From NCBI GenBank assembly GCA_947476295.1, contig CANJQC010000011.1, positions 1-64,000 of the forward strand: a DNA stretch of 64,000 bases, given 5' to 3'. The translations under genes were made by a program, and so were the position numbers. This document shows positions 1 to 64,000 of the stretch, piece by piece (position 1 is the first letter of the stretch; each line of letters starts with the position of its first letter). The notes beneath the pieces were generated by a model. It had not been told where the DNA came from, made no database searches, and saw nothing but the letters and a program-made list of their open reading frames with translations. The DNA comes from Planctomycetaceae bacterium. Lineage in GTDB: Bacteria > Planctomycetota > Planctomycetia > Planctomycetales > Planctomycetaceae.

Positions 1-1
1 C

Positions 2-517
2 GAATATCAGCCAAGAGCCTGCGGCAAGATGTATCGCATGGTTGTGATTCGCAAGAACTTGTCCGTCGAGCAAGGCGACAGAGTGCTGTACCCCGACATT
101 CGCTACTTCTTCTATATCACGAACGATCGTACGCTTTCTGCGGAGGACGGGGTGTTCTCCTGCAACGATCGCTGCGACCAAGAGAATTTGATTGAACAAC
201 TGCCGAATGGTCCTCGCGTGTTTCAGGCTCCTGTCGATAATCTAATGAGCAACTGGGGTTACATGCAGATGGGCTCCCTGGCATGGACATTGAAAGCATG
301 GCTGGCGCTGTGGCTTCCGGAGTCCGGCCGCTGGATGGATCGTCGTCAGTCAGAAAAATCTCGCCTGCTGAAAATGGAATTCCGCACGTTCGCGAACACG
401 ATGATGCGTGTCCCGTGCCAGATCGTGCGGACCGGTCGCCGTATTCACTGTCGCGTGCTGAGCTGGATCGATTCTCAGCCAACGTTCTGGCGTCTCGTCG
501 AAGCGCTGCGGTGTTAG
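2..517 (+). CDS. IS1380-family-like DDE transposase, C-terminal part (5' end outside the window)
   Basis: Frame is open to the left edge (EYQPRACGKMYRMVVIRKNLSVEQG). Motifs FFYITNDR, CDQENLIEQL, PVDNLMSNWGYMQMGSLAWTLKAWLALWLP and the C-terminal LLKMEFRTFANTMMRVPCQIVRTGRRIHCR are typical of IS1380/DDE group 1 transposases. Confidence 0.85.
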   Translation, partial: EYQPRACGKMYRMVVIRKNLSVEQGDRVLYPDIRYFFYITNDRTLSAEDGVFSCNDRCDQENLIEQLPNGPRVFQAPVDNLMSNWGYMQMGSLAWTLKAWLALWLPESGRWMDRRQSEKSRLLKMEFRTFANTMMRVPCQIVRTGRRIHCRVLSWIDSQPTFWRLVEALRC

Positions 518-757
518 CGAGTGTCCCGATCATTCGCGTACGGCCGCCGAATGATGGGAATGTTATGACGCTCGGTGCGTCGTCTGCCTTATGTTTTCGC
601 CGTCACAATTCACCGCTGCTGTGCTGCTAAGAATCGTCCTCACCTATGCCGCTCCTAACTCAAAGTCATCCCGACGACCCGCTCGCTTCCGTTCGCCGCT
701 GAGTATTTTGGCCATCCACCATTTGACGGCTGACAGAACGCTAGCAGCGTGTCCCGC

Positions 758-1387
758 TTACAGCCGTTCAAACAAGGTTTGAATTCTTAGCACGGCTCCA
801 TCGTCGGGGAATGTGTGGAAGGCGTGGACGACAAGGCCTCCGGGCAGCAGGTCGCATTTGAGCAGACTTAGACAGTCTGGACTGCTGGTGCTGGAACCTG
901 GCAGGGCAACGGCGAGTGTGGATGTGCGGGCGTCAGTTTCCAGTTCACGATGCAATGTCAGGTAGATGTCTGCAGGCGCAGATTCCAGTTGATAACTGCA
1001 GTGATACCGCACGCCCAAGCCTTCGACCGTATGCGTGCGATAGCCAATCAGACGGCGATCGATCACGCACGACTTCGAAGGCAGCGGGGCGAATCTGGAC
1101 GTCGCGATTTCGGTGAGCGTGCTGTGCGTTGTGCGATACTCCAGCAAATGCCCGTGCCGTCCAAGTCGCAGCGTTGCCACATCACCGCCGATTTTTACTT
1201 GGGTTTCACTGACGGTGGCAAAAAGTTCCGGATGCACAGAGCGTTCAAAGACGCGAAGAACCATATCGGCGACATTCGGACGAGCGTATCCAACGGTCAT
1301 GACAATTGACTCAGCCAGTTTGTGCGGTCCACAATTCCGTTCCATACCTGTCGCCATACGTCGCATGGCTTTCAACAGGATCTCCAT
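758..1387 (-). CDS. DUF2617 family protein
   Basis: 209 aa ORF. VRVFERSVHPELF...LTEIATSRFAPLPSK...YQLE...LVVHAFHTFPDDGAVLRIQTLFE resembles planctomycete DUF2617 proteins from memory. Confidence 0.65.
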   Translation of the reverse strand: MEILLKAMRRMATGMERNCGPHKLAESIVMTVGYARPNVADMVLRVFERSVHPELFATVSETQVKIGGDVATLRLGRHGHLLEYRTTHSTLTEIATSRFAPLPSKSCVIDRRLIGYRTHTVEGLGVRYHCSYQLESAPADIYLTLHRELETDARTSTLAVALPGSSTSSPDCLSLLKCDLLPGGLVVHAFHTFPDDGAVLRIQTLFERL

Positions 1388-1544
1388 ACTTTCGACGTCG
1401 AGATTGTAGGCGCACGAGACGATCGGAGGGAACAGTGGAAGTCAACCATTACGTCGCAAACAAAAAACCTTTGGCACGTCGCAGAATCCCTGCTTTAACG
1501 GTTGACTTTAATGCAACGATTCAAAACACCCGATCACTGTCGTT

Positions 1545-4241
1545 GTGATCAAGGCAACGCATGTGAACTGGACACAGAATCCGATCGATAACTTCGTGTT
1601 GCAGAAACTGGTCGAAAACGGTCTGACACCGGCTGTCGAAGCGGATCGCCGTACGCTCGCGCGGCGAGTGAGTCTGGACATCACGGGACTGCCGCCGACG
1701 CCGGAAGTCGTCGATATCTTCGTCAATGACGATTCGCCAAATGCTTACGAGAAGCTGGTAGATTCGCTGCTGGCCAGTTCTCAGTGGGGCGAGCATCGGG
1801 GCCGATACTGGCTTGACTATGCTCGATACGCTGACTCTCACGGAATTCACTTCGACAACTTCCGTGAAATGTGGGCTTACCGCGACTGGGTGATTAAGGC
1901 ATTCAATCAGAACATGCCATTTGATGAGTTCACGATTGAAAATCTTGCCGGCGACCTGCTGCCAAACGCAACGCTCGAACAGCAGGTGGCGTCCGGTTTT
2001 AACCGCTGCAACATGACGACAAACGAAGGCGGGATCATCGACGAAGAATACGCCGTGCTCTACACCCGTGACCGAACGGAAACTGTATCGGCCGTCTGGA
2101 TGGGACTCACCGCTGGCTGTGCCACATGCCACAGTCACAAGTTTGATCAGCTCAGCCAGAACGAGTTTTATCAGATGGCAGCGTTCTTCAATAACACGAC
2201 GCAGGCCGTCCGCGACGGAAACATCAAAGATACGCCGCCGGTAATTGCTGTACCGATGGAAGCCGATCGAAACCGGTTTGAAGCTCTGCCGCCGCTGATT
2301 GCGGCGGCTCGAGCGGCTGCTGAGAAACGGGGAACGGCGGCGCGAGTGGAATTCGACACATGGGCGACCAGCGCTACGCCGGAGACTTTGGGCGAGCCGG
2401 TGTCTGCGAAAGGGTTGCATCTGCTGGCAGAAATGAACGAGGGCGACGGCAAGACGCTGGGATTAACCCTTGATGACAGTCCCGTCGAAGTGACGCTGAA
2501 TGATTCTGCCACCTAGATTGACGGCCTGAACGGCAAGGCGCTCAAAGTTCAGGGGGCTGCTTGTGAACTGGCCGACGCCGGCGATTTCGAAGGCGATGAA
2601 CCATTTTCGTGTGCGGCATGGATTCATGTCCCGGCGAATGACGGCAATGGTGCGATCTGCGCGCGGATGGATGCAGGCCCCAGGTATCGTGGCTGGGATT
2701 TCTGGATGCAGCAGCGCCGCATCGGAATGCATATCATTAGTGCATGGCCAGAACAGGGCATGAAGGCTGTGAGCAAGGCTCAGGTGCCAACGAACGAATG
2801 GGTGCATGTCACCGTGACGTATGACGGTTCGCGTAAAGCGTCCGGAATTCAGATTTTCATCAATGGAGCCGTTCAGGAAAAGAACGTTGAGAACGATAAG
2901 TTCGACGGTTCCACAATTCGCACGGAAGTGCCGTGGAAGATTGGGTCGCGTTCTGTGAGTGAGCCGTTTACCGGATCGATTCAGAATCTGCGAATTCAGC
3001 GGCGTGTGCTGTCTGCCGCGGAAGTTGATTCACTGGCAAAGCTTAGCCAGTTTCAGGTGACACTGGCAAAAGCCGTTGATCAACGAACGGCGGACGAATC
3101 GAACGAGCTTTACAACTTTTGGCTGAAGAAATTCGATACCGCATTTACGGAACTAACGGCCAGCCTCGCGGCGTTCGAAAAAGAAGAAGCCGACATACGC
3201 GCCCGCGGCACGATCGCGCATGTGATGCACGAAAAGAATGATCCAGCAACGGCATTTGTCCTGTTCCGAGGTGAGTATGATCAGCGTCGCGATCAGGTGA
3301 CTCCTGAGACTCCCAGTGCGTTTCCCCAGTTTCCAAAGGACGCACCTCGAAATCGGCTGGGGTTCGCAGAATGGCTCCTCGGGGCTGAGCATCCGCTGAC
3401 GGCCCGTGTCACGGTTAATCGCCTCTGGCAGGAAATTTTTGGCACGGGCCTCGTCCGTACGACGGGCGACCTTGGCGTATCCGGAGAAATCCCCATCAAT
3501 CAGGTCACTGGGGGACCATGTCTTGGGAGTTGGACGTCGTACGGCCTAGGATCGCTCAACGAAAACCTGCCGTCGTTTGTCGTGATGGTGGCGCGGCCGA
3601 CCAATCAGGAACAGGTTCAGGCAATCTCAGCGCGACTGTGGTCTTCCGGATATCTGCCGGGCGAATATGCAGCGACCTCGTTCCGATCGTCCGGTGATCC
3701 GATTCTGTTTATCAACAATCCAGGCGGAGTGCCGAGCAACGTGCGGCGTACAACGCTTGACGGATTGAATCGGCTCAACCAACTCAACTTTGACCAGGTT
3801 GGTGATCCGGAAATCCAGACTCGCATCGCTCAGTATGAACTGGCGTATCGCATGCAGTCCAGCGTACCGGAACTCACGGATCTGGCGTCTGAGCCTGCTT
3901 CAACATATGAACTTTACGGTGATGAAGCGAAGAAACCCGGAACACTCGCTAACACAATCCTGCTGGCTCGCCGCATGGTGGAACGCGGCGTTCGCTTTGT
4001 GCAGATTTACCACAACAACTGGGATTCCCACGCCAACGTCGCCGGTCGTCTCCCGGATCAGTGCCGCGACCTAGATCAGGCAACATACGGTTTGATCACC
4101 GACTTGAAACAACGCGGGATGCTGGATGAAACGTTGATCATCTGGGGCGGTGAATTCGGCCGCACGATTTATTCACAGGGCGGACTGTCGAAGGAAAACT
4201 ACGGACGCGACCATCATCCACGCTGCTTCACGATGCAATGA
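1545..4241 (+). pseudogene. Decayed chimera: DUF1549 (PSCyt2) + LamG + DUF1553 (PSD1) fused in frame to a DUF1501 C-terminal half
   Basis: Same-frame ORFs 1545-2516 and 2667-4241 are separated by an in-frame TAG at 2514-2516, with homologous coding on both sides. DUF1549 motifs (NPIDNFVLQKL, SLDITGLPPTP, CATCHSHKFDQ), LamG (VTVTYDGSRKASGIQIFINGAVQ), DUF1553 (HPLTARVTVNRLWQEIFGTGLV), then DUF1501 (GSWTSYGLGSLNENLPSFVV ... WGGEFGRT ... GRDHHPRCFT). The PSCyt1 N-terminus and DUF1501 C-terminus are missing. Confidence 0.8.
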
Positions 4242-4272
4242 ACTGATTACGTAGTCGGTATGATGTCGCAGC

Positions 4273-4395
4273 GACGTGGTCGGAGCTATTCTGGCCTGTC
4301 CGCAGTATGTTGATCTGAATCCAGTGCGAGCGAAAATCGCGGCGACTCCAGAGTCCAGTGAATTCACGAGTGCTCAGGATCGCATTTGGACTTGA
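4273..4395 (+). pseudogene. Remnant of REP-associated tyrosine (Y1/IS200-like) transposase
   Basis: Frame reads [40 protein letters not shown], matching the YVDLNPVRA...TPE.S.FTS..DRI motif of planctomycete RAYT-like transposases. No full-length ORF. Confidence 0.7.
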
Positions 4396-4844
4396 AGGCA
4401 GCAGTGGAAGTATTGACGCTGGAGGAGGACCCCTCAGCCGGCCTGTCGGCCGGTGTCGGCAACTCAACATGCCGACGCTGCGAAAAAGGCTCCCTCGATG
4501 CTAGCAGGCTGTCGTTTTCAACGAAAACTGTCCTACGTATTACTTCTCACACTGGGAGTAGTCTGCGATACTCCCGCAAATCGGCCCCCCTGAAGCGCAC
4601 GGAATGCACGGACGAAGGCAAATGTCGCAAAAATCGGTCAATGGAAGCTACTGGCAAACGCCGCCACGCGGGAGAAATCAGATACTTCTGATACCAATCA
4701 GCCTCGAAGAAAAGATTCCGATGAAAGAATCCGGTTAAGGTCTGTCATCCATCTGTCACAGGCGATGTCATCGTATTGTTGTCTGGCACAGGCGGGGTGG
4801 ACGATACTTGCCGAAGTTGGAGTACACAAAGTCAAAGGAACACC

Positions 4845-6443
4845 ATGACGCTTTCGCGAATTAAGACTCGTTACGACGCTGTGATTGTGGGGAGTGGACA
4901 TAACGGGCTGGTTGCTGCGGCGTATCTGGCGAAGGCAGGGTTGTCGGTGTTGGTTCTGGAACGCAACGACTGCCTCGGCGGAGCGACGGTTTCACAGCAA
5001 TTGTTTCCGGATTATGACGCCTCGTTGTCCCGCTATGCGTATCTCGTATCGCTGCTGCCGCCGTCGATTGTCGATGAACTGGGACTCAAATTTGAAACGC
5101 GGCAACGCCGTACCGCATCATTCACGCCGTACATAGATGGCTGCGGAACAAATCGCGGCCTTGTAATTTCCAATGTCGATGAGAATCGATCTCGTGAATC
5201 GATGCGGGAGATGACCGGGAGCGACACCGCCTGGAACCGATACAAACGACTGCTCGCACTGGAATCCGCAATTGCTCGCGTGGCTTGGCCATCGCTGCTG
5301 CAGCCGTTGCAAAGTCGTGAGTCCTTTCGATCCAGGTTGAAAACTGCCGACGAACGCGCGGCATGGCATGCCTTTGTCGAACGCCCAATTGGCGAAGTGA
5401 TCGAACAACTTGCCGAGCATGATGTACTTCGGGGTTTGCTCCTGACCGATGCAAAGATCGGCGTATTTACTCAGCCTCACGATGCATCGTTGCTGCAGAA
5501 TCGTTGCTTCCTGTATCACGTTATTGGTAACGAAACCGGTGAATGGCGTGTTCCGGTGGGTGGCATGAAATCTCTGGTGGATGCACTGACAAATCGTGGC
5601 CTTGAACTAGGTGTGACTTTCCTTACAAGCACACCGGCGACGCATGTGGAATGCGGCCCTGTCCACCATACAGTCTCGTATACGGTCGAAGGCGTCCAGC
5701 ACACCGTAGACGCAGTTCGAGTCCTCGTGAATGCAGGGCCAAGAACTTTTGCCCGTCTGCTTGGTGAATCATGGAACCCGATTCCGACGGACGAAGGTTC
5801 CGTTGTCAAAATGAACATGCTGCTTCACCGATTGCCGCAGGTAAAAGCGTTCGGAGTGACCCCGGAAGAAGCATTCTCAGGTTCCTTTCACATTGATGAA
5901 AGCTACCAACAGTTGCAAACGTCATGGCAACAGGCATCGCGATCTGAGTTGCCTGATCCCGCTCCAGCGGAGATGTACTGTCACACGTTAACCGACAATT
6001 CGATCCTGTCTCCCGAGCTGCGTTTGAAGGGCTATCATACGCTGACCCTCTTCGGCCTTGATATGCCATACCGCTTATTTAAAGACGACAACGATGCGCG
6101 TCGCACGGAAGTCAAACAGCGATACCTCGCAGGACTCGAACGGATCTGTGCCGAATCCTTTGCGGATTGCCTCGCTCGCGACCGCAGCGGTAAGCCCTGT
6201 ATCGAAGTGAAGACACCGGTCGATCTAGAACGCGAAGTCGATCTGGATCAGGGCAATATCTTTCACAACACGCTGTCGTGGTTCTTTACTGACAACCCTG
6301 AAGTAATCGGCCAATGGGGCGTCGAGACCCATCATCCGCGCATTTACCGTGCCGGCTCATCCGCCCTGCGAGGCGGCGCCGTCAGCGGAATCCCAGGCCG
6401 AAACGCCGCAATGTGCGTGCTGGCTAAGAAGGATCGCGGCTAG
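4845..6443 (+). CDS. FAD-dependent oxidoreductase / phytoene desaturase-like (PYROXD2-like)
   Basis: N-terminal dinucleotide-binding motif YDAVIVGSGHNGLVAAAYLAKAGLSVLVLERNDCLGGATVSQ; C-terminal GVETHHPRIYRAGSSALRGGAVSGIPGRNAA. Start moved to the internal ATG at 4845. Confidence 0.88.
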   Translation: MTLSRIKTRYDAVIVGSGHNGLVAAAYLAKAGLSVLVLERNDCLGGATVSQQLFPDYDASLSRYAYLVSLLPPSIVDELGLKFETRQRRTASFTPYIDGCGTNRGLVISNVDENRSRESMREMTGSDTAWNRYKRLLALESAIARVAWPSLLQPLQSRESFRSRLKTADERAAWHAFVERPIGEVIEQLAEHDVLRGLLLTDAKIGVFTQPHDASLLQNRCFLYHVIGNETGEWRVPVGGMKSLVDALTNRGLELGVTFLTSTPATHVECGPVHHTVSYTVEGVQHTVDAVRVLVNAGPRTFARLLGESWNPIPTDEGSVVKMNMLLHRLPQVKAFGVTPEEAFSGSFHIDESYQQLQTSWQQASRSELPDPAPAEMYCHTLTDNSILSPELRLKGYHTLTLFGLDMPYRLFKDDNDARRTEVKQRYLAGLERICAESFADCLARDRSGKPCIEVKTPVDLEREVDLDQGNIFHNTLSWFFTDNPEVIGQWGVETHHPRIYRAGSSALRGGAVSGIPGRNAAMCVLAKKDRG

Positions 6444-6510
6444 CCAGACTTTCCCGAGACGATCAAAACAATGTCCCGCTTAATCATTGGGAATGGAGGC
6501 GGTTTTTTGT

Positions 6511-6808
6511 TTTAACCCGATGCCGAAGGTTTTGAAGTTGCGCATTTCATTAGGGCTGGAAGCCCGGCATATCGTCTGCCGGTGGCGTGAGCCACCGGAA
6601 TACGGAAAATACCGTAATGCAGGCCTGAAGGGCCGACACAATCGGCAGTGTGCCGGCCCTTCAGGCCTCAGATTCTTGATTCTCGATTACCGGTGGCTCA
6701 CGCCACCGGCATTGGATGTGTCGGCCCTCCGGGCCTGAAATGCGCAACTTCAAAAGCCGTAGGCGAGGAGTCCATTGAAAGTGGTCTCGCCTGAGGCATC
6801 GGGTTAAA
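6511..6808. repeat. Nested inverted-repeat intergenic element (REP/BIME- or MITE-like)
   Basis: Outer arms TTTAACCCGATGCC (6511-6524) / GGCATCGGGTTAAA (6795-6808); second arms TTTGAAGTTGCGCATTTCA (6531-6549) / TGAAATGCGCAACTTCAAA (6736-6754); inner CCGGTGGCGTGAGCCACCGG (6579-6598) / CCGGTGGCTCACGCCACCGG (6690-6709); AGGCCTGAAGGGCCG (6621-6635) / CGGCCCTTCAGGCCT (6654-6668). Confidence 0.9.
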
Positions 6809-6849
6809 CGAGTTTTCGACTGGCCGCGTGAAGCCTATAGATTCCGCTT

Positions 6850-9645
6850 CTACGGTTGCGCGGTGAAAGTGACGATCTCAACAGCGTCGGCTGCGTTCCA
6901 GACGCGCACTGTACCGTCTTCGCCACCAGAAACGACAAGCGTACCATCCGGTGTAGTCGTGGCGCGGTAGACATAATCAGTGCTGCCTTTGAATTCCCTC
7001 GCTGGCTGGCCGTTGCTGGCAGTGTGGAAGAAGACGCGCTTGTCGCCGCTGCTGCTGACGAACAGGTCCTGCAGGCCGACAAACTGCAACGAGGTCACCT
7101 GCCGGGTGTGAGTCGCAATCGTCCGAGACTGCTCACCCGTTTCCGCGTTCCACACTTTGATCGAATTGTCTGCACCAGCGCTGGCCAGGGCCGTGCCGTC
7201 ACCTTTCCAGGACACGTCCATCACATGATGTGTATGACCTTCAAATGCGCGGACGAAATCACCAGTGGCGACATTAAATATTTTCACAAATTTATCGGCG
7301 GCAGCGGACGCAAGAAACTTGCCGTCGGGGGAAAAGTCCACCCCGTACACCGTGTCGCTGTGAGCGTCCGGAAACTGCCGCACTAACGTAGCGTCGGCGA
7401 CGTTCCAGAGGGTAAGCTGACCGGAACGAGACGCTTCACCGCCGCCTGCCGCAAGCAAGCTGCCGTCCGGTGAAAACGCCAATGAGAGAACTCGATCGAC
7501 GAAGACGGATTCGCCACCATCTTCAGAACCGCCGAGGGACGCCGTGATTTGCCAATCGGGGAACGCAGATCGCGCAATAATTCTGTTGTCAGCGGTAGCG
7601 ATCAGTGCAGTCGTGGCTGCAGTCTTCATGCTGGTGGCGGCTGAACCAATTTGAGTACCGGGAAGAACGTCGATCGCCGCGCCATCGACGGCGTTCCAGA
7701 TTCGGAGTGTGCCGGAAGCATCGGTAGTGACGACATAACGTCCGTCACCAATCAGTCCGGCGTATGCCGACACAACCGCCACTGCGGCCGGGGCTTTACG
7801 TTCTTCGACAATTGCATTCGCCGCAGTCGCTTCTGCTGTTGCGGCTTCGTGCTGTTGCTTTCGTTCAGCGCCACGCTGCTCCGCTCTTACGATCGCCTGG
7901 GTGGCAAAATCCACCGACTTCACGGCGATTTTGAGATCCGAATCTGCCTTGGTAAGGGCGTCTTTTGCCGCAGCTTCGCCTTTTTCGGCCTCTGTAACGG
8001 CTGTTTTCAGCGCTTCATCATCCGTCTTGGCCGCCAGTGCCGTTTTTGCAGCGGCGGTTGCGGCAACTGCAGCATCGTATTTTGTTTTAGCCTCCGCTTG
8101 TGGCGGAGTAAGCTTTTCGACTTCTGCTTTCGCTTTGGTTTCCGCTTCTTTCTGAGCGACTACCTCCTTGTCGTTTTCATCGATCTGTCCCTTGAGCACA
8201 GTGACTCGAGCATCCAGAATCGCTTTCCTCTCTTCGGCCTGCTTGAGATGCCGCTGGGCGCTCAGGTCCGTTGTTAAGGCGGCAATCTGCTTCGCCTCCT
8301 TGGGTGACCACAGTAAAGCGGTATTGTCGATCAGTACAAAGATGGCTCGATCTGTCGCTGAATTTACTTCCAATGCCGTAATGTCTGCGGGCAAATCAAA
8401 GCGGTTCACCTGAGTCGCATCGTCCACCTTCCAGTTCTGCACAGTACGCGCTCCGGCGACGGTGAGGAGCACAGAACCGTGTCCGCCGATTTTCTGAATC
8501 GGGCCAGCGTCTGATCTTATCTCGGCAGCGACGGCGACAACTCCTGTGTCAGCAGCAATCGTGAGCAATCGGACGCTGCCGTCAGCCAGCAGTGCGGCAA
8601 TTTTTCCACCGGAAAGTTCACCGCTGAGTGCCGTGACGGCGGCCGGAAATGGTTCGGATCTATGGGCAACCTGCAAGTCTGCATTTCGAACGACAACAAT
8701 CCTTGCATCCGCCGTGGCGGCGACAATCCATTTGGGTTCCGCCTGGAAGACGCTCAGCGCTGGTACTGCCTGTCCATCAAGCGGCACTGTGCCGCGTTCA
8801 GCTCCTGTGAATGCGTTCGCCACGACAATGCCTTTGGATGCCACAGCCAAGCAGACTTCTGAGCCATCTGCTGAGGCCGTCCAGGTCTGCACGTCGGCGG
8901 GGATCGACCATGATCCTGCAATGCTGTCCACATTCCGTCGCCACAGTTTGACGTTGCGATAGCCGGACGTCGCGATCATCGGCTCCGTTGGATGAAACGC
9001 GATCGCGTGGACATAGTCCCGATGAGCCATTCCGGCAGGGCCAGCACTGCCTGACGAAACAATCGCTGGATCGATCAGGGAACCGATCGCATCGCGGTGT
9101 GCCATATCGTAGATGCTCACATGATTACCGCGTCCGGCAGCAATGAAACGTCCAGCGTTGTCAATATCCAGTGAATAAACTCCCTGCAGCCGCGGGTTGA
9201 TGGGTTGCCAATTCATGACTTTGGCTGAGGTCGCAGCGCCGGCTTTAGCGCCTTCGATAATCCATTGGCGGAGGATTCCCAGTTGATTTGGGTTGAGTTC
9301 CTTAGCCTGTCGATCGTTGGGCATCGGCGGCATGACGGGTTCTACACCACGGCTGGCGAGATTAAGGAGGAGGCTTTCCTCAGGCTTTTCCGGTACGACT
9401 GCCGGACCAGTGCCGCCGCCTTTCAGAATCGCGTCGATGCTTTCAAGGATTAGGCCGCCTTCGGACACGGTGACGTTATGACACGCGATGCAATTTGCTT
9501 CCAAAATTGGATAGACGTCTCGCTCAAATTCCACCGGGCGTCCCAGCGCAATTTCCTCGACGGCAATTGGCTTAAGTTCGTCGGCAAGGGCTGTGGAAAA
9601 ACAGACAAGAGCGGCAAAGCCTGCAATCATTCCTGAATGGATCAT
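6850..9645 (-). CDS. PSCyt1 c-type cytochrome domain + WD40 repeat protein with internal Ala-rich coiled coil
   Basis: Signal peptide; CIACHNVTVSEGGLILESIDAILKGGGTGPAVVPEKPEESLL (PSCyt1); repeated WD40 blades (SLAFSPDGSLLAAGGGEASRSGQLTLWNVADATLV; GVDFSPDGKFLASAAADKFVKIFNVATGDFVRAFEGH). Confidence 0.9.
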   Translation of the reverse strand: MIHSGMIAGFAALVCFSTALADELKPIAVEEIALGRPVEFERDVYPILEANCIACHNVTVSEGGLILESIDAILKGGGTGPAVVPEKPEESLLLNLASRGVEPVMPPMPNDRQAKELNPNQLGILRQWIIEGAKAGAATSAKVMNWQPINPRLQGVYSLDIDNAGRFIAAGRGNHVSIYDMAHRDAIGSLIDPAIVSSGSAGPAGMAHRDYVHAIAFHPTEPMIATSGYRNVKLWRRNVDSIAGSWSIPADVQTWTASADGSEVCLAVASKGIVVANAFTGAERGTVPLDGQAVPALSVFQAEPKWIVAATADARIVVVRNADLQVAHRSEPFPAAVTALSGELSGGKIAALLADGSVRLLTIAADTGVVAVAAEIRSDAGPIQKIGGHGSVLLTVAGARTVQNWKVDDATQVNRFDLPADITALEVNSATDRAIFVLIDNTALLWSPKEAKQIAALTTDLSAQRHLKQAEERKAILDARVTVLKGQIDENDKEVVAQKEAETKAKAEVEKLTPPQAEAKTKYDAAVAATAAAKTALAAKTDDEALKTAVTEAEKGEAAAKDALTKADSDLKIAVKSVDFATQAIVRAEQRGAERKQQHEAATAEATAANAIVEERKAPAAVAVVSAYAGLIGDGRYVVTTDASGTLRIWNAVDGAAIDVLPGTQIGSAATSMKTAATTALIATADNRIIARSAFPDWQITASLGGSEDGGESVFVDRVLSLAFSPDGSLLAAGGGEASRSGQLTLWNVADATLVRQFPDAHSDTVYGVDFSPDGKFLASAAADKFVKIFNVATGDFVRAFEGHTHHVMDVSWKGDGTALASAGADNSIKVWNAETGEQSRTIATHTRQVTSLQFVGLQDLFVSSSGDKRVFFHTASNGQPAREFKGSTDYVYRATTTPDGTLVVSGGEDGTVRVWNAADAVEIVTFTAQP

Positions 9646-9808
9646 GGTATTCTCTTAAATCGCCGTGATGTACACGACCGGGATTTATTCACTATGGGTC
9701 CCATACGTCATACAGGTCGCATGACGACGATTGGGGTTCCCAGGCTGGAGATCATGGGCGAAGTGACTTGGTCATTCGTGGGACTTGAATGTCCAACATA
9801 CATAGTAA

Positions 9809-12800
9809 CTATTCAATAACCTTCAGGGCCACCGGCACATCGGTTGATGCCATTCGCCCATTGAAATCGCCTGTGGCGCGGATGACAATATTTGCCAAAC
9901 TACCCACGATGGCATCAGCGGCGGTGATTGTCAGCGTGCCCTCGGCTTGATCCGCGGCCACGTCAACGGCTTCTGCAGACAGACCAGTAACACCTTCCGG
10001 CAGCACGAGTGTCAGCTTCAGATTTGAGGCGAAGTTGTTCTTGCGAACAATCGTAACCTTCACCGGCACTGAGGCACCTCGTTTGATCGCGCCCGCCTCG
10101 GGAACGACAGCGGTAAGTTTTGCCGGTGCTACATGAATCGTTACCACCAGCGGTTCCGAGATGACTCGAACATTGACATTGTTCGGTTTTGACGCTTCTT
10201 CGGCCTTCTTCAACACTTCGTCGGCTGCGGCTTTAGCCTGCGTCGCGGTTTCGACTGCTTTTTGACCGGCTGTCAGTGCGGCAAGAGACGTTTCGACGTC
10301 TTTCGTCTTGTTGACCACTTCCACTTCAGCGTCACTTCTTTCTCTTGTCTTCGTTGCTTCCATTTCCCTGGTTGCAGCGACCAGCTTTCCAAGTTCCACG
10401 GCACTGCTGTTGAGTGTGTCCAGCATCTTTGCGGCTTCATCGGCTGCTGCCGAGGCATCCTTTACGGCCTGAATCGCAATGTTGACCTCATCCGCCGAAC
10501 TGTTCGCCGTTGTATTGACGGCTGCCAGTTGTGCCTGGATTGCGGCGAGTCCCTGAATAGAAGTCTGCTGTTCAGCAACGGCCATCGTAAAGTCATCTCG
10601 CAGCTTTGTCTGTTGCGCTGCATATGTTGCAAGCTCAGCCGTGACTGTTTTCACATGTTCGGTCAGCGCCGCGACCTTCTGTTGCGCGTCTTTTAATGCG
10701 ACGTCGGCGGCTGCGACTGCCGTTTGTTGAGTCGTCACGATTGTCTCGGCCTCAGTGACTTTTGCTTTGGCACGATCGGCTTGCCAGGGATTGCGACGAT
10801 ACGGAACAGCCGCTGTGCCCAGTACAAGAATCGTGTTTGTCGAAGGCGGAGCGTTTTCCTTAAAGAAAATTCTTGCGACAACGCCGGTCTGCCCGGGTTC
10901 AATCGCCACGTTTGGTGCATCGACTTCACCGGGGATTCCGTAAAAACTCAGATCAACCTTGCCGTCAAAACCATTACGTTTTTCAATTCGAATGGGGATG
11001 AGCAGCTGTTGATCCTGGCTGAATTCAGTGTTCATGGCATCGACCAAAATTGAAAATGGCTGCTCATCCTTCATCACGCCGGCGACCAGTGATTCTGTTA
11101 GCCGCGCCGTTCGTGGAAGTCCGTTGATGGGATCATGAATCAAAGTCGCCACTTGTGCCGCATGTTTGATCGCGGTGTCAGCGCTGCCGCTTTGACCAAC
11201 AATACTGATCGGGGCGAGTTGTTCGGCTGCGTCAATCGCAGCGGTCAGCACAAGTTTTGCCGTCGTCTGACCGGGCCCGATCACCGACGGACGGCAAGTG
11301 ATGCCTGCGGGAAGATTCTCCGCAGTCAGTTGAATCGCTTCCGCATGACCATCGCGGCGATACGCATAGACGGCCAGCTCGTAGCTTCCGCCTTTGCGGA
11401 GACTTACAGCACCGCTGGTCATCGGGGCCTTTCCGTCGGCTGACGGAAACGCATCAAACACGACAAGGCTGAAATCTGCCCTTGGTGATCTCACGGACAA
11501 ACGATAATTAAGCCTTGGATCGCCGCGTGTGTCACCGTAGCGATCACGCAGTCGAATGCGATATGTTCCGTCTTCGGGCACGTCGAGTCGAAATCCAGGA
11601 TCGTCGCTGAGTGTCGGCAGATCCGCGCCGCCCGGATTCTGCCTGTCATCGTCTTCGGTGGCAAGGCGGTTGTAGGTAACGGTCCCGTCTGCGTTGGAGA
11701 TGACTCGTTCCACCATCATCAACGGATCCGCGATGGAGCCCATTCGCTGAGCGAACACTTCCACGATCCATACTTCGCCTTTCTTCGCGTCGAAGCGAAA
11801 AATATCTTCGTCCGATCGCTCGGCGAACGCTCCTGTCGCTTCGAACGGCAGCGTCGCGGGCTGGTCCGGAGTCTCTGCGGCTTCGGAAATCGGCGAGCGG
11901 TCGGCCATTCCGATTTGCAGGAGATTGCCATCGACCGCGTTCCACCAGAACGACTGAGCGAATGCGGCCGTCGCAGTGGCACCGACGGGGTTTCTGCCGT
12001 CGCCGGACGAAATTGTCATCTGTTGTTGATAGACAGGAAGCCCGTCGAGCCTTTTTTCCACAGCATTGCCATTCGGCAAATGCCGCCCGTAAATCGTTAC
12101 GAGTGTCGGTACATTGGTGACAACGAAAGACGGGCTTACCCAATCCACCAGCGGGCGAGAATCGAACGACAGTCGATATACGAACTGATCACCGCCACCG
12201 TAAACCGCATCCTGAACTCTCACGATCAGTTCTTCGTCCTTCGCAGCAGTGAACACCAGTGATGCTTCCTGCGCGAGGACGCGTCTGGATTCTGCCAATC
12301 GATGGCCGGCCGTGTTGAACAGTTGCAGCGTCGGCTGCATAGGGGAATCAATTTTTTCGGCTTCTGATCGCACTACCAGTGTCTGCCCTGCCTTGACTGC
12401 GACTCGATAGAAATCAATGTCCGCCGCTCCGTTGGCGCGGGCGTTGATGATGGTCTCCATCGTCACAGGCGTCGCCTGAGCCAACGTATCGTTCGGTTCG
12501 ACTTCGGCAGCTTCCGGCAGCGAATCGATGCGAAACAAGCGAGGATTGCTGATGCCGTATAAGCCGCGAACTCGTACATCATACAGCCCCGCTGGGACAT
12601 CAGCCGCGACGGTGACCGAGAACGTATTCGCGACCGGGCTGCCGTTCGTGTCCATCTTCTGCACGGCGGTGATCCCGGGATGAGCGATGACCAATTGGTC
12701 GACTTCATCCAGATCTGTGCCGCCACCGACTGTCAAATCAACAGTTGTGCCTTGCTGTCCGCCAGGAGGGAACACAGACGTGATACGCGTCTGCGGAAGC

Positions 12801-12928
12801 TGTGCAAAAGCCTGTTGTCCTGCGATCGCGACAACAGCGGCCAGAAAAAATCGAATCCCAGTCATAGAGCTGGTTCCCGGGGGGACGTTATGAGGCGGGG
12901 TTTTGTGGAAGGAAGGATTTATTGCCAA
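9809..12928 (-). CDS. PPC (bacterial pre-peptidase C-terminal) domain-containing secreted protein with long coiled coil
   Basis: 1039 aa, signal sequence; VEPNDTLAQATPVTMETIINARANGAADIDFYRVAVKAGQTLVVRSEAE is a PPC-domain signature; Ala-rich coiled-coil segment toward the C-terminus. Confidence 0.85.
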   Translation of the reverse strand: MAINPSFHKTPPHNVPPGTSSMTGIRFFLAAVVAIAGQQAFAQLPQTRITSVFPPGGQQGTTVDLTVGGGTDLDEVDQLVIAHPGITAVQKMDTNGSPVANTFSVTVAADVPAGLYDVRVRGLYGISNPRLFRIDSLPEAAEVEPNDTLAQATPVTMETIINARANGAADIDFYRVAVKAGQTLVVRSEAEKIDSPMQPTLQLFNTAGHRLAESRRVLAQEASLVFTAAKDEELIVRVQDAVYGGGDQFVYRLSFDSRPLVDWVSPSFVVTNVPTLVTIYGRHLPNGNAVEKRLDGLPVYQQQMTISSGDGRNPVGATATAAFAQSFWWNAVDGNLLQIGMADRSPISEAAETPDQPATLPFEATGAFAERSDEDIFRFDAKKGEVWIVEVFAQRMGSIADPLMMVERVISNADGTVTYNRLATEDDDRQNPGGADLPTLSDDPGFRLDVPEDGTYRIRLRDRYGDTRGDPRLNYRLSVRSPRADFSLVVFDAFPSADGKAPMTSGAVSLRKGGSYELAVYAYRRDGHAEAIQLTAENLPAGITCRPSVIGPGQTTAKLVLTAAIDAAEQLAPISIVGQSGSADTAIKHAAQVATLIHDPINGLPRTARLTESLVAGVMKDEQPFSILVDAMNTEFSQDQQLLIPIRIEKRNGFDGKVDLSFYGIPGEVDAPNVAIEPGQTGVVARIFFKENAPPSTNTILVLGTAAVPYRRNPWQADRAKAKVTEAETIVTTQQTAVAAADVALKDAQQKVAALTEHVKTVTAELATYAAQQTKLRDDFTMAVAEQQTSIQGLAAIQAQLAAVNTTANSSADEVNIAIQAVKDASAAADEAAKMLDTLNSSAVELGKLVAATREMEATKTRERSDAEVEVVNKTKDVETSLAALTAGQKAVETATQAKAAADEVLKKAEEASKPNNVNVRVISEPLVVTIHVAPAKLTAVVPEAGAIKRGASVPVKVTIVRKNNFASNLKLTLVLPEGVTGLSAEAVDVAADQAEGTLTITAADAIVGSLANIVIRATGDFNGRMASTDVPVALKVIE

Positions 12929-12943
12929 TCGTTGAAGTGTGCT

Positions 12944-15412
12944 TCAATGATTGAACTGAAACTCTTTGGTGTTGATCAGCGCCCAGACGATGTCTTCGTA
13001 ACCGCCCCGAACGTTGGCTTCGTGGCGCTTGATATAACTCGTCGCAACGTCGAGCTCTTCGACGTTAGGTTCACGAGAGAACACCCAGCGATAGAGTTCC
13101 TTTACGCGATCTTCGTTTGTTCGTTCGATTTCTGCTGCAAACCGTGCTGTACGAGCCCCGTCGCGGGCGATCTTGTCCTGAATCTCTTTACCATTCAGCA
13201 GATGCAGACTCTGTGCCAGATTCGCATCCATGCTGCGTTCGCATTCACAGGCGGTGTCACCCTTTGGCTGGCCGAAGACCTGCAGGAAATACGTTGAATT
13301 TGATGCGTCCGCCAATTGCAGGGCTTTTGTCCCTGCGGGCATACCTCCAAATCCTTCTCCCGTGTCGGTCACCTGGTGAAACGCATCGTACAACGCTTCA
13401 GCACTCAGACGACGTGGGTAGTACCGCGAAAAATTCTGCTTATCATTGCCGTTAAACTCATTCGGCAGGGCGCTCAGTTGATAGGTCCGTGAGCGACAAA
13501 TCGTGCGGACAAGATCCTTCAGGTCAAAGCCCGACTGAATGAAGTGTGATGCCAGTCCTTCAAGCAGCGCCGGATTCGACGGCGGATTTGTGGCTCGCAT
13601 ATCATCTTCCGGTTCAACGATGCCGCGACTGAAAAAATGCTTCCAGTAACGATTGACCAGCGCCTTGGCGAAGAACGGATTTTGCGGATCACTCATCCAG
13701 TCCGCCAGCTTAATTCGTGGATCACGGTCGGCTGGGATGTCGTACGCAACGGTCCCGAGGCCAGCTGGTTTCAGAGCCTTGCCCGAACGCGGATTGCTTG
13801 CTGTTGCAACACCTTCGTTATGGAACACTCGACGGTCTCGAAGTCCGGCCGATGCATTCGGAATCGTTTTCTTGCCGACCTGACCATAAAACGCCGCCAT
13901 GCCGTAGTAATCATCCTGACTCCATTTCTCAAACGGATGATGGTGACAACGCGCACACTGAATTCTCAGACCAAGAAACAACTGGGCTGTGTCTTCAACC
14001 TGTTCTTCGGTGCTGTCCACATCGCGATACCATGTGACGGCGGGATTGATCTGCGGATCGCCCGTCGCAGTGATAATTTCGCGAACGAACTTGTCATACG
14101 GTGTGTTGTCGTACATTTTGTCCCACAGCCATTGATGAAAGAGCATCGTGCCCGGAGTGTCTTCACCGTTCACTTTGTGGTTTCGCAGGACGAAATTCCA
14201 TTTGTTGGAAAACTGATCCGCATAGGCCGGGCTGTCGAGCAACCGATCAATCAGACGATCTCGTCGATCATGTGAAGCATCGGCAAGGAACGATTGAACT
14301 TCTTTATCAGTTGGGAGCGCGCCGGTGATGTCCAGTGATACGCGACGGAGGAACGTTGCGTCATCACAGATTTCAGATGCTGGGATTCCAAGCTGCTTTA
14401 GTTTCCCGAAGACCGCCGTATCCACGAGGTTGACAGGTTCCGGCATATTTGATGTGTCGGCACCCAGAGGGATGGTGGCTCGGAACGTTGCGACCTGCCC
14501 CTGATAACGTGCCATGATGGCTACTTCGCCAGCCAGATCGAGCGTACTCACCAGCCCCGTCGTGGCACACTCCGCCATTTCCGCTTCGTTCGGTTCGAAC
14601 AACGCCATGCGTGTGACGTCTTCGGTCGTCCCATCGCTGTAGGTGGCAATGACGGCTATCTGCTGCTGAGCCTTCTGCGTCATTGTACGCGTCTCAGGGA
14701 CGCAGCGAATGCCGGTAACATAGGGGTCGCTCTCGGCACCATAGGGCATGCCCTGTTCGATCCATTGCACAAGCAAATTGTATTCGTAGTTTCCGCTTTC
14801 CATTCGCTTGCCTCCGCCGTGTGGACTGCGCCCAATGGCTTTCCTCAGCAGCAGACTTTCGTCAGGTATGGCAGGGAAGATTCGGCGACCACGTGCCTCT
14901 TTGGTGAGAAATTCGAAATCGTCCTCCGGATAGAATCCAAGCAGCGATAGTTTAAATCCGTTCTGGCCTCCGGACTTGCCGTGACACCCTCCACCGTTAC
15001 AACCGAGTTTCGTGAAGATCGGCACGATCTGGTTCCGGAAATTGATTGGCAAAGGCTGAGCATATCCGCTCACCGTTAAACGAGCTGTCGCGGACATGTT
15101 ACCTACCGTTGCGGTCACGGCGATGTCACCATCCGCAGCCGGGATCGCCATGCCGGTGGAATCGATCATTAGAACCTTTGGATCGGACACAACCCACGCG
15201 GCGTCTCGCGTGGAGTCTGTTCTCGAACCGTCTTCGCCGATTGTGGTGACGATCAATTGCTGCCGCGCGTCGCGGCTGCGAATGGCGATCACGTCGCCTT
15301 CGCCCAACGGGCTCAATTCAATCCGTGCGTTTTCGGCGACAGCGGATGATTCGGGGAGGCACAGCGCGGCGGAGAACAAGATCAACGCAGCAGAACACTG
15401 AGCGAACTTCAT
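12944..15412 (-). CDS. BIG2-like + DUF1549 + DUF1553 domain protein (planctomycete cytochrome-associated family)
   Basis: Bacterial Ig-like N-terminus (VTATVGNMSATARLTVSGY), GCNGGGCHGKSGGQNGFKLSLLGF, SLDITGALPTDKEVQSFL, CARCHHHPFEKWSQDDYYG, FAKALVNRYWKHFFSRGIVEPEDDMR. Confidence 0.9.
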   Translation of the reverse strand: MKFAQCSAALILFSAALCLPESSAVAENARIELSPLGEGDVIAIRSRDARQQLIVTTIGEDGSRTDSTRDAAWVVSDPKVLMIDSTGMAIPAADGDIAVTATVGNMSATARLTVSGYAQPLPINFRNQIVPIFTKLGCNGGGCHGKSGGQNGFKLSLLGFYPEDDFEFLTKEARGRRIFPAIPDESLLLRKAIGRSPHGGGKRMESGNYEYNLLVQWIEQGMPYGAESDPYVTGIRCVPETRTMTQKAQQQIAVIATYSDGTTEDVTRMALFEPNEAEMAECATTGLVSTLDLAGEVAIMARYQGQVATFRATIPLGADTSNMPEPVNLVDTAVFGKLKQLGIPASEICDDATFLRRVSLDITGALPTDKEVQSFLADASHDRRDRLIDRLLDSPAYADQFSNKWNFVLRNHKVNGEDTPGTMLFHQWLWDKMYDNTPYDKFVREIITATGDPQINPAVTWYRDVDSTEEQVEDTAQLFLGLRIQCARCHHHPFEKWSQDDYYGMAAFYGQVGKKTIPNASAGLRDRRVFHNEGVATASNPRSGKALKPAGLGTVAYDIPADRDPRIKLADWMSDPQNPFFAKALVNRYWKHFFSRGIVEPEDDMRATNPPSNPALLEGLASHFIQSGFDLKDLVRTICRSRTYQLSALPNEFNGNDKQNFSRYYPRRLSAEALYDAFHQVTDTGEGFGGMPAGTKALQLADASNSTYFLQVFGQPKGDTACECERSMDANLAQSLHLLNGKEIQDKIARDGARTARFAAEIERTNEDRVKELYRWVFSREPNVEELDVATSYIKRHEANVRGGYEDIVWALINTKEFQFNH

Positions 15413-15762
15413 GTGGTCACTCCTGCAAGGCGAACGACATCGACTTCGTGTCGATCGATGGTGTGGTCATATTCAGAAAAAATGGTGTGAGACGGAAGGG
15501 GATTCCGTCGTTTCTGAACGGGTGGAACTGATACAGGGTATTTTTTACGCGGCAAGTGTCAAGCACTGAGTGGAGAAACACTCCGTTAGCAGGCCGAATT
15601 CAGCAAACTCGCACGGATTTTCTGTTGATAATGGGAAAAAACCGACAATTTGATTCGCGAGGAATATTTTTCGACTCCGACATTCCGCTTTTCACCGTGA
15701 ACACAGCACCGCAGGCAGACGACCCAACTGGTGATGACCGCAGGAATTCAGGCCGAATTAAA

Positions 15763-17157
15763 TCACATAATAATCTCCTTCACCACATTTCCATGCACAT
15801 CGGTCAGGCGGTAGTCACGGCCGCCAAATCGATACGTCAGGCGCTCGTGGTCGAGGCCCATCTGATGCAGGATTGTCGCGTGGAGGTCGTGAACGTGAAC
15901 CTTGTTGTGAACGGAGTGCCAGCCGAATTCGTCGGTGGCTCCGTGGACCATCCCGCCGCGAATGCCACCGCCGGCCATCCACATTGAGAAGCCGAATGGA
16001 TGATGTTCGCGACCATTGTTGCCTTCCGCGGTCGGCGTACGACCAAACTCGCCGCCCCACAGGATCAGCGTGTCGTCGAGCAGTCCTCTCATCTTCAGGT
16101 CGGTCAGCAGCGCCGTGATTGGTTGATCCACGGCGCGGCAGCGTTTTGGCAGGTTCTCTCGAAGCCCGCTATGCTGGTCCCATGCGTTGTTGGCCGGGGC
16201 ATCAAAAAGCTGCACAAATCGGACTCCGCGTTCCAGGAGACGTCGGGCCATCAGACACTGTTTTCCGAAGAGTTCCGTTTCCGGATTGTCCGTGCCGTAC
16301 AGTTTCTGCGTTGTCTCACTCTCGCGCGAGATATCAAATGCTTCGGGCGATTCTCGCTGCATTCGAAATGCCAATTCAAACGACGCGATCCTCGCATCAA
16401 GCTGACTGTTGGCGGCTCGTTCATGCTGATGGATTTCGTTCAGGCGACGCAGGGCATCAAGCTTTGAACGCTGGTGGTCCAGCGAACTTGCCGGATCACC
16501 CAGATTGGCAATTGGATTATTCGGGTCTCGAACGAGTGTCCCCTGAAACGCGCTCGGCAGGAAACTTGATGCCCACAGTTGCGCTCCCTGAAACACAGCG
16601 GCAGGGCTGACGACAACAAAACCAGGCAGATTCTGATTCTCTGTTCCCAACCCGTAAGTCAGCCACGATCCCATGCTGGGGCGTGAGAAAGCCTGCTCGC
16701 CGGTACACATCTGAAGCGCCGCACCGGTGTGGTTGATATTGTCGGCAACCATCGAGCGGATCACGCAGACATCATCGATGCAGGACGCCAGTCCCGGCAG
16801 CAACTCGCTGACTTCAATCCCTGACTCTCCATGTCGAGTGAATCTCCACGGAGAGGCCAGCAGGTTTCCGGTCGTTGTTCGCTGCAGCTTTGGCTTCTCA
16901 AACGGGAGCGGCTTGCCGTTGTCCGTCGCCAGTCGTGGCTTAGGATCGAGTAAGTCGACGTGCGATGGCCCGCCGGGCATATAAAGAAAAATGACACGTT
17001 TTGCTCGCGGTTCGTGATGGGGCGGTCGAATGGCATAGGGATTCGAGCCATGCTCCGTTTCGTCCGCGGCCAACATGCCCGCTAATGAAAGCAATCCGAA
17101 TCCACAGCCAGATCGAGCCAGCAGTTCACGTCGGTTGAGAGAAGTGAAGTCATTCAT
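15763..17157 (-). CDS. DUF1501 domain-containing protein
   Basis: Tat-like N-terminus NRRELLARSGCGFGLLSLAGML; FLYMPGGPSHVDLLDPKPRL; WGGEFGRTPTAEGNNGREHHPFGFSMWMAGGGIRGG. Start set to MNDFTSLNRRE. Confidence 0.92.
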   Translation of the reverse strand: MNDFTSLNRRELLARSGCGFGLLSLAGMLAADETEHGSNPYAIRPPHHEPRAKRVIFLYMPGGPSHVDLLDPKPRLATDNGKPLPFEKPKLQRTTTGNLLASPWRFTRHGESGIEVSELLPGLASCIDDVCVIRSMVADNINHTGAALQMCTGEQAFSRPSMGSWLTYGLGTENQNLPGFVVVSPAAVFQGAQLWASSFLPSAFQGTLVRDPNNPIANLGDPASSLDHQRSKLDALRRLNEIHQHERAANSQLDARIASFELAFRMQRESPEAFDISRESETTQKLYGTDNPETELFGKQCLMARRLLERGVRFVQLFDAPANNAWDQHSGLRENLPKRCRAVDQPITALLTDLKMRGLLDDTLILWGGEFGRTPTAEGNNGREHHPFGFSMWMAGGGIRGGMVHGATDEFGWHSVHNKVHVHDLHATILHQMGLDHERLTYRFGGRDYRLTDVHGNVVKEIIM

Positions 17158-17196
17158 AGAGATTCCTCCGCGATTCACCGAAGCCCGCCACATTTT

Positions 17197-19581
17197 TCAA
17201 TCCGGATATACAAATTCGTTGCTGCACAACAGCACATGGGCCAGGTCCACCCAGCCTGCATTTGTACCGGATGAGTTCCCATGAGAGATAACCTCTCGCG
17301 TAAGGTCCAGCTCTTCGTCGCTGGGCAATCGACAAAACAGCAACCGATACGCCCGCTGAATTCGAGCGGTTTCAGCTTTCGGGCTATCGGTCGGGACGTC
17401 GTGGACAAGCCGATCCGCAAGATGCTTCGCCTGGTCGAGCAGAAAGCCACTGTTAAGCAGGAATAACGCCTGAGGGGCAACCGTACTGACAGTGCGAGCT
17501 TCAACTGACGAGTCCGGATTGGCTGCGTCAAACAGTGTCGCAAAGTTGCTGCGATCCCAGCGAGCAGTCTGGACGTAGAGGGATCTGCGAGTGATGGCGA
17601 CGTCAGCCTGTGCCGGTCCACCGAGTGCAGTATCAAGCTGCCCGGAAACACTAAGGATCGCGTCCCGCACTGCTTCCGCTTCGAGGCGGCGAGACGAGAA
17701 TCGACCGAGCCAGCGATTCTCCGGGTCGCGATCGAACTGCTCACGCTTGACGACGCTGCTTTGCCGATAGGCCGCAGAAAGCATGATTCGTCGGTGCAGC
17801 TTCTTCAGAGACCATCCGTCTTCAACGAAACGAACGGTGAGCCAATCCAGCAACGCCGGATGCGATGGCGGTTCGGACAGCAGGCCAAAATTGTCTGGTG
17901 TCGTCACAAGTCCGGCACCGAAATGCCATTGCCAGACACGATTCACGATCACCCGCGACGTCAATGGATTTTGCTGTGACGTTACCCACGCAGCCAGTTC
18001 CCGCCGACCGCTGCCTCCGGCGATGGAGCCCGTATCTTCGCCTTGAAAAAACGCTGGCATGCGACGAGAAACGACCGTCTCTAGGCGAGCATAACTGCCC
18101 CGCACGTGGATCGGTACGTCCTGAATGCCGGGGAAGAGTCCGCCCGGGACGCCGCCTTCGCTGACGGCGAGTGCCATCGGAATTTCTGGCGGCAGGCTTT
18201 TCTGCAGTTGATCCCGACGCTCGATGATCTCCTTCCGACGCGGATCATCGTCTGCGGGCTTCGGGGAGAGCTTGTCGAGTTCCGCCATCTGCAGGTTCAG
18301 CGTCTCGATTTGCATGACTTGCTGGTTTCGACGTTCCACCACGTCATTCGGCACGAGCGGTCGGCGCTGGAGCGTAATCTCGCCGCCCTTAGTTCCCAAC
18401 TCCTGCAGCATGCGTGTGCTGTAGAAAATCCCCGCCAGAGCGTAGTAATCCTCGTGCGAAATCGGATCAAATTTATGATCATGGCATCGAGCACATCCGA
18501 GCGTGAGCCCGAGGAATGCTTTGCCCACAGTGTCGATCTGGTCATCGACCATGTCGCTGACCAGCTTCTCTTTGTCCGCGTCACCGCGATCCCATGCTCC
18601 GTTGACGAGAAATGTGGTGGCGATCAAACCATCCGCGTAAGGTTCTGTGCCGTCAGGTGAGGAGAGCAGATCTCCGGCGATTTGATGAGTGATGAATTGA
18701 TCGAAAGGCAAATCGCGGTTAAGCGACTCCACAACCCAGTCTCGATATCGCCATGCTTCCAGCGGTTCACACACCGGATTGCGAGCCTTGGGATCACCGT
18801 CGTGGTAATCGGCGTAACGAACGACATCCAGCCAGTGTCTTGCCCATCGCTGGCCATATGCCGGCGATTCCAGTAATCGATCGACCACGCGATCATGGGC
18901 CACGTCGGAAACATCTGCGATGAAGGCGTCAAGTTGTTCCGGAGTCGGAGGCAGACCCGTCAGATCAAACGTCGCGCGGCGCAGCCATACAGCGCGTTCG
19001 GCTGGCCCGGCAGATCGCAGACCACGACTCTCCAGTTCTGCCAGAATGAAGTTGTCGATCTTGTTTTGTGGCCACTCAATATTCCGCGCGATCGGCGGTG
19101 TGGAATCCCGGACCGGTTGCCAGGCCCACCAGCTTTGCTGCTCTGCGGTCACTGCGAACCCCTTCGATTTTTTTTCCCTGTCGCTTGCTGATGGCGCTTC
19201 AGACTCAGGCCACGGGGCTCCCATGGCCACCCATTGCCTGAGCTTCTCGATGTCGGCATCGGGCAACTTCTGCTTCGGCGGCATTTTGGGCTCGTCGAGA
19301 TACCCCACGGCGCGGATCAGTAGGCTGTCGTCCGGCTCGCCGGGGACAATCGCCGGCCCGGTGTCGCCACCTTTCAGGATCTCCTCGTGCGCGGTCAACC
19401 GCAGGCCGCCTTCCTGTTTTTTTTCTCCATGACAACTGCGGCAATGCTCCACCAGAATCGGTCGAATCTGTTTCTCGAAGAACTCGACACCGGCTGGTCC
19501 GGATTCGTCCGCATAGACGTCATGGACGCCGTCCGAGATGAACAGCATCGCGACGAGCCAGGCAGAGGTTTTCAAGTTCAT
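17197..19581 (-). CDS. PSCyt1 + DUF1549 (PSCyt2) + DUF1553 (PSD1) protein
   Basis: CRSCHGEKKQEGGLRLTAHEEILKGGDTGPAIVPGEPDDSLLIRAV; ATFDLTGLPPTPEQLDAF; CARCHDHKFDPISHEDYYAL; NPLTSRVIVNRVWQWHFGAGLVTTPDNFG. Confidence 0.93.
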   Translation of the reverse strand: MNLKTSAWLVAMLFISDGVHDVYADESGPAGVEFFEKQIRPILVEHCRSCHGEKKQEGGLRLTAHEEILKGGDTGPAIVPGEPDDSLLIRAVGYLDEPKMPPKQKLPDADIEKLRQWVAMGAPWPESEAPSASDREKKSKGFAVTAEQQSWWAWQPVRDSTPPIARNIEWPQNKIDNFILAELESRGLRSAGPAERAVWLRRATFDLTGLPPTPEQLDAFIADVSDVAHDRVVDRLLESPAYGQRWARHWLDVVRYADYHDGDPKARNPVCEPLEAWRYRDWVVESLNRDLPFDQFITHQIAGDLLSSPDGTEPYADGLIATTFLVNGAWDRGDADKEKLVSDMVDDQIDTVGKAFLGLTLGCARCHDHKFDPISHEDYYALAGIFYSTRMLQELGTKGGEITLQRRPLVPNDVVERRNQQVMQIETLNLQMAELDKLSPKPADDDPRRKEIIERRDQLQKSLPPEIPMALAVSEGGVPGGLFPGIQDVPIHVRGSYARLETVVSRRMPAFFQGEDTGSIAGGSGRRELAAWVTSQQNPLTSRVIVNRVWQWHFGAGLVTTPDNFGLLSEPPSHPALLDWLTVRFVEDGWSLKKLHRRIMLSAAYRQSSVVKREQFDRDPENRWLGRFSSRRLEAEAVRDAILSVSGQLDTALGGPAQADVAITRRSLYVQTARWDRSNFATLFDAANPDSSVEARTVSTVAPQALFLLNSGFLLDQAKHLADRLVHDVPTDSPKAETARIQRAYRLLFCRLPSDEELDLTREVISHGNSSGTNAGWVDLAHVLLCSNEFVYPD

Positions 19582-19608
19582 ACGGCTTCCCCCGAAATCA
19601 GTTGGCAG

Positions 19609-21066
19609 TCAAAAGAGTCCTGCGATCGGATCGCCATGATAGATATGGTGGGGGCGTTTGAGTTCGTCATTCCAAGCGGCGGTTCCGGGGATGCCCATTG
19701 CGCGATAGATCGTGGCTGCGAGGTTTTCGGGTTGCTGAGCATCGAAAGCGGGATAAGCGCCGTTTTTGTCAGAAGCACCGATCACAACGCCGCCTTTCGT
19801 ACCGCCGCCAGCGACAAAGACCGTTTGCACGGCTCCCCAATGATCGCGCCCGGCCTTGCATCCCGGGCTGCGGTTGGCTGCGTTGACCTTGGGGGTGCGG
19901 CCCATCTCGCCGACCATGACGATCAGTGTCTCATCCAGCATCCCGAGCGATTGCAGGTCATCGAGCAATGCGGACAGCGCCTGGTCCGTCGGCGGCAGCA
20001 GGCAGTCACGCAGCAACGGGAAATTGTTATCGTGAGTGTCCCACGCTTCGTTGTTGCCGAGATTCACCTGGACGAGGTTGACCCCGGCCTGAACCAGTTG
20101 CCTGGCCATCAACAACGACCAGCCGAACGCATTGCGGCCGTAACGATCGAGCGTTTGAGGGGCCGCGTTATGCACATCAAACGCACGCTGCACGCTGGTG
20201 TCCGTCAGCAGAGAGATCGCCGACTGACGATGTCGATCAAAGGACGCAATTGCAGCCGTCTGCTCAAGATCGCGACGCTGCAGATCCAACATCGATCGAA
20301 GGCTGTCACGGTCCACCAGTCGGGACCGACTGAGCCCCTGAGGCAGACTGAGGTTCGGCGACTGAAACTTCAGGTCATCGTTTCGCTCGCGACCTCGGAC
20401 AAAATGAAACTCGTAGTCAGGATAAGCACCATATGACTTCGGGTTGAACGGCGACGCTTCGATGAACCAGGGATCGCGCTGGCTTCCCATCATTCCGCCG
20501 AACTGACCAGGGAGAATTCGGCCGGTGTTGTGTATGAGCCGTTCCGGAAGAACGACAGCCGGCGGCAGGTTGTTGATTCGTCTGGGAACCGCATCGCCAA
20601 CGATCGATGCAATCGAAGGCCAATCGGTCGATTGCGGCTTCACGGGGCTGTAGCCGGGCGGCATCAGAGTGCGTCCGGTAAGAATCGACGTGTGCCCTTG
20701 TGAGTGTTCGTTGTGCGGCGTCGTCAGCGAACGGATCAGACTCCAGTTCTGGCTGCGAGCTGCAAGCAACGGCAAGTGTTCGCAGACGAAGAGGCCGGGC
20801 GTCTGCGTGGCGATCGCAGAGAACTCACCGCGAATGTCCAGCGGTGCATCGGGCTTGGGGTCGAAGCTGTCGTGCTGCGTGAGGCCACCGGAGAGAAATA
20901 TAAAGATGACAGACTTCGCAGTACCACCAAGTTGAGGTGCCGAAACAATGTCGGCAGCGCGAAGTGCATCGACATGATTCATGCCAAGCCCGAGCAGCCC
21001 CACCGAGCCTGCCTGCAACATGGTCCGCCGACTCATCGCAGGATGTCGAGGATGCGACAACGGCAT
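19609..21066 (-). CDS. DUF1501 domain-containing protein
   Basis: Start MPLSHPRHPAMSRRTMLQAGSVGLLGLGMNHVDALRAA; FIFLSGGLTQHDSFDPKPDAP; VMVGEMGRTPKVNAANRSPGCKAGRDHWGAVQTVFVAGGGTKGG. Confidence 0.9.
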   Translation of the reverse strand: MPLSHPRHPAMSRRTMLQAGSVGLLGLGMNHVDALRAADIVSAPQLGGTAKSVIFIFLSGGLTQHDSFDPKPDAPLDIRGEFSAIATQTPGLFVCEHLPLLAARSQNWSLIRSLTTPHNEHSQGHTSILTGRTLMPPGYSPVKPQSTDWPSIASIVGDAVPRRINNLPPAVVLPERLIHNTGRILPGQFGGMMGSQRDPWFIEASPFNPKSYGAYPDYEFHFVRGRERNDDLKFQSPNLSLPQGLSRSRLVDRDSLRSMLDLQRRDLEQTAAIASFDRHRQSAISLLTDTSVQRAFDVHNAAPQTLDRYGRNAFGWSLLMARQLVQAGVNLVQVNLGNNEAWDTHDNNFPLLRDCLLPPTDQALSALLDDLQSLGMLDETLIVMVGEMGRTPKVNAANRSPGCKAGRDHWGAVQTVFVAGGGTKGGVVIGASDKNGAYPAFDAQQPENLAATIYRAMGIPGTAAWNDELKRPHHIYHGDPIAGLF

Positions 21067-21214
21067 ACGGGGCTCCCTGATGTCTCGAAAATCGAAAATG
21101 ATCGAACTAACGGTCGTAACATATCCAATTTTGGAACTCCCGTCCCGAACAAATCTCGAAACCGGATCGACGTTCCGCTCATTCTCTGCATTGAACGATG
21201 ATCGTTCAACTACA

Positions 21215-21784
21215 TTATTGTGGACCTTCGTTCTTCCACCATCGGAGTTCGTTTGCGCCACGCTCCGCACAGGCCACGATATCGAGTCGTCCGTCGTGAT
21301 CGAGATCGGCCAGAATCACCGTCACGGCGTTGGGCCAGTTCTCCTTGATGATGTGGTACTGCCAGCTTTGCGTCGGATCACCCGTGTTCTCGAACCAGGC
21401 GATGCGCCCCTGCGGACTCCAGCCAGTGGCCACGACATCCCGATCGCCGTCGCCGTCCAGATCTTCAGCGACCGCTTCAAATCCCTGAGGAAAACTGGAA
21501 CCAATCGAATGCTTGTGCCATTCCGCTCCGGTTCCCGGCCCTCCGACGTTTTCATTCCACGCCAACTGATGGGACTCCGGCGACTCGTTGCCGACTCCGG
21601 CCGCGATCCCCAAAGCCATCACAATATCGAGATCTCCGTCTGCGTCAAAGTCTGCCAGCGCAACGTCGTAAGACCCCGGCACTTCACAGTGCCATTTCAA
21701 TCGGATGACTGCGAAGTTTCGGAAATGAGATTCTAAAGTCGGCGTCGCGCCAGCTTTTTGCGATCGTATACTGCGCCATGCCAC
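21215..21784 (-). CDS. FG-GAP/VCBS repeat protein, probably a C-terminal fragment
   Basis: VALADFDADGDLDIVMALG, AVAEDLDGDGDRDVVATGW, ILADLDHDGRLDIVACAE; no signal peptide or N-terminal domain. Confidence 0.65.
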   Translation of the reverse strand: MAWRSIRSQKAGATPTLESHFRNFAVIRLKWHCEVPGSYDVALADFDADGDLDIVMALGIAAGVGNESPESHQLAWNENVGGPGTGAEWHKHSIGSSFPQGFEAVAEDLDGDGDRDVVATGWSPQGRIAWFENTGDPTQSWQYHIIKENWPNAVTVILADLDHDGRLDIVACAERGANELRWWKNEGPQ

Positions 21785-21963
21785 GTGAGTATTGATGCTG
21801 AACCTGATCCTCTTTCAGTATCGACGATCCGATAATTCTCGGACCTGATGTCAAAGTAGTCTGCAACTTCCCTGACAGTTCGATGCTGAAAACATTGATC
21901 GTAGATGTTTCGTCCTTCTACGAGTGCAATATCCTTGTTGAACGCATTTGAACGGGCGACAGG

Positions 21964-22449
21964 CTACGTGGTTTCGAATACGCCACGGTCTCGATTTTTA
22001 CGAACTTCCAACGGGTTAAAGACGTGGCCGCTCATGGTGATCCAGACGCCGGCAACTGGTTGCGTGAGGACTACTCCGATCGCCATGCCAACGTTGAATG
22101 TCGCATCACTATTATGGAAATTTGCAGGCTGCATCGCACCTGTCAGCACAATCCGTTTGTTGGGTATTCCGCTGAGCAGGCGGGCTGTTTCAATCATGGT
22201 GTCAGTGCCATGCGTGATTACGATGTGGTTCTCCGGACAACGTTCCACAGCCTTCCGTACAAGCTGCCGATCTTCGGGTGTCATGTCCAGACTGTCCTTC
22301 CGCAGCACAGATTCGATCGTATATTCAAATCTAACCGGCAAATCCAACAGCATTCTTTCAACGCCTGGTGCTCCGACCTGATATTCGCTCAATTGATCGA
22401 AATAGATCTTATCAATCGTGCCGCCAACGGTGATAAATCGGAGTTTCAT
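21964..22449 (-). CDS. Short single-domain asparaginase-like protein
   Basis: FITVGGTIDKIYFD and ITHGTDTMIETARLL...IVLTGAMQPANFHNSDATFNVG match the asparaginase N-terminal domain. Confidence 0.85.
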   Translation of the reverse strand: MKLRFITVGGTIDKIYFDQLSEYQVGAPGVERMLLDLPVRFEYTIESVLRKDSLDMTPEDRQLVRKAVERCPENHIVITHGTDTMIETARLLSGIPNKRIVLTGAMQPANFHNSDATFNVGMAIGVVLTQPVAGVWITMSGHVFNPLEVRKNRDRGVFETT

Positions 22450-22473
22450 AATTTGCCTATTACCACCTTCAAG

Positions 22474-23970
22474 TTAGCTATTCTGTTTTGGTTCACGGCG
22501 TTTGGCCGCTTGATAGGCATCTTCCATTTCCCGGAGTGTGGCGGCATGCATGCTGCGCCCCTCACTCTTCATTGCCGCTTCGATCGCCTGAAACCGCCGC
22601 GAAAATTTTGCGTTGCTGCTGCGGAGAGCTTCTTCGGGATTGATGCCCCAGCGACGACCAATATTGGCGAGGACAAACAATACATCCCCCAGTTCAGATT
22701 CAGCTTTGTCTTTTATGGCGGGTTGGAGCGGTTGGTCGGCGATGATTGCTGAATCGACGGTTGCAAGGATTGTCGGAATGACGTTTGATCCGAAGAGTTC
22801 CACTGCCAATTCAGACAACTCCTCATTCAGCTTGTCAAACAACATGCGTCGATCAGGGAAATCATAGCCCACCGCGGCTGCTCGCGCCGTGATGCGTGCA
22901 GTGCGTGCGAGTTCCGGTAACGCGAGTGGGATTCCTTCCAACTGCGATTCGCGAGTCGGTTTTTCCTGTCGTTTAATGGCGTACCAGTTGCGTCTGACGT
23001 CATCTGTCGTCGAAGCCTCCACGTCACTGAACACATGCGGATGACGACGAACCATTTTGTCGGCGATTCGTCGCACGACGTCAGTCAGCAGGAAACGTTG
23101 TTCGTCAGCCGCAATTTGTGAATCCAGAATAACTTGGAGTAACACGTCTCCCAACTCTTCGCAAATGGCCTCGTTGTCGTCTGCGTCGATCGCTTCGAGC
23201 AACTCGTAAGTTTCTTCCAACGTATAAGGCTTGATCGTCTTCATCGTTTGCTGACGATCCCACGGACATCCATTCGGAGCTCGCAGCCGTGCAACCACTT
23301 CGCAGAGTCGTCGAAATTCTGGCAGCAGTAATTCAAATTCTGGCGGCGTGCCTAGCTGAGGAGTCATCGCTGCGAGTGCGGAAACAAGCGGAGGTGCCGT
23401 AGGTGGCTTTGTCTTGAGGTAAATGATTTTAGAATCTTGGGGACCATAGAATTCCGGAAGGTCCGCAATCTGCTGGTAACCACAGCGGTCATAAAACTTC
23501 CGTGTCGGCAGATAGTGTTCACGACCGGATGTTTCCACGTAAATGCGGGCCTCGTCTTGGGCAAAGATGAGTTCTTCAGTGACAGACATGAGCCACTTCC
23601 CCATACCGTGTCGCTGCGCATCGCGATGCACGGCAATCCAGAAGATGTCGAAACTGCTGGCCGTACAGGCGATCGGGCCGTAACACGAGTATCCAACCGT
23701 GCGTCCATCAATCTCGGCAAAGGCAAAAAAATATCCAGAGGCTTCGCCCTTTCGCAGTCGTTCTTCAACAAGTTCAACCGCAACATCGACCTCCGCCGGA
23801 TAAAAGAAACCCGTCGACTCCACAATCGCACGCACCGTCGCCAGATCCTGCTCCTGCACGTCATAACGCAGTGTGATCGAATTGTTAGTAAGGCCTGATG
23901 CGGGAATGGCCGGAAAGTTCATGGTGGGATGATTTTCGTGGTGGATTGATATTTGCAGACGCATGCTCAC
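22474..23970 (-). CDS. mazG: Fusion of GNAT N-acetyltransferase and MazG nucleotide pyrophosphohydrolase
   Basis: N-terminal GNAT (DIFWIAVHRDAQRHGMGKWLMSVTEELIFAQDEARIYVETSGREHYLPTRKFYDRCGYQ); C-terminal MazG (LRAPNGCPWDRQQTMKTIKPYTLEETYELLEAID...EELGDVLLQVILDSQIA ... AESELGDVLFVLANIGRRW). One uninterrupted ORF. Confidence 0.9.
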   Translation of the reverse strand: MSMRLQISIHHENHPTMNFPAIPASGLTNNSITLRYDVQEQDLATVRAIVESTGFFYPAEVDVAVELVEERLRKGEASGYFFAFAEIDGRTVGYSCYGPIACTASSFDIFWIAVHRDAQRHGMGKWLMSVTEELIFAQDEARIYVETSGREHYLPTRKFYDRCGYQQIADLPEFYGPQDSKIIYLKTKPPTAPPLVSALAAMTPQLGTPPEFELLLPEFRRLCEVVARLRAPNGCPWDRQQTMKTIKPYTLEETYELLEAIDADDNEAICEELGDVLLQVILDSQIAADEQRFLLTDVVRRIADKMVRRHPHVFSDVEASTTDDVRRNWYAIKRQEKPTRESQLEGIPLALPELARTARITARAAAVGYDFPDRRMLFDKLNEELSELAVELFGSNVIPTILATVDSAIIADQPLQPAIKDKAESELGDVLFVLANIGRRWGINPEEALRSSNAKFSRRFQAIEAAMKSEGRSMHAATLREMEDAYQAAKRREPKQNS

Positions 23971-25082
23971 CCCCGCCTAATATCCGCTTCGATCAGGAGG
24001 TCATCGCCGATTGAAGTGTGGCGAAGATGCTGCACGTTAGGGATTTTCGGGATTGAATCACGACCTAAACCACCGAGGGGGCCAAGAGCCGAACTGCCAC
24101 CTGTCAGGCGCGGTGCAATGAAGATATGAACTTCGTCGATCAATGACGAGTCAAACAGACTTCCGAGAATTTCAGAGCCGGCTTCCGTCAGCACATTTGT
24201 GCAGCCGCGACGTCCAAGGTCTGCCATGACCGCATGCAGATCGATTCGTCCCGGTTTTGTAACAGCACATGGCAGTACTTCGACTTCAAGGGATTTGAGT
24301 CGTTCGATGTTCTTTTCAGAAATGTGATCGGCAACACAGACCAGAACCGGGCCTTGTGAGCGTGATTTGACCAACTTCGTGTCGGCGTGCAGCGATGATC
24401 CATCCGCATCGATAACCACACGCAGCGGGATGCGTGCTCCTGTGGGTCTGGCCGTCAACAGCGGATCATCGCACCGTACGGTGCCCGCTCCGGTCATGAT
24501 GGCATCCATCCGACCTCGCAGTTGATGGACCACCGCACGGGAGGCGTCACTGCTGATCCATTTGGAATGCCCGGTCCGTGAGGCAATGCGGCCGTCGAGC
24601 GTCATCGCCCACTTGGCATGAATCCATGGGCGACGCTGCAGCATGAGCATTTCAAATGGGGCAATCAGGCGTCGTGATTCAGATTCACAAACTCCTACCG
24701 TGACCTGTAATCCCGCAGCTCGTAATCGCTGAATGCCTTGGCCAGCGACATGTGGTGCCGGATCTTGGCAACCCACAAACACACGCCGAAAGCCCGCTTG
24801 GATGACAGCATCCACGCAAGGTGGCGTTTTTCCGAAATGGCAACAGGGTTCAAGGGTCACATAGAGATCGTTACCGCGCGTGTCCAAGCCTGCAGCCTGA
24901 ATTGCATTAAGCTCAGCGTGAGCACCGCCAAACTGCTGGTGATAGCCGATTGATATGATCGCTCCGTCGGCAGTCGCCACCACAGCACCAACCATGGGAT
25001 TGGGTTCGACTTGACCTTCCCCATGCAGAGCGTACTGCAGGGCGACCTGCATCAATGGAACCGGATCGACTGAAACAGCCAT
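23967..25082 (-). CDS. ribD: Bifunctional riboflavin deaminase/reductase RibD
   Basis: MQVALQYALHGEGQVEPNPMVGAVV, GGAHAELNAI, YVTLEPCCHFGKTPPCVDAVI, WAMTLDGRIASRTGHSKWIS. Confidence 0.95.
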   Translation of the reverse strand: MAVSVDPVPLMQVALQYALHGEGQVEPNPMVGAVVATADGAIISIGYHQQFGGAHAELNAIQAAGLDTRGNDLYVTLEPCCHFGKTPPCVDAVIQAGFRRVFVGCQDPAPHVAGQGIQRLRAAGLQVTVGVCESESRRLIAPFEMLMLQRRPWIHAKWAMTLDGRIASRTGHSKWISSDASRAVVHQLRGRMDAIMTGAGTVRCDDPLLTARPTGARIPLRVVIDADGSSLHADTKLVKSRSQGPVLVCVADHISEKNIERLKSLEVEVLPCAVTKPGRIDLHAVMADLGRRGCTNVLTEAGSEILGSLFDSSLIDEVHIFIAPRLTGGSSALGPLGGLGRDSIPKIPNVQHLRHTSIGDDLLIEADIRRG

Positions 25083-25087
25083 AGTGC

Positions 25088-25846
25088 TTACCGCGTCGCC
25101 GCCGCGCCACAGTCGGATGTGAAACGCTGAATCATACCGCGTCGTTCCAGTTCTGCGTTGAGAACGGAACGGTAATGCGCCAGACGCACACCGGCATCGT
25201 CCAGCGAACCGCCGAACGACCGCGCTTCGTCCAGATAGATTCGAGGCACGGCAAATTCACGAATGTTCCAGCCAAGATCTGCGGCCTGCACCCACAGCTG
25301 CAGCGGCATCGCGTAGCCTTTGTCTGTGATGTCCAGTTGGGCCAATGAGGAAACGCGGTACGCCTTGAAGCCGCAAAAGGCATCCGTAATCGACAAGCCC
25401 AGCTGTTCATGCAGACAGGCCGTGATCCGTGAATTGATCTGTCGACGTTCTACGGGCGCCGCGGTGTCGCTTTCAAAATCTTTCAGGTAACGCGAACCGG
25501 AGACCATATCAAACGGAGACTCCCCTGTGACGTCGATGAGACCGGCAATCTCACGCACAAATTGCGGCTGATGCTGTCCGTCGCAATCCATCGTCACCAG
25601 GACGTCGAATCCTTGCTGCAGTGCATAGTCAAAGGCTGTACTCAGAGCCGCCCCGTAACCGAGATTTGGCGAATGCTGCTTCACCGCAACCGCAGGAAAC
25701 TGCTTCAGCACCTCACCGGTGCCGTCCGTTGAGCCATCATCGACTACAAGAATGTCATTAACGTGCTGCATCAGTTCACGTAGAACCCCCGCGACGTGTG
25801 AGACTTCGTTGTACACCGGCAAAGCAGTAAGAATGCGAGTTTTCAT
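25088..25846 (-). CDS. Glycosyltransferase family 2 (dolichol-phosphate mannosyltransferase-like)
   Basis: LTALPVYNEVSHVAGVLREL, ILVVDDGSTDGTGEVLKQF, LVTMDCDGQHQPQFV. Confidence 0.9.
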   Translation of the reverse strand: MKTRILTALPVYNEVSHVAGVLRELMQHVNDILVVDDGSTDGTGEVLKQFPAVAVKQHSPNLGYGAALSTAFDYALQQGFDVLVTMDCDGQHQPQFVREIAGLIDVTGESPFDMVSGSRYLKDFESDTAAPVERRQINSRITACLHEQLGLSITDAFCGFKAYRVSSLAQLDITDKGYAMPLQLWVQAADLGWNIREFAVPRIYLDEARSFGGSLDDAGVRLAHYRSVLNAELERRGMIQRFTSDCGAAATR

Positions 25847-25983
25847 AATCAGAATGGTAGACCTGCCATTTTCGATGTCAATCTGACCTCCCATAAACTC
25901 CTGAAATGCTGGATTTCTGAGTACAATACCACGAGTGTCTGGCGCGGTTACAGTTTCACGTCTCATTCATGCCCATGCGGAAT

Positions 25984-27192
25984 CTATGCTTCATTCACCA
26001 TTTCTTCCAGTACTTCGGCGATCACTTGCAAGCCTTCCGTCAGTTCAGCGGATTTCACATTCAACGCTGGTAAAAGCCGAACGACTGTGTCGTTGGTCGC
26101 GTTGATCAGGACTCCACGTTCCATGCACTTTGCAACTGCTGGTGCAGACGCGATGCTCAGATCGATTCCAATCATCATGCCGCAGACGCGAATTTCGCGA
26201 ATAATGGGAAGTCGCTGCTGCAGTGCTTCCAACTGCACTCGGACGTCAGCGGCCAGTTGCTCTACGTGATCCAGAAGTCCTTCGCGTTCAATCGTCAAAC
26301 CCGTTGCGAGACCTGCCGCCATCGCCAATGAGTTACCTCCAAACGTACTGGCATGCATTCCAGGTCGCAGGTCACCGGCAAACTCATCCCGACAGATCAT
26401 AGCACCGCACGCAACGCCGGCCGCAATACCTTTTGCCATTGTAATGACGTCCGGCTGGACACCAGTCTGCTGATAGCCGAACCATGTTCCCGTGCGGCCC
26501 ATTCCGGTCTGCACTTCGTCGAAGATCAGCAGGAGACCGTGTTCGTCGCAAAGATCACGCAGTGCCTGCAGAAAACCGGGTTCGGGAATTCGTACGCCGC
26601 CTTCGCCCTGCACAGGTTCAATCATGATCCCGCAGGTTTCGTGGTCGATCAGGCTTCGCACGCCATCGATGTCATTCATCTTTGAATAGCGGAAGCCAGC
26701 CAGCATCGGCCCCAGTCCTTCATGATACTTGGGCTGAGCTGTCGCGGTGAGCGCACCGAACGTACGGCCGTGGAAACCGTGTTCAAACGTGATGATGCGA
26801 TAACGTCCTTGAGCCGATCCGTGGAGCCTGGCAAGTTTGATGGCTGCTTCGTTAGCTTCAGCTCCGCTATTGCAGAAGAATGCCTTTCCGAAACTGCGAG
26901 TACACAAAAACTCTGCAAAACGCCCCTGCTGTTCGGTATACCACGTATTCGGAACATGGATGAGTTTCGCAACCTGCTCCTGGATCGCTTCCACGACCGA
27001 TGGCGGTGAATATCCGAGAATGTTGCAGCCCCAGCCCGGAAACAAGTCCAGGTAACGTCGGCCGTCAGCGTCCCAGACATGTGATCCTTCGCCTCGTACT
27101 AGTGCAACCGGATAGCGACGATAATTCGGAATGACATATTCATCAAACAGATCAATGATGGCCTGACTCTTTGAGATGGCGACCTGTGACAT
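25984..27192 (-). CDS. argD: Acetylornithine/succinylornithine aminotransferase
   Basis: [83 protein letters not shown]. Confidence 0.93.
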
Positions 27193-27356
27193 TGAACAAT
27201 CTCCGGGGGGAAATGGCGTGAAGTACGAGGAAATCAATCAGCGAGTTGCAGAATTGCTGAAGCTTAGTAGACACGACCCATTGTGCGAAGTTCACCCGTA
27301 GCTCAGTCGCTCCGCCGACGGAGATTCCCATTCTCTGATACGGTCTACCGTTCGCC

Positions 27357-28232
27357 TTACGGAACGATTTCCGTGCCAACTCCTGTATCAGAATAAATTT
27401 CCAGCAGCACGGAATGTGGCATTGAGGCATCGACGATGTGGACTTTTCGGACGCCAGCGTCGAGCGATTCCAGTGCGGCTTCGACTTTTGGAACCATTCC
27501 ACCCGCAATTGTGCCGTCCGCGATGAGCGCACGTACCTGGGCCGCAGTAACGTGGGAAAGTCGCGACGAAGGATCTGTGATATCGGTAAGGATGCCCGGA
27601 ATATCGCTCAGAAAAATCAACTTCTCTGCTGATAACGCGCGAGCGACGGCAGCGGCAGCGGTATCGGCGTTGACATTCAGTCGATGCCCGACACGACTTA
27701 GGGCAATGCTCGGAATAACGGGAATCGCACCGATGGAACAGATGCGGATGAGCGTGTCGATGTCTACTTCGGTCACATGGCCGACGTGTCCCAGATCTAC
27801 GGCATTGCCCTGTTCGCCCTTGAGCGTTAATTTTTCTGCGGTCAGGACATTTTCTGTTCCGAAATGCAAACCCGTTGATCGGCCACCGTTGCGATTGATG
27901 CGATCCACAATCGACTGACAGATGTCTTCGACAAGCACGCGCGAAACAATCTGCAGTGTCTGTTGATCGGTGAAACGTCGGCCTGCAACGAACTTTGCCT
28001 CAATCCCATCTGTGATCATGGCGGCACTGATCGCCTTGCCGCCCCCATGCACGATCACAGGTTTCATTCCCACTGTGGCCATGAAAACGACATCGGTGAG
28101 CAGCCTGTCGACAGCGGCAACATCGTCCAGTGTGCTCCCGCCGATCTTCACGACGACAAAACGGCCACGAAACCGCTGAATCCAGCTGAGAGCTTCGATC
28201 AGTACTTTTGCCTTGCGAATCGCTTCGTCCAT
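27357..28232 (-). CDS. argB: Acetylglutamate kinase
   Basis: [104 protein letters not shown]. Confidence 0.94.
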
Positions 28233-28410
28233 GAGTGTTCCGTTGTGTTTCTTGATGAAAGACTTGCTCTGATCGGTTTGCTCGCGGGGATAGATTCTAC
28301 GATTGCGGGAAAGTGAATCAACGGGCCCGACAGGTGTTGCATTCAGATTGTCGGTGATTAGAGTGTGTAAGGTCGAAGCATGTCCGTGCTATTGACACTG
28401 TTTGGGTACT

Positions 28411-28650
28411 CGCGGGTGTTGCCAGGCGTCAGTTGCTGATGCATGAAACATGCGTGCGAGTGAAAAGGGAAGACGGTGACTGATACGTTGGTGTCAGGAT
28501 TCCGTCGCGGTCCCGCCGCTGTAATCGGGGACTGAACTTGCAATGGTCCACTGTGGAAGCGTCGATCTCTGTCTTCAACGACAGGTCATCGTTTTCTATG
28601 GGAAGGCGCAGGTTTGGGACGATCCGAAAGCCAGAAGACCTGCCCGAACA
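28411..28650 (+). ncRNA. Cobalamin (B12) riboswitch
   Basis: Ordered conserved boxes: GTGAAAAGGGAA (about 28460-28471), GCGGTCCCGCCGCTGTAATCGGGGA (28507-28531), GGGAAGGCGCAG (28600-28611) and AGCCAGAAGACCTGCC (28629-28644). These match the cobalamin aptamer core and its 3' 'AGCCAGGAGACCTGCC' box. Outer boundaries approximate. Confidence 0.9.
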
Positions 28651-28832
28651 GATCGCAGACGTCCCCTTCGCGGAAAGGTGTTGTCGGCATGAATCGCGTT
28701 CGTTGGTCTTGATCTCTAAGCCCGTTCGTAGAGTAGAGTCTCCTGACTCGTTGAATACGGTTTGGATGCAGGTCGTTGCCTGATGATCAATTCAATTTTT
28801 GCGCCTTCAGCCGGTGACTCCGACTGCATTCC

Positions 28833-29753
28833 ATGCAACTTCAGGAGTCCTCACTCGTGGCTGAAAACACTCGCCGCCGGCTTCGCGGTTTTACGCTCAT
28901 CGAACTATTGGTAGTAATTGCGATTATCGCAGTCCTTGTGGGTTTGCTGCTGCCCGCCGTACAACAGGCACGTGAAGCGGCACGTCGCATGCAGTGCCGA
29001 AACAGTCTGAAGCAACTGGTTCTCGCGATGCACAACTACGCTGACAACTACGTGGAACAATTCGTGCCATACGTAGTTGAGGATCAGGAGCGATTGAATT
29101 ATCTGCAGACGTTCTCCGGTGGACAAGGTACCGCCCGTTTCTGGTTCGGAACTGTGAACTACAACGAGTCGGACCCGACCAAACAATTGGATTTTGCGAA
29201 TGGTGCGCTAAGTCTGTACATGGAAACGAGCTACCAGTCATTTCAGTGCCCTAACTTTGGTGCGTCACAAATGAATACTGTGCGATTCGGGAGGCCGGCT
29301 ACAGGATTTGGCTATAACGGTCATTATCTGTCGCGTCCCGCAGGAATTGAGTGGCTGCCACCAACCTATGATGCGCAGTTCAGTCCGAAACCGTTGTGTC
29401 GCAGGTTCCGCGACGTCCGCGAATCAGGACGGACTGTCGTCTTTGCCGACAGCGCGGCTGTGAAACTTGTGGGATTCTCTCCATTGTCCTTCAGCTTCGA
29501 AGAAAATTGGCTGCTGGATCCGCCCAGCCAAAATTTCCCGACGGTGCATTTTCGCCATCTGAATTCCGCGAATGTCGCGTTTCTTGACGGACACGTGGAG
29601 GGTGTCTCGTATGCAACGAACGTCGAAGTTCCCGGCGACAATTTTCTATCGGACGAACAGGTGACGCTCATGGAGAAGAATCGCCTCGGCTTCATTTCCG
29701 CCGGGAACCTGCAGGATCCACTGAAACGTGATGAACTGTACGATCTGGAATGA
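28833..29753 (+). CDS. DUF1559 / prepilin-type protein with H-X9-DG C-terminal domain
   Basis: [57 protein letters not shown]-terminal [19 protein letters not shown] (H-x9-DG). Confidence 0.95.
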
Positions 29754-32129
29754 CGTCGGCCGGAATCAATGGTTGCGTCTTCCGGTCTCACGTTCAGTGC
29801 GGTAAAACACAGGGTAAGTCGAGCGAACGATGGAGCGTTCAGAGTTCTGCTGCGACCCGGTCGATACCGTTCCAGCTCGCATCAGACTCATGCTCCCCAA
29901 GACTCCTCCTTCAGGCATTCCAGCATCGAACGTCGCAGACGTCGCGCTAAACGAGGCTTCTGTACTGGAATCACGGCAGGCGGCGACGGCGAAGTGGGCG
30001 GCGTTCGCACTGCTGGCCTGGATGTTTTTTCCGGTGCTCACGGGACGAATATACGTCTGCGACGATCTGCAGAATTATCATCTTCCCATCCGGCAGTTTT
30101 ACGCAAACTGTCTTGCTGCCGGAGATTCCTTCGACTGGATGCCCAACCTCTTCAGCGGCTTTTTTCTGACCGGATCAGGGCAGGGCGGCACGTATCATCC
30201 GCTGCACTATTTGCTGTACTCCTGTCTGCCGCTGGGAATGGCTTTTAATCTTGAGATTCTGCTAAGCTATCCCTTCATGCTGTTTGGGATGCAGTTGTTT
30301 CTGCGCCGCCATTTAATCAGACGCGATGCGGCATGGCTGGGGGCCATCGTGTTTACTCTCAGCGGGTTCTGCACACTGCATTTCCTGCACCCTAACGCGA
30401 TCGCTGTCGTCGCTCATATCCCGTGGCTGCTGCTGGTTCAGGATGTACTGCTCAGGCCACACGCTGGCCCGCGACGCTGGAGGATCCCTGCAGAAGCAAG
30501 TATCGCGCTGCTGACGGGATCGCAGTTGTTGCTTGGGTATCCACAGTATGTCTGGTTTTCGGTGCTCGCTGAAATGTCTCTGTGCATTGGGCTCGCGGGA
30601 TGGAACTGGTCGGGCGTCAGGCGACTCCTGCTGATTTGTTTCCTTAAGTGCTTTGGACTCGCGCTGGGTGCCGTACAGTTGCTGCCGTCCATCGCCGCGC
30701 TGGCGGAGTCGGATCGCGCCGCATTGCCGCCGGAGTTCTTCTTTCAACATCCGTTGTCGCTAGCCGATATGCTCCAATGGATTGGCCCGTTTCTGACAAA
30801 GAGCCGTGTGTTCGGAGCAAACACGCATGAACTGGGCGTGTACTGTGGTGCGATTCCCGTGTTACTCGCGTTGTCGCTGATTCGACGACGACAATCACAG
30901 ACCGAAATACGATCGGACGTGGGAAAACATGTATTGATCCCGATGTTAGTCCTGGGACTCCTAGCACTTTTGTTGTCCTTTGGTCGCGATGGCGGGCTTT
31001 ATGTTGTTCAGACGTGGCTGCCGTTGATTGGGAAATTCCGCTATCCGTCTCGCATCGTTGTGCTGCTGCATCTGGTCCTTGCCATGCTGGCGGCAATAGG
31101 CTTCGCGCGATTGATGGTGGATACAGCATCGAGTGAAGTTCGACTGCCGCGACTGATCAGAATTGTGCCGTGGTTGAGCGCCGCAGCCGTCGCAGGAGTC
31201 TTGTCGCTGGGGGATCCGAAAAATTCTGCACCGTGGACTCTAATGATCATCGGTCCGGTACTCTTCTTTCTGGCTGCACAGATGGTGAGGGATCTCGCAC
31301 GCGGCCGTGTCAGCGCCGGATTCATGCTGTTTCTGGCGGGTGATCTGGCGGCGTATGGATTCACGTATGAAGCATTGCAGAACACGAAGACATGGACGGA
31401 AGTTGTCGAATCGCTTCACCAGCCGCCCGGTTCACCGGAAGATGGCCGCATCGTCGCAGAGCTTCAGACTGCCGACGGGGACATCGGCTACGAAGGCAAC
31501 GATCTGCTGCTTGCCGGATGGCATCAGGCAGATGGCTACGAAGGACTGCTGCCCCAGTCGTTTCTGCTGGATCGTAACACAAGCCTGGAATCGCTGCGCA
31601 TCTCGTGCGTCCGGTGGATTAACGCAGGCGGAAACCACAGCAGCATCGCCGGTTTGAAGCCAACCGAAGATCCGCGCTGGCTGGAAGTGCAAAATCCGTT
31701 ACCGCGCGCCAGACTGACGGCGAACACAACGACGATTGCAGATCCGCGCGAGGCGGTCCGGCGACTTCAACCCGATGGGGCCACCGTGGTGGACCGAAAT
31801 CCTGGCTTCCCACAGAGGGGCGGCACTGCTCCCGGTACAGCAACGATTGTCATCGATCGACCCGGCAGGATCGAGATTCAGACGTCCGCTGACAGCCCGC
31901 AGCTCCTGGTTCTGTCCGAACGATTCTCTCGCGGATGGAAGGCAACGGTGAACGGCACACCGATTCCGATCCTGCGAGCCGAAATCGATTTCATGGGCTG
32001 TGTCGCACCGGTCGGCGATGGCACTATTCGTTTTTCCTTCGAACCTGCAACTGTCCGGAATGGTCGCCTCGTTTCCGCTTTCGGGCTGCTGTTGCTCAGT
32101 CTTTATGTCCTGTGTCGCAGAAGGTCATG

Positions 32130-34283
<2,154 letters not shown>

Positions 34284-34426
34284 TAATGCGTCCCCTCAAA
34301 TATCCGGCCATTAGCATTGCCGTATGCTGAAGACCCAGCGAGACATTCACAGATCGAGGCTCGATCGCGTGTCTCCAACAATGACGTGGTCGAAGCATAC
34401 GAATTTCACCCACTTGCCGCGAGCGG

Positions 34427-34539
34427 GGTGTTGATTTAGTCGCTCGGATCTAGTTCTCGTTTAACGGCAAGCCGCAGGCGACTGTTTCCATGAACGCCGA
34501 CGCCTGCGGCTTGCCGTTAAACGATTAAATCAACAGCCT
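34427..34539. repeat. MITE/REP-like hairpin element, copy 1 (flanked by GCGAGCGG direct repeats at 34419-34426 and 34540-34547)
   Basis: Near-palindromic GTTTAACGGCAAGCCGCAGGCG...CGCCTGCGGCTTGCCGTTAAAC inside imperfect terminal inverted repeats GGTGTTGATTTAGT / ATTAAATCAACAGCC; inverted copy at 58731-58842. Confidence 0.88.
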
Positions 34540-34674
34540 GCGAGCGGCGTGCGGCGCAGCCGACGGAATCCGCTCAAGGGCTAAATGTCGATACACCCAT
34601 TGAAAAAAAAGTGGCCGGTTGTAGAATCCAGTCCGTGGAATTGAGCGTCCAGTTTAAGTAAGGATGACAGTTCG

Positions 34675-35292
34675 ATGAACAAGCGCATTTCTCCAAACAA
34701 GCGGATTTCTCCAAACAAGCGAATTCGCCGCGAGCTCGGGAAGGCAAGGCTGATTGGCAAAGACGGCTTGCTGACAGTACCTTCGGTTACCGGGAATCTC
34801 GCCACTCTGGAAGTCACGGATCGGAATGCTGGTGCAACTGAGTCCCGTGACAATTTCGTCGTGATGCCGTACGTGCGGGACAACCCGGAATGGACACTTG
34901 AGTATCTTCTGCTTGGGGATCTCGCCGACCTTTTGAGTGAAGGTTATGACGAGGAAAATCGCAAGTGGCTTCTGGTTGTCCTAGAGGGGCTGTTGGATGC
35001 CATCCCAGCCGAAAGAAGAAGCGAGCGATTCATTAAGCTGCGAAGAGCGTATCCTGATTCCCTAGGGCTGCTGCAGTCACTGACACAACTTGAGGCGGAA
35101 CACGACGCGATGATCTTTCAGCTGCGAAGACTCCGAAATCGCGTGGCGTGGCGGCTTTCGCTCCTAGATGTCGTTGCTGCTGAAGTTGTCCTCGATCTGA
35201 AACGCTGGTTAGTGACGTTTCAGAATTTTTGTAAGCGCGAACATCGATTGCATTATTTCGAGGAAGATAATGCCGGTCGCCGTGAAATCTGA
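34675..35292 (+). CDS. Hypothetical protein with N-terminal KRISPN tandem repeat
   Basis: 205 aa ORF beginning MNKRISPNKRISPNKRIRRELGKAR; body rich in charged helices; no family recognised. Confidence 0.55.
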   Translation: MNKRISPNKRISPNKRIRRELGKARLIGKDGLLTVPSVTGNLATLEVTDRNAGATESRDNFVVMPYVRDNPEWTLEYLLLGDLADLLSEGYDEENRKWLLVVLEGLLDAIPAERRSERFIKLRRAYPDSLGLLQSLTQLEAEHDAMIFQLRRLRNRVAWRLSLLDVVAAEVVLDLKRWLVTFQNFCKREHRLHYFEEDNAGRREI

Positions 35293-35299
35293 CAGAGCG

Positions 35300-35881
35300 T
35301 CAGCGCGCGACTGATGAAGTTTCAATCGAGGCTGACGCTTCGTTCTTTACGGTCAGAGACATCAACTGCATGGCGCCAATAAATACGACCGTGAATCCGA
35401 TGTCTCCTGTAAATGTGCCTCGTACGAATGGGATGGCGTTTACAAAGCATGTCTTCAGTCCAGCGGGCGTCCACGGATATAAGTATTGGCCAGCTTCGTG
35501 CGGCATGCACCATACGCCTAGGTTACTGATCAGAAAGAAGACTGTGCCGGCAAGCAGTCCCGTTCCGAACGCAGCCGGGATGTGTCTTGGCTGAATCCAT
35601 CGTCCAAGCGCGCAAATTGCGATGTATGCGGCGTAGTCGAACATCCAGGAGCCGTAGAATCCGTGGCCGGTCTTTGCTTCGATAATGCCGTCTGTGAGGG
35701 CTCGGCATCCCAACAGAATAAGAATCCCTAGCCAAGCTGGTCGCACGACTGCACCGCAGAGAACGGCGAGAGCGCCCAGTGCGGAGAAATTCATGTATGG
35801 GCGATCGATGAGACGCAGAGAGACTGCAACCACGCAGGCCGCAGCAACTACGATCCAGGATGTTCTGTTCATTCGAATCAT
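35300..35881 (-). CDS. Integral membrane protein, DUF6580-like
   Basis: RPYMNFSALGALAVLCGAVVRPAWLGILILLGCRALTDGIIEAKTGHGFYGSWMFDYAAYIAICALGRWI; several predicted TM helices. Confidence 0.7.
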   Translation of the reverse strand: MIRMNRTSWIVVAAACVVAVSLRLIDRPYMNFSALGALAVLCGAVVRPAWLGILILLGCRALTDGIIEAKTGHGFYGSWMFDYAAYIAICALGRWIQPRHIPAAFGTGLLAGTVFFLISNLGVWCMPHEAGQYLYPWTPAGLKTCFVNAIPFVRGTFTGDIGFTVVFIGAMQLMSLTVKNEASASIETSSVAR

Positions 35882-35918
35882 TTCATACCGAAATCGGCGT
35901 TACAAAATTGAGAGATTG

Positions 35919-36896
35919 TTAATGGGCCGCTCGCCGCAAACGATCATTTAAAGCAACGCCCAACCCGAGAGCCGGAAATTCATGCGCGATGATAACATCC
36001 AGATCGGATGCGTCGAGAGATCTCATGGCCGCAAAGAAATTTGCAGCACAAGTTTGCAGATTTTCGTCGTCACACAGGGACTCAATTCTTGCAAATCGAC
36101 CAGAAAACGGCTGTTTGCCTGCAGTGAGCAGCCCGCACCGCAGTCCCGCGATTGGTTCTGCCAACCGGTCGTGATCGACCAGGATCAGTCGCGTGCCGGG
36201 CGCGTAGTGACGACTGAGCATTCCCGGGGCCAATTGAGCTGCATTGTCCAGAGACGCATCTGACCTCGCAATTTCGACCGTGCCGATGATACGTTGTATA
36301 TCTTCGACAGGACACCCGCCGTGACGCAGCAGAATGGGTCGCTCCGTCATCAATGACAACACTGTGGACTCAAGACCCACAGCACAGGGACCGCCATCTA
36401 CGATATAATCGACGTTTCGACCCAGGCCATCGGCGACATGCTGCGCCGTCGTCGGGCTGATGCCACCGAACGGATTGGCACTCGGTGCGGCCACGGGACA
36501 ACCGGCTGCTTTCAGAAGTTCGATCGCCACCGGATGCCGCGGAATGCGAATACCGACGCCTGGCAAACCAGCCGTCACAAGGTCCGGGATCAGATCGCGT
36601 TTAGGAAGGACAAGAGTCAATGGGCCGGGCCAAAATTCACTGGCCAGCAATCGAGCGGTCTCAGGAAACTTACTGACAACGCATTCAACCTGCGAGAGGT
36701 CCGCGACATGCACAATCAGAGGATCAAACGTCGGGCGCTGCTTGGCTGCAAAGATGCGAGCCACGGCCGTCGGATTGGACGCATCGGCTCCAAGTCCATA
36801 AACCGTTTCGGTCGGAAACGCAACAAGATGCCCTGTTCGCAGCAACTCGGCAGCGGATTGAAGACTGGCGGCACATGAATTCATACTAGGCCTCAC
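35919..36896 (-). CDS. L-threonylcarbamoyladenylate synthase (Sua5/YwlC/TsaC)
   Basis: LRTGHLVAFPTETVYGLGADASNPTAVARIFAAKQRPTFDPLIVHV, FWPGPLTLVLPK, GCPVAAPSANPFGGISPTTAQHV, PGMLSRHYAPGTRLILVD. Confidence 0.94.
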   Translation of the reverse strand: MRPSMNSCAASLQSAAELLRTGHLVAFPTETVYGLGADASNPTAVARIFAAKQRPTFDPLIVHVADLSQVECVVSKFPETARLLASEFWPGPLTLVLPKRDLIPDLVTAGLPGVGIRIPRHPVAIELLKAAGCPVAAPSANPFGGISPTTAQHVADGLGRNVDYIVDGGPCAVGLESTVLSLMTERPILLRHGGCPVEDIQRIIGTVEIARSDASLDNAAQLAPGMLSRHYAPGTRLILVDHDRLAEPIAGLRCGLLTAGKQPFSGRFARIESLCDDENLQTCAANFFAAMRSLDASDLDVIIAHEFPALGLGVALNDRLRRAAH

Positions 36897-38215
36897 TCGG
36901 CCAAATCCACGCAGATGATTTCCTTGTCATTTCGAATGTACGCATGCTTGTTTGCAAAAGCTGGCATGCTCCAGACGACGTCACGTCCGAATGCTGCGTT
37001 GGTTTGGTCAATCACTTTGACTCGATCGATTTCGGTGTAGCCGTCCGGTGACAATTTCGCGAGAAGCAATTCACCCAGTTCGTTGAACAGGATGTATCGA
37101 TCTTCGTGCCGAACGATGAATGCAGTCTCCGAGCCGGCAGCACGAAGTCCGATCGGATCCGGTGTTTCCCACAGGCGTTCTCCATCAGGGATTGAGACAG
37201 CACGCATAACGCCTTTCTGATCCATACCATACAAGACGTTTCCGTCAACAATCGGCTGCACATTGACGGGAGAGATGAGGTTCTGTTTGTCGCGCCAGAC
37301 TTCGGTCGCTGCGGGCTTCGAAGGATCCATCTGAATTAGGATGTTTCGGCCGCTGTAACCCGCAGCGTACAGATAATCGCCGATCATCACAGGCGACATG
37401 ATAATAGAACCATTTGTGGCTTCGTACGGGATCGACCAGTATTCTCTACCTGTCTCCGGATCGATCGACGACACAGCATTTGGACGCAGCAAGATCAATT
37501 GCCGCACGCCGCCGTGTTTGAAAATCGTGGGTGGTGAATAACCTTGTTCCGGTGACGTTGTGCTCCTCCACACTTCCTTCCCACTGTGCTTGTTGAATGC
37601 GACGATATGACTTCCTGCGCCGCCGGCAAGACACAAAAGATTATCGCCATCTATTAGGGGATGAGCCGCATAGCCCCAGATCGCCGCTTTGGTTTCGTAC
37701 TTCTGCTTTAGATCGTGTGACCAAATCACGCGGCCATTGGCAATACTCAGGCACAGCAGATTGCCTTCAGCGCCCAGCGTGTAGACGCATTCGCTTTCGA
37801 CGTTCGGCGTGCAGCGTGGGCCTGACGGATACGAGATCGCGTACTTGACGGGATAATCGTGTGTCCATAAAACCTCGCCCGTGGCTTCTTCAAGGCAGTG
37901 GATGCGTTCCTGTCCGGTGAATTCGTTGCGATCGAAGTTATCAACTTTTACGTCGGCGGTTGTCACGTAGTCGGTGATGAAGACTCTTCCATCTGCAACC
38001 GCCGGACCAGCATAGCCGCCAGCGAGCGGCGTGCGCCACAACACTTTCGGCCCACCGTCCGGAAATTTTTGGACAATCCCGCCTTCGCGCCAGACATTGT
38101 CACGGTTTGGTCCCATCCATTGAGGCCAGTCGTCGGCTGTGGCTACTGAGTGCAAGGCCACCATACCAATTATCAATGCCAATCCGGCATTCATTGTCCA
38201 TCGCAGGCACTTCAT
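36893..38215 (-). CDS. PQQ-binding-like beta-propeller repeat secreted protein
   Basis: DDWPQWMGPNRDNVWREGGIVQKFPDGGPKVLWRTPLAGGYAGPAVADGRVFITDYV; repeated propeller blades. Confidence 0.9.
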   Translation of the reverse strand: MKCLRWTMNAGLALIIGMVALHSVATADDWPQWMGPNRDNVWREGGIVQKFPDGGPKVLWRTPLAGGYAGPAVADGRVFITDYVTTADVKVDNFDRNEFTGQERIHCLEEATGEVLWTHDYPVKYAISYPSGPRCTPNVESECVYTLGAEGNLLCLSIANGRVIWSHDLKQKYETKAAIWGYAAHPLIDGDNLLCLAGGAGSHIVAFNKHSGKEVWRSTTSPEQGYSPPTIFKHGGVRQLILLRPNAVSSIDPETGREYWSIPYEATNGSIIMSPVMIGDYLYAAGYSGRNILIQMDPSKPAATEVWRDKQNLISPVNVQPIVDGNVLYGMDQKGVMRAVSIPDGERLWETPDPIGLRAAGSETAFIVRHEDRYILFNELGELLLAKLSPDGYTEIDRVKVIDQTNAAFGRDVVWSMPAFANKHAYIRNDKEIICVDLAE

Positions 38216-38418
38216 TCTCCGTCTCCAAAATCGTACTCAGTCCTGATCAGTATGCGGCTCAATGCCAGACTCAGCCTATTCTGCGCGAACGTCCGATGAA
38301 CCGCATCCGACGATAGTTATAAGCCAGTCGAGGCATTCATGGTCATCAGAAAACATCGGAAGGTCGTCGCCGCGGTCTGTGCCTTCTGGTCAAACTGGTG
38401 GACAGGAAACCCTGGCGC

Positions 38419-38847
38419 TCAGCGTTGCCAAACCCGGACCATTTTGCCTTGGTATGACGCCTCCGCAACCAGCCGTCCGGAGCCCATGCAAGTCGTTCCG
38501 CATCCGACCCCAACAAAGCACCCCATCGGAGCTGGTCGTATGTGGCCGCAGGTACCACGGCTGGCCATCAGTCGGGCTTCTTCTTCCGCCCAGGCCTGCA
38601 TCGAGTTCCCCTGCACTACGGACGAACCGTTCGTGCTTTCAAAGCTAACTGGCTGAACCTGCTGCTGAGAACTACTTTGACCGATTTGTGAATAAACAGC
38701 CGGGGTTGTTCCTGTTGTGTAGCGCATGGGCGACGGAGACTGCCAAGTACCGCCCCGATAATTCGAGACACGGTGCCTGCCGCGTGCTTCAGTCACTCCA
38801 CTGGTCATACCAATCAACAGAATCGCCAACATCCAAAACCGAATCAT
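38419..38847 (-). CDS. Small secreted planctomycete protein of unknown function
   Basis: Signal peptide MIRFWMLAILLIGMTSGVTEARG; C-terminal SMQAWAEEEARLMASRGTCGHIRPAPMGCFVGVGCG...GRLVAEASYQGKMVRVWQR. Confidence 0.6.
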   Translation of the reverse strand: MIRFWMLAILLIGMTSGVTEARGRHRVSNYRGGTWQSPSPMRYTTGTTPAVYSQIGQSSSQQQVQPVSFESTNGSSVVQGNSMQAWAEEEARLMASRGTCGHIRPAPMGCFVGVGCGTTCMGSGRLVAEASYQGKMVRVWQR

Positions 38848-39191
38848 CCAAATACCTCCATCAAACCAAGCATCGCCGCAGTACATTCCGCGACGTCTTC
38901 CGCAATTTTACCACGTCACCTGGCAATGCGAACTGGTGACAGGTCTTCGACTCGGAATACCCCAATGATCCGAATGTTTCATGTTTTTATCGCCTAGGCC
39001 TTGTTGTTTGCTCGAAGTAAAACTACCAAAGTGACGCTCGACACGATCCTTGGGGAAAGGCTGAGAAGAGTGTGGTGGCGGCGATTCCACCCCGATGTCG
39101 TGGTCAGCAATTCCCTGGAGACACAATCCGCTGAGGACCGTTCCTGAAATAACTGTCCTCAGCTGCGAGAAATCCGGATGCAATCACAATT

Positions 39192-40229
39192 ATGAACGCT
39201 CAAGTGACATCACAATCCAAATTGCCGAGCGAGCGGTCTCTGTGGCTGGCAGATTTGTCGCTGCTGCTGGTGGCAGTCATTTGGGGCGTGAACATCCCTG
39301 TGATGAAAATTGCATTGCTGAAGATCGACGCTTATGCGCTCAATGCAGTTCGTCTGATTGTGTCATCAATTGTGCTGGTTTGGTTTGCGCGGCGGGAATT
39401 CATCAATGGCATCACTCCGGCGAGTTCGCTCCTGAAACGTGACGTCTTCATCTATGCATCCATCGTTTCTGTAGCGTATCAGTTTCTTTTTCTGCTGGCC
39501 GTTTCTCACACGACGTCTGCCAATGTCGCGTTGATCATGGCGACTGTCCCGATGTGGACGGCGATCGGTGCAAGATTCTTCCTGAAAGAGGTTTTGCCCC
39601 TGATGGCGTGGGGGGGGCTGATCATCGCTTTTGCCGGAACAATGATCGTGACTCTGCAGAAGGGCCCCGCGCCGACCAGCAACACCAGGGTAGTAGCTTC
39701 CTTTCAGGACATCACTTCGAAATCTGAGGGTTCAACCCTAACCGACAATCGTAAAGATTCGTATCGTCCGCTTGGCAACCTGCTCGCGTTGTCCGCCGCG
39801 CTCGCCTGGGCGGCAGGCACGGTGTTCAGTCGTCCCCTGCTTGGGAAAATCTCGCCTACTCAATTGTCTGCGTGTTCAGCCACACTCGGTTTGCCGTTTC
39901 ACATTGTTATTGCGCTGGTGTTCGGATGGGACTCCGTGCCTGCCAGTGCTGCCGCATTGAAAGACGTGTCGCTGATCGCCTGCATCCTGTACTCAGGCGT
40001 TCTGTCTACAGGTCTGGCTCTGGCGATGTGGAGTTACGGAGTGAAACAGGCCGGAGCGGCCCAGGCGGCCATGATCCAAAATCTGACGCCGATTGTGGCA
40101 ATGGCAGCGGCGTGGGTGTGGCTTGGGGAGACGATCAACGCGGCTCAAGCCCTTGGCGGCGGCATGATCATCGGTGGTCTGTTGTTTATGCGCAGAAGCC
40201 GCAGTCCGGTCTCCAGTCGCACCACTTGA
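39192..40229 (+). CDS. DMT-family EamA transporter
   Basis: Two EamA halves: LLLVAVIWGVNIPVMKIAL...ALIMATVPMWTAIGARFFLKE and LSAALAWAAGTVFSRPLL...AAMIQNLTPIVAMAAAWVWLGETINAAQALGGGMIIGGL. Confidence 0.92.
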   Translation: MNAQVTSQSKLPSERSLWLADLSLLLVAVIWGVNIPVMKIALLKIDAYALNAVRLIVSSIVLVWFARREFINGITPASSLLKRDVFIYASIVSVAYQFLFLLAVSHTTSANVALIMATVPMWTAIGARFFLKEVLPLMAWGGLIIAFAGTMIVTLQKGPAPTSNTRVVASFQDITSKSEGSTLTDNRKDSYRPLGNLLALSAALAWAAGTVFSRPLLGKISPTQLSACSATLGLPFHIVIALVFGWDSVPASAAALKDVSLIACILYSGVLSTGLALAMWSYGVKQAGAAQAAMIQNLTPIVAMAAAWVWLGETINAAQALGGGMIIGGLLFMRRSRSPVSSRTT

Positions 40230-40685
40230 ATAGCTTGTTTCGGTTGGAAAAGACGGATGCTTGTTTCCGGTTCCGGTGGTTGGGTTTTTTCTGAAGACAT
40301 TGCTGAGAAGTCGTCGAATCCTGAATAGGACAGCACATTGAACCAGTTCCGGCAGACGACTGCCTGCGGTCCGATCAGTTCTGGCGAAGGAGTGGGGGGG
40401 AACGTTCCTGACGAATTTAACGCCATATGCGGCGCGGCGGCAAAGGAAGCCAGGTCGATATAACCGGTGTAACTCTTGCATGTTTGACACAATGATCTTG
40501 CATCTGCGGGGTATCGTTTTAGAATTTGACTGGTGAGTCAAACTACGCAGGATATTGCGAGTTCAGAGTTTTGGTCAAATTTAGTTGTTCGACGAGAACA
40601 GATGGTGTTGGCGACAACATCACGCTGATGGCTGCTGGCACAATCATTTTTGCACGGACATCCCCTTCTGGGAGTATTGGAACAC

Positions 40686-42662
40686 ATGGCAAAGAAATAT
40701 CTCAGCCTTGAAGAAGCAGCCAGTCTGCTGGACATAACGACCGACCAGTTGATGAAGATCCGCGAAAAGGGAGACATTCGCGGATTTGCGGATCGGGGCA
40801 GCTGGAAATTTCGTGAACAGGACATTGATGAATTTCAGCGAAGTCGGCAGGCCGATTCGTCTCCCGATTTTCCAATCATTACGCTGGATTCATCATCGTC
40901 GGTTCTGGAAGAACCGGAAGCTGCAGATCTGTCTTCTTCAGACAGCGATGTGCGGCTGTTCTTTGATAAATCTCTGTTCGACGACCAGGATGCAAAGGGC
41001 TTGGCTGCGTCCGGCAGTGACGTGCGACTTTCGGGCGATAGTGGTCCGAACCTAGAGCAGGGCGAATCTGACGACGCACTGGACCTGAGCGGTTGGGGCA
41101 GCGACGCGAAAATCTCAGATTCTGACAGTGACGTGAAACTTGTCGGTGCAAGGACTCAGCCCGATATCGATCTGGGTGCCACCTTTAAGATGACGGACGA
41201 CTCAGACAGCGATGTCGTGATGGTGACGGACACAGACAGCGAAATCAACCTGACTGCCGATTCCGAGTTAAGGATTTCCGACTCCGACAGCGACGTGCGA
41301 CTGACCACCGACGAAGACTCTGACAGTGACGTGCAGCTGTCCACCGACGAAGACTCTGACAGCGACGTGCAGCTGTCCACCGACGAAGACTCTGACAGCG
41401 ACGTGCAGCTTGCCGACAACAGCATAACGGACAACGACGTTCTGGCTGCGACTGCACTCCTTGGAGGCATCGATTCTGACAGTGATGTCAAACTCATGGG
41501 CAAAGAAGATTTGCTTCTGCCGGACGATGACAGCGACAGTGACGTAAAGCTGAGTGCAAACATGGTTCGCACGGACAGCGATATCCGGCTGGCGAAACCT
41601 TCACCTGCGCCAACCGTAAAACCAACCCAACTGCAATTTCCCCCCGATGACAGTGATCTGAAACTGATCAACAAGGGTTCGGGCGTCAGAAAAAATCGTC
41701 CTGACAGCGGGACCTCGCTGGACGTGCGCGGCAGCGGGCTGGGGCTGGACGCTGATGAAAGCGGTATTTCTTTGGAAATTGACAGCGGCATCAGTCTGGA
41801 TGCCAACGACAGTGGAATCAGCCTAGAAGGCTACGACAGCGGCATCAGCCTGGACGCCAACGACAGTGGAATCAGCCTAGAAGGGTACGACAGTGGGACT
41901 AATCTGCGGGACGACAGCGGCATTTCACTGGAAGGCTTCGAAAGCGCAACTGGCCTCGGCGGAGATAGCGGGATCGCACTGGACGGCGGCGGAGACAGTG
42001 ACATTTCACTGGATCTGGGCGACGACAGCGGGATCTCCGTAAAACCAGACGATATGGGTCGGACGGTCCCGATGCAGGCGATCCCCGGTGCCAAAGCCGC
42101 TCTTTCCGATTCGACGGCAATGACTACGCAGTTCGAAATCCCGAAAGTCGCCGTTGGTAATGACAGTGAATTTGAACTGGCTGGTCTTGATGACGAAGAT
42201 GATGAAGTTGGTGCAGGTACGGGCATCCTGAAGTTTGACGATGATGAAGAACTTGATTCATCCCGGACCGTCGCCGTTCCCGCATTGGTGGGGGCGGGGG
42301 CTGCGGTGCAGGATAAAGATGCCGTAGATGAATTTGAAGACGAAGAGGGTGCGGACGACGGAGAGTATGGCGAATACGAAGAAGAAGGCGAACTGGATGT
42401 TCACGACTCCGAAGAATTCGAAGACGGTGACATCGAATCGGGGCAAGTTGGAAGTGCGGGATTCCCGGTTCCGATGCGTGTCAGTCGAGCCGACGTGGAC
42501 TGGAGTATCGGCACCAAGATTATGATCGGCATTTCGGCGTTGGTTTCAGTGATGTGCGCGGTAGTAGGCATCGAACTTGTCCGTACGATGTGGCTGTGGA
42601 CTCAACCATCCAGTAACGCGCCTGTGTCCAGTATTTTACAGATGATTGGCGGTGCGTTTTAG
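40686..42662 (+). CDS. Excisionase-type HTH protein with acidic SDSDV/DSGISL repeats and C-terminal TM helix
   Basis: MAKKYLSLEEAASLLDITTDQLMKIREKGDIRGFADRGSWKFREQDIDEF (HTH_17-like); 36-bp tandem repeat at 41310-41417 (DEDSDSDVQLST) and 54-bp repeat at 41781-41888 (DSGISLDANDSGISLEGY); C-terminal hydrophobic KIMIGISALVSVMCAVVGIELV. Confidence 0.85.
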   Translation: MAKKYLSLEEAASLLDITTDQLMKIREKGDIRGFADRGSWKFREQDIDEFQRSRQADSSPDFPIITLDSSSSVLEEPEAADLSSSDSDVRLFFDKSLFDDQDAKGLAASGSDVRLSGDSGPNLEQGESDDALDLSGWGSDAKISDSDSDVKLVGARTQPDIDLGATFKMTDDSDSDVVMVTDTDSEINLTADSELRISDSDSDVRLTTDEDSDSDVQLSTDEDSDSDVQLSTDEDSDSDVQLADNSITDNDVLAATALLGGIDSDSDVKLMGKEDLLLPDDDSDSDVKLSANMVRTDSDIRLAKPSPAPTVKPTQLQFPPDDSDLKLINKGSGVRKNRPDSGTSLDVRGSGLGLDADESGISLEIDSGISLDANDSGISLEGYDSGISLDANDSGISLEGYDSGTNLRDDSGISLEGFESATGLGGDSGIALDGGGDSDISLDLGDDSGISVKPDDMGRTVPMQAIPGAKAALSDSTAMTTQFEIPKVAVGNDSEFELAGLDDEDDEVGAGTGILKFDDDEELDSSRTVAVPALVGAGAAVQDKDAVDEFEDEEGADDGEYGEYEEEGELDVHDSEEFEDGDIESGQVGSAGFPVPMRVSRADVDWSIGTKIMIGISALVSVMCAVVGIELVRTMWLWTQPSSNAPVSSILQMIGGAF

Positions 42663-42750
42663 ATTTGAGTCGAGTGAGGAAAAGTGAGCGCTCACCAAGC
42701 CCGTAAAACGATCTCATTGGTGACCGTAGGCAGTATGTTCGTAAACGAAG

Positions 42751-42790
42751 AAAAGGATGGCCTGCTCTGACGAGCCGACCATCCTTTTTT
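42751..42790. terminator. Hairpin terminator between convergent genes
   Basis: AAAAGGATGG-cctgctctgacgagccga-CCATCCTTTTTT: 8-10 bp stem with T/A tracts on both sides, between a + gene ending 42662 and a - gene ending 42853. Confidence 0.75.
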
Positions 42791-42852
42791 ATCACGTAAT
42801 GTTCCGGACTCAAACCGCAACACAGTCACTGTAAATCCCAAAAGACTCTGGC

Positions 42853-43260
42853 TTAATAACGATCGCGTCCGCCGCCACCGCTGCCTCCACGACCGCCGCC
42901 ACCACCACCGTAGCCGCCACCACCGCCGCCACCACGACCGCCGCCGCCGCCGCCACCACGACCGCCGCCGCCACCACCGTAGCCGCCGCCGCCGCCGCCG
43001 CCACCGCCGCCACCGCTTTCGCGAGGACGTGCTTCGTTGACGACAATCTGGCGACCGTCAAGATCCGAACCGTTCAAAGCACGGATGGCTTCATCTCCAC
43101 CGGTCTCCATCTCCACAAAACCGAATCCTTTGGATCGGCCTGTCTCGCGGTCACTGACAACCTTGGCTGAGGTCACAACGCCGTACTGAGCGAAAGCCTG
43201 CTCGAGACCCTCAGACGTAGTACCCCACGCGAGGCTACCCACAAAAATGTTCTTACTCAT
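42853..43260 (-). CDS. RRM RNA-binding protein with glycine-rich C-terminus
   Basis: MSKNIFVGSLAWGTTSEGLEQAFAQYGVVTSAKVVSDRETGRSKGFGFVEM (RNP2 and RNP1); C-terminal GGGGYGGGGGGRGGGG tail. Confidence 0.94.
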   Translation of the reverse strand: MSKNIFVGSLAWGTTSEGLEQAFAQYGVVTSAKVVSDRETGRSKGFGFVEMETGGDEAIRALNGSDLDGRQIVVNEARPRESGGGGGGGGGGGYGGGGGGRGGGGGGGRGGGGGGGYGGGGGGRGGSGGGGRDRY

Positions 43261-43787
43261 CACAAAACCCTTGAGCTTTACAGCTAACAAAACACCTGAT
43301 CGTTGCCACAACGGCAACTGTTTGAACACAAATTTTAGCAGCCCGCTGATCAAGAACATCAGAGGCTTATCACAAAGGTGTATGCTGCGCAGGAGAACTC
43401 AAGAGCGGACGAGACTGAAAGTACGCGACTGTCTTCGAGATTACTGATGCCCACACCAACCGAGTCTGGCGGATTCAAAAACTGAATCCAGCCTGTCTCA
43501 GGCGGGTGTCACATTACCTTCCACGCGAAAGAATAGCAACACCGACTTCAGCCCACAATCCCCAAGCCCATGTTCCACAAACTTCGCTGGATCCTGACCA
43601 GCCAAAAAAAGCAGTAATCCGGCGGTTTTCGCCGGCAGTCTTTCTGGGCAGCCATTTTAGTTCATGCCGTAACGCCGACAATGTGTCACTGATTGATAAG
43701 ATTCTTGGAATTCGTGCGACTGTTTAAGCGAACTAAGAGGAGTTAAACGAATCAAGTGGCGCCGTCCTGATTCCCTAAACCCGAACA

Positions 43788-46700
43788 CTATCGACCTACA
43801 CTTTGTCCCGATGGACGCCTGGTTTTTGCAGTTTTTAAATCATAGTTGTCGTCGCCCACAACTTCGGCCAGAGCCTGCAGAAATTCCGGGCTGATGTTGA
43901 CTTTGCATTCGTTGCCCGTCGTCAAAATGTAACGCAGTCGCGAGACCGGTGATTCTTCAGAGCTCTCATCGGAATCGCCACGTCCACTGCCATTTTCGTG
44001 ACCACGGCTGACAATATGACCATTTCCATTCAACGCCTCACCACTGCGTAAATTCTCCGCAAAAGAATCGACAATCAGAATTACTTCCGTCGAACCCGGA
44101 AACCGCGATACGACACTCCGCACGCGGTGAACATCATCACCGGAATGCAGGCCTTTTTCAAACTTGATCGCAACCTGGGCAGTGAACTCCTTGTCGGCCT
44201 GGTCGAGCGTATAAATTCGATTCACCACAAGGTTGGGTTCACGGCTGCGTCGATCGACTTTCCCGGCGACGATGATCACGTTTTCCGTCCTGATCAGTTC
44301 TTCATACCTCGCATAATCTTCCGGCCATGCGATGCAGCGGATGACACCGGACGAATCTTCCAGATCAAAGTTCGCATATCGATTGAGACCGTTGCGGCTG
44401 CTCTTCTTCGCCGTCGCAAGTTTGATCGACGAAATCATGCCGCCGACTGTTACCTGCACACCGTCTTCCAGCTCTGCCAGCTCAGCATTACGATTCGCCG
44501 CATACCGCTCGATTCGCCGTGCATGCTGCGTTAACGGATGCGACGTCAGATAAAATCCGATCGTTTCTTTCTCCCACGCCAGCTTCTGCGACGGGATCCA
44601 GTCCGGAACATCCGGCAGACTGATTGCCATCGACTCGCCAGCGTCATCCGTATCGTCATCATCGCCGCCAAACAGACTTTTCTGCCCGCGTGCTTTGTCT
44701 TTCTGACGTGAAAGCGCCGATTGAACAGCCCGTTCGACAATCGCTGACTGCTGAGCCCTCGTGCCTGGAAGGCAGTCCAGAGTACCAGCTTTGATCAGTG
44801 TTTCCAGTGTGCCTTTGGTCAGCACTTTTGGATCGACGCGTTCGGTCAGATTGAAAATATCCTTGAACGGACCATGCGCCGTCCGTTCATCCACAATCGC
44901 CTGCACGACGTTGTGCCCCACGCCTTTCAGCGCCGCAAGGCCGAATGTGATTTTATCGCCCAGCACGCTGAAATCGACATCAGACTGATTGATGTTCGGT
45001 CCCAGCACTTCAATTTTCATTCGCCGTGCATCATCGACATGTTCACTGATGCGTTCCGTACTCTCCATTTCGCAGCTCAGCAGCGCGGCCATAAATTCGA
45101 CGGGATAATGAGCCTTCAGGTACGCCGTTTCATAAGCAATCAGACCGTACGCCGTGGAGTGCGACTTGTTGAAGCCGTAACCCGCAAACGCCACGATCAG
45201 ATTCCACAACTCCTGAGCCACCTGCTCGGAAATTCCGTTCGACACCGCGCCCGCAATGTACTCCTCGTGGAAACTGGAGATAATCTCCTGACTCTTCTTA
45301 CTGATCGCCTTAATGCACTTGTAAGACTTCGACAGTTCGATATTGCCCACGCGATTAAGAATGCGCATGACCTGTTCCTGGTAGACCATCACACCGTAGG
45401 TCTCAGCCAGAACCTCATCGACAACCGGATGCACTTTGCGCGGCGGCTTGCGGCCGTGCTTCACATCGACGTACTCCATCACCATTCCGCCTTCCAGCGG
45501 ACCGGGTCGATACAGTGCGGACGTCGCAATAATATCCGCGAAGCAGTCGGGCTTCATCTTGGTCAACAGGTCACGCATTCCGCCGGACTCCAGCTGGAAT
45601 ACGCCTTTCGTTTCACCGCGCTGCAGCAGAGCGAAGGTCGCTTTGTCATCCAAATGCGTCTTGACGTACTCAAAATCGAAATCCGGGTGCGTACGTTTTA
45701 CATTGTGGACTGCCTTGTCAAGAATCGTCAGATTTCGCAGCCCCAGAAAGTCCATCTTCAGCAGGCCGACTTTCTCCACCGTCGGGCCGTCCCACTGCGT
45801 GATGATGTCTTCCTTGCCGGTGATTGTCTGCAGTGGCAGCACCGTATCCAGCGGGACGTCCGCAATCACAACCCCGGCCGCGTGAGTTCCCGCACTGCGT
45901 GCCAGACCTTCGACAGCGATGGCAAAAGTCAGCACTTCTCGCGCGACAGGATCGGTGTCGTATGCTGCTTTCAAATCAGCGCTTTCCGTCAGCGCGGTTT
46001 CGAGCTTGATATTCAGCGTGTCAGGAATCATCTTCGCCAGCTCGCTGACGCGCAGCAGCGGCACGTTGAGCGCGCGACCGACGTCGCGGATAGCGTTCTT
46101 CGCTTTCAAAGTACCGAACGTGCCGATCTGGGCGACGTTCCGTTCACCGTATTTCTGCTTGGTATAGTCGATGACCATCTGGCGTCGATCGCGGCAAAAG
46201 TCGATATCGATATCAGGAGGTTCTGTTCGGCTGGGGTCAAGGAATCGTTCGAACAGTAGGTCGTATTTCAACGGGCAAACGTCGCCGAGTCTCAACAGAT
46301 ACGCCACGATGGCTCCGCAGGCTGAACCTCTGGCACCGCACGGAATACCGTTGCGGCGAGCGAACTCCACGAAGTCCCACACGATCAGGAAGTAACTCGC
46401 GTAGCCCTTCGAATTGATCACGCTCAATTCGTATTCCAGTCGCTTCCAGTGGCGTTCGGTGAGTTCATCACCGTACCGTTCGTACATGCGCTGATTACAA
46501 AGATCTTTGAGGTACTCGGTATCCGTCTGCTGGTTCGGTGGGCGAAACACGGGATACAGCTTCCGATCACCTAATTGAATATCGACTCGATCGGCAATCT
46601 CCTGCGACCGGGCAACCGCATGATCGAGCCCCGGAAAACAGGCGTACATCTCATCTGGAGTGCAGACAAACAAGCCGTCATGCTCCATCTTCATGCGTTT

Positions 46701-47441
46701 TTCATCATCGCGCGTGGTGCGCGTGTTGACGCACAGCATGACGTCCTGAATTTTGGCGTCGGACTTGTGAAGATAATGTGCGTCGTTCGTTGCGACCAGC
46801 GGCAGGCCCACGCGGTTGGCAAGATCCACGGTCAGTTCCATGCAGTCCTTCTGGATTTGAAAGCCCGCGTTCTGGATTTCCATGTAAAAGCGATCGCCAA
46901 AAACCCGCGCATACCACTCGACGAGTTGTTTTGCTTCGTCGTTGCTTTCAGCCAGCAGCAGACGTGACAGCTCCGACGAGGCACATCCCGACAAACAGAT
47001 GATGCCTTCATTGCATTCTTCCAGAATCTCGCGGTCGATACGGGGCTTGTAGTAGAAACCCTCCAGGTAGGCAGTCGATGACAAGCGGATCAGGTTGTCG
47101 AATCCCTTGCGATTCATCGCCAGTAGCGTCAGGTGCGACGACGCCTCTTTCTGCCGACTGGCACTGCGGTCAGTCCGCCGTCCCGGTGCCACATACGCTT
47201 CGTATCCCAAGATCGGCTTGACACCGCCTTTTTGGCAGCCGTTGTAGAACTCAATCGCGCCGTACAGGTTGCCATGATCGGTGATCGCCACCGAATTCAT
47301 GCCGCTCGCTTTGACGTGCTTCACCAGCTCCGGAATACGATTGACGCCGTCCAGCAGGCTGTAATGCGTGTGACAGTGCAGGTGCGCGAATGGTCGTGTA
47401 GAAATCGCCGCAGATACAGTGCCAGCGGGAGTCTCAGCCAT
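43788..47441 (-). CDS. dnaE: DNA polymerase III alpha subunit
   Basis: 1217 aa; PHP FAHLHCHTHYSLLDGVNRIPELV; FERFLDPSRTEPPDIDIDFCRDRRQMVIDYTKQKYG; VQLESGGMRDLL; YGFNKSHSTAYGLIAYETAYLKAHYPVEFMAALL; OB-fold region near the C-terminus. Confidence 0.97.
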   Translation of the reverse strand: MAETPAGTVSAAISTRPFAHLHCHTHYSLLDGVNRIPELVKHVKASGMNSVAITDHGNLYGAIEFYNGCQKGGVKPILGYEAYVAPGRRTDRSASRQKEASSHLTLLAMNRKGFDNLIRLSSTAYLEGFYYKPRIDREILEECNEGIICLSGCASSELSRLLLAESNDEAKQLVEWYARVFGDRFYMEIQNAGFQIQKDCMELTVDLANRVGLPLVATNDAHYLHKSDAKIQDVMLCVNTRTTRDDEKRMKMEHDGLFVCTPDEMYACFPGLDHAVARSQEIADRVDIQLGDRKLYPVFRPPNQQTDTEYLKDLCNQRMYERYGDELTERHWKRLEYELSVINSKGYASYFLIVWDFVEFARRNGIPCGARGSACGAIVAYLLRLGDVCPLKYDLLFERFLDPSRTEPPDIDIDFCRDRRQMVIDYTKQKYGERNVAQIGTFGTLKAKNAIRDVGRALNVPLLRVSELAKMIPDTLNIKLETALTESADLKAAYDTDPVAREVLTFAIAVEGLARSAGTHAAGVVIADVPLDTVLPLQTITGKEDIITQWDGPTVEKVGLLKMDFLGLRNLTILDKAVHNVKRTHPDFDFEYVKTHLDDKATFALLQRGETKGVFQLESGGMRDLLTKMKPDCFADIIATSALYRPGPLEGGMVMEYVDVKHGRKPPRKVHPVVDEVLAETYGVMVYQEQVMRILNRVGNIELSKSYKCIKAISKKSQEIISSFHEEYIAGAVSNGISEQVAQELWNLIVAFAGYGFNKSHSTAYGLIAYETAYLKAHYPVEFMAALLSCEMESTERISEHVDDARRMKIEVLGPNINQSDVDFSVLGDKITFGLAALKGVGHNVVQAIVDERTAHGPFKDIFNLTERVDPKVLTKGTLETLIKAGTLDCLPGTRAQQSAIVERAVQSALSRQKDKARGQKSLFGGDDDDTDDAGESMAISLPDVPDWIPSQKLAWEKETIGFYLTSHPLTQHARRIERYAANRNAELAELEDGVQVTVGGMISSIKLATAKKSSRNGLNRYANFDLEDSSGVIRCIAWPEDYARYEELIRTENVIIVAGKVDRRSREPNLVVNRIYTLDQADKEFTAQVAIKFEKGLHSGDDVHRVRSVVSRFPGSTEVILIVDSFAENLRSGEALNGNGHIVSRGHENGSGRGDSDESSEESPVSRLRYILTTGNECKVNISPEFLQALAEVVGDDNYDLKTAKTRRPSGQSVGR

Positions 47442-47609
47442 GGTGGTCGGTCCGTCGAATGCGAGTGTGACTCAAAACAAAGAATGGTGCTCGCATTATA
47501 TCAACGCGACACAGCGAGTGCGAATTGCCGCAAAACCAACTTGGCGAACTGTCTGTCGTTGTTAGAATTTCAGTCCTTACCTCAGATTTGTCGCCGTTCG
47601 AGTTACCAC

Positions 47610-48323
47610 ATGTCCCTGCTGGAGGTTGACAACTTAACTGTGAATTACGGCGCGATCGAAGCGATCCGTGGTTGTTCGCTGCGCGTGGAGCGAGGAGAAA
47701 TCGTGACGCTGATCGGCGGAAATGGTGCGGGGAAATCGACGACGCTGCGTACAATTTCCGGACTGCTGACGCCGAAGGAAGGAATGATAACGTTTGATGG
47801 CCAGACGATCCAGGGTCGCCCGCCACACGCGATCACGCAAAGCGGACTCATTCATGTGCCCGAGGGACGCGGGATTTTTGCAAACCTGACCGTTGACGAA
47901 AACCTGATGCTCGGTGCATATTCGCGACATAATCTGCAGGAAATACTGGAAGATCGCGAGATGGCTCTGAACTTGTTCCCTCGTGTCCGTGAGAGACTGA
48001 AGCAAGCTGCGGGAACATTGTCCGGTGGTGAGCAGCAGATGCTGGCGATCGCACGAGCGCTACTGGCGCGGCCGAAACTATTGATGCTCGATGAACCGTC
48101 GCTGGGGCTGGCACCACAGATCGTGCAGACAATTTTTCAGGTGATCCGGCAGATCAATCGAACGGGGGCGACGATTCTACTGGTCGAACAAAATGCCGCG
48201 ATGGCGTTGCAGGTTGCTCACCGAGCTTACGTGATCGAAGTCGGTTCTATCGAAATGGAGGGCTCCGCTGCGGAACTTGCCGCCAGCGACGAAGTCCGCA
48301 AAGCGTATTTGGGTGCTCATTGA
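47610..48323 (+). CDS. livF: ABC transporter ATP-binding protein, LivF-like
   Basis: Start MSLLEVDNLTVNYGAIEAIRGCSLRVERGEIVTLIGGNGAGKSTTLRTISGL; PEGRGIFANLTVDENL; LSGGEQQMLAIARALLARPKLLMLDEPSLGLAP; VEQNAAMAL. The listed upstream start 47133 overlaps dnaE and is rejected. Confidence 0.92.
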   Translation: MSLLEVDNLTVNYGAIEAIRGCSLRVERGEIVTLIGGNGAGKSTTLRTISGLLTPKEGMITFDGQTIQGRPPHAITQSGLIHVPEGRGIFANLTVDENLMLGAYSRHNLQEILEDREMALNLFPRVRERLKQAAGTLSGGEQQMLAIARALLARPKLLMLDEPSLGLAPQIVQTIFQVIRQINRTGATILLVEQNAAMALQVAHRAYVIEVGSIEMEGSAAELAASDEVRKAYLGAH

Positions 48324-48333
48324 GGTCTGAACC

Positions 48334-49215
48334 GTGACTGTTGATTCAATCGCTCAAGCGTTCTCCTGGACTTTATCGCGACGCAGTATTTCGCAATCGC
48401 GATTGCCTGTCCTGATGGGAATTCTGAACGTCACGCCGGACAGTTTTTCAGACGGCGGCAGATTCAGCACAATTGATGCCGCCGTGAATGGCGCGCTCCA
48501 GTTGGCGGAAGACGGAGCGGACATCATCGATATCGGCGGTGAATCGACGCGCCCCGGTGCAGAACCTGTGTCTCAGCAAGAGGAACTTCGCCGCACGATT
48601 CCCGTGATTCAAAGGCTGATCGGTCAGTTGCGTGTGCCTGTATCGATTGATACCACTAAGGCGGAAGTGGCCCGTCAGGCTCTGGATGCCGGAGCAGAGA
48701 TCGTCAACGATATTTCCGGCCTGACGTTTGATCGGGACATGTTGGAGGTCTGTCGCAAAGCCGACGCCGGAGTCTGCGTGATGCACATTCAGGGCAATCC
48801 GCAAACGATGCAGCAGAATCCGCAGTACCGAAATGTGGTGAACGAAGTGATTGAGTTCCTGCAACAACAGGTCGATCGGTGTTTGATGGCAGGAATTCCT
48901 GCAGAAAGAATGTGCATCGATCCCGGCATTGGATTTGGCAAGACGGCCGATCACAATCTGGAACTACTGTCCGCCGTGCCGAGAATTCAGCAGGCACTGC
49001 AGCGTCCGGTGTTAATCGGACACTCCCGCAAACGATTCCTGTCAAAAATCCTTGGCCGAACGGTCGAAGAACACGCCGCTGGCACGATCGGCGTCGCGCT
49101 GGCACTGGCAGAACTCGGCACCGATATCCTCCGCATCCACGATGTCCGCGCCGTTCGTGATGCCCTTGTGGCATGGGATACTATTCGCCGCAGGAACCAA
49201 GTCACCCTCCCGTAA
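48334..49215 (+). CDS. folP: Dihydropteroate synthase
   Basis: LMGILNVTPDSFSDGGRF, ADIIDIGGESTRPGAEPVSQQEEL, VSIDTTKAEVARQALDAGAEIVNDISGL, CIDPGIGFGKTADHNLELL, LIGHSRKRFL. Confidence 0.96.
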   Translation: MTVDSIAQAFSWTLSRRSISQSRLPVLMGILNVTPDSFSDGGRFSTIDAAVNGALQLAEDGADIIDIGGESTRPGAEPVSQQEELRRTIPVIQRLIGQLRVPVSIDTTKAEVARQALDAGAEIVNDISGLTFDRDMLEVCRKADAGVCVMHIQGNPQTMQQNPQYRNVVNEVIEFLQQQVDRCLMAGIPAERMCIDPGIGFGKTADHNLELLSAVPRIQQALQRPVLIGHSRKRFLSKILGRTVEEHAAGTIGVALALAELGTDILRIHDVRAVRDALVAWDTIRRRNQVTLP

Positions 49216-49534
49216 GCAATGCTGATAGTCGCCGGATGCGCCAGCAATTTGAAGCGGAACAGTTGCATTTTCAAACTCTGAGTTGAATTTGTCGCGGAAA
49301 AGGCGATATACCGGTTAATGGTACTGTGGAATTTGACTGTGGAACGGTTGGTGATTCAACTTTCGGCACCGTCGCTGTCAATAAGGCGATCGTAAAACTC
49401 AGGACAACGGTCGGGCAACGACGCCCGTCCTGCGTGAACTGTGCTGGGTTTGATGCTACGCTCCCGCTTGTTCTGACAGTGCAGATGTCTGGTGACGGAT
49501 CAGACTGAGAGCTGTCAATTGAATTATGTGATGT

Positions 49535-51415
49535 GTGAACAGGCAGGGTGAGGTGCGGAGCGTGTGGACTCGTCAGATTCCGTTTCGGGTGGATATTGCC
49601 GGCGTGATTGAGATCATGGGATCCTCGCTGTACAGTCGGGTGGATACGCCGATTCGGGAACTGATTCAGAATGCCCATGACGCAGTTATGCGGCGCCGCA
49701 GTCGAGATCTGTCATTCCGCGGGCGAATTGACATTCACCAGAATGCGGCCGATGGAACTCTAACGTTCACCGATGACGGGATCGGCCTGAATGCTGATGA
49801 GGCTGAGCGGTTTCTCGGGACGCTGGGGATCGGAATTACCGGGTGGCTCAAAGGCTGCGGCAGTGATGATCAACGCGAGGCGATTAACGGCGATGGTGAC
49901 CACCTGATAGGTCAGTTCGGTATCGGACTTTTTAGTGCCTTTATGCTGGCTGATCGCCTCGTCGTGGAAAGTCGTCGCGAGGACTGGGCCGAAGGGATCC
50001 GTTGGGAAGCCGGGCCGGGGACGAGTATCCAGTTGTCGTCCAGTGATCGCACAGAAGTCGGCACGTCGGTTCGTCTGTATCTGAAACCTCAGTTTCGCAT
50101 CATGTCTGAAGCGACAGAACCGCTTGAGGCTGCAATCCGGGAATACGCAGATTTTCTCACCGTGCCCATTCATTTGAACGGCAGCGCGGCGCGGGTGAAT
50201 GTGATTCATGTGGCGTGGTTTGAACCGACCCCGGATCCTGAATCGCTGGAATTGGAACTCGCGAATTACTTCAATGAATCGCCGCTGGATGTGATACCGA
50301 TCCGAGTCGAAAATCCAGCATCGATCGCCGGAGCGTTGTATATCTCGCCTCAGCGAACACCGGGCTTTGCCGATGAGTCAACTGTCGCTGTGACTGTGCG
50401 ACGAATGGTAATTTCGCGGCGCGTGCGCGATTTGCTGCCGCCATGGGCCACGTTCCTGCGGGGCGTGCTTGAACTGGAAGATTGTTCACCGACCGCCAGC
50501 CGGGAAGATCTGGTGCGCGACGATCGCTTTCAGATTGTGCGTTCGACGCTGAATGAATTCCTCTTTATGCATCTGGAGAAGATGGCGGACGAAGAACCTT
50601 CGCGGCTGGAAGCGATTGTGAACTGGCATCGCTACCTGTTGGCCGGAGCGGCATTGGCGGAACCTCGCCTGCGTGAGCTGCTGGCGAAGGTGTATCACTT
50701 CCGGACGTCGCGGGGGGCACTGCTGTTTGATGAGCTGCTGCAGAAGAGCATGGCCGATGCACTGCACGAATCGAATGTTGAGTTTGTCATTTGGTACAAC
50801 GCTGATCGACGTCAGGAACGATATCTGGATGATGTGTTTGCGTCGAATCCTGTACCTTGCGTGCATGCGTTTCGCAGTTTTGAAGAAAACCTGCTGGCGG
50901 CGATGATTTCCGATCATCCGGAACGAGAAATTGATCTCCGCCCCGCAACACCGTCGTCAGCGAACTTTGCCGATTCTGTAATGGGTATGAATGAGGTGGA
51001 AGATATGCCAGCCACCTGGGCAGACTTTTTTCGTACTGCGAAGGCTCGAGTGATGATGGCGTCGTTTGACAAGAGTCTGCCGGTCGTCGCATTCCTCAAT
51101 GAACGCTACGAACTCGCGCAGACGTTTGAAGATCTTCGCCGTGACGGTGACATTCCCAAGGGCTTTCAACGTCTGATTGATGCGCATTTTCGCAAGGCAC
51201 CCACTGGAAAGAATGAGGTGATCCTCAATCGTGAACATCGACTTGTGCAGCGGGCGTTAAGTCAGGGAATGCGTAGTCCGCTGGCCAGCGTACTGCGTTT
51301 GCTTGTGACGAATGCTCTGAATTCAGCCGGCGCCGGACGCGGGAAAGAAGCGGCGGATGTGCAGATGGAGGATTTGGACTGGATAGCCGATGCATTGTGG
51401 GGGAATGACCAATGA
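49535..51415 (+). CDS. Hsp90/HtpG-like GHKL ATPase
   Basis: GHKL motifs RELIQNAHDAV, TFTDDGIGLN, HLIGQFGIGLFSAFMLAD; middle-domain LPPWATFLRGVLELEDCSPTASREDLVRDD; 626 aa. Confidence 0.9.
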   Translation: MNRQGEVRSVWTRQIPFRVDIAGVIEIMGSSLYSRVDTPIRELIQNAHDAVMRRRSRDLSFRGRIDIHQNAADGTLTFTDDGIGLNADEAERFLGTLGIGITGWLKGCGSDDQREAINGDGDHLIGQFGIGLFSAFMLADRLVVESRREDWAEGIRWEAGPGTSIQLSSSDRTEVGTSVRLYLKPQFRIMSEATEPLEAAIREYADFLTVPIHLNGSAARVNVIHVAWFEPTPDPESLELELANYFNESPLDVIPIRVENPASIAGALYISPQRTPGFADESTVAVTVRRMVISRRVRDLLPPWATFLRGVLELEDCSPTASREDLVRDDRFQIVRSTLNEFLFMHLEKMADEEPSRLEAIVNWHRYLLAGAALAEPRLRELLAKVYHFRTSRGALLFDELLQKSMADALHESNVEFVIWYNADRRQERYLDDVFASNPVPCVHAFRSFEENLLAAMISDHPEREIDLRPATPSSANFADSVMGMNEVEDMPATWADFFRTAKARVMMASFDKSLPVVAFLNERYELAQTFEDLRRDGDIPKGFQRLIDAHFRKAPTGKNEVILNREHRLVQRALSQGMRSPLASVLRLLVTNALNSAGAGRGKEAADVQMEDLDWIADALWGNDQ

Positions 51416-51510
51416 CCAAATTCCAATGACCAGTGAATCCCAAATTGCAGGCTGCACCTAAGATTCTTTGGTCATTTGGAACTGAACATTGGGATTTAGG
51501 AGTTTTGATC
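51401..51510. repeat. Imperfect inverted repeat with TGACCAA/TTGGTCA units
   Basis: AATGACCAATGACCAAATTCCAATGACCAGTGAATCCCAAATT ... TTTGGTCATTTGGAACTGAACATTGGGATTT; overlaps the stop of the Hsp90-like gene. Confidence 0.7.
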
Positions 51511-54135
51511 ATGGCATCCAGTGACGAATCACAAATCGATCAGCAACTGCAGGATCTTCAGGAACGTGCGGGAGAGCTGATTCCAAAATGTCAGTTTTCC
51601 AGTTCTTCCCGACTTTATGGAGAGCTGCGGCGGCGCGGTCGTACTGAGCATCGCGCTCATGCGTATGTGATGGGCACGTTTTTTCAGATGGATCAGGCAC
51701 AGTATCTGTTCGAGTTCCAGACGATGCGTGAGCGCGCCGTGGAGCTGATCGCGATTCTGGAAAACGAGGAACGGGCGCGGCAGATTCAATCAGATTTTTC
51801 GCGAGAACAATACGACTACCTTGTGTATTCGATGAGTTCCTGTGCATATGAAAATCTGGCGGAGGCCACCGGTCAACTAGAAGGATACAATTCCGACGGA
51901 ATGCACGCCTGCATCACGGATGGAATCCAGATCTGTCGCCGCACGGGAAAGATTGGCTGTGTCAGCTGTTTTCGTGAATATGCCTGTGATGTGTATCTGG
52001 CTGCAGATGACGCCGACATTGCGGGGCATCAATGCCGGTTGGTGATGGAGCAGCAAGGCGTGTGGTCTGATCGCGGTGACCGTCGTTGGCTGGCGACCAG
52101 TAAACTGGCATGGCTGGCAGCATTGCACGGACGCTTTGACGAAGCACTGACCACGATGGATCTCGCTCTGGAATATGCTCAGGCGGAAGCCGTGTCGCTC
52201 AAATTTGAATCACGAATTCGCACGCTGATGGCGCGAGACACGATTCGTCTGGCGGCTGGATTGCCATCGATTATCGAAGGGGATCCGGAATTCGTTCAAA
52301 TGCCGTCTGCAGAAGAATGTCCGGTCTTTGAACATGCACTGGACTTGAATGCAGCGTTGCGAGCGGTGCAAAACGAAAACTGGGTTGAAGCGTCACGATT
52401 GTTGAGTCACTGGGATCAGCGACTTCAGAAATGCAACGGCACGCACCTGTGGTTCGAAACGCGGTTACGGCTGATCGCAGTCAAGCGGATGTCGGGACAA
52501 CAGAAACAGGCGGAATCGCTGGCACGGCAGCTGGAACAGCGCGCGCGTTCGGCAAACGATTATCTGACTCTGCGACGGCTGCAGTTGTTACTGGATTCCG
52601 ATGCGCCGTCACCGCTGGCAATTGCGGCTGAACCGCATCGTGCGGGAGTGTCCGATACGCATGCGGCAGTTGCCGTAATACCGCCACTCAGCGTTGATGA
52701 AGGCAAAATGTCTCCAGAAGAACCTGGTCAGGTAGTGACGCCCTTGTCAAAACTGATCGAATCATTCCGCCTGCGAATGAACGATCTGATGCAGGAACCG
52801 ACGCAGGAGAAATTTGATGGCATCCGGACTGATATTCTGGCCATTGGTGCGGATGAGGCGACACATCAGGAAGACGCCTGCGGGTTGCTGCATCTGATGG
52901 GATATCTGGTCGGAGCTGGTGAAGACGGAGAAGATGTCTGGAGATGGGCCAACGCCCTAGCCGCACCGCACCGCAGCAACGCCGTCGCTCTCTCGGTGCT
53001 GGGAGTGCTCGGTGATGCCCTGCGAGGCTGTCCCAATGAAGCACTTGCGGAAAAAATAACAACGGAACGGACCGAGCAGTTGTTTCGTAAGTCTCTGGAA
53101 CTGGACACCACAAAGCCGCGTAACTTTCTGCGGGCGGGTGATCATTTTGCGGCTGAGGACAATCAGGGCGAGGCCGAACGCTGCTTCGCCAGGGCATTTC
53201 GCCTAGATCGAGTTGATGGCAACATCGTGCGGCGACTGGCAGATCTCTATTCAATCACGGAACGCCCACGCGACGCATTGCATGTACTGGATGTGAGTCT
53301 GCGCGAAGGCAGTAATGACTCTCAGGTCGCGTTTGACGCAGCAATGCTTGCGTTCAGGTTGAAGCAGTACGATGCCACGCTGACGTACCTCGAAAAATTT
53401 GAACAACTTGCCGGTCCAAATGTGTGGACGAACTATTATAGAGGTGTCTGTCACTACGAACAGGGCGATTTTCAACTCTGCCTCGAGTGCCTTGATCTGG
53501 AGGAAATTCTTGCGGAGAACACCGGCTGGCATCTGGAACTGATGCGGGCGGTAACCAAGGCTCGACTGGGCGACTTGTCCGGAGCTCAGTCACATCTGAC
53601 GACTTCGATGGAAACGCCCTTGTTCGAGGTGGACTTCCTTTCCCCATCGGGGATTGCAGAGTTGCTACAGCGTCTGTGTGTGGTGGCCGAAGAAGTCTTG
53701 GAGGATGAGGCTCTGGTTGCAAGAGTGGAAATTCGGTTGCTGCGATCGGGCTTGATGCCGGATTCATGGTTCCAGTGGCAACGTGAATCCACCGAACTGA
53801 AAACGAGGGAAAACGTCCGGCTTTATCGATGTCTGGTGCATCAGCCGCTGGATGAAACATGGAACGAGGATCCGGAACGACTGAGCGGGCAGGAAAACTG
53901 GACAACGTATATCACCGAATGGGGCGTGCTTGCGGAATCGGAAGACGCCGCTCGAGAAATCGCGATTCATTCTCAGGCTATGTGTTATCAATTGCCGGCA
54001 CTGGTGCCGGAAATTCTGGAGAGCGAAGACACTTACGTGGACGTCCCAGGAGCCGTCTGGCAATCGGGGCGTTTCGAGTTGACGGATGAATACCCAGATG
54101 ACGATCTATCCGATGCTGAAAGTGATTTTGACTAA
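51511..54135 (+). CDS. Large TPR-repeat protein adjacent to the Hsp90-like gene
   Basis: 874 aa from ATG at 51511; helical repeats, e.g. PRNFLRAGDHFAAEDNQGEAERCFARAFRLDRVDGNIVRRLADLYSITERPRDALHVLDVSLRE; acidic C-terminus DDDLSDAESDFD. Confidence 0.8.
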   Translation: MASSDESQIDQQLQDLQERAGELIPKCQFSSSSRLYGELRRRGRTEHRAHAYVMGTFFQMDQAQYLFEFQTMRERAVELIAILENEERARQIQSDFSREQYDYLVYSMSSCAYENLAEATGQLEGYNSDGMHACITDGIQICRRTGKIGCVSCFREYACDVYLAADDADIAGHQCRLVMEQQGVWSDRGDRRWLATSKLAWLAALHGRFDEALTTMDLALEYAQAEAVSLKFESRIRTLMARDTIRLAAGLPSIIEGDPEFVQMPSAEECPVFEHALDLNAALRAVQNENWVEASRLLSHWDQRLQKCNGTHLWFETRLRLIAVKRMSGQQKQAESLARQLEQRARSANDYLTLRRLQLLLDSDAPSPLAIAAEPHRAGVSDTHAAVAVIPPLSVDEGKMSPEEPGQVVTPLSKLIESFRLRMNDLMQEPTQEKFDGIRTDILAIGADEATHQEDACGLLHLMGYLVGAGEDGEDVWRWANALAAPHRSNAVALSVLGVLGDALRGCPNEALAEKITTERTEQLFRKSLELDTTKPRNFLRAGDHFAAEDNQGEAERCFARAFRLDRVDGNIVRRLADLYSITERPRDALHVLDVSLREGSNDSQVAFDAAMLAFRLKQYDATLTYLEKFEQLAGPNVWTNYYRGVCHYEQGDFQLCLECLDLEEILAENTGWHLELMRAVTKARLGDLSGAQSHLTTSMETPLFEVDFLSPSGIAELLQRLCVVAEEVLEDEALVARVEIRLLRSGLMPDSWFQWQRESTELKTRENVRLYRCLVHQPLDETWNEDPERLSGQENWTTYITEWGVLAESEDAAREIAIHSQAMCYQLPALVPEILESEDTYVDVPGAVWQSGRFELTDEYPDDDLSDAESDFD

Positions 54136-54240
54136 TTTTGGCTATCGTTGTTGCGGGCTCTTGCGATACGGAGGGGGCAATCGGCCCCCGCTGTTTGCTA
54201 TGTAAAGTCTGAGTTGACACATTTGACCAACGAGTCACAT

Positions 54241-54314
54241 CGTTTACTTCGACGCCAACGGCGAGACTGTTTCCCGCACGATCCGCCACGCCGTTGGCGA
54301 AGGGGTTAAACGAT
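54241..54314. repeat. Third hairpin element related to the 34.4/58.7 kb family
   Basis: CGTTTA...CGCCAACGGCG (54253-54263) aGACTGTTTCC ... CGCCGTTGGCG (54289-54299) ...GTTAAACGATT: same outer box and GACTGTTTCC box, different but perfect 11-bp stem. Confidence 0.65.
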
Positions 54315-54393
54315 TGCTACAATCGCTGATGCTGTCGATGGGCTTCCCCGTCCTGTCCCCCTGTTTGCCCGCCTTCGTGAGGCTGAAGAATTC

Positions 54394-55626
54394 ATGTCGA
54401 TGTCGCCCGTTTCTAAATCAGTTTCTCAGCGTGTCAGTGCAGTGCCGGATGAGCGCGGTCGCTTTGGTGAGTATGGCCGCAAATACGTTCCCGAAACGCT
54501 GATGTATGCGCTGGATCAGCTCACCGCCGCCTACGAAGAGGCGAAACATGACCCGGAATTTGATCGGCAGTTGCGGGATCTCCTGAAGCATTTCGTAGGT
54601 CGCCCAAATCCGCTGTACTATGCGGAGCGGCTGACAGAAAAATGTGGCGGCGCACAGATCTATTTTAAACGCGAAGATCTCAACCACACCGGTGCGCACA
54701 AGATCAACAATGCGATCGGACAGGTCTTATTGACAAAGCGGATGGGCAAGACTCGCGTCATTGCTGAGACCGGTGCCGGGCAGCATGGCGTCGCCACAGC
54801 AACTGCCTGTGCAAGATTTGGACTGCCATGTGTCGTGTACATGGGCGAAGAAGACGTGAGACGCCAGAAGCTAAATGTCTTCATTATGCGGACGATGGGG
54901 GCCGAAGTGCGTCCGGTCACCACCGGATCGAAAACGCTTCGTGATGCGATCAATGAAGCCATGAGGGATTGGATGTCATCCGTGCGAGACACCCACTACA
55001 TCATTGGAAGTGTCGTGGGGCCGCATCCGTTCCCGATGATGGTTCGTGATTTTCAGGCGATCATCGGGCGTGAAGCGCGGGAGCAGTGTCTGGATCAGGC
55101 TGGACGACTTCCCGATGAGGTGATTGCCTGCGTCGGTGGTGGTTCTAATTCTGCCGGTATGTTCTATCCCTTTGTCGATGACGCCGGTGTCGCGTTGACT
55201 GGTGTTGAGGCCGGCGGACGCGGATCGAAACCCGGCGATCACGCAAGTACGCTCAGCCACGGTAAACCCGGGATTCTGCACGGCAGTTACAGCTACGTAT
55301 TGCAGAATGATGACGGTCAGACGTCGGATGTGCATTCGATTTCTGCCGGACTTGATTACCCCGGCGTCGGCCCGGAACACAGTTACTGGAAAGACACGGG
55401 CCGCGTGAATTATGTCAGTATCCTCGATGATGAAGCATTGAGTGCATTCAGCACGATGGCCAGAACAGAGGGTATACTTCCGGCGATTGAGACGTCGCAC
55501 GCGATTGCCTGGGCGATGAAATCTGCTTCCGAACGCAGTGCGAATGATGTAATCGTTGTGTGCCTGTCCGGTCGTGGCGACAAAGATGTCAACGAAGTAG
55601 CCAGGTTGACTGGTCAGGAAATGTGA
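54394..55626 (+). CDS. trpB: Tryptophan synthase beta chain
   Basis: [104 protein letters not shown]. Confidence 0.97.
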
Positions 55627-55679
55627 CGTGTCGGTTCTTCCTCGTGATTCGTCCACGAAGCGCAGGATATTGCTGAATC

Positions 55680-56216
55680 ATGGGCGGAAAGCATCCGAAG
55701 GCACGAACGCGCCGGCCTCTGACGCCTGCCACCACGGCCATACTCATCTTTGTGGTGCTGGCCTTGCTTCGGATTGTTGTGTTCAGGCCCGAACTGGCGA
55801 GCGACGGGAAACCACGCACAAAGGCTTACGTGCGCTACGTTATCGACGGCGATACGTTTGACCTGGCCGACGGGCAGCGTGTTCGGATGTTGGGAATTAA
55901 TGCACCTGAAGCAGGTTTCGGCGGCAAGTCACCGGAACCTTTTTCTGCAGAAGCTACGGATTGGTTACGAAACCGCATTGAAGGTCGTGAAGTGGCTTTG
56001 CGGATTGATTATCCGAGAACCGATCGCTACAGACGCACTCTGGCCTGGGTCTTTGAAGCGGATGGAACTTTAGTGAATCAACAAATGCTGCTGGCGGGCC
56101 GCGCGAAACTGCTGGCCGACTTTGGGTTGCCAGCCGATCTGGAACCAACTCTCCGCCAAGCGGAAAGCGAAGCCCGAATTCGCAGGATCGGGTTGTGGGC
56201 ACCGACGCGGAAGTGA
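55680..56216 (+). CDS. Membrane-anchored thermonuclease (SNase) family protein
   Basis: N-terminal TM (TTAILIFVVLALLRIVVF); YVIDGDTFDLADGQRVRMLGINAPE, FSAEATDWLRNRIEGREVALRID, DRYRRTLAWVFEADGTLVNQQMLLAGRA. Confidence 0.92.
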   Translation: MGGKHPKARTRRPLTPATTAILIFVVLALLRIVVFRPELASDGKPRTKAYVRYVIDGDTFDLADGQRVRMLGINAPEAGFGGKSPEPFSAEATDWLRNRIEGREVALRIDYPRTDRYRRTLAWVFEADGTLVNQQMLLAGRAKLLADFGLPADLEPTLRQAESEARIRRIGLWAPTRK

Positions 56217-56670
56217 TTAGCTCGCTGTTTCTGGATCATATACCGCACGCAGGTGACAATGGCACAAAATTGTCTGCCCTGAATCAAGTGACTGCGCAGA
56301 GAGTTGGAAAAACACAAGGAATCCTTTGGATTTTTGAGAAGTAAGGATGCGGCGGATTTCGTTTAATGACGAAGAAAGTGCAGCGAATAGCCAAAGAACG
56401 GTTTCACCATCCGAACCCTCGTGTGCAGCAACGAATGTGGCCAAATCTTTTCAGTCGTTCGTGAAACCGCAGAAAGCCTAGCGAGCGACTTCTGCTCAAT
56501 AGACAGGAATGTCAATCCTCCACAAGGACGCGGCGGGCGCGTCCCCGCACTGCACCCGATTACTCTGCAAACGGGTGTTTCTTGTCTGGACCCGGAATCT
56601 CCCTACAATTCCACAATAGAGCAGCGCACGTCGCGGTGCTGAGAGCAGTGATTTTCAAGGATACCTTTCT

Positions 56671-57759
56671 TTGAGTCCGGACAGTTCCGACAACCCGTTT
56701 TGCATGGCAGAACTCGCACGCACGAGCGGCGAATGGCTGAGGGGTGACGGGCCGGAATCGGACATCGTCATTTCCAGTCGCGTCCGCTTGGCGCGCAATG
56801 TCGCTGGCTTTGCTTTTGTGACGCGTGCTGCGGCTGATGCACGTTTTCAGATTGTGCAGATGGTAAAGTCTGCAATGGGGGAAGAGATCCAGCACCGCCT
56901 CGTGCATCACGTTAACATCGAAACGCTGTCAACGCTGGATGGCCAGATGTTGATGGAACGTCAGCTTATCAGTCGGGAACTGGGGCGTGGGGAGGGACCG
57001 CGTGCCGTGGCCATCAGTGAGGGCGAACGACACAGCGTGATGATTAACGAAGAGGATCATCTGCGAATCCAGGTACTCCACAGCGGCTTCGCTCTCGACG
57101 ACTGCTGGATGGAGTGCGATGCACTTGACAATCAGATCGAAGAAACCGTTCCCTACGCCTTCCATCCGGAACTTGGATATCTGACTGCCTGTCCTACGAA
57201 TGTCGGTACAGGCATCCGCGTGAGCGTCATGGTTCACCTTCCGGCACTGCGTTTGACTCGCGAAATTCAGAAAGTGCATCAGGCCGCACAGAAGATTAAC
57301 CTGGCCGTGCGTGGCTTGTATGGTGAAGGCAGTCAGGCGATGGGCGACTTCTACCAGATCTCGAATCAGGTGACGCTTGGCAAGTCCGAAGAACAGTTGA
57401 TTGCGGAAGTGAAGGAAGTTGTTTCCAATATCATTGGCTGGGAACGCCGTGTACGGGATATGCTGGTGCGTGACAAACGTGCGGAGCTGCATGACCAGGT
57501 CGCGAGGGCGTTCGGTGTGCTGACGAGTGCGAGGTCAATCAGTTCCGAAGAAACGATGCATCTGTTGTCGAGCCTGAGAATGGGCATCCAGCAGGGGCTC
57601 ATCGACAACTTGGATCTGGCGACCGTGAATGAGTTGTTTGTCCATACTCAGCCGGCGCATTTGCAAATGCTGCACGGTGCCGCTCTTGAGACAGCAGAAC
57701 GCAACACTGTGCGAGCAAATTATCTGCGGAAGCGACTGAATTCGTCGTCGCTGGGTTGA
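56671..57759 (+). CDS. mcsB: Protein arginine kinase
   Basis: DIVISSRVRLARNVAGFAF, SVMINEEDHLRIQVLHSGF, YLTACPTNVGTGIRVSVMVHLPAL, LYGEGSQAMGDFYQISNQVTLGKSEEQLI. Confidence 0.95.
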   Translation: MSPDSSDNPFCMAELARTSGEWLRGDGPESDIVISSRVRLARNVAGFAFVTRAAADARFQIVQMVKSAMGEEIQHRLVHHVNIETLSTLDGQMLMERQLISRELGRGEGPRAVAISEGERHSVMINEEDHLRIQVLHSGFALDDCWMECDALDNQIEETVPYAFHPELGYLTACPTNVGTGIRVSVMVHLPALRLTREIQKVHQAAQKINLAVRGLYGEGSQAMGDFYQISNQVTLGKSEEQLIAEVKEVVSNIIGWERRVRDMLVRDKRAELHDQVARAFGVLTSARSISSEETMHLLSSLRMGIQQGLIDNLDLATVNELFVHTQPAHLQMLHGAALETAERNTVRANYLRKRLNSSSLG

Positions 57760-57827
57760 TTGAATGTGGTGAAACCAGAATCGCGGCAGGTCCAACAGGA
57801 CGGATTCCGGGAAACGGCGCAGCAAAT

Positions 57828-57856
57828 AATCCGGCGCGTGGTGAACGCGCCGGATT
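57828..57856. terminator. Hairpin between convergent mcsB and ferredoxin genes
   Basis: AATCCGGCGCGT (57828-57839) GGTGA ACGCGCCGGATT (57845-57856): perfect 12-bp stem, 5-nt loop, flanked by A-rich and T-containing sequence. Confidence 0.75.
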
Positions 57857-57884
57857 TCAGTTTTATGCACCAACCGCAAAGAGC

Positions 57885-58190
57885 TTAGCGTTTAGGCGCA
57901 GTACAGTTTCCGTCAGTCTCGGCCATCGACGTTTTCTGCTCCGTGATGACGGGGCACTGCGATGCCATTTCTGCATTCAACGCAGTGTAGTCGGACCACT
58001 CCGCTGGCAGATTGTCTTCGTGGAAGATCGCCGCTACCGGACATTCGGGAACGCAGGCTTCGCAGTCGATACATTCCTCCGGATGGATAAACAGAATGGC
58101 TTCACCTTCGTAGAAGCATTCGACCGGACAAACAACAACGCAGTCCGTGTATTTACAGTTGAAGCACGGTTCAGCAACAACATGAGTCAT
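57885..58190 (-). CDS. Ferredoxin, 3Fe-4S/4Fe-4S type (FdxA-like)
   Basis: [56 protein letters not shown]. Confidence 0.95.
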
Positions 58191-58730
58191 GGGACAAACC
58201 TTTCAGGCCAGATGATCTGGCGATCCATTATTCAAAATCGTAAATGATTCAAAACACACTCGAAACAGAACATTGCGGAGACAAAATCACTACCAAGATT
58301 GGCGTCCGTTCCGTTCTGGTTTTTATCGCGGCTGTTTCGCTGAAGACGAAACATACACTTTGGTTGACAGAACGACGAACCTCGATAGGGATTTCGACGA
58401 TTTATGACATTCTTTCCAGCATTTTCCAGATTCGCTGGGCATGGAAAATCAGACGACTCAAATTGAGACAGAGTCTCGACAATCTATGGCAGAATTCACC
58501 GGTCTATGAGAGAGGTCGAGATCGTGAAACATTGAACACTTCTAAGAGTACCCAGTGAGACGGCGGTTGCTTTTTCGTCACAACGGTGGTGGGTTATGCC
58601 TGACGCTGACGGCGTTTTACCCGAAAAAGTCGCCGGTGCTTCGCTAAACCAATCGGTGTTGCCAGATTCCGTATCGATAAACGCGAGAGTATGTTGTCTC
58701 AACTGAAATTGGCTGGCACAATGCTGGCGG

Positions 58731-58842
58731 GCTGTTGATTTAATCGATTAACGGCAAGCCGAAGGCGTCGGCGCTCATGGAAACAGTCGTCTGCGGCTTG
58801 CCGTTAAACGAAAATGGATCCGAGCGACTAAATCAACACCCC
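58731..58842. repeat. MITE/REP-like hairpin element, copy 2 (inverted relative to copy 1; flanked by GCTGGCGG direct repeats at 58723-58730 and 58843-58850)
   Basis: GCTGTTGATTTAATCGATTAACGGCAAGCCGAAGGCGTCGGCGCTCATGGAAACAGTCGTCTGCGGCTTGCCGTTAAACG...GGATCCGAGCGACTAAATCAACACCCC is nearly the reverse complement of 34427-34539. Confidence 0.88.
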
Positions 58843-59070
58843 GCTGGCGGCGTATTCCAGCAATGGCCCGTAGAGATGTCAAGATCTGGATATTCCAAAA
58901 CAAATACGGCGACTTTGGACATTAGACAAAAAATTGCCATTTTTCTATACCCAAAACACCAACAACTGCGTTTTCTATTCAATGTTCCATTCAAATTGTG
59001 AATCTCTGCGTAGTAACAACGCGGGAACAACTTACTGTAGTGTGATGGTTATTTTTTGTGAGTTGATATC

Positions 59071-59661
59071 GTGCCACTGACAACCCACGACCGCAAATTG
59101 TTGACGGACCTGCTCAATGGTCAAAGCGGGGCATGGAGATTGTTTGTCGATCGGTTCACACCACTGGTTGTTCAGGTTATCCAGCACACAGCTCATTCCC
59201 ACAGTCTGAAACTCAACGCCGACGACACCGACGACCTGTGTGCCGATGCCATGGCTGAACTGCTGGTCCGGGACATGGCGGCTTTGCGAAATTTTCGAGG
59301 ACGCTGTTCGCTGACGACATATCTGGGAGTGATTGCTCGCCGGATCGTTGTACGCAGGCTGGCCGAGCATCGATTTTCGTCCGCGATGGGACATGTGAAT
59401 GCGCATCGGGCGGCGGTAGATTTCGCGTCCTCCGAAGACAGTTCTGTGCGACAACTGGATCATCGAGATCAGGTGGAATCGTTGCTGTCGAAGTTGCCAG
59501 GCGAACCCCGTCAGGTCGCGAAGTGGCTGTTTCTTGAGGAACTTTCCTACCGAGAGATCGCCCGCCGGCTAGATAAGCCACTTAATTCCATAGGGCCGAT
59601 CGTGTCGCGCCTGCGAACGCTGCTCCATCGAAGTGAAAATTCTCCGCTCACCAAAGAATGA
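59071..59661 (+). CDS. ECF-like RNA polymerase sigma-70 family sigma factor
   Basis: GTG start; GAWRLFVDRFTPLVVQVI (sigma2), LRNFRGRCSLTTYLGVIARRIVVRRL, LPGEPRQVAKWLFLEELSYREIARRLDKPLNSIGPIVSRLRTLL (sigma4). Confidence 0.9.
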   Translation: MPLTTHDRKLLTDLLNGQSGAWRLFVDRFTPLVVQVIQHTAHSHSLKLNADDTDDLCADAMAELLVRDMAALRNFRGRCSLTTYLGVIARRIVVRRLAEHRFSSAMGHVNAHRAAVDFASSEDSSVRQLDHRDQVESLLSKLPGEPRQVAKWLFLEELSYREIARRLDKPLNSIGPIVSRLRTLLHRSENSPLTKE

Positions 59662-59708
59662 CGCAGGACCTGGAAACGTTATAGTGAGCGAAATGGTGTT
59701 AGCCACCG

Positions 59709-62700
59709 ATGCTTGGTACTGAAAACGAAGTGACGCAACCAGCGGTCAGTGTCGTACCGGTTTCACCGACAATGGACGGCGCAAGTATGGCTCAAGACAT
59801 TTTCTACACGCGAAGCATTCGGGGTCTCATATTACTCGGTCTTGCATTGGCAGCGCTGCAGAGTAACTCTGTCGCACCGGCCGATGAACGAGCCGATTTT
59901 TTTGAATCTCGCATTAGGCCGCTGTTGATCAATCGGTGCTGTGAATGCCACAGCGCGGAGACCGATCAACACGGTGGATTGCTGCTGGATTCAAAAGCAG
60001 GATGGGAGATTGGCGGTGATTCCGGAACAGCGATTGTACCGAGCGATCCGGATGCAAGTTTGCTCATCAAAGCCGTCCGGTGGCATGACCCCGACCTGCG
60101 GATGCCTCCGAAGGATGCTGGTGGAAAGCTGACAGCGGCTGAGATTGCGGATCTGGAAGCCTGGGTGCAGAGCGGCGCGTTCGATCCTCGCACGGAAGTC
60201 GGTAAGACGATGATTCGCAAGTCGTGGGAGGAAAAGTTTACTGAGCGGTGTGAATGGTGGAGCTTGCAACCGGTGACTAATCCGCCGGTGCCGGAAGTCA
60301 ATGACGTCGAATGGAGCAGATCGGCGACCGATCGGTTTCTGCGGCATCGAATGGGGTCAGAGAGAATCACGCCAGTCGGACTGGCGTCGCCGGAAACATT
60401 GATCCGCCGCGTTACGCTTGTGCTGACCGGTCTGCCTCCACAGCCAAACGACGTTTCCGCATTCGTTGACGCCTGCGAACAGGACCGCAACAGTGCATAT
60501 GCACAACTGGTCGATCGTTTGCTGGAATCACCGCAGTTCGGTGAACGCTTCGCGCGGCATTGGCTGGATGTCGTGCGATTTACGGAAACGCACGGGAACG
60601 AATGGAACTATGACGTCCCGTATGCGTGGCGTTATCGCGATTATCTGATCCGAGCCTTCAACGAGGACCTTCCGTATAATCAATTCGTGCGTGAACACAT
60701 TGCTGGCGATCTGCTGGCGAAACCTCGTCATAACGCGGATGGGCGATTTAATGAGTCCGTGATCGGAACCGCGTTCTATCGTTTCGGCGAGGTGAATCAC
60801 GATAGTTGCGTGCTGTTCGGCAGCATTGGGTACGACGTGGTCGATAATCAGCTCGACACGCTCACGAAGGCCTTTCAGGCCACGACGGTTGCGTGTGCTC
60901 GGTGTCACGATCACAAAATAGATGCCGTTTCAACAAAGGATTACCACGCACTGCTGGGGATTCTGCGCAGCTCGCGATCAGTTCAGCACACGCTGGATGA
61001 CGCAAACGTCAACGCCTTGGCAATGGCCGAACTTGCGGAGTTGAAGAATTCCATTCGAACTGAACTTTCGGAAATCTGGAAGCGTGATGCTGCAGCGCTG
61101 GATGTAAACAAGCTCAACGCAATTCTGGCCACTGCGGGTGATGCTGTGCCTGCTGCGACAGATCCTCTGTTTGCCTGGAGTCGATTGACAAAAAATGCGG
61201 AATTGTCTGGTGCGTCCTGTGCTGCGACATGGAAAACGGCCGCCGCAGAGTACGCGGCCAGATCCGCCGAGTATGCCGCTTTCAACACCGCACAGTTTAC
61301 GACCGTCGCGGACTTTCGAAACGGCGACACGGCGAATTGGACGAGGAACGGCATGGGCCTGCGGGATAATAACTGGCTCCCTGGCGATTTCAGCGTTGCG
61401 ACCGAAGGCGATGCAGCCATCCGCCATGTACTGCCAACAGGGGTTTTCACGTTTGGCGTCTCCGACAAATTAAATGGGGCATTGCGGTCACCGCCGTTGA
61501 AACGCACTCATGGAAAAGTCAGCTTTGAAGTCATGGGCGGCGGATTTAGTCTGGCTCGACTGGTCTTCAACAATTGCCAGCTGAACTACACGAATCAGCA
61601 TTCGATTCATCATCCAGACTGGTCCTGGATCACGGTCAATTTTCAGGAAGGCACGCAGGCCCTGCATCCATATGCTGAGCTGCTGACATTCTGGGACAAC
61701 CCAAAGTTTCCCGATCCGCTGGGGACGCTCAGCAAGGATACTGAGAATCAGCGCCTTCCGTTCAGCCACCATGCAAAGAATCCGCGAACCTGGTGGGGCG
61801 TCCGGCGCGTCGTGGCTCATGATGGAACCGAAACGCCGCGCGACGAGGCTGCGTTTGTGGCAACACTTTTCAATGGCAATGCCGTGCAGTCGCTGGATCA
61901 GGCGGCTGGGAACTATGCTGCCATCGCTGCGACCGCTGTCGCAAGATTCGAATCGCGAGGCGCAGCAAACGAAGATATTCGATGGCTGGAATGGCTGCTG
62001 GCAAGGGGCGTCTTATCGAACCGAGCCGACGCGACGCCACGGCTTGCTGAGTTGATCGCAAAGTATCGCGAAATCGAAGCAAATCAGATTTCGCTTCCGA
62101 AGACCATGCCTGGGATGGCAGATGAGGGACCGGGTTTCGATCAGCCGGTATTGGTTCGAGGCGAGTATACGAAGCCCGGAGATGTTGTTGAACGGCGCTA
62201 TCTGGAGGCTGTCTCACCTGCAATTCAATCACCTCGATCGAACGAATGGGCTGGCACCTACATCGAATCCATATTTCCATCACCGAGCCACGGCAGCGGA
62301 CGAGCCATGATCGCGGAAGCCATCGTTGGAGCTGACAATCCACTGACATCGCGAGTGATGGTCAATCGGATCTGGTATTGGGTGTTCGGAGACGGCCTTG
62401 TACGAACGCCGGACGATTTTGGACATGTCGGGGAATTGCCATCGCATCCGGAACTGCTCGATCACCTCGCCACGCAGTTTGTCAACGATCAATGGTCGAT
62501 GAAGAAGCTGATACGTGGACTCGTGCTGAGTCGCGCGTTCCAGTTATCGGCCGCGCCATTGCCCGAAAGTCGTGAAAAGGATCCGGACAACGTGCTGCTG
62601 TCCTGGTATCCCGCGCGGCGGGCGGAGGCGGAAGTAATTCGTGATAGTATTCTAGTCGTCTCTGGCCGGCTCGACAGCACCATGTACGGGCCGAGCGTGC

Positions 62701-63173
62701 ATCCATACCGAGCGACGGCGGATACCGAAAAACGATTGTACGTCGGGCCGCTCGACGGTGATGGGCGTCGCAGCATTTACATTAAGTTTCAATTGATGGA
62801 ATCCGCACAGTTTCTGAGTGCATTCAATCTGCCCGGCGGCAAGATGACTCAAGGACGTCGCGATGCGTCCAACGTGCCCGCTCAAAGCCTAGCAATGCTG
62901 AATGATCCATTCGTGCTGGCGATGGCAGATTGCTGGTCGGAATCACTCGTTGTGGATGGTAGCATGGACGCCACTGAGCGGCTGACGCGGATGTTCAAGT
63001 CGGCATTTGGGCGTTCGCCGTCTTCGTCCGAAGTTCGGAGGTTTGAACAGACCATTACTGATCTCTCCAAAATCCACAACGTAATCCCTGCAGATATTCT
63101 GACAAACCGATCCATCTGGAAAGACGCAGCGCACGCAGTTTTCAACTTCAAAGAGTTCATCTTTATACCGTGA
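59709..63173 (+). CDS. PSCyt1 + DUF1549 + DUF1553 protein with an internal lectin-like beta-sandwich insert
   Basis: [112 protein letters not shown]; insert [17 protein letters not shown]...[24 protein letters not shown]. Confidence 0.92.
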   Translation: [1154 protein letters not shown]

Positions 63174-63175
63174 CC

Positions 63176-64000
63176 ATGCCACAAACTTCCCACCATCATT
63201 TCCGCTGTCCCGGCCGAGCCCCCGCACCGCTCAGCCGTCGGCAGTTACTGCAGGCCAGCGGGACGGGGTTCGGAATGGTCGCATTTTCAGCGTTGAGCGA
63301 GGAACGTGGATTCGGCGCGACGAGTTCGCAGGCGCATTTTCCAGGCCCGGCTAAGAACGTGATCTTCCTGTTTATGGACGGCGGAGTTTCACACGTCGAT
63401 ACATTCGATCCCAAGCCTGCGCTTGCTGCGCATGAGGGCGAACCGTGGAGCGGCGACGCGAATCGCAAATGGGTCAAAAGTCCGTGGAAGTTTGCACAGC
63501 ACGGTGACAGTGGCATGTGGATCAGTGAGCTTTTCCCACACATCGCGTCGTGTGCCGATGACATTGCCGTGATTCGATCCATGAAAGCGGATTTGCCCAT
63601 TCATGCGACCGGTGTCCTGTTGCTGCATACCGGAAACAATCGTGCGGGGGGACCAAGTTTTGGATCCTGGGTCAGCTATGGGCTCGGGAATGAATCGGAA
63701 AACCTGCCGGGATATGTGGTGCTGAGTTTCGGCCATGTTCCGGTGGGCGGTCTGGAAGCGTTCGGCAGCGGGTTTCTGCCCGCCAGTTATGAAGCCACCA
63801 CTCTCAAAGCTGACGGCGCACCGCTGGATAATCTGCTTCCCGCAGGGTCGCTTGATCTGCAGCGTGCCAAGTTGAAACTGCTTCGCCAGCAGGATTCGGA
63901 CTTTTCCGCCAGTCTTGGTCGAAACGATACGGTTGAGAGTGCCATTCGGAATTATGAACTTGCTGCACGTATGCAGACGCTCGTTCCCGATGTGCTGGAC
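63176..64000 (+). CDS. DUF1501 domain-containing protein (runs off right edge)
   Basis: MPQTSHHHFRCPGRAPAPLSRRQLLQASGTGFGMVAFSAL; VIFLFMDGGVSHVDTFDPKPAL; GPSFGSWVSYGLGNESENLPGYVVLS; open to 64000. Confidence 0.93.
   Translation, partial: MPQTSHHHFRCPGRAPAPLSRRQLLQASGTGFGMVAFSALSEERGFGATSSQAHFPGPAKNVIFLFMDGGVSHVDTFDPKPALAAHEGEPWSGDANRKWVKSPWKFAQHGDSGMWISELFPHIASCADDIAVIRSMKADLPIHATGVLLLHTGNNRAGGPSFGSWVSYGLGNESENLPGYVVLSFGHVPVGGLEAFGSGFLPASYEATTLKADGAPLDNLLPAGSLDLQRAKLKLLRQQDSDFSASLGRNDTVESAIRNYELAARMQTLVPDVLD

Follow-up and report, generated by a model that had tools for sequence, protein, structure and literature searches.

Gene content and layout of the locus

The window, that is, the whole stretch of DNA analysed here, comprises 64,000 nucleotides of the genome of a Planctomycetaceae bacterium. 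Two same-strand ORFs were located in it, the first encoding an Hsp90 family ATPase (49535-51415) and the second, 95 bp downstream, an 874-aa TPR protein. These coordinates, as well as the C-termini quoted for both proteins in the initial annotation, were confirmed. The features of the locus, with the evidence for each in brackets, are the following:

49535..51415, + strand: divergent (non-HtpG) bacterial Hsp90 family ATPase, 626 aa (ORF, profiles, tree, model, fold match, catalytic residues)
51347..51406, + strand: codons of the conserved Hsp90 C-terminal helix, ADVQMEDLDWIADALWG, residues 605-624 (conservation, model, alignment to E. coli HtpG)
51416..51510, no strand: spacer of 95 bp with an imperfect inverted repeat lacking a T-run (sequence and folding)
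51511..54135, + strand: giant TPR protein, putative partner of the Hsp90, 874 aa (ORF, profiles, model, TPR fold matches)
51751..52005, + strand: best-conserved part of solenoid 1, residues 81-165, with R90, Y101, G125-x-NS and CRxTGKxxCxxCFREYA (conservation)
53164..53310, + strand: best-conserved part of solenoid 2, residues 552-600, Arg-rich, GEAERCFARAFRLDR...PRDALxVLDLxLREG (conservation)
53803..54063, + strand: C-terminal alpha/beta domain of the TPR protein, residues 765-851, with conserved W..Y...WGVLA and PGxVWQ motifs (conservation, model)
54173..54189, + strand: G+C-rich terminator-like hairpin directly 3' of the TPR gene (the number of such sites does not exceed that in shuffled sequences)

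The Hsp90 ORF opens with a GTG codon, although the true start may lie slightly downstream, because conservation sets in only about 10 residues later. An RBS-like TTTAGGAG precedes the ATG of the TPR gene at 51511. The inverted repeat of the spacer was considered as a terminator and rejected, since the T-run is absent and the folding energy is not unusual, while the hairpin at 54173..54189 would fit an operon that ends after these two genes. Additionally, a role in anti-phage defence was set aside, as PADLOC gave only generic GHKL similarity, and a plasmid origin is unsupported, all plasmid matches being below 60% identity.

The two proteins

The product of 49535-51415 is a full-length Hsp90 with N-terminal, middle and C-terminal domains and its catalytic residues kept. 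Specifically, the N-terminal GHKL ATPase domain occupies residues ~12-215, the middle domain ~220-500 and the C-terminal dimerisation domain ~500-621. Domain search placed the protein above the Pfam HSP90 cut-off and detected the GHKL domain. Equivalents of the catalytic and ATP-site residues E34, N38, D80, G84, G121, F123 and G126 (numbering of the E. coli HtpG of L123) are all retained, and so is the middle-domain catalytic Arg (E. coli R336), which falls within SRED. The AlphaFold model (pLDDT 79.6) contains all three domains and has TRAP1 and HtpG as full-length fold matches (E-value = 2e-29).

The label "Hsp90/HtpG-like" given in the initial annotation holds for its first half; the second is misleading because the canonical HtpG is a separate gene of the same genome (G000:C23, 655 bits with NF003555). 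The window Hsp90 itself reaches only 187 bits with NF003555, below the curated cut-off of 371. Its best NCBIfam match is NF010683, "HSP90 family protein" (also PRK14083), a family that occurs in Streptomyces, Listeria, Paenibacillus and some planctomycetes. A tree of 89 N-plus-middle domain sequences split with 100/100 support into canonical HtpG (59 rows) and a divergent clade (30 rows), the latter holding the NF010683 proteins of Streptomyces, Listeria and Paenibacillus, the proteins of P. aeruginosa and Xanthomonas, and the window clade on its own long stem. Judged by these sequence comparisons, the window Hsp90 is a member of a deep non-HtpG clade, near but outside NF010683. It shares with canonical HtpG the Hsp90 fold and the conserved catalytic Glu, Asn, Asp and Arg, whereas it belongs to a separate clade whose stem measures 1.48 changes per column. 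With NF010683 it has in common the deep clade, the domain plan and a gene for a large TPR or helical protein immediately behind its own; it differs in its score (276.6 bits against a cut-off of 455), in forming its own clade, and in having a TPR partner for which profile comparison detected no homology to the NF010683 partners. Three HTPG groups, A, B and C, have been described, S. coelicolor carrying two copies from different groups (Chen et al., 2006, PMC1525184); the Streptomyces relatives, and these only, suggest that the window Hsp90 belongs to Group C of that scheme.

At its C-terminus, the final helix of the modelled Hsp90 (604-621) corresponds by alignment to the final dimerisation helix of E. 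coli HtpG. About five residues remain beyond it, hence there is no EEVD-like tail, and a MEEVD-like C-terminal tail of the eukaryotic type was not found. The ATPase was thus rightly described at the outset as lacking MEEVD. The C-terminal motif DLDWIAEALWG was also considered as an EEVD-like docking tail and discarded, being part of the terminal dimerisation helix.

In a confident model, the TPR protein consists of a first solenoid (residues 4-362), a disordered linker (377-406), a second solenoid (413-760), the alpha/beta domain (765-851) and an acidic disordered tail (860-874). It scores above the Pfam TPR_2 cut-off, its profile matches consensus TPRs (E-value = 9e-18), and its model (pLDDT 89.6, pTM 0.85), whose solenoids comprise about 38 helices, retrieves TPR proteins as the best matches in a PDB fold search. 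No Pfam match was found for the alpha/beta domain. Across 34 orthologues, conservation peaks at residues 81-165 and 552-600, outside the acidic tail, which roughly one orthologue in three lacks or has only in short form. The tail, which the initial annotation had proposed as a non-EEVD interface, is therefore rejected as a conserved one, being disordered and variable between orthologues; the Hsp90, for its part, ends in an ordinary dimerisation helix. The K-N-N-K-R pattern of the carboxylate clamp was not evident among the conserved TPR residues; a different, Arg-rich patch is present at 541-600, and the conserved Arg-rich stretch of solenoid 2 is a candidate binding groove, going by its sequence conservation.

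Distribution of the pair and of other Hsp90-TPR loci

In a class sample of 296 genomes (MAGs are included in the genome sets), 24 matched the Hsp90 query at the threshold of E = 1e-60, and two of these (G407 and G492) were set aside as weak matches falling in another clade of the tree. The TPR protein was present in 21 of the remaining 22 genomes and in 0 of the 274 others (Fisher p = 3e-31, a value uncorrected for kinship that overstates independence because the genomes are related). The sole exception is G403, in which a contig end truncates the Hsp90 gene. The phylum sample contains seven strong Hsp90 genomes, each with the TPR protein; beyond these, G005 has a distant TPR relative together with only a canonical HtpG and not the window-type Hsp90.

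The two genes sit side by side in the window genome, in G168, G121, G342, G358, G378, G417, G363, G437 and G509, and in three named MAGs (L040, L041 and L042). In others they lie far apart or on separate contigs (e.g., G371, G449, G138 and G195), they are 285 kb apart in the complete genome G024, and at least six of the pair-bearing class genomes have them unlinked. Gene order is thus fluid and it is co-occurrence, not adjacency alone, that is conserved, so that of the pairing expected in related genomes the strict gene order failed and the joint presence stood. Two TPR copies accompany a single Hsp90 in G437, G363, G509 and G455, as tandem duplications in G437 and G363. In G449 the Hsp90 gene adjoins a DUF3731 Hsp70 gene and not the TPR gene. 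This Hsp70 was dismissed as a fixed third member, as it is missing from several pair genomes and present in pair-less ones. No widely shared third neighbour was found at the unlinked loci, nor any third gene that consistently co-occurs or co-locates with the pair.

On a DnaE species tree of 59 family members and two outgroups, presence and absence of the pair require at least five changes, and adjacency changed at least three times among the carriers. All five independent contrasts (5/5) are joint for Hsp90 and TPR protein (sign test, p = 0.06, the floor for five). Additionally, the Hsp90 and TPR distances of 12 genomes remain correlated after removal of the DnaE distance (partial r = 0.37, permutation p = 0.003).

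Elsewhere, too, divergent Hsp90 genes precede same-strand genes for TPR or helical proteins. These proteins have 764 aa in P. aeruginosa, 774 aa in Xanthomonas, more than 1000 aa in Streptomyces, 324 aa in Listeria and 353 aa in Paenibacillus, where the start of the second gene touches the Hsp90 stop; the planctomycetes G207, G049, G046 and G182 have the same arrangement. Among the matches listed, TPR neighbours occur at no fewer than 8 of the 21 divergent non-window loci versus at least 1 of 59 HtpG loci (p = 5e-5 with one HtpG case, 7e-4 if there are three), neighbours being called by Pfam at E up to 0.01, a method insensitive for TPR. The pairs of P. aeruginosa and Xanthomonas resemble that of the window in their two-gene arrangement, similar sizes (TPR protein of 764-774 aa) and broad Hsp90 clade, whereas their Hsp90s form a separate subclade; their TPR proteins are weakly similar to that of the window (hhalign probability 59% over ~154 columns). 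According to profile comparison, the NF010683 partners constitute one family with no detectable homology to the window TPR protein, which gives no support to one homologous TPR partner shared by every divergent Hsp90. The partnership therefore looks recurrent, and not like a single inherited gene pair. For the same reason, the partners mostly lacking detectable homology, convergence, or in part the commonness of TPR genes, may explain the wider pattern.

Functional interpretation of the pair

We consider it likely that the two genes encode a dedicated pair, in which a second Hsp90 distinct from HtpG works with a large TPR co-chaperone or client adaptor that would bind it. The dimer of the window Hsp90 would run the usual ATP-driven clamp cycle, and the TPR protein would contact it directly, without a MEEVD tail and probably via the two conserved solenoid patches, so as to deliver a narrow set of clients or tune the ATPase. 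Physical binding, the direction of regulation and the clients of the pair are all inferred. This reading is favoured because of the near-exclusive co-occurrence in the class sample, the unlinked positions, the joint tree contrasts and the distance correlation, as well as the TPR coupling of other divergent Hsp90s, the Hsp90 fold and active site of the first protein, and the TPR fold of the second. The distant TPR relative in G005, which lacks a window-type Hsp90, counts against it, as do the p-value of the five contrasts when taken alone and the carboxylate clamp that was not evident. The genomic data, namely the co-occurrence at unlinked positions and the recurrent Hsp90-TPR coupling, lend strong support to the two-protein system suggested initially, but not to the interface proposed for it.

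In the main rival reading, the Hsp90 would have the TPR protein as its one obligate client, a large scaffold that needs a chaperone of its own to fold and does the work in the cell. This would yield the same one-to-one co-occurrence; the TPR protein bears a conserved alpha/beta domain of its own, and one Hsp90 with two TPR copies, as in the four genomes named above, is expected if scaffolds are the output. However, other divergent Hsp90s pair with different TPR or helical proteins and not with diverse types of client, a coupling that an adaptor fits better, and we regard the sole client as unlikely. Less likely still, the two proteins could serve the same pathway without contact (e.g., in the envelope or stress physiology of some planctomycetes). 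Members of a pathway that do not interact also co-occur and co-locate, and the Hsp70 neighbour in G449 would suit such an arrangement; against it, no third gene consistently accompanies the pair and Hsp90-TPR coupling is seen again in other phyla. Finally, although TPR proteins are common in large-genome bacteria and many orthologues do not keep the gene order, that an accessory Hsp90 lies beside an unrelated TPR gene by chance or history is very improbable, given joint presence in 21 of 22 genomes versus 0 of 274, often with unlinked genes, as well as contrasts on the species tree that are joint in all five cases.

The proposed pair can also be set beside the eukaryotic TPR co-chaperones Hop/Sti1, FKBP52, PP5 and AIP, in which a TPR protein likewise accompanies Hsp90 and TPRs are combined with an extra domain. 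The window pair differs in lacking the MEEVD tail, in having no evident carboxylate clamp and in its much longer solenoid, and the resemblance is best described as analogy, not homology. Should the two proteins prove to bind, then Hsp90-TPR cooperation would not have been invented by eukaryotes together with MEEVD, and mechanistic studies could draw on a simple bacterial system of two proteins.

According to Press et al. (2013, PMC3708813), whose analysis left out the two divergent clades of bacterial Hsp90 paralogues, an obligate co-chaperone of Hsp90 had yet to be identified in bacteria. The TPR protein described here is a good candidate for a dedicated Hsp90 helper, a thing that bacteria are thought to lack. 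No bacterial Hsp90-TPR pair was described in the open-access papers that were searched, and this includes PA1068/PA1069, which probably are the P. aeruginosa pair in PAO1. Whether the whole non-HtpG clade works with clade-specific TPR or helical partners, as dedicated bacterial co-chaperones, we judge to be an even question. If it does, bacteria would possess an Hsp90-TPR partnership that is independent of, or older than, the eukaryotic MEEVD system and uses a different interface. The window pair, together with the pairs of P. aeruginosa, Listeria and Streptomyces, provides named and testable candidates in this neglected branch of Hsp90.

Helical proteins encoded next to NF010683-clade Hsp90s

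Genes of the NF010683 clade (NCBIfam 'HSP90 family protein'), divergent Hsp90s related to the window protein, are followed by one conserved helical protein family, with start and stop often touching or overlapping. This family, for which no description was found, spans Bacillota, Actinomycetota and Planctomycetota and carries the motifs LLWxYKW, DCxACE and CxExPH.

Loci with an NF010683-clade Hsp90 and the helical family (extracted locus, coordinates)
L117, 9843-12944
L119, 9797-10771
L120, 9791-10849
L127, 4715-5797
L129, 3667-4764
L130, 3535-4668

TPR genes outside the usual pairing

The sole exception to the co-occurrence of Hsp90 and TPR protein is genome G005, where the only Hsp90 found is a canonical HtpG and the TPR orthologue is distant (locus L143, 3974-7027). 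In genomes G437 (L094) and G363 (L100, L108), one Hsp90 gene is followed by a tandemly duplicated TPR gene. In Nonomuraea, a 29.5% homologue of the P. aeruginosa TPR partner (L121, 6001-8268) has no adjoining Hsp90 gene.

Further neighbours and the intergenic repeat

L114, 7261-12843: divergent Hsp90 locus, Pseudanabaena plasmid ABRG53a
L146, 3729-8683, minus strand: DUF3731 Hsp70 and window-clade Hsp90 genes, genome G449

The plasmid Hsp90, whose C-terminal extension weakly matches a CAP12/Pycsar TIR domain, is adjoined by a TIR-domain gene, with a TPR gene nearby; this may be a defence locus.

In G449, the gene for a 979-aa DUF3731 Hsp70 ('DnaK-related') is followed about 110 bp downstream, on the same strand, by the Hsp90 gene, and in genome G512 less than 5 kb separates the two. 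In the window genome it is sited away from the pair (contig G000:C169). This Hsp70 was rejected as a fixed third member of the Hsp90-TPR pair.

Between the two window genes lies a long, imperfect inverted repeat (51409-51500), the first 40 bases of which match a single other site of the genome at 90%, on contig G000:C5.
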